Source of the DNA: a virus
Length of the DNA: 36,556 nucleotides
Reading direction: 5' to 3' (one strand)
Virus record (IMG/VR): IMGVR_UViG_3300034101_002578
Location: 1-36,556 of that record
Positions 1-36,556 of the stretch are shown here, piece by piece (position 1 is the first letter of the stretch; every line of letters starts with the position of its first letter). Both the position numbers and the translations under genes were made by a program. The notes under the pieces are model-generated. The model ran no database searches, was not told where the DNA came from, and saw nothing but the letters and a program-made list of their open reading frames with translations.

Positions 1-127
1 AAGCATAACGTCACCGGCGGTGCCAAGTTCAGGCAATTTTTCGGTGAAGTACACTTCGCGACCAAGCAACCGCATCACTGGCTCGTTTTGCAAGTTTGGC
101 AAGAAAGTTACAAAGTTACCGCTGGTG
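1..127. repeat. Terminal direct repeat, left copy (circular assembly overlap)
   Basis: Bases 1-127 are identical to 36430-36556. The capsid reading frame continues without a shift from one copy into the sequence before the other, so the two copies are the same locus read twice. A length of exactly 127 fits the largest k-mer used by common de Bruijn assemblers, which is an inference. Confidence 0.95.
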
Positions 128-945
128 GCCATTTGCGACAACTTTGGCTCGACAGACTGGTGCATAATCCACACAGCACGGCGCTTACTAGAGGCTGGCA
201 GCCGGGCAATCATGTTTACCGCATCAGCAATCTTGAAATCACTTGCAGTGTCACGGCTTTGGCTGTACGTCGCTGGGGCATTTAAAATACCAAGCGGTTT
301 TCCAACGCCATTGCCCTGCAAGAAATTGTAGTCTTCAAACCAAGCCTTGGCCAGCCCGAACTGACGAATAAGCATGGCAGACAACGCAGGCGCGTCTTTC
401 ATGGCCTCATCAGAAGTTTGGATGTAACCGCCCATCTTGTTTACCTTGATGTCGATTTGCGAAAATTGCATACTGGTTTGTGTCAAGTTGCCAGCTTCGG
501 CAGTCCAGTACAACTTTACACCCGACAAAAATGCAGACGAACCATCAGGGCTAATGGTTTGATCCAACCGCGGAGCCTTGAATTCTGGAGATGACATTGG
601 GATAACAAATGCCCCCGGACGGATAATTGATTCCTCTAACGCAATTCCCTCAATCATGGTGCCATATTCGGGTGGGATTGCATACCCAACAGTGGTACCA
701 CTTGATTCAATTTGCGTGGCTTTGATTCCGTAAATTTCAGTAATGCGCTTATCGTCACGACGAATAGCGGCCGTACAGAAGTCAGCGAAGTTCTTGATAC
801 CAGCGTCTGCGGTACCGCCATCGGGAGTAACTATGCCGTTTGCGGCCAGTGCGGGGTCATTAAGAATGGTCTTGATAACATCACTCTTAATCATCCCGGC
901 AATTTGGTTTGCCAAGGCATCAACTTCAATAGACTGAATGCTCAT
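1..945 (-). CDS. Major capsid protein, HK97 fold, N-terminal 315 residues
   Basis: This is the N-terminal part of a gene that crosses the circular junction. The frame opens with ATG at 945 (ATGA overlap with the protease stop) and is open to base 1. It resumes in phase at 36429 and stops at 36238, giving 378 residues. HK97-family hallmarks are visible: an N-terminal alpha-rich stretch, then a segment with PPEYGTMIEG, the strand run with IIRPGAFVIPMSS, a VKLYWTAEAG segment, and GKPLGILN after the spine helix. The protein forms the icosahedral shell. Its place directly downstream of the prohead protease is the classical order. No separate scaffold gene was identified; the N-terminal delta-like region or the upstream head protein may serve instead. 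Confidence 0.93.
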   Translation of the reverse strand, partial: MSIQSIEVDALANQIAGMIKSDVIKTILNDPALAANGIVTPDGGTADAGIKNFADFCTAAIRRDDKRITEIYGIKATQIESSGTTVGYAIPPEYGTMIEGIALEESIIRPGAFVIPMSSPEFKAPRLDQTISPDGSSAFLSGVKLYWTAEAGNLTQTSMQFSQIDIKVNKMGGYIQTSDEAMKDAPALSAMLIRQFGLAKAWFEDYNFLQGNGVGKPLGILNAPATYSQSRDTASDFKIADAVNMIARLPASSKRRAVWIMHQSVEPKLSQMATSGNFVTFLPNLQNEPVMRLLGREVYFTEKLPELGTAGDVML

Positions 946-2033
946 CGTTTCCCTCGTAGCAATAAAATTACACGTTGAGATGGGGATCCCGGCTGTTCCT
1001 CTGGCTGTGGCGCATCACTTACTTTCTCGATGTAGGTTTTGTATTCAGCTGGTTGCGGCGTGATAGATAATTCAGCTGGCACCCAAGTCTTCAACTCCCC
1101 ACGTTCGCGACGGGTAAGGTGATGTGCGGCCCCGGTTGATAGACCGACTGCGCCAGATTGAATCAACTCTTTAATGCGGCCAATGTACTTATTGCGCCGA
1201 TTCAGTTGAAACTCAAACCACACTCCTGTGTCATCAATTTCGGACTTTGTCACACTTCCAATTGGATCAGATATAGTTTCAAGTGAGTGATCCCAGTAGA
1301 GTGGCATACCTTTGAAATCACGCTCTTGTCCTATATAGGTGTTTTTGGTAAATTTGTCGCCAACCAAATCTACCGATCCGAACACGATGCCAAGACCACG
1401 ATAGACATCTTCTTCAGCACTAACTGACTTAATTGACAAATCGTCAAGATCAACGGATTTTTTCTCATCACCCCACGATGTTGGGAGAGAACCAGTTAAC
1501 CCCTTGCGTTTTGCCAATGCAATTAAACGAGCCTTGAATACATCAAACGTAATCTTACCACGATAACGACCCCACGAAGATACAGCATCACGCACGTCTG
1601 ACGCATCTACCACTGGGAACGCACGATCTTCTGGGATAACAAAATCGCCATCAGGAAGCTTGTTGCGCTGTGCGGTTGATAGCACCGCTTTCATCTCGTC
1701 TTCCATTTGATCTTCCGCTTGATCTTCCGCTGGCTTTTGTTCGCCCTCTGATTCGTATTCTTCCGTATCATACTCGCTATTTTCAAGCGCATTATCACTA
1801 ATAACCCAAAAACGACACACCCCCATGGCTTCTACTTGACCATTTACAATTGCACACCCACCACTGCGGTAGAATGCGCACTCGCAGCAGCACTTGCCGT
1901 AATTGGGCTTGTTTTCTTCTGCGTCTTTATATTCGCACCCATTTGCATCGTCGCCAAGTTCAAATGGGCCATATCGCGTCACAATTGCATTAAAAGCATC
2001 TGCAATGGCAATTTGTTTATCAGTTAGGTACAC
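942..2033 (-). CDS. Prohead serine protease with N-terminal Cys-rich domain
   Basis: Matures the procapsid by cleaving head proteins. The C-terminal half carries the caudovirus prohead protease pattern: a His in MPLYWDHS and the nucleophile Ser in GLSTGAAH, about 50 residues apart. The N-terminal 80 residues hold a Cys cluster (CEY, GKCCCECAFYRSGGC, GVCRFW) that could bind metal or an Fe-S centre; an acidic linker and a short domain with AFPVVDASDVRDAV follow. At about 363 residues it is roughly twice a minimal protease. GTG at 2033 lies 7 nt after AGAGG; a TTG at 2039 is the alternative. The stop overlaps the capsid ATG. Confidence 0.85.
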   Translation of the reverse strand: MYLTDKQIAIADAFNAIVTRYGPFELGDDANGCEYKDAEENKPNYGKCCCECAFYRSGGCAIVNGQVEAMGVCRFWVISDNALENSEYDTEEYESEGEQKPAEDQAEDQMEDEMKAVLSTAQRNKLPDGDFVIPEDRAFPVVDASDVRDAVSSWGRYRGKITFDVFKARLIALAKRKGLTGSLPTSWGDEKKSVDLDDLSIKSVSAEEDVYRGLGIVFGSVDLVGDKFTKNTYIGQERDFKGMPLYWDHSLETISDPIGSVTKSEIDDTGVWFEFQLNRRNKYIGRIKELIQSGAVGLSTGAAHHLTRRERGELKTWVPAELSITPQPAEYKTYIEKVSDAPQPEEQPGSPSQRVILLLRGKR

Positions 2034-2035
2034 TG

Positions 2036-3112
2036 TCAATCCTCTGTTTCACTGCTTGTCATTGTTGGCTTGCCGTCTTTTGGCATGCCCTGACGGCGTT
2101 TGCGTTCAATAAGCAACTTGCGCTCTTCATCAGACAGTTCCATTGCCTTTGACTTTGGCAGGCACTTTGGGTATCCGTTTTCCTCGTCGGTGTCGTTGCG
2201 ACCACATTTTTGATACCCAACTATCTTACCATCAGCCATGACTGGCTTTGAGATGTCTACCCAATCCTCGTCAAACCACTCACGCAAATCCTTTTTTGAT
2301 GCACTCGACTCCCACTTGCCCCCACGTGCCTTGTACCACTTTGATGCAAACGCATTGGCATATGCGGATGGGTAAACCGCAAAACGACGCTTTGCTTCTT
2401 GAATTGCCGTTGCCCACAATTCCTTGTCAAGTGGATTGTTTTCACGCTTGAAAGAATCTTCAGCAAACAATTCATGCTCATACTCTACCACAAGCACATC
2501 AATTTCTTCAATAGACTTAGTGGAGTAATATGGTTTAGCCCCGCCACGTTTTTTTACCATTTTTTCGTACACACCAATAAGGTACTGCGAGGCATATGCC
2601 GACGGGAATTTGTCATACTTCTGCCTAGCCATGCGACGCGCTTTGCGGTATAACGCCGGGTATTTAACTTGCGATGGAACCGAGGCCTGTCCCGGTGTCG
2701 CTGGCTTTGCTTGTGGTGCATTTGGTTGGTCGCCAGTTCTTGTATACCCGGCAACGCGCTGACCGCCACGATAGTATGGCTTAACAGAAACAGCCTTTGC
2801 ACCATCAAGCTGTTTGACAATGCGACTGACCCATGCAAATGCAGAGTCGCCACCCCATCCATGCCAAGCCTGCCACCCCTTACCCTTGTCGCCCCATGTT
2901 GATCCGCTTTTGTCAACAACATGACGCTTAAACCAAGCGTACATTGTGCGAATGTCTTTTTCGGTAAAGTCTTCATTGTTTATCAACTGACGCGCCCGTG
3001 CCAGTCCCTGAGCAATCATACCGCGTTGACTTGGCGGTTTTGACGCTCTAACTTCAAGTGCGCGACCAGCCGCCTCACGAGCGGCGGCTGGGGCTTTCCA
3101 ATTGTTATCCAT
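2036..3112 (-). CDS. Head-region protein with DUF5872-like C-terminus
   Basis: A 358-residue basic protein. The N-terminal third contains a Trp/Gly-rich segment (KGWQAWHGWGG) of a type seen in phage head proteins. The middle has two related modules ending in FPSAYAS and YPSAYAN with a following KARGG or KKRGG. The C-terminal part (REWFDEDWVDISKP, then YQKCGR and GYPKCLP) resembles DUF5872, found in several virus groups. It lies between a fibre-like gene and the prohead protease, where a scaffold or internal head protein is usual, so a head-assembly role is inferred. ATG at 3112 follows GAGG by 5 nt; a TTG at 3142 is less likely. Confidence 0.7.
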   Translation of the reverse strand: MDNNWKAPAAAREAAGRALEVRASKPPSQRGMIAQGLARARQLINNEDFTEKDIRTMYAWFKRHVVDKSGSTWGDKGKGWQAWHGWGGDSAFAWVSRIVKQLDGAKAVSVKPYYRGGQRVAGYTRTGDQPNAPQAKPATPGQASVPSQVKYPALYRKARRMARQKYDKFPSAYASQYLIGVYEKMVKKRGGAKPYYSTKSIEEIDVLVVEYEHELFAEDSFKRENNPLDKELWATAIQEAKRRFAVYPSAYANAFASKWYKARGGKWESSASKKDLREWFDEDWVDISKPVMADGKIVGYQKCGRNDTDEENGYPKCLPKSKAMELSDEERKLLIERKRRQGMPKDGKPTMTSSETED

Positions 3113-3134
3113 AACAACCTCGCTTCGTGATTTG

Positions 3135-3707
3135 TTATCCAACGCGGCAAATAGTTAGGTTTTGAGATCCATCGGTTGCAGACGGCGCAACGTGCGTGAT
3201 TGTTGTTGCCGCTGCAACATTTAAGTTCATTTTGACGGTTGGCACAATGGCACCAACAGGCCCGTTACAGTAAAACATACACAGCTGTTGCACCAATGTA
3301 TTTGCGGTTGGTGTGATATGTGTCTGGTAGAGATATGTACTTGCCCCGCCATCAAATAAATAAAATCGAGTGTCAATACGTGTGGCCACGGTTGATCGAA
3401 ACTGAAAAGCAAACAGATACATTCCCTCTTGCGGGATTGGGATGGTTGTTACTGGAACTGTGCTTGAAAAGTTTTTTTCAGATCCGGCGTTGTACAGAAG
3501 TCTGGTGTCCCAAGCAACATCAACGTTGCCGGCAGCGCCAAAAACAGTATTTGTACTTTTAGAAAATATCTGACGGTTTTCCCACAGACGGCCATTTACT
3601 TGGTCATACAAGTATCTCACACTTCCACTTGTGCCAAGCAGGTTGTTCCAAAGCAGTGCCGTAAGCGCGTTGCCAGTAGATACACTTGATGGGGCTGTCC
3701 AAGTCAT
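3135..3707 (-). CDS. Putative fibre/decoration protein with C1q-like jelly-roll
   Basis: A 190-residue protein. The opening MTWTAPSSVSTGNALTALLW is like the short virion-attachment segment of many phage fibre proteins (W-x-G-x-LTA-x-x-W-N). The rest is beta-rich, and a QEGMYLFAFQFRS segment recalls C1q/TNF-like trimeric jelly rolls. AGGAGG stands 5 nt before the ATG. It sits between portal/neck genes and head genes rather than with the distal tail, so it may decorate the head or neck. Fold and location are inference. Confidence 0.6.
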   Translation of the reverse strand: MTWTAPSSVSTGNALTALLWNNLLGTSGSVRYLYDQVNGRLWENRQIFSKSTNTVFGAAGNVDVAWDTRLLYNAGSEKNFSSTVPVTTIPIPQEGMYLFAFQFRSTVATRIDTRFYLFDGGASTYLYQTHITPTANTLVQQLCMFYCNGPVGAIVPTVKMNLNVAAATTITHVAPSATDGSQNLTICRVG

Positions 3708-3716
3708 AATATCCTC

Positions 3717-4718
3717 CTATAAAAATTGTTGTGTTCCGTCAAAATTGTACGACCCAAAAACTATTATTTCAGCACTTCCAAGTGTTGAGCTTGTGGTACT
3801 AACAATTGACGTATCGACAGGGTTTGGTAGTTTGTACCTGTACTGACACAATTCTTTTATTGCATCATTCCACTCGCTACCACCAGCAAGTGGATCTGCA
3901 ACATACGTAGTGTACACCAGAGAATGATACCCAACAGAACCTGTGTACATTGTGTATGTATCGCTTAGATTCAAATACCCCACGTCGCCACCAAACCAAA
4001 ATGTATTTGAGTCAGCGTAATTGTATGCACCCCACAAACCACCCGTCGATATTGCGCTATGAGATGTAACAATGTTGTTGTCAATGCTAATACGAAAAAA
4101 GGCTCCGTCATATGTCATGGTGTAGATGTGTACATCTTCTGGTTGCCATGCGGACACAACTGCGCCAGTTATTCGAGTTGACTTGTAACTACTTCCAACC
4201 CTGCTTATTAAGTAATTGTAATTAGTAGACGAATCTCGAAACAAGTGAATATCAGCATATGACCAAAGGGGAGTGTCGCCGATGCTTTGCGACACTCCAA
4301 CAGAAAGAACAAATGCCTTTTTGCCATAACCAATGTTTGAAATTCTTGCAATAGATGTAACAGAGAATCCAAGTGGTGATCCCAAGAAAATATTACTACT
4401 TCCGTTGTATCGAAGCGCGGCTTCTTGGTTGAAAACCATGAGTGGGTATCTAAGATCCCCTTGGCCAGCATAACTGTCGCTTGGTTGATAAAAAACAGGC
4501 AAAAACTCTTGCGATTGGGTGGAGGATTCTGTTGTTGAGTATACAGACACAAGGTTTTTTGTGTCAGACATCTCATACTCGCTCCATGTCGAGTATCTAC
4601 TTCCACCACTTGTTGTGTTCCATGCGTTGTCTTTGTTTACGGCAGCATCCCATGCGTTGATTGTAAAATCATCACTTATCTGGCGCAATACCCCATTACG
4701 AATTAATATTTGTGTCAC
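3717..4718 (-). CDS. Putative LamG/concanavalin-like virion protein
   Basis: A 333-residue, Tyr/Ser/Thr-rich protein predicted to be almost all beta. The HIYTMTYDGAFFRISIDNN segment is the usual strand-turn-strand of LamG or concanavalin-like lectin domains (measurement of a ligand-binding jelly roll), followed by a GLWGAYN turn and a domain end rich in Tyr. Such domains in phages bind glycans or form receptor-binding parts. The ATG at 4718 has GAGGT 3 nt upstream and overlaps the preceding stop by 4 nt, so it belongs to the head operon. Family assignment is by motif only. Confidence 0.55.
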   Translation of the reverse strand: MTQILIRNGVLRQISDDFTINAWDAAVNKDNAWNTTSGGSRYSTWSEYEMSDTKNLVSVYSTTESSTQSQEFLPVFYQPSDSYAGQGDLRYPLMVFNQEAALRYNGSSNIFLGSPLGFSVTSIARISNIGYGKKAFVLSVGVSQSIGDTPLWSYADIHLFRDSSTNYNYLISRVGSSYKSTRITGAVVSAWQPEDVHIYTMTYDGAFFRISIDNNIVTSHSAISTGGLWGAYNYADSNTFWFGGDVGYLNLSDTYTMYTGSVGYHSLVYTTYVADPLAGGSEWNDAIKELCQYRYKLPNPVDTSIVSTTSSTLGSAEIIVFGSYNFDGTQQFL

Positions 4719-5233
4719 ATAGACCTCACTAGTGGTAACAGCTTTCGATTGTACCTACCTCTAAAGTAAGTTTTTAGGTGGTCAAACATACCGTATTCGT
4801 TGCGCCAACCACGCTTAAGATGATACATCTTTTGCGTTTTAGACCAATGAACGAGGTGAGAATATGATGCGGTGTTATACAAATAGTACTTGTTGTCTTG
4901 TACCATGATGACCCACTTGGTAAACATCACCTCTGATGGGATTGTTATTTTGCGACTGCCGTCTTTGCCAAACGAAACCCAGCCGACACCACGTTGCCAG
5001 TAGCTTTTTCTTACCCCCTTGCGTTTACCGTCTTTTGTTCTAACTGAAGCCGCCGGAGGCTCTGGGGGATATACACTTATCCAGCTTCTGGCCGCAACAG
5101 CAGTATCGTACATGATGTCGTTGATTAAACGCTGTACTTTAAGCGCATAACTATCGCCAGCCTTGGCGTTGTTTATCATGCTTGCCAAAAGCGGTGTCAT
5201 TGTTATTTTGCTACTACCTCTTGCTCTTGGCAT
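4715..5233 (-). CDS. Putative neck/tail-completion protein (HK97 gp10-like, tentative)
   Basis: A 172-residue basic protein. It has an N-terminal helix region, a mid segment with SYWQRGVGW, and a segment NTASYSHLVHWSKT followed by YHLKRGWRNEYG. The layout of a protein held near an N-x-x-x-Y-x-x-x-V-H motif and a late RGW helix is common in HK97 gp10-like or related neck proteins encoded after portal genes. AAAGAGGT precedes the ATG by 4 nt. It is one base from the portal gene. The specific role is uncertain; it could be a small structural protein of another type. Confidence 0.45.
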   Translation of the reverse strand: MPRARGSSKITMTPLLASMINNAKAGDSYALKVQRLINDIMYDTAVAARSWISVYPPEPPAASVRTKDGKRKGVRKSYWQRGVGWVSFGKDGSRKITIPSEVMFTKWVIMVQDNKYYLYNTASYSHLVHWSKTQKMYHLKRGWRNEYGMFDHLKTYFRGRYNRKLLPLVRSM

Positions 5234-5234
5234 G

Positions 5235-7241
5235 TTACCTCTTTAGCACAATGTAGCATCGGCAGTACGGGTGGGCTGGTGGCGGTGTTTGCCAAACGTC
5301 TTGTTGTTTGCCGTTGTATGATCTGCACACAGAACACACCATCTCGTCTTCTTGTGTTTGCCAGTACACATTTAAATCAAGACCGGCGTTCTTAAGATAC
5401 TCTTGCATCTTCATAGTCACCATTGAAGACATGTTCGTGTACTCGGTGGTGGCAATGATCTCCGCTCTGCGATCACCAAACGCTACATCAAGCACCCGTG
5501 ATGTTATTGGTGTGTTTGCGCCAACCAAAGTTGACAGATAGCGACGGGTTGTGTCCTCTAGTTGCGCCTTGCGCTTGGCAATATACGCATTCCATTCTGG
5601 CGCCAACTTAACGGCCAGATCTGACGGGTCTACCCCGATACCGTGTTGAATTATTTCTTGTTCTATCTTTGATGAGTACACATTGCTTATGTTGATATTA
5701 AGCATTTCTGCTATCTTATCAGCAAGCATTTTGGCGTACTTATCAACGTCAATTTGACCAGTTTCAGCAAGCAACTGGCGCTTTATCTGGTTCATGGCCG
5801 ACAATATCATGTCGTACAACTCACGTTCGTCGTCTTCAAATCCAGATCCGGCAACGCGCTTCATATTTCCGAATATAAGCGAAACCTCATCGGCGCATTT
5901 TGCATTTGCAAGTTGCTCACGAATAATGAATTGCTCATCTTCGGGGATTGTTTCAGACACAAACTTTACATTAGCGTTTTTGCCAATATGCACCTGCTTG
6001 AGTGACTTTGATCGCCACTTTGATAGGTCTACAGACTTTTCAGATGGCATAATCGCATCTGCGCTTTGTGTTTGCGGCTGTTGTTGCGCTGGTGCGGTGG
6101 CGTTAATTATTTCTTCTGGGGTGTCAAACTTATCATCGATATTCATTGGCGCTTCTTGAATTGGGCCGTAGCCCATCATGTCGCGCGCTTCGTTGACAGT
6201 AAGAATTGGAGAACCAGTAAGTTGAATAACGCCCTGCGCTTTATCGATTTCGTTGCGTTGGTATGTTTCAAGCTTGTTAGGAACTGGCACAATGCGGATG
6301 TTGAATCGAGAGAAGTACTGATCGTTTATGGCGTTGCATATTGATAGTGCTTCTGGGTATACGGTGTTTTCGTAAAACCCCAGGCGATCTACCTGCGCCG
6401 TAGCGTATGTTGCCGCATTTGACAACACAAGGCTATGCGGCACACCAAGCGCGGTCAGAACATCGGTACGGCTCTGTTCGGTAAGATCTGGATTCACGGT
6501 ATCTTTTAACGTGTCGCCTATCACCACTGGCTTTACATCGGCGCGAATACCAACACTCTGCCATGCGTTTTTTACCCCACTGATAAAACGCTTCCACCAT
6601 GCTTCAAGTTTCTCGATTTCCGCTTGCTGTGTGGCTCCCCCAACAGTCAAAAGCGTAGCCTTAATTGCCCCACGCTTCCAAAAGTTTTCTAAGAATGTGT
6701 CTAGGAAGTACAGTGTTGACGCAGCGCGCATTGCAGTTTCGGCATCGGACACACCATGCCCAATCTCGGCATCAATGTTGTCTGTCCAAAAATATATAAC
6801 TTCATCAAGCTGTATTTCGTATGTCTTTTCGTTCATTACTCTATTAAAGCCAATCAGGCCGCGAGTCTGATCTACAATTGGCTTGATAGTCCGGGGCATC
6901 AAAGATCTCATGCGCTGGTTAATTCCGTACTTGTTTTTCTCAATTAGCAAATATGCGTGACCATAAATGCACAAATTGAGTTCAACCTTTTTAAGCAATG
7001 GCCGAAGCGTCCGCATCAGTTCTATCATGTCTTGGTCGTGTGTTACATCTTCGCCATTTCTTATAACGCTGTATGGGAACGAAGCCACACTATTGGCGCG
7101 TAACTGAATGGCGCTTTTCATTACAGGAACTTGCTTATATGCGTTTTGTACGCTTATGGGATTATTGTCGTCTGGCTGACCCTCAAGCATTCGCCAGTAG
7201 GTAGACGGGAACGCTTCGATTGGAATTGATTTTATTCCCAT
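5235..7241 (-). CDS. Portal protein fused to Mu F-like minor head domain
   Basis: A 668-residue protein joining two normally separate genes. Residues 1 to about 370 match the HK97/SPP1-type portal: N-terminal QVPVMKSAIQLRANSVASFP, a central wing with NLCIYGHAYLLIEK, and the stem/crown part with LTEQSRTDVLTALGVP. The last 110 residues match the Mu F / SPP1 gp7 minor head domain, with ATTEYTNMSSM and the Cys/His signature VCSVCRSYNG then PPPAHPYCRC. The portal is the DNA channel and tail-docking vertex; the Mu F part is packaged with DNA in related phages. The gene starts 10 bp inside the terminase stop region. The fusion is clear because one frame is open throughout. Confidence 0.9.
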   Translation of the reverse strand: MGIKSIPIEAFPSTYWRMLEGQPDDNNPISVQNAYKQVPVMKSAIQLRANSVASFPYSVIRNGEDVTHDQDMIELMRTLRPLLKKVELNLCIYGHAYLLIEKNKYGINQRMRSLMPRTIKPIVDQTRGLIGFNRVMNEKTYEIQLDEVIYFWTDNIDAEIGHGVSDAETAMRAASTLYFLDTFLENFWKRGAIKATLLTVGGATQQAEIEKLEAWWKRFISGVKNAWQSVGIRADVKPVVIGDTLKDTVNPDLTEQSRTDVLTALGVPHSLVLSNAATYATAQVDRLGFYENTVYPEALSICNAINDQYFSRFNIRIVPVPNKLETYQRNEIDKAQGVIQLTGSPILTVNEARDMMGYGPIQEAPMNIDDKFDTPEEIINATAPAQQQPQTQSADAIMPSEKSVDLSKWRSKSLKQVHIGKNANVKFVSETIPEDEQFIIREQLANAKCADEVSLIFGNMKRVAGSGFEDDERELYDMILSAMNQIKRQLLAETGQIDVDKYAKMLADKIAEMLNINISNVYSSKIEQEIIQHGIGVDPSDLAVKLAPEWNAYIAKRKAQLEDTTRRYLSTLVGANTPITSRVLDVAFGDRRAEIIATTEYTNMSSMVTMKMQEYLKNAGLDLNVYWQTQEDEMVCSVCRSYNGKQQDVWQTPPPAHPYCRCYIVLKR

Positions 7242-8413
7242 AATAACAACCTGCCTCCATTTCCAATCATTGGCATTGCGCCACTGACAGAGTCAACATA
7301 ATCATCGTGTTTGCCAGTTGGGAACATGCAAACCTCATCCAAGAATCCATCAACCCAGCCACCATTTACTATGAAAATCTTACCACTTTCGGCTCTGCTT
7401 GCCCAAGACATAGCCCTTTGCACCTTGTCGTTTTTGACATCAATGGAGTATATTGGCACCCCGGCAATCTCTGGCACTCTCATTAACTCTTGAAGAGCTG
7501 CAATGCCATGCAAGGCCTTTTCAATGTAGTGCGAGGTGAACGGTTCGTTTAGCATTGTGCGTATCATCACTTTTTGGACATCAGGCCACTCAGCCTTTAA
7601 GTGAATACCATCACGCAAATAAACATTGCCGTTTTCGTCCATGCCAACAGCTACAGATGCTGTATAGTCGGCATTGGACTTTACACTTGCAGCAAGATCC
7701 CAATACCTAACCCAGTTTATTGACGGAGTTATGCTTGTTGTGTTGAACCACGACCGCTTAAACATAGCGCCACTTGGATCAATGAAATCACCGTCAATTT
7801 CTTGGGCTTGCCACTCACTAGTATAAGACTCCATAAGTGTTTCGACAAAATCCTCTGGTAGGAAGTGATTTTCTCTAGTACTTGATTTGATTATTTCATA
7901 TTTACCACCCGAAATAAATACTTTGTATACCCAATTTGCCTTGCCCCTTGGAGTGGTCACCGCCCATCCCTTAGATGGACGTTCTCGAATACGGCCAATA
8001 ATGATGCGCCAGCACTCATAAGAAAGCATTGCGGCCTCATCAAGCATAAACCACCCGATGTTTGGGCCACGTAATTTATCTGGCTCTTCGCCAGATCTGA
8101 ATATGACAGTGCGGTCGCCACGAAGCGTTGCTTTTCGCAATTTCTTTTCGTAGTCTTTCAGGATTTGCGCTTCTTCGGCAAGTTCCATAAAAGTACGAAG
8201 CGTGGTGTCTTCCAGCATAGTGTATGTAGGGGCAATTATCATTCCGTTTGTTCCGGGTTGCTGCCGAAAAGCCTCGATGGTTCCAGCGCGAGTTTTCCCA
8301 GATCCGACACCACCAACAAATAAACGAAACTTAGCTTGGCTCGTCCAAAAGCGGCGTTGTGGCTCCGTCATTGTTGAGTGCTTTATCACTCTTAATTCCG
8401 AGGTCGATGACAT
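7232..8413 (-). CDS. Terminase large subunit
   Basis: ATP-driven DNA packaging motor and nuclease. Walker A GGVGSGKT lies near residues 34-41, Walker B FMLDEAA near residue 128, the coupling TTPRG motif follows, and the RNase H-like nuclease domain starts with WVRYWDLAAS, continues to the His/Asp region and ends in HDDYVDSVSGA. Length of about 393 is short but normal for compact Terminase_6-type subunits. Starts at 8413 (AGGGTGG about 6 nt upstream) and 8371 are both possible; 8413 is preferred although it overlaps the small subunit by 83 bp. The packaging strategy cannot be told from sequence alone. Confidence 0.93.
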   Translation of the reverse strand: MSSTSELRVIKHSTMTEPQRRFWTSQAKFRLFVGGVGSGKTRAGTIEAFRQQPGTNGMIIAPTYTMLEDTTLRTFMELAEEAQILKDYEKKLRKATLRGDRTVIFRSGEEPDKLRGPNIGWFMLDEAAMLSYECWRIIIGRIRERPSKGWAVTTPRGKANWVYKVFISGGKYEIIKSSTRENHFLPEDFVETLMESYTSEWQAQEIDGDFIDPSGAMFKRSWFNTTSITPSINWVRYWDLAASVKSNADYTASVAVGMDENGNVYLRDGIHLKAEWPDVQKVMIRTMLNEPFTSHYIEKALHGIAALQELMRVPEIAGVPIYSIDVKNDKVQRAMSWASRAESGKIFIVNGGWVDGFLDEVCMFPTGKHDDYVDSVSGAMPMIGNGGRLLLWE

Positions 8414-8720
8414 AATCGTCCACCCTATCGTGTTCAATAACTTTTCTGCCATAAGAGTGTGGGTATCTGCGCTCCAACTTCCATGCGGCCGCCTGCCAAA
8501 CCCCATCTGCGGCGGCTTGTTCTATTCGTGCAAGCCACCTCATGGCTGCCTTACCCTCGGCGACATTTATGGCCTCATCGAAATCCGGCTTTGTTTTGCG
8601 CCATTCCTTAAGTGTTACAATGTTTATTCCTGCTGCCTGCGCTGCAAGACCATGAGTGGCTCCAAGTTCTATGGCCTGACATATTATTGAAACCCTATCT
8701 TGGTTGTATTTATCGTTCAT
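8331..8720 (-). CDS. Terminase small subunit
   Basis: A 129-residue DNA-binding partner of the large terminase. The N-terminal part has a helix-turn-helix: ICQAIELGATHGLAAQAAGI then VTLKEWRKTKPDFDEAI, the standard small-terminase pattern of repeated helices with a W-x-x-x-x-P-x-F motif. The later WKLERRYPHSYGRK segment is also typical. ATG at 8720 follows AGAGGT by 7 nt. It overlaps the ParB-like gene stop by 11 bp and the large subunit start. It would recognise the pac or cos site, which is not identified here. Confidence 0.85.
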   Translation of the reverse strand: MNDKYNQDRVSIICQAIELGATHGLAAQAAGINIVTLKEWRKTKPDFDEAINVAEGKAAMRWLARIEQAAADGVWQAAAWKLERRYPHSYGRKVIEHDRVDDYVIDLGIKSDKALNNDGATTPLLDEPS

Positions 8721-9258
8721 TTTCAATACCTCTGACAGCATATCCCCTCCCCATCAACTCATCTTTAAGTTGGATATATTCTTGTTTTGATTTAAATTCT
8801 AGCACTAACAGGTACTTTTTGGCCTCTTCGCGCAATATTTCTGGCGGGTTTGGCTGTTTTACGTGGTCGAAGTCCCTAGTTATAAGTGTTTTGATGGATT
8901 CGTCAAATGACTTCATGCTGTCTAGAAGTTCACTAAACTTCACATTGTCTATCTTTGCAAGTGACCCAATTGGGTCAAACGACGCAAGCACCGTGGCCTC
9001 TTCTTCTTCTGTTAGTTCGACGTGGGTGACTGGGATAAGTTTTATGTTATTTGAAAGTGCCATGTGGACACGCAGGTGCCCATCAATGATGTGGCCAGTA
9101 ACATCATTAACAATTACTGATTGCACAAATCCAACGTCGTAAAGGATCTTGTGAATAGCGCTTTGCTGGCGCATGCCATGTATTTTGTAATTCTGCGGAT
9201 TAGCCAGTAGCGACTCGGGCGATTCTTCAGTGTTACCTGTTATTCTTATGTTGTACAT
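8710..9258 (-). CDS. ParB/Srx-like nuclease-fold protein
   Basis: A 182-residue protein with the ParB N-terminal fold: SLLANPQNYKIHG near residue 17, a VQSVIVNDVTGHIIDGHLRV segment containing the conserved G-H-x-R catalytic-like loop, and a TEEEEATVLASFDPI region. Phage homologues next to terminase and methyltransferase genes are common and usually lack a partition role. Some have nuclease or nucleotide-dependent activities. No ParA partner is seen in the genome, which argues against partition. It sits 1 bp from the methyltransferase stop, so the two are co-expressed. Confidence 0.8.
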   Translation of the reverse strand: MYNIRITGNTEESPESLLANPQNYKIHGMRQQSAIHKILYDVGFVQSVIVNDVTGHIIDGHLRVHMALSNNIKLIPVTHVELTEEEEATVLASFDPIGSLAKIDNVKFSELLDSMKSFDESIKTLITRDFDHVKQPNPPEILREEAKKYLLVLEFKSKQEYIQLKDELMGRGYAVRGIENER

Positions 9259-9259
9259 A

Positions 9260-10576
9260 TTAACTCCACATACTCATTTGGGCCTTGTTGATATAATACC
9301 AATAATACATTCTAGCCATTGCGGTTTGAATGTAGTTTTCATTTAGCTCAACGCCAACAAATGATTTTGATTCAAGTATTGCAGCGCATCCAGTTGTACC
9401 GCTTCCAAGAAACGGATCAAGCACAATCCCCCCATCTGGGGTGACAAGTCTGACAAGATGTCGCATTAACTCAATTGGTTTTACGGTTGTGTGGCCATTT
9501 TTTATAGTGGTGTTTGAGTGGTCAAAAAAATTAATCATCGATTCACTTATTGTGTATACATCATTTGCTTTTTTAAAATTACACATAATACCAAGATTTT
9601 TTTCTGATGCAGACGCTCTTGGAACAAAAAAGAAACTTGAATTATTTTCAATACTTTTAGACACAAAATCGTCAACAATTATGTTTGCTGGCCACTTGTC
9701 TTTTATCATGCATGATTTGATGTTTATAGCTCCAACTCCATGTGTTATCATGTTTTCTGCTATTGTAGTTACCATTGGTTTTCTGGCCAAAACAATTGGA
9801 TTATGAGATGGTTTTAGCCCAGTCCCCCATCCATCAAACTTCTTTGCATTTTCTGTAGCATTGGCCGTCATTGCCACCTTTACTTTTTTAGAATCCTGCA
9901 GTGGCATATGTAAGTGTTTTGATGTTGTCAATGTTTTGTAAATGACTTGCCCATGTTCATCTGTTTGAACATCACGTTCGGCCTCGACGCGCATAATCAA
10001 ATCATCCCAATCATTATTTAATTCTAGTTTCGGCTTTATAATTTCATAGTCTTCTTTTGTCGGGACTCGAATATTGTTACTGTTCCTACTCTCCCAGTGC
10101 TGGCACTTACTGGTGGACTCAACCCAGCTATTCACATCGTCAACCGTGTAGCCAAGTTTAACTCTTTGCGACTTGATGTATTTCCCAAGCGCAAACTTGT
10201 CTTCAAGTTTAACTCCGTTTATTTTGTCAATTGCTTTTGATATATTGTGGCTTTTTGGGAACCCGTTTTTGTAAATCCACACTAAACAATCCCTTATCTC
10301 GAACCCTGATTTTTCAATTGCAATTGCTAAGTGGTGATATAAGCGCGGGAATCCGAATGCTATCACATGACCACCCGGCTTAAGCACTCGATAGCACTCT
10401 TTCCATAATTCAACATCAAATGCAATGCCAGTTGAATCCCACTCTTCTTTTAGAATCGAGATTTCATTTGATAGTGAGTATGGCGGATCTGTAACAACAG
10501 AATCAATACTGCAATCGCTTATTGATTTCAGTTTATCAATGCAATTGCCATGATAAACAGTGGCTATGTTTGTCAT
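9260..10576 (-). CDS. N4/N6 DNA methyltransferase with inserted HTH-like domain
   Basis: Transfers methyl from SAM to an exocyclic amine of A or C in DNA. The catalytic TDPPY motif lies at residues 30-33, the V-L-K-P-G-G motif soon after, and the SAM-binding LDPFLGSGTTG near the C-terminus, which is the beta-class order. Between them, around residues 130-190, sits an XRE-like insert (KYIKSQRVKLGYTVDDVNSW ... WES ... PTKEDY) that could recognise DNA. The ATG at 10576 is preceded by GAGGT 8 nt away; longer in-frame upstream sequence is antisense to the zinc-ribbon gene. No restriction endonuclease partner is seen, so protection against host restriction is likely. Confidence 0.9.
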   Translation of the reverse strand: MTNIATVYHGNCIDKLKSISDCSIDSVVTDPPYSLSNEISILKEEWDSTGIAFDVELWKECYRVLKPGGHVIAFGFPRLYHHLAIAIEKSGFEIRDCLVWIYKNGFPKSHNISKAIDKINGVKLEDKFALGKYIKSQRVKLGYTVDDVNSWVESTSKCQHWESRNSNNIRVPTKEDYEIIKPKLELNNDWDDLIMRVEAERDVQTDEHGQVIYKTLTTSKHLHMPLQDSKKVKVAMTANATENAKKFDGWGTGLKPSHNPIVLARKPMVTTIAENMITHGVGAINIKSCMIKDKWPANIIVDDFVSKSIENNSSFFFVPRASASEKNLGIMCNFKKANDVYTISESMINFFDHSNTTIKNGHTTVKPIELMRHLVRLVTPDGGIVLDPFLGSGTTGCAAILESKSFVGVELNENYIQTAMARMYYWYYINKAQMSMWS

Positions 10577-10643
10577 TGTGATAACCTCATACAATATCGG
10601 TGATATAATACCAAACAAACAAGGCCAATAATACGAGGATAGC

Positions 10644-10844
10644 ATGCTTGACAGTCTAAATCCACCAAAATCGTGTTCCATTTGCAGTGTAGAGCAAACA
10701 GAACACGATGAATTCTTCACTGGCTACATTGGCATTGTTGGCGTTTCTTTTTGCGACGTTTGCCTTGACGCGCTGGTTGACATGGTCGTTCAACTTCAGA
10801 AAAACCCAATGCTATTAGAGTTGAAAGGTGGCGTCCAAGATTAG
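10644..10844 (+). CDS. Small zinc-ribbon protein, paralogue of the 24.6 kb gene
   Basis: A 66-residue protein with two CxxC pairs (CSIC near residue 11 and CDVC near residue 37) separated by 22 residues, followed by an amphipathic LDALVDMVVQL helix. This is a treble-clef or zinc-ribbon layout. It is the only plus-strand gene inside the long minus-strand block and is divergent from the methyltransferase. A TATAAT lies at 10604-10609 and ATACGAGGATAGC precedes the ATG. The 57-residue gene at 24604 has the same layout. Function unknown; DNA or protein binding is plausible. Confidence 0.65.
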   Translation: MLDSLNPPKSCSICSVEQTEHDEFFTGYIGIVGVSFCDVCLDALVDMVVQLQKNPMLLELKGGVQD

Positions 10845-11213
10845 AATGTTGAAATACCCATTCATGCCACTTTTTTCATCCAGACGATACGTATACATTT
10901 GATTGACATGAAACATTTCAAGCAGGTTTACCGTGTGGTCGGTAATGCAGATGAATGCAACATTCTCTCCCTGTCGACTTACATCAACAAACCGCTCAAT
11001 TGCCGATTCAACGTTGTCTTCTGTGATTATTTCTGTCGCAATTACACAATCGGCATTTTGTTTGATATTGGGGTCATACTTCAACACATTCAGATTTGAC
11101 CAAATGTTGATTAAGTCAGCGTGCTGTGTGTTGTCAATATCAACAATAACCGGCCTTGACATGCGAGCCACAATAATATCAATACCAAGTTTCATAAAAT
11201 ACGAAATACTCAT
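10815..11213 (-). CDS. Hypothetical protein
   Basis: A 132-residue protein of unknown function. It alternates beta strands and helices (MSRPVIVDIDN, ADCVIATEIIT, ENVAFICITDH, YFNILILDATF), suggesting a small Rossmann-like or receiver-like alpha/beta fold. No catalytic motif is recognised. Its ATG overlaps the stop of the upstream multi-HTH gene by 4 nt, so the two are translationally coupled. Its end overlaps the end of the convergent zinc-ribbon gene by 30 bp. Confidence 0.6.
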   Translation of the reverse strand: MSISYFMKLGIDIIVARMSRPVIVDIDNTQHADLINIWSNLNVLKYDPNIKQNADCVIATEIITEDNVESAIERFVDVSRQGENVAFICITDHTVNLLEMFHVNQMYTYRLDEKSGMNGYFNILILDATFQL

Positions 11214-11857
11214 TGCTTACTCCACTTCGTGTTAAGAACCCTATCGGCCGCCTTTTTGCCATACGCGCTGTCAAAGTATATGGTTAGTGGGACTCTGTTA
11301 TGGTACATCTTTTTCTTGTACACAAAATCTGGTTTTAGCATAAGTCCAGTTCTAATCCAGTGATATAGTGTTGGGACTCCAACATAGAGGATGTCAGCAA
11401 TCATGACGGTTGGGATCATGCGGTCGTATATTTTTTCACGCGCATCACTAATCATCTTGATGTGGTCTGTCGTTATTGGCTGAATTGCATCAGACAGTGC
11501 ATACCCCTTTTCAAGCCACTTTGGGAGTAGCTTTTCGTCTATTATTGTAAAGTGCCTTTTCCCCCTTATCTTTTCTTTTGGCTTTACCAGTGGCATGTCG
11601 TGTTTCTTTATCCAATGGGTGATTGTGTTGTGATTCATGTCCCATAGTTTAGCCAGATAAAAAGGTGTTAGACCGTTTTGTGATCTCCGGTAATTCATTG
11701 ACACGTCAATTTCTTGGCAGTATCTGGTTATGCACGATTCAGATGTGCCAATTTTCTGTGCAATCACACGAGCCGGATATGTGCCAATCATATTATCAAT
11801 GATTTGCTTATCCTCTTTTGAAAACTTACTCCGGGGCTTAATTGTCTTTTTGTTCAT
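11210..11857 (-). CDS. Multi-helix-turn-helix DNA-binding protein, paralogue of the 25.8 kb gene
   Basis: A 215-residue basic protein with three HTH-like modules: residues about 8-45 (FSKEDKQIIDNMIGTYPARV, homeodomain/SANT-like), about 60-100 (LTPFYLAKLWDMNHNTITHW) and about 145-180 (MIADILYVGVPTLYHW). The same order occurs in the protein encoded at 25786, which shows they are paralogues. Such proteins resemble phage or homing-endonuclease DNA-recognition parts, but no nuclease domain is seen. ATG at 11857 follows AAGGAT by 7 nt. Transcription regulation is a reasonable guess only. Confidence 0.65.
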   Translation of the reverse strand: MNKKTIKPRSKFSKEDKQIIDNMIGTYPARVIAQKIGTSESCITRYCQEIDVSMNYRRSQNGLTPFYLAKLWDMNHNTITHWIKKHDMPLVKPKEKIRGKRHFTIIDEKLLPKWLEKGYALSDAIQPITTDHIKMISDAREKIYDRMIPTVMIADILYVGVPTLYHWIRTGLMLKPDFVYKKKMYHNRVPLTIYFDSAYGKKAADRVLNTKWSKQ

Positions 11858-11925
11858 AAACATCCTTATTGATGGTGGCTGTACTGGCAAGCATTGTTGT
11901 TGCAGTTGGATGTGCTGGCAACGTG

Positions 11926-12174
11926 CTACTCATAACCAAACATACTTTTGTACGCTGGGCTTATGTTTGAGATCGGAGGCACCGCCAAAACGTAGATTGT
12001 TGAGTGCGGATACGGCAACCCAACCTTTTTGCGATGCTTATCAACAACGGCCTTTACTCTAGTTGCAGTTATCTCGTTATCGAAAACTCCAATAATACGA
12101 TGTTTTTCACCATAGTTAGCGCAACACAAACACTCAACTTCGACAACGGCATAATAGAAAAAGCCCATTCTCAT
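11926..12174 (-). CDS. Hypothetical small protein
   Basis: An 82-residue protein, not recognised. It begins with a beta-hairpin (FYYAVVEVECLCCANYGE), then a helix FDNEITATRVKAVVDKHRKK and a C-terminal Pro-rich tail. The strand-then-helix plan, with a helix starting after a short acidic turn, is shared with several other short genes in this block. The start overlaps the previous stop by 4 nt and is preceded by GGAG, so translational coupling is likely. Confidence 0.5.
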   Translation of the reverse strand: MRMGFFYYAVVEVECLCCANYGEKHRIIGVFDNEITATRVKAVVDKHRKKVGLPYPHSTIYVLAVPPISNISPAYKSMFGYE

Positions 12175-12485
12175 TGCTCCATATCATATTGAATCTTATC
12201 CATTACAGACATATACGCCTCGCGTTTGCTTGCGTATTTTGGTGTCTTTGCCAGACTGCCATCGGAGTAGGCCATCTTGCAATAATGCACTTGCGTTAAA
12301 ACGCTTTCAGTGTGACAAGATATTACAACATAATCGTCGCACCGTGGATCATATTGAAGATAAATCTCGTCATGACCATACAGTCTGTCGGTATTTACCC
12401 CACGTTTCAATGTGTATGTTGTAACCAGCGCAACCATAAACCCGAAAGCAATTACGAGTAAAATAGCAATTAGATAATTAAGCAC
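12171..12485 (-). CDS. Hypothetical membrane-anchored protein
   Basis: About 104 residues with an N-terminal transmembrane helix (LIAILLVIAFGFMVALV) and a basic stretch after it, so the C-terminal 80 residues probably face the cytoplasm. The soluble part ends in a helix KREAYMSVMDKIQYDM. A strong AGGAGG lies 4 nt before the GTG at 12485, which is chosen as start; the frame is open further upstream to 12521. Function unknown. It overlaps the next gene by 4 nt. Confidence 0.5.
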   Translation of the reverse strand: MLNYLIAILLVIAFGFMVALVTTYTLKRGVNTDRLYGHDEIYLQYDPRCDDYVVISCHTESVLTQVHYCKMAYSDGSLAKTPKYASKREAYMSVMDKIQYDMEQ

Positions 12486-12533
12486 AACGCCTCCTATGTC
12501 ATACAGTAGCCGGACTCGCAAGAATAATCAGTG

Positions 12534-12815
12534 TCATCGTCGGCAAACATGTTCATTGTTGGGTCTGGCACTGAATTTGCCATGTTCGATTTCATTAATC
12601 AGACGAACAGCGCTGTATATTGCCTCGGCTTGTGTGTCAAACTCACAAAGGTTGTTTGTGCTGGCGCGCTTAATGAAAAGCAATTTTCCGTTATCTACGA
12701 CTATCTCACACACAAACTTACCACTGGAGATTGGTGTAACAATAATTGTGTCGTTGTTATACGGAAGCACCATGCGACAGACGGCTTTCTCGCCGATATT
12801 CATTTCCTTAGGCAT
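12534..12815 (-). CDS. Hypothetical small protein
   Basis: A 93-residue protein, not recognised. It has four predicted beta strands (TIIVTPIS, FVCEIVVDN, LLFIKRAS) and then a helix FDTQAEAIYSAVRLINEIEH. GGAGGG lies 5 nt before the ATG, and the gene overlaps its upstream neighbour by 8 nt. The strand-helix plan with an F-x-x-x-x-E-A helix start is also seen in the neighbour ending at 12808. Confidence 0.55.
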   Translation of the reverse strand: MPKEMNIGEKAVCRMVLPYNNDTIIVTPISSGKFVCEIVVDNGKLLFIKRASTNNLCEFDTQAEAIYSAVRLINEIEHGKFSARPNNEHVCRR

Positions 12816-12993
12816 TTATCCCTCCATTGTTGCCTTTGATTGTTGTCACCACCCATCGCATTGCTTCATGCTTTGAATAAAACATGCCAATTCTCGATGG
12901 CGTAAGGTAAACTTCTGCATACCACTTGCCATTCTTGAATTCTATGTCCCAATTAATACCACTGTGCTGGCCACTGTAGAATCCAACCCCCAT
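12808..12993 (-). CDS. Hypothetical small protein
   Basis: A 61-residue protein. The pattern is beta strands (NWDIEFKNGKWYAEVYL), then IGMFYSKHEAMRWVVTTIKG as a terminal helix, similar to the gene at 12534. ATG at 12993 is preceded by GTGAGGT; the longer frame to 13098 runs into the upstream gene and is less likely. No function can be assigned. Confidence 0.5.
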   Translation of the reverse strand: MGVGFYSGQHSGINWDIEFKNGKWYAEVYLTPSRIGMFYSKHEAMRWVVTTIKGNNGGINA

Positions 12994-13001
12994 CACAAAC
13001 C

Positions 13002-13418
13002 TCACTTGATTACTGCCCTGCCATTGTCTATCGTTATCCACTGGCTCCAACACTTGCGACTGCTTGCCCAATGGCGCCAGCCGTACCCGTTGTTCCAAAG
13101 AAACTTAAACATCTCGTACTGAACTGACGGTGGCGCATCGGCAGCGGTTGGGTATTTCCTCAGGAATGCTGTTGATGAAATGTCATACACGCCATTGGCT
13201 ATTGGGATAATAGCCCAGCGATCAGACTTTGACCACACCCAATACGAATTGAATTGCCAAGCGCCAGTGTCATACGTGCCGTCGGTGTTCTTGTTGACTG
13301 CGGTGTAGTCAATACTGCCAAGGGTAGCCGTATTACCACTCTCACATGTGGCTATCGCTGTCGCTTCCGGGCTTATTGTTATCACCATCAAGAAAAGGGC
13401 TAGTAATTTCGCCATCAT
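13002..13418 (-). CDS. Secreted lysozyme/transglycosylase-like protein
   Basis: A 138-residue protein with a signal-like hydrophobic N-terminus (residues about 3-15, LLALFLMVITI, then ATA). The following IATCESGN, with Glu as candidate catalytic acid, DYTAVNKNTDGTYDTGAWQF and a late YGWRHWASSRKCW match the soluble lytic transglycosylase or RPF-like fold, which cleaves peptidoglycan. Two Cys could form a disulfide outside the cytoplasm. It is not in the lysis cassette but among small early-type genes, so it may help wall penetration, exclusion or lysis. It overlaps the upstream HTH gene by 77 bp. Confidence 0.6.
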   Translation of the reverse strand: MMAKLLALFLMVITISPEATAIATCESGNTATLGSIDYTAVNKNTDGTYDTGAWQFNSYWVWSKSDRWAIIPIANGVYDISSTAFLRKYPTAADAPPSVQYEMFKFLWNNGYGWRHWASSRKCWSQWITIDNGRAVIK

Positions 13419-13998
13419 CGTACTTTCTAATTGAGTCCATCACTTTTATTTGCGTATATCCCCCAAGCCACTTAACGTACTGGTTCATGTGGCGATGCAC
13501 ATCAGCAATGCTTTTTACAATTACACTGTTTGATGGCGAAAAGATAGGGATTGTGGCAATGATGTACTTGTAACGGCCAAGTTTGCGTGCCTGAAACACC
13601 GTGCGATAAAACATTTGCAGGTAAATCTTGATTACCCTGTTGTTTTTGTCGAACACGTACGTCACTTCAGTCGGCTCTGTCTTACGAATGTTTTTCATGC
13701 GATACGTCTTTGACTTGTTCATTGCCTCATCAAGGTCAAATCGAGTCTGCGCTTCGTTCCACTCACGTGCTGGCACGCCTAAAATCATTTCAAGCGCAAG
13801 CGACAGATCGTACCCAATTCTTGCGTGGCCACGGTAGATGTCGTTGATGTGCTTTTTGCTTACCTTGGCGCGTCTAGCGAGATCAACCTGCGTCATGTTT
13901 AACTCATTCAGTTTTGCGTGCAACATTTCACTTGGGGTGACATACGCTGTTGACGTGATGGGCGGATTTGATTTGCGTCCCACATTATGCCTCTTCAT
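13342..13998 (-). CDS. HigA-type XRE helix-turn-helix protein
   Basis: About 218 residues. Residues 20-90 (TPSEMLHAKLNELNMTQVDL, ARRAKVSKKHINDIYRG, LSLALEMILGVPAREW) match the HigA/VapI family of lambda-repressor-like DNA-binding domains. The remaining 130 residues are not recognised and are basic and beta-rich. No HigB-type toxin is adjacent, so a toxin-antitoxin role is unsupported; a phage regulator is likelier. Start is uncertain (13998 or 14034; neither has a good ribosome site). Its 3' end overlaps the transglycosylase-like gene. Confidence 0.7.
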   Translation of the reverse strand: MKRHNVGRKSNPPITSTAYVTPSEMLHAKLNELNMTQVDLARRAKVSKKHINDIYRGHARIGYDLSLALEMILGVPAREWNEAQTRFDLDEAMNKSKTYRMKNIRKTEPTEVTYVFDKNNRVIKIYLQMFYRTVFQARKLGRYKYIIATIPIFSPSNSVIVKSIADVHRHMNQYVKWLGGYTQIKVMDSIRKYDDGEITSPFLDGDNNKPGSDSDSHM

Positions 13999-14067
13999 CA
14001 GTCGTAACAATAAGCCAAAGAACGGTGAATGCAAAAAACAACAAACAAAATGCCAATACGTTTTCCA

Positions 14068-14412
14068 CTACTTGAGCCTTTCAATACTAACGGCATATGC
14101 AACGTCAATGTTGTGGTGAACAACCCGTGATAATGCTTTTTGCCAGTCGATAACAGAATCGTATGGCATCATTACAACATTATCGTCTGTACCAATATAC
14201 ACCATTTTAATACTAAAGTCAATGTGTACAAAACCAGTGGTAACCAGCCACTCTTCTCGCACAAAGTTCGCAACAGACGACTCGTTGATGTTCATTGCGT
14301 CACGCTCATAGAACACCGGAACCGCATATAAGCCAAAAACCCCACGCTGATGTTTTGTCTTGGCGATTACGTGATCACTTGGCTTCCCCAGCCCAATTGC
14401 ACCGATTACCAT
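14068..14412 (-). CDS. Hypothetical protein, first gene of the long minus block
   Basis: A 114-residue protein, not recognised. It has strand-rich sequence (FGLYAVPVFYERDAMN, WLVTTGFVHIDFSIKMVYIG) followed by VIDWQKALSRVVHHN, again a beta-then-helix plan. A strong AAGGAG lies 6 nt before the ATG, and one of the six bipartite promoter-like elements lies 15-57 bp upstream, so it is probably the first gene transcribed from that site. Confidence 0.6.
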   Translation of the reverse strand: MVIGAIGLGKPSDHVIAKTKHQRGVFGLYAVPVFYERDAMNINESSVANFVREEWLVTTGFVHIDFSIKMVYIGTDDNVVMMPYDSVIDWQKALSRVVHHNIDVAYAVSIERLK

Positions 14413-14426
14413 AACTTACTCCTTTC

Positions 14427-14469
14427 TTCCTCGCAAGTAATACCGTCTGGCAACACAAAAAAGGTACGG
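14427..14469 (-). promoter_or_regulatory. Bipartite promoter-like element, copy 1 (minus)
   Basis: On the minus strand GTACC at 14467-14463 is followed by a six-T tract, 10 variable bases and ACGGT at 14446-14442, then ATTACTTGCG. This is the same element as at 19123, 19301, 19775, 20184 and 21270, all with a 21-nt phase between GTACC and ACGGT. It sits upstream of the 14412 gene. Confidence 0.7.
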
Positions 14470-14641
14470 ACACAAAGTTGCGCCAGGCCCCAGATACCGC
14501 TATCGCAAAAAATGCGTAGGTCGATAAAGGGTTTAGCCCAGCGCCGCAAATATTGTACCACCAAATTGTGTAATGTAATGTGTTCGCTGTAATCAGACAC
14601 CGCGGATAGCGCAAAGCGCGACAGCGTTTTGTTTATATATA
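14470..14641. other. Intergenic DNA between promoter element and iteron array
   Basis: Part of the 365-base gene-free stretch 14413-14777. No convincing coding frame is seen; short frames here lack ribosome sites and overlap the promoter. It includes GCGC-rich sequence at 14606-14625 and a run of alternating TA at 14632-14642 that forms the AT-rich side of the iteron array. Confidence 0.5.
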
Positions 14642-14750
14642 TATTATCTTTATATGGTAGAAAAAACTTCTATACTTGATTAGAAAAAACTTCTATACTT
14701 TGGCATAACTATAGAAATAACTTCTATACTTACCATAGAAATAACTTCTA
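14642..14750 (-). repeat. Iteron array with AT-rich flank: candidate second origin
   Basis: Four palindromic 15-mers of the form TAGAA-N5-TTCTA lie at 14658-14672, 14681-14695, 14712-14726 and 14736-14750, each followed by TACTT, so they are also direct repeats of 20 bp. On the minus strand they lead into a 21-bp sequence at 14662-14642 that is identical to 23351-23371 in the initiator gene, and then into alternating TA. This is the layout of an iteron origin with an unwinding region. Confidence 0.75.
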
Positions 14751-14777
14751 TACTTTGCCCGAAAAACTTTTTACGAT

Positions 14778-14853
14778 TGGTGGGTCAACTTGGACTCGAA
14801 CCAAGAACCAACTCGTTATGAGCGAGCTGCGCTAACCTTTGCGCTATTGACCC
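14778..14853 (-). tRNA. tRNA with CAU anticodon (Met or modified Ile), CCA encoded
   Basis: A full cloverleaf can be drawn. The acceptor stem GGGTCAA pairs with TTGACCC, D stem GCGC with GCGC, anticodon stem GCTCG with CGAGT around loop CTCATAA, and T stem CTTGG with CCAAG around TTCGAGT. The discriminator is A and CCA is encoded at 14780-14778. The G-C first acceptor pair argues against an initiator tRNA; Met elongator and lysidine-type Ile cannot be separated by anticodon alone. A TATTAT-like box lies about 15 bases upstream. Confidence 0.93.
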
Positions 14854-14913
14854 ATGCGTGCTATAATAGCCAAATCGTCGGTGGTTTTTCGAACGTAGCC
14901 ACTGGCGTTCCAT

Positions 14914-14942
14914 TGCCGTACAGCTCCCTACACTGTACGGCA
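14914..14942. other. Perfect 10-bp inverted repeat between holin and tRNA
   Basis: TGCCGTACAG at 14914 and CTGTACGGCA ending at 14942 are exact complements around a 9-base loop. No T-run follows on either strand, so it is a poor intrinsic terminator. It could be an RNA processing stem between the lysis mRNA and the tRNA. Confidence 0.5.
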
Positions 14943-14970
14943 TCTCCATACCACCATCAAAATAAACACC

Positions 14971-15153
14971 CTACTTCACCGGCTCCGTCGTCACAAATCG
15001 CAATATCACATTCAAAATTGCCGACGCAATTGCCACAACTTCCGGATCCAACACCTTAAAATCTAAAAAAACACCCAAAATCGCAATCGTCAGCAAGATC
15101 GCATTTACCCAAATGGTCTTACTCTCCCACCAGCGCTTCGTATGTTCCATCAT
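14971..15153 (-). CDS. Putative holin
   Basis: About 60 residues. A basic N-terminus (EHTKRWWESKTIW) precedes two hydrophobic helices, VNAILLTIAILGVFLDF and VVAIASAILNVILRFV, separated by a short turn with LDPE. This two-helix layout matches small phage holins that form membrane lesions to release endolysin. It is the last gene of the amidase, XhlA-like, holin cassette. GAGGGGG lies just before a double ATG at 15153/15150; either could be the start. Confidence 0.75.
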   Translation of the reverse strand: MMEHTKRWWESKTIWVNAILLTIAILGVFLDFKVLDPEVVAIASAILNVILRFVTTEPVK

Positions 15154-15166
15154 TACATTACCCCCT

Positions 15167-15394
15167 CTAACTTCCAATTACAAACTTAACCACCAACGGC
15201 CACACAAACGTGATGAATGCAAGCGCGCCTTTCCAATAGGCCAGCTGCTTGTCCTGTTCAACCAACTGTGACTTGATGTCGGAGATCTCTCCCTTAATTT
15301 GGCTGAAATTGCTTTCACCCTTTCTCAAGTCCTCCTTAAACCCCTCAAGCAGTGTTTCAATCCGTATGAGCCGTTCGTCAACACTTGGTGGCAT
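15167..15394 (-). CDS. XhlA-like lysis accessory protein
   Basis: A 75-residue protein with an N-terminal coiled coil (ERLIRIETLLEGFKEDLRKG through QLVEQDKQLAYWKG) and one C-terminal membrane helix (ALAFITFVWPLVVKFVIG). This is the architecture of haemolysin XhlA-type proteins, which associate with holins at the membrane. It lies 1 bp from the amidase and overlaps the longest form of the holin frame. Confidence 0.7.
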   Translation of the reverse strand: MPPSVDERLIRIETLLEGFKEDLRKGESNFSQIKGEISDIKSQLVEQDKQLAYWKGALAFITFVWPLVVKFVIGS

Positions 15395-15395
15395 C

Positions 15396-21686: not shown

Positions 21687-22296
21687 CAAACTGGCAGATT
21701 ACACAAGCGTTGCCAAGCGCATTCATGACGCAACTCCAGAGATTCTAAAAATTGAAACCAGCGAACCAGTCATGCTTAGTGACAAGATGGGGTATATCCG
21801 GGCAACGGTGTATCTCAAGAACGATCGCCTTGCATCTGCAACCGCCACGTTTGTGCTTGGGTTGCCGGGTGCTGGGGCGCGCGCAACCAACCCAATAGAA
21901 GACTGCGAAACAAGCGCTGTTGGGCGCGCGCTTGCGTTTCTTGGGTACTTGGCAGATAAGAAGATTGGGTATAGCGTTGCCAGTCGAGAAGAGGTAGAGG
22001 AAGCTATTCGACGAGAGATTGCAACCGAACATCTACAAGACACAGTCAACGATGTGCGCAATCGCAATGCACAGGTGCAACAAGCACAGCCAGCACAGCC
22101 AGCACAGCCCAAAGAGCCACTACGCGAACGCATGATAGGGCGCATTGTGTCGCTGGTAAAACAGGCCGAGGAGCGTGGCGTAAACATGAAACACCACTTG
22201 ATCCCGTTGTTCTACGAAGATATTGATGCGTTGTCAGATGACGACTTGGCCACCATTGGCAAGTATATTACAAAGGAGATTGAAAGTTATGAATAA
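21679..22296 (+). CDS. Putative single-strand annealing / Erf-like recombination protein
   Basis: About 205 residues. The segment ATNPIEDCETSAVGRALAFL is the hallmark of phage single-strand annealing and Erf/Sak-type proteins, which bind ssDNA and pair complementary strands during recombination. The N-terminal YTSVAKRIHDATPEIL and a repeated QPAQPAQP linker before a C-terminal helical domain also fit. GTG at 21679, with TGAGGA upstream, is preferred to GTG at 21664. Erf and Rad52-like subfamilies cannot be separated here. It overlaps both neighbours, in line with an operon. Confidence 0.6.
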   Translation: MNNKLADYTSVAKRIHDATPEILKIETSEPVMLSDKMGYIRATVYLKNDRLASATATFVLGLPGAGARATNPIEDCETSAVGRALAFLGYLADKKIGYSVASREEVEEAIRREIATEHLQDTVNDVRNRNAQVQQAQPAQPAQPKEPLRERMIGRIVSLVKQAEERGVNMKHHLIPLFYEDIDALSDDDLATIGKYITKEIESYE

Positions 22297-22600
22297 GGAT
22301 TTGATTGAAGTGTATGGCGCCCTAAACGATTTTCGTGAAAAATTGTTCGACCACGTTGACAAGAGCGCAAACGCAATCAAGGCAATAGAAGAAATTGACA
22401 TCGAAGTTGCCAAGCTCATCAAGGCTACCGAGGGGGGTGACGCTGCCCAGATCAGTGAACAACAAAAGTTGGTTTTGGTGAAACTGCTTGTGTGTTCTGT
22501 GCGAATTGACGAGTACAAACAAGATTGCAAACAAAACTCCGCAATCGTTGACCCGTCATACCAAGTGTTCCAAAGCGTTGTTGGCGTAAAAACTAAATAA
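22289..22600 (+). CDS. Hypothetical helical protein
   Basis: A 103-residue, almost entirely helical protein with coiled-coil character (DFREKLFDHVDKSANAIKAI then EIDIEVAKLIKATEGG). Not recognised. AAAGGAG lies 10 nt before the ATG. Position between the annealing protein and the initiator suggests a replication or recombination accessory, which is inference. It overlaps the previous gene by 8 nt. Confidence 0.55.
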   Translation: MNKDLIEVYGALNDFREKLFDHVDKSANAIKAIEEIDIEVAKLIKATEGGDAAQISEQQKLVLVKLLVCSVRIDEYKQDCKQNSAIVDPSYQVFQSVVGVKTK

Positions 22601-22612
22601 TATTATATGAGC

Positions 22613-22640
22613 GTGGTGGGGTATATAATTACCCCACCAC
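22613..22640 (+). promoter_or_regulatory. Perfect 28-bp palindrome centred on TATAAT (operator/promoter)
   Basis: GTGGTGGGGTA at 22613-22623 and TACCCCACCAC at 22630-22640 are exact complements, separated by TATAAT at 22624-22629. No T-run follows, which argues against a terminator. It ends 12 bp before a gene with two ribbon-helix-helix-like motifs. A repressor bound here would cover the -10 box. Confidence 0.75.
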
Positions 22641-22652
22641 AAAGGATTAATA

Positions 22653-22955
22653 ATGAGTACCTATCCGAACGTTATTGGCGGTATTACTACGAACACCACA
22701 ATTGATGCAGGGGCTTACAAGAAGATACAAGAGTCTGGCAACATGTCCCGGACGGTTCGAGAGATCTTCGACACCTGGGTCGAGGCTGGTGCGCCAGTTG
22801 TTCCAGCCCCGTATTATCGCACCAATTTGAACATCGGGTGCTACTTCCCAGAGGATGACTACTACACGCTTCGTGCGTACTCCATGGCTCGTAATGGCTC
22901 TATTGCAAAAACACTTCGCACTGCCATTTATTGGTACTACTATCATCGAGGGTAA
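22653..22955 (+). CDS. Putative tandem ribbon-helix-helix regulator
   Basis: A 100-residue protein with two successive beta-strand/helix/helix units: NTTIDAGAYKKIQESGNMSR followed by TVREIFDTWVEAG (residues about 14-45), and GCYFPEDDYYTLRAYSMARN followed by GSIAKTLRTAIYWYYY (about 62-97). A short strand, then a helix, a turn with polar S/N residues and another helix is the Arc/CopG pattern, here twice in one chain. AAAGGA lies 6 nt before the ATG. The palindrome at its promoter suggests autoregulation and control of the replication genes behind it. Confidence 0.5.
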   Translation: MSTYPNVIGGITTNTTIDAGAYKKIQESGNMSRTVREIFDTWVEAGAPVVPAPYYRTNLNIGCYFPEDDYYTLRAYSMARNGSIAKTLRTAIYWYYYHRG

Positions 22956-22956
22956 T

Positions 22957-23754
22957 ATGCACTACACACGTATACCGCAGTCATTCTTTGATTTGTTGCC
23001 ACAACTATCCGGTGCCGATGCCAAAATACTGATTGCGGTATACCGGTGTACGCTTGGATGGAACAAGCATTCAGCCATTATCAGCCTATCGGTAATGGCC
23101 AAGCATACTGGCATAACGACACGTCAGATCACCGAATCAATCAAGCGCATTAAGCAGCTGGGAGTTGTTACCATAGAACAAACAACCAAGGGATATCGGT
23201 ATACCATAGAAGAAAGTGCTAGTGTTCACAGTGCGGTAGAAGATACTTCTATAGAAGATATTTCTATAGTTTTAGAACAAAGTGTAGAAGATATTTCTAT
23301 AGTTTCAGAACAAAGTATAGAAGAAACTTCTAATAAAGTATCGAAAAAACTTCTACCATATAAAGATAATAAAGATATAAATACAACATCTGACGATGTT
23401 GTACGCAAACCGCCACGCAAATCTAGATCCAAACAAAAAGAACACCCACCAGAAAAACCGCCAGCAGAACGAACCGCATTGACGGTGTTTCGATCAATCC
23501 ACCGACTAAACGTACCTATTGCGGTGCGCGAAACGGTATCATCTGTGGCAACAGATTTGGATAGGTGGGAACAAATTTGTACCGAATGGATTTCACGTGG
23601 GTATCGACCCGGCAACGTGTCGGGTTGTTTAGCAGTGTACGAGAATGGATGGAACAAAAATGACAGACGACCAGCACAACGACAACGCGGAGATGTACAA
23701 GAACAAGTCCGTAATGCGCGGATGGAACAAAACATTGCCGAATACCTCGGATAA
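22957..23754 (+). CDS. Replication initiator, lambda O-like
   Basis: A 265-residue protein. Residues 1-90 form a winged helix typical of phage replication protein O N-termini: RIPQSFFDLLPQLSGADAKI, then YRCTLGWNKHSA and ITTRQITESIKRIKQLGVV. The middle (residues about 90-150) is low-complexity acidic/Ser sequence encoded by iterons, and the C-terminal part is a basic segment with a helical end suited to bind the helicase or loader. As in lambda, the origin lies inside the gene and the N-terminal domain would bind its iterons. It begins 1 base after the preceding stop and is followed by a DnaC-like loader. Confidence 0.8.
   Translation: MHYTRIPQSFFDLLPQLSGADAKILIAVYRCTLGWNKHSAIISLSVMAKHTGITTRQITESIKRIKQLGVVTIEQTTKGYRYTIEESASVHSAVEDTSIEDISIVLEQSVEDISIVSEQSIEETSNKVSKKLLPYKDNKDINTTSDDVVRKPPRKSRSKQKEHPPEKPPAERTALTVFRSIHRLNVPIAVRETVSSVATDLDRWEQICTEWISRGYRPGNVSGCLAVYENGWNKNDRRPAQRQRGDVQEQVRNARMEQNIAEYLG
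23237..23371 (+). repeat. Iteron array and AT-rich flank inside the initiator gene: candidate origin
   Basis: TAGAA-N5-TTCTA palindromes lie at 23237-23251, 23252-23266, 23285-23299 and 23318-23332, with a one-mismatch copy at 23341-23355. The first two abut. A 21-bp sequence at 23351-23371, shared exactly with 14642-14662, leads into an AT-rich stretch to about 23386. Position in the linker region of an O-like gene matches lambda. Confidence 0.8.
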
Positions 23755-24598
23755 GACTCCACTAGAAAAGATTGGGGTGATCACGCCCGGCATGACTGGG
23801 CGTGAGGTATACGAGGCATCAAAGGCTTATTGGGGTGACTACTACAAGAACCGCGTAAAGAGTAATCGCGCCGTGTCGCTTACGCGCACAAAGCCGTGGG
23901 TCGAGGGGTGTAAGTGCGACGGCGCTGGCTGGTACATGCTTGACGTTGACCCAATGGATTATCGGTATCGGCAGTTACAGCGATGCCAGTGTAACGGCGC
24001 TGGTGGGGCGTTTCGCAATTCGCTTCACTTGTTTAACACAGAAACATTTGAGGCATTCGACGTGGCCCGCAAAATGGAACCGTTTCGATCTGGCGGTGTG
24101 CTTATATCAGTAGAGATGCAACAGCGATTAATCACAAAGGCATACGACACCCTTATTGACGACGACCACAACAACGGCAAAAGCTTTTATTTGTGGGGCA
24201 ATGTTGGGTGTGGCAAGTCGCACTTGGCTCGTGCATGGGCAATGATGTTTGCAGAGCGTGGCCTTAGCGTGGAGTACCGCGCCATTCTCAATCTGATAGG
24301 TGAGTTGATGGCAGCGGTTAAAGATCGGCGCGTCGAACAGGTAATCCAATCAATGATAGACACAGACATTCTAGTCATTGACGACATTGGCGCCGAATCA
24401 GAACAATCAGATTTTGTTCGCAGTTGCATTTTGCGCATCATTGATGGTAGAATGAAAAAGAAGACATTGTATACTAGCAACATCGACCCAAACGATTTGC
24501 GAAATATGATGGACGAGCGCATAGCAGACCGCATAAACCAAAGCACTCGTTTATGGCTTCCATTACAATCATATCGCAATTTGCTAAGAAAGGAGTGA
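23660..24598 (+). CDS. DnaC/IstB-like helicase loader ATPase
   Basis: About 312 residues. Loads the replicative helicase at the origin. An N-terminal part contains CKCDGAGW and CQCNGAG, a likely zinc-binding pair. The AAA+ core has Walker A WGNVGCGKSH near residue 183, Walker B ILVIDDIG near 240, sensor 1 TLYTSN, and an Arg-rich DERIADRI motif. No helicase gene is seen, so the host DnaB is probably recruited. The start is uncertain: ATG 23645 or 23660 overlap the initiator by about 100 bp and have only weak ribosome sites; starts further in are possible. Confidence 0.88.
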   Translation: MTDDQHNDNAEMYKNKSVMRGWNKTLPNTSDKTPLEKIGVITPGMTGREVYEASKAYWGDYYKNRVKSNRAVSLTRTKPWVEGCKCDGAGWYMLDVDPMDYRYRQLQRCQCNGAGGAFRNSLHLFNTETFEAFDVARKMEPFRSGGVLISVEMQQRLITKAYDTLIDDDHNNGKSFYLWGNVGCGKSHLARAWAMMFAERGLSVEYRAILNLIGELMAAVKDRRVEQVIQSMIDTDILVIDDIGAESEQSDFVRSCILRIIDGRMKKKTLYTSNIDPNDLRNMMDERIADRINQSTRLWLPLQSYRNLLRKE

Positions 24599-24603
24599 CA
24601 ACA

Positions 24604-24777
24604 ATGAATGAAGTATGTGTGATATGCGATTACACCATTGACGACGAAAGTTACAAAACAACAATCAGTAACGGCCAGTATGGCGATGTTGTGTTTTGTG
24701 CTGACTGTTGGAGTATGATCGTTGACGCAGTGACAAACCACCAAGCCAAGACTAACAACGAAAGCGTAAATCAATGA
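24604..24777 (+). CDS. Small zinc-ribbon protein, paralogue of the 10.6 kb gene
   Basis: A 57-residue protein with CVIC near residue 5 and CADC near residue 32, separated by 23 residues, followed by a WSMIVDAVTNH helix. Same pattern as the 66-residue protein at 10644. AAGGAG lies 8 nt before the ATG at 24604, better than any start further upstream. Its stop overlaps the C5 methyltransferase ATG by 4 nt, so the two are translationally coupled. Function unknown. Confidence 0.65.
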   Translation: MNEVCVICDYTIDDESYKTTISNGQYGDVVFCADCWSMIVDAVTNHQAKTNNESVNQ

Positions 24778-25796
24778 GGGTGTTGTCATTGTTCAGTGGC
24801 ATTGGCGGTTTCGACTTGGGGTTTCAGCTAGCAGGCATGGATGTCGTTGGTATGTGCGAGATAGACAGGCACGCACAAAAAGTCCTAAAACGACACTTCC
24901 CAAATGCCACGCTTCATGGTGATGTGAGGGACGTTAGTTATGAGCGAGGAACAATCGATCTTGTTTGCGGAGGATTCCCATGCCAAGACATCAGCGTCGC
25001 TGGCAAGCGCAAAGGATTACATGGAGATCGTTCTGGATTGTGGTTTAGATTTGCTGACATTATCGCAGAGTCTTTACCACTATGGGTGGTCATCGAAAAC
25101 GTGCAAGGCCTACTCACTTCCAATAACGGGCATGATTTTGGAGTCATACTTCACTGGTTGGCACAGCACGGGTATGGCGTGGGCTGGAGAGTGCTTGACT
25201 CTCAAGGTTTCGGACTTGCCCAGCGACGCAAAAGAGTCTTTATTGTCGCAAGTCTTGGAACCCCAAGTGGATGCACGGTATTACTTGAGCGCGAAAGCGT
25301 GCCTTGGCATAATCGAACGGGCAACCAAAAGAAACAAGCCAATACCAGAACAACTAATGCAGGCTCTAAGTGCGGTGGTGGAGAAACAATCAAGCCAGTA
25401 GATTTTGTGCCGTATTCAATTATCGATGGCAACACAACACAAAACGGCAGCGGTGTAAACACCAGCAACCTATCGTACACGCTTACATCAAGAGATAAGC
25501 ACTCTGTGGGGGTGTTGTGGGAGTCAACACATACCGACGATCCAGTAAGGGTATGCACCAACCAATCAGTATCGCCAACACTTCAAGCGCGCATGGGTAC
25601 TGGTGGCAACTCAACTCCAATGATAGGGGTTAGAAGACTAACTCCAACAGAGTGTGAGAGGTTGCAAGGATTCCCAGATGGGTGGACTGACGGCCAAAGC
25701 GATGCGCAACGCTACAAACAACTAGGCAACGCGGTTTCGGTGCCGGTGGCACAATGGATAGGTAATAAGATTATGGAGGCTCACAGTGGCAACTAG
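24774..25796 (+). CDS. DNA C5-cytosine methyltransferase
   Basis: A 340-residue enzyme that methylates cytosine at C5. Motif I LSLFSGIGGFDLGF is at residues 5-18, catalytic GGFPCQDISVAG with Cys70, motif VI VVIENVQGLL near 106, motif VIII LAQRRKRVFIV near 150, a variable target-recognition region, and motifs IX/X ECERLQGFPDGW and LGNAVSVPVAQWI at the end. All catalytic residues are present. No cognate endonuclease is seen, so escape from host restriction is likely. A second open frame lies inside it (24940-25401). Confidence 0.95.
   Translation: MRVLSLFSGIGGFDLGFQLAGMDVVGMCEIDRHAQKVLKRHFPNATLHGDVRDVSYERGTIDLVCGGFPCQDISVAGKRKGLHGDRSGLWFRFADIIAESLPLWVVIENVQGLLTSNNGHDFGVILHWLAQHGYGVGWRVLDSQGFGLAQRRKRVFIVASLGTPSGCTVLLERESVPWHNRTGNQKKQANTRTTNAGSKCGGGETIKPVDFVPYSIIDGNTTQNGSGVNTSNLSYTLTSRDKHSVGVLWESTHTDDPVRVCTNQSVSPTLQARMGTGGNSTPMIGVRRLTPTECERLQGFPDGWTDGQSDAQRYKQLGNAVSVPVAQWIGNKIMEAHSGN
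24940..25401 (+). CDS. Probable overprinted gene inside the C5 methyltransferase (+1 frame)
   Basis: A 153-codon frame, wholly inside the methyltransferase gene in the +1 frame, starting MSEEQSILFAEDSHAKTS. The end, YYLSAKACLGIIERATKRN, and the middle, WHSTGMAWAGECLTL then SLLSQVLEP, match from memory a family of phage proteins encoded overlapping Dcm genes, with patterns like YLSPKACAGILRRA and SGMAW. That recall has not been checked against a database. The start has a weak GAGGGACG site. Function unknown. Confidence 0.55.
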   Translation: MSEEQSILFAEDSHAKTSASLASAKDYMEIVLDCGLDLLTLSQSLYHYGWSSKTCKAYSLPITGMILESYFTGWHSTGMAWAGECLTLKVSDLPSDAKESLLSQVLEPQVDARYYLSAKACLGIIERATKRNKPIPEQLMQALSAVVEKQSSQ

Positions 25797-26412
25797 GTGG
25801 TCAGAACAAGAAGTCAACCAACTTAAGGCAATGGACAAAATGGGGTTGACGGCAATGCAGATTTCAAAACTGGTAGACAAGTCGGTTCATGCGGTGCAGA
25901 TGAAACTTAATCGCACCAAGACCGATGAGGTTGTTGACATTATCTCAACCCCAGAGTTGGCCGAAAAAATCGGCATGATAAGAACAAACCTAAGCCAGTA
26001 CCTAAAACGAAGTGGCATCAAGCCATACCTCGTTCGCAAGAAAGCGCTGTACTACAAGAAGTCTGATGTCCAAAAATTAATGGATAACGGATTTGCACTT
26101 GTGTGCGTGTCGCACCACGAGCGCAAACAAAATGACGTGTGGGACATGGTGAATGAGTCAATGTCAAGGCTTGATCTTGTTACCACTCGCGAAAAAATCT
26201 GCAAGGCTTTTGGAGTATACAATTCAAGTGTTGGTTACTGGCTAAGTAACATGCAGTTCCCAGCCCCAATTGCTAGAATTCACAATGTGGGTCACATTTT
26301 TAACATTGCAGAGGTGGAAGAATGGGCGAAGAAAAACCAGAGGACTCATGGGTCGCTAAAAATCAGCGCCGAAGAATTCACTCAAAGCAATGGTTTTCAA
26401 GATGGGGAGTAG
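25786..26412 (+). CDS. Multi-helix-turn-helix DNA-binding protein, paralogue of the 11.2 kb gene
   Basis: A 208-residue protein starting with GTG; GGAGG lies 6 nt upstream. Module 1 (RWSEQEVNQLKAMDKMGLTA) is SANT/homeodomain-like; module 2 (STPELAEKIGMIRTNLSQYL) and module 3 (TREKICKAFGVYNSSVGYWL) are HTH, with MerR/excisionase-like wings after each. The order is the same as in the protein at 11210-11857. It overlaps the methyltransferase stop by 11 bp. A transcription regulator or recombination-directionality role are both possible. Confidence 0.65.
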   Translation: MATRWSEQEVNQLKAMDKMGLTAMQISKLVDKSVHAVQMKLNRTKTDEVVDIISTPELAEKIGMIRTNLSQYLKRSGIKPYLVRKKALYYKKSDVQKLMDNGFALVCVSHHERKQNDVWDMVNESMSRLDLVTTREKICKAFGVYNSSVGYWLSNMQFPAPIARIHNVGHIFNIAEVEEWAKKNQRTHGSLKISAEEFTQSNGFQDGE

Positions 26413-26834
26413 TTCTGCCATACCCACCAAGTATTAATCATGCGTACATGATAAGAAATGGCAGGAAGATACTTAAACAAGAAGTGTCAGAATACAAACA
26501 ATCAGTGACGCTTATGGTTTCAAACGCCAAGCAAAAGTTTGGCAATGTACCACTGCCATTTCAGATGTTTGTGTATGTGTATCCCCCAGACAGACGCAAG
26601 CGAGATCTTGATAACATTATTAAGGTAATGCAGGATGGTGTGTGTTCGGGGTTGAACATAGACGACTCAAACATTGTGTCAGTTGCGGCAATACGGTGTG
26701 ACGCGGTAAAACACGGGATGGTCGAGATAGTGTTCACGGAGTGTAATGCTGACGTATGGAGCGCACGATTTGGCAAATGTCGTTTAGATAGGATTGAGAT
26801 GTTTGGTTTTTCATTGCCAGATCGCCAAATGTAA
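26322..26834 (+). CDS. rusA: RusA-family Holliday junction resolvase
   Basis: A 170-residue enzyme that cuts four-way DNA junctions. The RusA hallmarks are VLPYPPSINHAY near residue 35 and PPDRRKRDLDNIIKVMQDGV then CSGLNIDDSNIVSV around residues 88-120; the Asp residues (RDLDN, IDDS) are the metal-binding set. The first 28 residues overlap the preceding gene by 91 bp; GAGGTGG before the ATG supports this start. The last 101 bp overlap a convergent tail gene. It fits a recombination-linked replication and packaging scheme. Confidence 0.88.
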   Translation: MGEEKPEDSWVAKNQRRRIHSKQWFSRWGVVLPYPPSINHAYMIRNGRKILKQEVSEYKQSVTLMVSNAKQKFGNVPLPFQMFVYVYPPDRRKRDLDNIIKVMQDGVCSGLNIDDSNIVSVAAIRCDAVKHGMVEIVFTECNADVWSARFGKCRLDRIEMFGFSLPDRQM

Positions 26835-27234
26835 CCACTGATCCACGCTGGTTAATTCTAAGTTGTTTAGGCGAAATCTTGATGAATGTCTTCAAGAGAT
26901 CATCAAGATTTTCGTCTAAAGAACAATATTGCAAGATGATAGAGTAACTAATTGTAATTCCATGAGCCAGCGAGTTGGACTTTGCAAGCGACATGAGGGA
27001 TGTGAAATTGTTGTTCTTGAATGTTGAGTTCCTAAAATAATCAGTGTCAGCAACGGCCATGGCAAAAGGAACAACATTGCCAATACCAGTTAGGCTACCA
27101 TATGTTGTATATGCCGAAACTATAATGTTTTTGTCGTGATAATCAATGTGTTGCACGTTTGAGTTGCACCAATTCATTAACCACATTGGTCGGCATTGTT
27201 CGCCATTAAAAACGTTTACATCAATGTCTTGCAT
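26734..27234 (-). CDS. Hypothetical protein at the end of the tail operon
   Basis: A 166-residue protein, not recognised. Predicted mixed alpha/beta; no membrane segments. AGGTAATT precedes the ATG. It lies 2 bp behind the tail gene at 27237 and so is probably co-transcribed as a distal-tail or late protein. Its C-terminal 33 codons are antisense to the end of rusA and no terminator is seen between the convergent operons. Confidence 0.55.
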   Translation of the reverse strand: MQDIDVNVFNGEQCRPMWLMNWCNSNVQHIDYHDKNIIVSAYTTYGSLTGIGNVVPFAMAVADTDYFRNSTFKNNNFTSLMSLAKSNSLAHGITISYSIILQYCSLDENLDDLLKTFIKISPKQLRINQRGSVVTFGDLAMKNQTSQSYLNDICQIVRSIRQHYTP

Positions 27235-27236
27235 AA

Positions 27237-28391
27237 TTACCTACTACTAATCTGAAACTTCTTACCCTTGCGCAGTCGAGCAATGTCGTACATTGCGTCA
27301 TTAAGCGCGCTTGGCTCAAGTATAAGCTGGTACCCATTGCGATCTATTTGCAAAGACACTCTATCAACATAAGAATACCCCGGATATGCAGTTGGGGAGT
27401 TGATGTAAAATATTGGCTTAAGTTCTTGGATGGCAATATTTCTATCCGGCAATATTTGAGTCGGTGGGATTTCATTGCCAGCAGGGCTATATATTTTTGA
27501 ACTGCCAACAGATTTTACGTAGTGAATTGTCTTGTCATTAATCGCAGACAACTGAAGTGAGTAGAATCCATTGGGATCAACGCCATATGACAATATCTGA
27601 CCGGTTGATGTCCCGGCGTTATACGCATCATCAAGCAACTGGTTATACGTTGTGTACGCCTGCCACGTCGATGTGTTGTCCACATTTACCCCAGTAGTCA
27701 ATAGCGTGCTTCCAATCTTAAAGTATGCGTTGTTTGCTATTGATGCGGTTACCCATTGATTTATAAGCGTAGCGGTGTCTGTTGCCACTGCCGGTGTTAT
27801 TGCCACAGCGGTTGCAGTCCAGTTTGTAATTGAGTAGTAGCCCAAACACTCAAGTGTAACTTGACATCTCTGGCTAGATCTTGTTTCAGATGTGGTGCGT
27901 GTTTCTACTTGGGGCGCGCCATATAAAGTAAGCTGTTGTGTAAGTATAGCCGTTCTGGCCACGGGAGTAGTTGCTGTAGCGTATGGGGTTACCACGCGAA
28001 GTTTGTCGCAATATGTCGAGGCAACATTGGCATCAAACAACGTTGCTGAAACGGCATTGTTGTTGTACATAATGTATCTGCTTGCAAAATTTTCAAGACC
28101 AATAGATGTTGTACTGCTGCCATAGTCAACAGTAACTCGATTGACATACCCACCCCATATTTGTTGTGCGTACTGATCAAACACCCTCACATGACGCAAC
28201 ACACAATCAAGGTATTGAATTGCGGTTTCAAGTGGCGCGTCAATGTTTATTGTGGCAGACTCACACCCCCCACGGGAGCTGATAGAGTGCTGGTACGTTG
28301 TTACGCCAGTGGTAATGTTAAACACATCATTTGTCACTGGGACACTGTATATACCCTTGTTGAGTAACGATATTTGCAGTGACTCTATCAT
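27237..28391 (-). CDS. Putative distal tail / baseplate-hub-like protein
   Basis: A 384-residue protein. The opening (LQISLLNKGIYSVPV, then CESATINIDAPLETAIQYL and VRVFDQYAQQIWGGYVNRV) has the strand order of siphovirus tail-associated hub proteins, where a charged W-x-G-Y/R-V strand closes the first barrel. The middle is Thr/Ala-rich beta. It shares a TAATG overlap with the upstream gene, third in order after the tape measure, as expected for a tail-tip component. Exact family unproven. Confidence 0.6.
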   Translation of the reverse strand: MIESLQISLLNKGIYSVPVTNDVFNITTGVTTYQHSISSRGGCESATINIDAPLETAIQYLDCVLRHVRVFDQYAQQIWGGYVNRVTVDYGSSTTSIGLENFASRYIMYNNNAVSATLFDANVASTYCDKLRVVTPYATATTPVARTAILTQQLTLYGAPQVETRTTSETRSSQRCQVTLECLGYYSITNWTATAVAITPAVATDTATLINQWVTASIANNAYFKIGSTLLTTGVNVDNTSTWQAYTTYNQLLDDAYNAGTSTGQILSYGVDPNGFYSLQLSAINDKTIHYVKSVGSSKIYSPAGNEIPPTQILPDRNIAIQELKPIFYINSPTAYPGYSYVDRVSLQIDRNGYQLILEPSALNDAMYDIARLRKGKKFQISSR

Positions 28392-29859
28392 TATTTCACC
28401 GATTGGTATAATTGAGAAAACCTAAACTGAGCCAAGAGAAACGGGTCGTCTGCAAAGTTTTGAATTTGGCAATTTGCCCCCATTGTAACAATGTACCCGT
28501 ACAGAGTGCTATAGTTTTTTTGAATACGTATTTGAGTGCCCCTGACTTCCATTGCCATTGTGTATTGGTATCTCATTTCTACATACTTGCCAGAAGAAGA
28601 AAAGCCACTGTTTACCGATGTTCCAATAGCCCCTTTGATTGCCGGGGTTGGTTGCGCTGGCAGATTTAAGTTGTCGTAAAAAGAAACAACCCTGTACTGA
28701 ATTGACGGATATAAAGACCCTGATAGCGTTTGTTGTGTTGGTATCATGTGAACAACATTCATTGTTCTAAACATTTTTACACTGTAAAACGCATATGTTC
28801 TTGTTGATCCTCGATTGATATTACGAATGCTTATTGTGATTGGGATCTCAAAAGAATTGTCATAATTTGGCATACCAGAAAATATGCCTGATATGTCAAT
28901 TGGTGGTATTTGAAAAACGCGAGCCGTTCCAGCAGTGGCCGACAGCTGTGTCCCAATAGATCTGACATATGGGGTTGTATAACCCTGAATGCTTGCGCGC
29001 ATTTCTATGTCGTTTGATTGCACGTCTGCCACCACAACAACAGACAGTGGACACCCAATGCTGTCAAGGTCTTGAACCTTGTAATTGTAAGTGCCAATTG
29101 TGGCACTAGCACCAGCTGCCAACGTCCCACTCGCAGTAACTGTTTGTTCAAAAAATGTATCATCTGTAATGATGTTAAATAGCACAGGCCCAAGGCTAGA
29201 TGTCGAGTTTGGCATTACAAAATTAAAGTCAGCATTTACTAAATTTCCAAGAGTAAACGCTTCGTCTTTAAGTTGCGCCATGACAAATCGTGCTTGATTT
29301 GTAACGGTAACATTTTCCACAACCAAAGATGTATACTCATCACTTGCGTATGGCGACCTTGTAAGTTTTAACCTTACATACAGTGTTGGTAATGGCGATT
29401 TTATGTCGCGCCCAAAATATGTTGGATCCTCTTGGACGTTTGCGGATTGCACAAACCACTCGGTGTATGATGTGTCGGTTGGTCTTTTTATGCTAAGCAC
29501 GGCTGGCATGCCATACGACTGACTTGTAATGGCCAGTCGCAAATAGCGCAACACCTCATAGCACACGCCAATTGTTTTGCCAACAATAACAACACGCAAG
29601 TCGTCATCTTGAACCTCGACACCGCGTTGCACCAATTCTTGTGTAAGAGTAAACGGAGATCCCCCGCTGTACACATCTATGAAGTTAGTTGCTTTTGGCG
29701 CAAACGTTATCCCATTGCCATCAGACGACACTGATATGTGTGTGGTGGTTGGTGAAAACAAATTTTGGATAGTAAGAGATTGTGTGGTTCCCGCTGGGGG
29801 TATGCCACTGGTGTTGTTCAAGTGAAGCGGAGCGTAGTACTTTCCCCATGATCCATACA

Positions 29860-29860
<1 letters not shown>
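28391..29860 (-). CDS. Putative distal tail (Dit-like) or minor tail protein
   Basis: A 489-residue, beta-rich protein directly after the tape measure (TAATG overlap), the usual place for the distal tail protein that joins tube and tip. It begins MYGSWGKYYAPLHLNN and contains several strand-rich repeats with Thr/Ser/Asn. No catalytic motif was seen. Length is greater than a minimal Dit, so extra carbohydrate-binding-like modules may be present. Assigned by position and composition. Confidence 0.6.
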
Positions 29861-33045
<3,185 letters not shown>

Positions 33046-33046
33046 T

Positions 33047-33250
33047 TTACAACCCGTTCTTAAATGACCGAACCTTGCCCTCGGCGGACAAAGCCGTAAG
33101 CAACGGCAATAATAAGTGAAGCGGCTCTTTTTCGAGCGCACTCGGTAGGCAGTTAAACTCTCTACAGAGCCGCAACACCAGCAGTTCAATTGGCGGATCT
33201 TCAGTTCCGGTGTGCAGGTGCGCCATTACCCGAAACTCTAGGCTTTTCCC
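33047..33250 (-). CDS. Tail assembly chaperone, -1 frameshift extension (gpT-like)
   Basis: Beyond the slip site 33250-33244 the -1 frame is open for 65 codons, KSLEFRVMAHLHTGTEDPPI and on, ending at 33049-33047, one base before the tape-measure ATG. Fused to the upstream chaperone it gives about 152 residues. In lambda and related siphoviruses the equivalent gpGT binds the tape measure during tail assembly while gpG alone coats it. An internal ATG at 33226 could make a separate 59-residue protein instead. Confidence 0.75.
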   Translation of the reverse strand, partial: GKSLEFRVMAHLHTGTEDPPIELLVLRLCREFNCLPSALEKEPLHLLLPLLTALSAEGKVRSFKNGL

Positions 33251-33504
33251 TCTTTATCTGTTGGGTTTTCGACTCCATAATATTGCCTCCATATCTCTTC
33301 GTATAAATCGTTGAATTCGCTTCTCTTGAGGTGCATCACGCCACCCTCAATGTGCTTATCCATCCAGTCAATTACTTCTACGTCAGTTAATTGACCCTGA
33401 TTCATAGCCGAAAAGAAACGAATGTCAGCAAACGTAAGTTCGTCTACTTTCAACACATACTTGGGGGCTTTTGGAGCCGATGTTGATCCGCTATTCTGAC
33501 TCAT
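33238..33504 (-). CDS. Tail assembly chaperone (gpG-like)
   Basis: An 88-residue acidic protein between the major tail and tape-measure genes. APKYVLKVDELTFADIRFFS and VIDWMDKHIEGG then FNDLYEEIWRQYYGVENP fit helical tail chaperones. Near its end the codons GAG GGA AAA form the heptamer GGGAAAA in the right phase for -1 slippage. It lies 2 bp behind the major tail gene. Confidence 0.8.
   Translation of the reverse strand: MSQNSGSTSAPKAPKYVLKVDELTFADIRFFSAMNQGQLTDVEVIDWMDKHIEGGVMHLKRSEFNDLYEEIWRQYYGVENPTDKEGKA
33244..33250 (-). promoter_or_regulatory. -1 ribosomal frameshift site GGGAAAA
   Basis: X-XXY-YYZ heptamer G-GGA-AAA in frame with the gpG-like gene, ten bases before its stop codon ends. 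It is the same type as the lambda G-T site. Confidence 0.75.
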
Positions 33505-33506
33505 AA

Positions 33507-34001
33507 TTACGTCCCACTTCCACCGCTAGTATTACTTGCCGAGGTCTTTTGCAACTCTGGGGTGTGAACGCGGAACATTCCCATAATTGGGCCTGCCCCC
33601 TTTGCGTCAGCCGTTGGGTACCGAAACGTCTTAAGTGTGGCAGGCGCAGTAATTGGCGTGCGATACATTGCAGACGTGCCAGCCGTGCCACCCTTGGGGA
33701 TGTACCGAACATAAATAGCGCCCAGCGTGTTGGCGTTTTCAAAAGCCGCACGAATAAGTTCGTAAGACTCGCCAGCTGCTTCACTGTAGATAATGTTGAA
33801 ATCAACGTCCATTGCGTTGCGCTTGCCACCTTGTGAAATGGGAACGTCACCGTCAAGAACGTGTTCGTCACCGGTGTTGCGTTCCTGTTCGGTGCTGGTA
33901 ACACTTTGTGTTTGACCACTGACATTTATCCAAGTGGTCAAATCAGTGCTGATGTAAACAGCAGCCACGGCAACACTGACCGAATTTGTAGTCGCTGGCA
34001 T
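33507..34001 (-). CDS. Major tail protein
   Basis: A 164-residue tail-tube subunit. It opens with VSVAVAAVYISTDLTTWINV, then contains GDEHVLDGDVPI and SYELIRAAFENANTLGAIYV with a YRTPITAPATLK strand pair, the usual beta-sandwich plan of siphovirus tube proteins with a Ser/Gly-rich tail. AGGAGTG lies 7 nt before the ATG. It is followed by the chaperone pair and tape measure, the standard order. Confidence 0.8.
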   Translation of the reverse strand: MPATTNSVSVAVAAVYISTDLTTWINVSGQTQSVTSTEQERNTGDEHVLDGDVPISQGGKRNAMDVDFNIIYSEAAGESYELIRAAFENANTLGAIYVRYIPKGGTAGTSAMYRTPITAPATLKTFRYPTADAKGAGPIMGMFRVHTPELQKTSASNTSGGSGT

Positions 34002-34011
34002 GTTATCACTC

Positions 34012-34458
34012 CTAATTGTTCTCTACCACAGTAACCATACAAACAACCGCGTCATAGTATTGCTCTGATCCCTCTGGCCACTCAACTAAACCGCTTGTTT
34101 GCTCGACATCATCTACGACATAGTGTTGTGCCGCTACATCCCTAATGAGTCCTGCATACTCGCCCATGTAGTTAAAGACATCAAACGCAATACTAGAAAC
34201 ACCAATCCCAGCGGACACTGGGCGCAACAACATTATATCTGGGATTCGCCACGACGCTGTAAACGCTCGGCCAGATAATGTTGTGCGCTCATATTGTGAT
34301 GATACCATACCAGCCCCGCGGTGCGATATAAATCGGTATGGCAATTGTGCGGTTGATACCCCGTCAAGCAACGTGTCTTCGTGGCTTGCGGTATACCCAA
34401 GCACGCTTGTACTTGCAATTGCATCAATTATTGCCCCAATACCGGTGTAATTTGTCAT
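34012..34458 (-). CDS. Putative tail terminator / tail completion protein
   Basis: A 148-residue alpha/beta protein between connector and major tail genes, the usual place of gpU-like or HK97 gp10/Tc1-like proteins that cap the tail tube. ASTSVLGYTASHEDTL near the N-terminus and FDVFNYMGEYAGLIRDVA in the middle are consistent with that fold but not diagnostic. Its start overlaps the upstream stop by 4 nt. Confidence 0.6.
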   Translation of the reverse strand: MTNYTGIGAIIDAIASTSVLGYTASHEDTLLDGVSTAQLPYRFISHRGAGMVSSQYERTTLSGRAFTASWRIPDIMLLRPVSAGIGVSSIAFDVFNYMGEYAGLIRDVAAQHYVVDDVEQTSGLVEWPEGSEQYYDAVVCMVTVVENN

Positions 34459-35108
34459 AGTACAATTCTTTTGTAGTTTTCAAGTAACTTACTCAAAAAC
34501 GGCGGATATGTCTGACTGAATGTTTGGCCATCTCTACGTGTTACCGGATTACCAACAAGCGATGGGATCATGTTGTCTTTTTGCTTGTACAACAACGCTG
34601 TTAGATACGTGGTCGCAAATTGCACCTGTCTTGGAGCGGTAAGCGAGTAAGCCCATCTGCCGGTAACCTCAATGCACGCATCGGGAGTTGAGTCCCATGT
34701 CCAGACAATTGGGGCATCAAGTTTTAACCTGACACCATACATTGGCTGGTTAATGACCGCAGAATTTATCGGAAGCGTGACATAGTAGTTTGGATTAACA
34801 ACGGTACCGTCCCCGTTGACTATTTGGGTTATTTGACAACAATCGTATCGATTAAACCACAACATTCGCCAGTTGTAGTAGTCGTAATAGTTGTCATATG
34901 TTGCCCGAAATATGTTTAAGTACTGTTCATACATGACGGCATCAAACTTCATTGTTGTATCTGATGTAGCCTCAAACGTGCGATCTGTTTCCTCATCAAC
35001 CATGGCCATTGCGTCCAAAATTAATGCGTTAAGTAAATCGTCGTCCGTGGTTGTTGCTGTTGGGATTTTAAGCAACTGTTTTACTCGTGCTAGTGTCGTG
35101 TAAGCCAC
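34455..35108 (-). CDS. Head-tail connector (adaptor) protein
   Basis: A 217-residue protein. The N-terminal ARVKQLLKIPTATTTDDDLL then NALILDAMAMVDEETDRTF is the signature of HK97 gp6/SPP1 gp15-like adaptors that sit under the portal. A longer beta-rich middle with YYDYYNW and VTLPINSAV precedes a final helix region. It begins at a 1-nt overlap with the glycosyltransferase stop. Confidence 0.85.
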   Translation of the reverse strand: MAYTTLARVKQLLKIPTATTTDDDLLNALILDAMAMVDEETDRTFEATSDTTMKFDAVMYEQYLNIFRATYDNYYDYYNWRMLWFNRYDCCQITQIVNGDGTVVNPNYYVTLPINSAVINQPMYGVRLKLDAPIVWTWDSTPDACIEVTGRWAYSLTAPRQVQFATTYLTALLYKQKDNMIPSLVGNPVTRRDGQTFSQTYPPFLSKLLENYKRIVL

Positions 35109-35767
35109 TACATTAACTCCGATCTGTGCAGGTGTGGTTGTGTTATGTCGGGGTGTAAGATCCTATGCGCGCCAGTTGTCATTACGTGGCCACATAAAAC
35201 CCCAAAGTGCGCTTTTTGTGAGAACCCATGCTTTTGGCAGTCGATTGAAAAATACCAGTCGTTGCAAGCATTCCCACGTCGCTCAAACACAATCTTTTCA
35301 AGCACATTACGTTTTATTAGTGTAATACCAAGCCCAACCCCGGCAACGTCAACAACTTCTTTTTGATTGACCCAACGCATGCAAGACCATGCGTCTTTTT
35401 CAGTCCAACTCATGCCCTCGCCATCTTCAACCGTATAAAACGTATTCCAGCGGTGTGATGGCTTTTGTCGTAAACAATACACACCATATGCAACATCAGA
35501 ATTAACTTCTGCCAGATCACCAATAGCGTTATCTGGAACAATAATGTCGTCTTCAATTGCCAAGAATGCGTCGCAATCAGTTTTCAAAAAGTGCTGACGT
35601 GCAAGTTCGTAATTCGTTGTCACGTTGTCGTATCCATCAGCAGACGGCTGATTGTGCTGGTACTCGATATACATATGAGGCTTGCCCCAATTTTTACGAG
35701 CATCCCACAACGCAATGTGAACCTTGCCGATAGTACGCATTCGCGGCATAAATACAAACAATTGCAC
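35108..35767 (-). CDS. Glycosyltransferase (GT-A-like) in the head operon
   Basis: A 219-residue enzyme-like protein. NYELARQHFLKTDCDAFLAI followed by EDDIIVP gives the sugar-nucleotide-binding strand and the DXD-like acidic metal motif; later VDVAGVGLGITLIKR and a final GHVMTTGAH segment match the acceptor end of family-2/Anp1-like GT-A enzymes. A GTG start at 35767 has AAAGGG upstream. It lies between capsid decoration and connector genes, so modification of a virion protein is inferred; modification of host glycans is another option. Confidence 0.7.
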   Translation of the reverse strand: MQLFVFMPRMRTIGKVHIALWDARKNWGKPHMYIEYQHNQPSADGYDNVTTNYELARQHFLKTDCDAFLAIEDDIIVPDNAIGDLAEVNSDVAYGVYCLRQKPSHRWNTFYTVEDGEGMSWTEKDAWSCMRWVNQKEVVDVAGVGLGITLIKRNVLEKIVFERRGNACNDWYFSIDCQKHGFSQKAHFGVLCGHVMTTGAHRILHPDITQPHLHRSELM

Positions 35768-35783
35768 GTCAGCAACCCTTTCA

Positions 35784-36227
35784 CTAGGCTACAATTTCAG
35801 CAACTGAAGCCAAGTCGTAATCAGACGCTGGTTCGTAACGAGCCACTCCAGCAAGTACAATGGCTGACAACAACGCGGCTCCGCTTGGGGTAAGTTCAAG
35901 GCGAATGTAGCGCACGTCTTGAGCGGCGCACTCTTGATCATCTACCTCAATAAGCGCTTGCGTATTGTTATCGCCAGTACCACTAAAAGTGCCAGCAGCC
36001 AGCGTTTTTCCAGTCAAAGTGGTGGGGAAGGTGCTGCCGTCAGTACCACCCTTGACGACCACGGCAACGGTGTGGGCGCCAATTGCACCAGCCGAAACCG
36101 CAAACAAACAACGACGAAACAATCGCATATCAACAGCATCGCTATTGGTTTGAGCGCTGTATGACGCTGGGTCAACAGTCCCAACAATGGCAAGCGCCTG
36201 CGATAAACGTTCGGTAAAAATAGCCAT
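35784..36227 (-). CDS. Capsid decoration-like protein
   Basis: A 147-residue beta-rich, Ala/Gly/Thr-rich protein directly after the capsid gene. The pattern VSAGAIGAHTVAVVVKGGTD then DVRYIRLELTPSGAALLSAI resembles small immunoglobulin-like or jelly-roll head proteins (decoration or head fibre anchor). AAGAGGTG precedes the ATG by 4-5 nt. The position after the capsid protein supports a decoration role; no firm family match. Confidence 0.55.
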   Translation of the reverse strand: MAIFTERLSQALAIVGTVDPASYSAQTNSDAVDMRLFRRCLFAVSAGAIGAHTVAVVVKGGTDGSTFPTTLTGKTLAAGTFSGTGDNNTQALIEVDDQECAAQDVRYIRLELTPSGAALLSAIVLAGVARYEPASDYDLASVAEIVA

Positions 36228-36237
36228 TCCGCACCTC

Positions 36238-36556
36238 TTAGTTCAACTTAACAAACGGGCTTACTTGGTACGAACCACTTGCAAGGGTGATCTTGTCATT
36301 CAACGCAGGCTGGCCATCAACGCGAACGGTCATCTTGATGGTCATAATATCACTCAAGAATCCGGGCGCATCGCTTGACGAAATCTGCATAGTGCCACGA
36401 TCGCCAATGTAGTATGCTTGGCGGTCGATAAGCATAACGTCACCGGCGGTGCCAAGTTCAGGCAATTTTTCGGTGAAGTACACTTCGCGACCAAGCAACC
36501 GCATCACTGGCTCGTTTTGCAAGTTTGGCAAGAAAGTTACAAAGTTACCGCTGGTG
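36238..36556 (-). CDS. Major capsid protein, C-terminal part (continues from base 1)
   Basis: The frame is open from the right edge of the window to a stop at 36238. Residues within 36430-36556 duplicate those read at 1-127; the unique part adds 63 residues. The text ML at base 1 joins IDRQAYYIGD here, a normal HK97 P-domain to A-domain continuation, followed by LASGSYQVSPFVKLN at the end. A decoration-like gene follows 10 bp downstream. Confidence 0.93.
   Translation of the reverse strand, partial: TSGNFVTFLPNLQNEPVMRLLGREVYFTEKLPELGTAGDVMLIDRQAYYIGDRGTMQISSSDAPGFLSDIMTIKMTVRVDGQPALNDKITLASGSYQVSPFVKLN
36430..36556. repeat. Terminal direct repeat, right copy
   Basis: Exact second copy of bases 1-127. 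When the genome is closed into a circle one copy should be removed, leaving about 36,429 bp. Confidence 0.95.

Follow-up and report, generated by a model that had tools for sequence, protein, structure and literature searches.

This study revealed that an unclassified bacterial virus has two arrays built from the same palindromic iterons, each bordered by AT-rich DNA: array 1, within the gene of its replication initiator, and array 2, in an intergenic region beside the lysis genes. Judged from its sequence features, array 2 is a predicted second initiator-binding site that co-evolves with array 1 and includes a putative unwinding element. It probably represents a second, oriR-like origin element at which the phage's own O-type initiator acts. 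The analysed DNA (the window, 36,556 nucleotides) is a whole virus record, and as its ends overlap by 127 bp, the record was taken as a complete circular assembly, with a genome of 36.4 kb.

Results

Array 2 comprises four perfect TAGAA-N5-TTCTA units (14658-14750), each followed by TACTT, at 14658-14672 (TAGAAAAAACTTCTA; the unit closest to the AT-rich tract), 14681-14695, 14712-14726 (TAGAAATAACTTCTA) and 14736-14750 (TAGAAATAACTTCTA), all on the plus strand. The second unit lies 23 bp from the first, a spacing of the last two units that recurred in all origins of the family examined. Unit 1 overlaps a 21-mer, TATTATCTTTATATGGTAGAA (14642-14662, plus strand), which is the exact reverse complement of positions 23351-23371 at array 1, and beside this 21-mer lies alternating TA (14633-14643). 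The AT-rich, easily melted tract of array 2 (14632-14657, unstranded), which includes TATATATATATTATCTTTATATGG, was recognised by 50-mer stability and is a putative DNA-unwinding element. Around the 21-mer, the inverted match between the two sites extends over 77 nt with 81% identity (14626-14702 versus 23311-23387), the AT-rich flank being to the left of array 2 but to the right of array 1. The first-pass annotation had described these units, the shared 21-bp sequence, the alternating TA and the same order of elements in opposite orientation, and each of these was recovered. It had also named many similar palindromes elsewhere as grounds for doubt; TAGAA-N5-TTCTA was found nowhere outside the two arrays in the whole virus record. 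A chance origin of the arrays was rejected, since eight perfect palindromes were observed in the window, all of them within arrays 1 and 2, whereas dinucleotide shuffles had 0.01 on average and at most 1, and since alignment of the two sites (23250-23387 with 14626-14752) gave E = 5e-24. Array 2 is situated downstream of the holin gene, with the lysis genes and a tRNA-Met gene on one side and a leftward late gene cluster on the other.

Array 1 (23237-23355, plus strand) lies within the gene of a lambda-O-type replication initiator of 265 amino acids (22957-23754, plus strand), which matched PF04492 (Phage_rep_O; E=2.7e-9, 37.9 bits for a cut-off of 28.7) and the PHROG 'replication initiation O-like' (1.3e-15). 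Its AlphaFold model, of modest confidence (mean pLDDT 68), exhibits a winged-helix N-domain (residues 8-84), an unordered linker (88-163), for which the iterons and the AT tract code, and a helical region at the C-terminus (174-264). A sequence search of the PDB with the initiator returned no match, and a fold search returned generic winged-helix matches only, none with E < 0.001. Perfect units start at 23237, 23252, 23285 and 23318. A fifth, degenerate unit with one mismatch (TCGAA-N5-TTCTA, 23341-23355), missed in the first-pass annotation, overlaps the 21-mer, which gives array 1 five units, the degenerate one included, versus four in array 2. Its junction with the border is the same as that of unit 1 in array 2, so that both sites have one and the same geometry, unit-23 bp-unit-CCATATAAAGATA; the architecture common to both arrays is unit-23bp-unit-CCATATAAAGA. 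The AT-rich flank of array 1, CCATATAAAGATAATAAAGATATAAATACA (23356-23385, plus strand), is likewise a putative unwinding element. Mid-gene iterons followed by an AT-rich tract, a feature of O-type intragenic origins, are present here, and so is a helicase-loader gene directly downstream of the initiator gene: a DnaC-like gene that overlaps it (23645-24598, plus strand; PHROG DnaC-like 4.9e-35; IstB/DnaA ATPase Pfam). With these features, array 1 is predicted to be a classic O-gene origin with a lambda-O-type initiator.

With regard to other functions, scans identified no replicative helicase gene and no integrase among the proteins examined, and a terminase search of cellular genome contigs for the host found no relative. 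We also identified a gene for a RusA-like Holliday junction resolvase (26322-26834, plus strand; PF05866 1.6e-9; PHROG 6.6e-21), which may take part in late replication that depends on recombination.

Relatives were identified in IMG/VR, comprising the genomes G001 (36,973 b), G002 (41,764 b) and G036 (32,853 b), the contigs G038, G039 and G042, and G003, a contig of 17 kb that lacks the initiator gene. The initiators of G001, G002 and G036 are 71%, 47% and 48% identical to that of the window, respectively. Among GenBank phages, tblastn with the window initiator found no close relative, and the G002 initiator gave weak matches to the N-domain only. The set of viruses appears, from these searches, to be a phage family without isolated members. 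Another 26 contigs with two loosely spaced TAGAA-N5-TTCTA units were tested, found to have no Phage_rep_O gene and treated as unrelated or chance occurrences.

Iterons followed by an AT-rich tract were found at the same place, mid-gene, in all seven initiator genes, that of the window included. Array 2 occupies the same syntenic place, by the holin and amidase genes, in all five genomes that cover it (the window, G001, G002, G003 and G036), so that the conservation in relatives suggested as a check by the first-pass annotation was seen in four of four; this count leaves out G038 and G042, which have no lysis region, and G039, which ends in the amidase gene just short of the site. A stretch of about 120 bp at array 2 is 90-91% identical in the window and G001, compared with an average of 72% for alignable windows, which places it among the three most conserved 120-bp windows of this pair, even though it is non-coding. 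G002 and G003 are 91% identical here over 150 bp. The neighbours of array 2 vary and include tRNA-Met in the window, a methyltransferase gene in G001 and a dnaN-type gene in G036. The DNA methyltransferase gene of the window (9260-10720) lies by the ParB-like and terminase genes, whereas its best match in G001 (L005:3205-4410) adjoins array 2; the neighbours of the array were thus exchanged while the array itself stayed.

Several further observations concern these surroundings. The gene in G036 encodes a DNA polymerase III beta clamp (PF00712), and its start lies about 120 bp past array 2 (L072:12433 onwards; about 32433 in G036), while no beta-clamp gene was seen beside array 2 in the window. 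Three tRNA-like genes, one of them of 102 nt, lie just before array 2 in G001 (L005:2627-2891) and are found by Rfam but missed by ARAGORN. The single tRNA-Met of the window is on the opposite side of the array from them.

The two arrays also vary together. In the divergent relatives, the half-site TAGAA is changed to TAGCA or TTGCA, and within a given genome this change affects both arrays. GCA-type half-sites account for 0/10 in the O gene and 0/8 in array 2 of the window, and for 0/8 and 0/8 in G001, 6/8 and 5/10 in G002, and 5/6 and 9/10 in G036, respectively. The AT border co-varies as well, being AAATAAAG in the O gene of G002 and the array of G003, and CATATAAAG in the others. The presumed recognition helix of the initiator tracks the iteron class, with TTRQITES in the window and G001 versus S[VI]RQIS in the rest. 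As array 2 is non-coding, the switch of half-sites there does not result from coding constraint. Since its spacers are kept between genomes yet differ from the O-gene spacers, more than recent copying is indicated. Part of the co-variation could stem from concerted evolution, through recombination of one site with the other, and the main weakness of this pattern is that it rests on essentially three lineages.

With regard to DNA stability, the 50-mer from 14632, in the flank of array 2, is the least stable in the window (-49.4 kcal/mol, versus a mean of -68.8 and a standard deviation of 4.7 kcal/mol), and the second least stable region is the flank of array 1 (50-mer at 23333, -51.4 kcal/mol). 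The least stable 50-mer is likewise the array 2 flank in G001 and G002. In the four genomes that have both sites, the unwinding tracts always point away from each other, and the arrays are 8.6 (in the window), 9.7, 13.0 and about 10.4 kb apart. In three genomes, cumulative GC skew reaches its minimum at a distance of 1.2-2.4 kb from array 2, which lends weak support because it coincides with a divergent transcription boundary. GC skew was not accepted as proof of origin use, given that it is confounded by gene orientation and that, at third codon positions, a strong skew is confined to the region around 15-19 kb. The cumulative skew minimum of the window is at 15933, and the adjacent weakly coding region (15950-18000) exhibits extreme strand asymmetry (its plus strand is rich in G and T, with GC skew reaching +0.3 and AT skew reaching -0.47) and contains numerous imperfect GTGTCGGTGTCGG-type repeats.

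Other repeats were observed in the genome. The element TAGTTCTACTCGGCCCAAAAATTCGCGCGGATTTTGCCGTACC precedes early genes at 17822-17851, 19263-19338 and 20146-20221, with a partial copy at 21268-21295; copies occur in G001 at 24730 and 23744, and it is absent from the more distant relatives. It is possibly a phage-specific promoter or antitermination element. In addition, a (CCA/CCG)n repeat (32594-32691) encodes a long poly-glycine run in a tape-measure-like ORF (29860-33189), the match of which to its G001 counterpart begins only past this repeat.

Discussion

As would be looked for in a two-origin replicon, the repeats of the intragenic site recur far away, between genes, and are again accompanied by an AT-rich element. 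The first-pass annotation had suggested either two initiator-dependent origins or an arrangement for looping or incompatibility-type control. The synteny, the half-site co-variation, the shared architecture and the unwinding-prone flanks strongly support the former in the sense of two origin-like sites, and nothing specific supports the latter. On this evidence, the same initiator very probably binds array 2, and array 2 may well be able to initiate replication, a step that we favour with less assurance. Dimers of the winged-helix initiator would bind the palindromic iterons at both the intragenic and the intergenic sites, and the bound initiator would unwind the neighbouring AT-rich tract and attract the DnaC-like loader together with the host helicase. 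The intragenic site would be the presumed early theta origin. The intergenic site, by the lysis and late genes, may serve as a second (late) origin, as an initiator-bound fork barrier, or as both, and such a barrier could help to switch replication to a concatemer-forming mode. By analogy with SPP1, a theta-to-sigma switch as the main role of array 2 is conceivable, but we lean against it. We also put forward, tentatively and at somewhat less than even confidence, a broader model: one lambda-O-type initiator would drive two divergently oriented, co-evolving origins in an unrecognised phage family, and the intergenic late-region copy would bring about the change from theta to concatemeric replication, either by firing or by blocking forks. 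The SPP1 scheme would then have evolved independently here, around a different replication module.

Array 2 could alternatively be an operator for late or lysis transcription that is bound by the initiator and couples expression to replication without being an origin. The array does lie beside lysis genes in all genomes and has weak promoter-like matches close by. Nevertheless, an operator has no need of a duplicated AT-rich tract and border, both of which co-vary with the O-gene copy and, in three genomes, form the least stable DNA; moreover, the array is downstream of the holin gene, and the adjoining gene differs (tRNA-Met, methyltransferase or dnaN-type). We regard an operator as unlikely. 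It is also rather improbable that array 2 titrates or handcuffs the initiator, controlling the O-gene origin by incompatibility or looping, with no initiation of its own. An initiator could pair arrays that share an iteron within a genome, and lambda replication is inhibited by ectopic copies of the lambda origin (PMC4488673), but neither titration nor pairing requires an unwinding tract. As no integrase was found among the proteins examined, copy-number control of the plasmid type would be unexpected, and a lytic scheme with two origins, like that of SPP1, is the more natural of the two.

The palindromes might instead act as RNA hairpins, forming a processing site or terminator in the leftward transcript, rather than as DNA sites. 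The window array indeed folds well as RNA (z -3.96), although this is a built-in consequence of repeated palindromes. In G002 and G003 the units are asymmetric (TAGAGAAAATTGCTA) and the stems are broken, and hairpins leave the matched AT border and the O-gene copy unexplained, which makes a role in RNA very unlikely. The 77-nt inverted match between the sites is what would be left behind if part of the O-gene origin had recently been duplicated by chance, without any function. We consider this hardly credible, in view of the conserved place across relatives whose initiators are as little as 47-48% identical to that of the window, and of the array 2 spacers, which are maintained across genomes and differ from those of the O gene. 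A second origin element for the O-type initiator is therefore the reading that we prefer.

If a dual origin with a lambda-type initiator is truly conserved, the second site would be a recurrent solution rather than an oddity of SPP1. As iterons and recognition helix change together, these phages would provide a compact natural series for testing the function of a second origin, and for examining how circle-to-circle replication gives way to concatemer replication in phages. O-gene iterons that are repeated once elsewhere would offer a simple bioinformatic signature for finding more such phages.

In the lambda origin, an AT-rich tract follows the iterons, and P, the helicase loader, is encoded directly downstream. 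The lambda iterons lie inside gene O, as array 1 lies inside the initiator gene, and lambda iterons 3 and 4 are likewise 23 bp apart, as are the last two units here; lambda differs in having four 18-bp iterons of unrelated sequence. A second copy of the O-gene origin was not found in six GenBank O-type phages including lambda (for five of which only 27-38.5 kb were examined), and no report of a second O-iteron array was found in the open literature, the coverage of which was incomplete. Phage P1 also has two replication origins in one genome, oriR and oriL, the lytic one presumably being located in the repL gene (PMC9948254). However, the two origins of P1 serve separate replicons, one prophage and one lytic, whereas both sites described here share their iterons.

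To our knowledge, the best-studied dual-origin phage of this kind is SPP1. In this Bacillus phage, oriL lies inside gene 38 and oriR is intergenic in the late region, 12-13 kb away; each has repeats and an AT-rich element, G38P (gp38) binds both, and the oriR-bound initiator is the proposed cause of fork stalling and of the onset of concatemer formation (PMC6316719, PMC3485210). The window resembles this description, with one origin in the initiator gene, one that is intergenic, and repeats and an AT-rich element at both. In contrast to SPP1, its initiator belongs to the lambda-O family (PF04492) and is accompanied by a DnaC-like AAA+ loader, its repeats are palindromes, and the sites of the family are 8.6-13 kb apart with unwinding tracts that face away from each other. 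A two-origin phage replicon is thus already known from SPP1; what is new here is the initiator family with its loader, the palindromic iterons and the back-to-back polarity.
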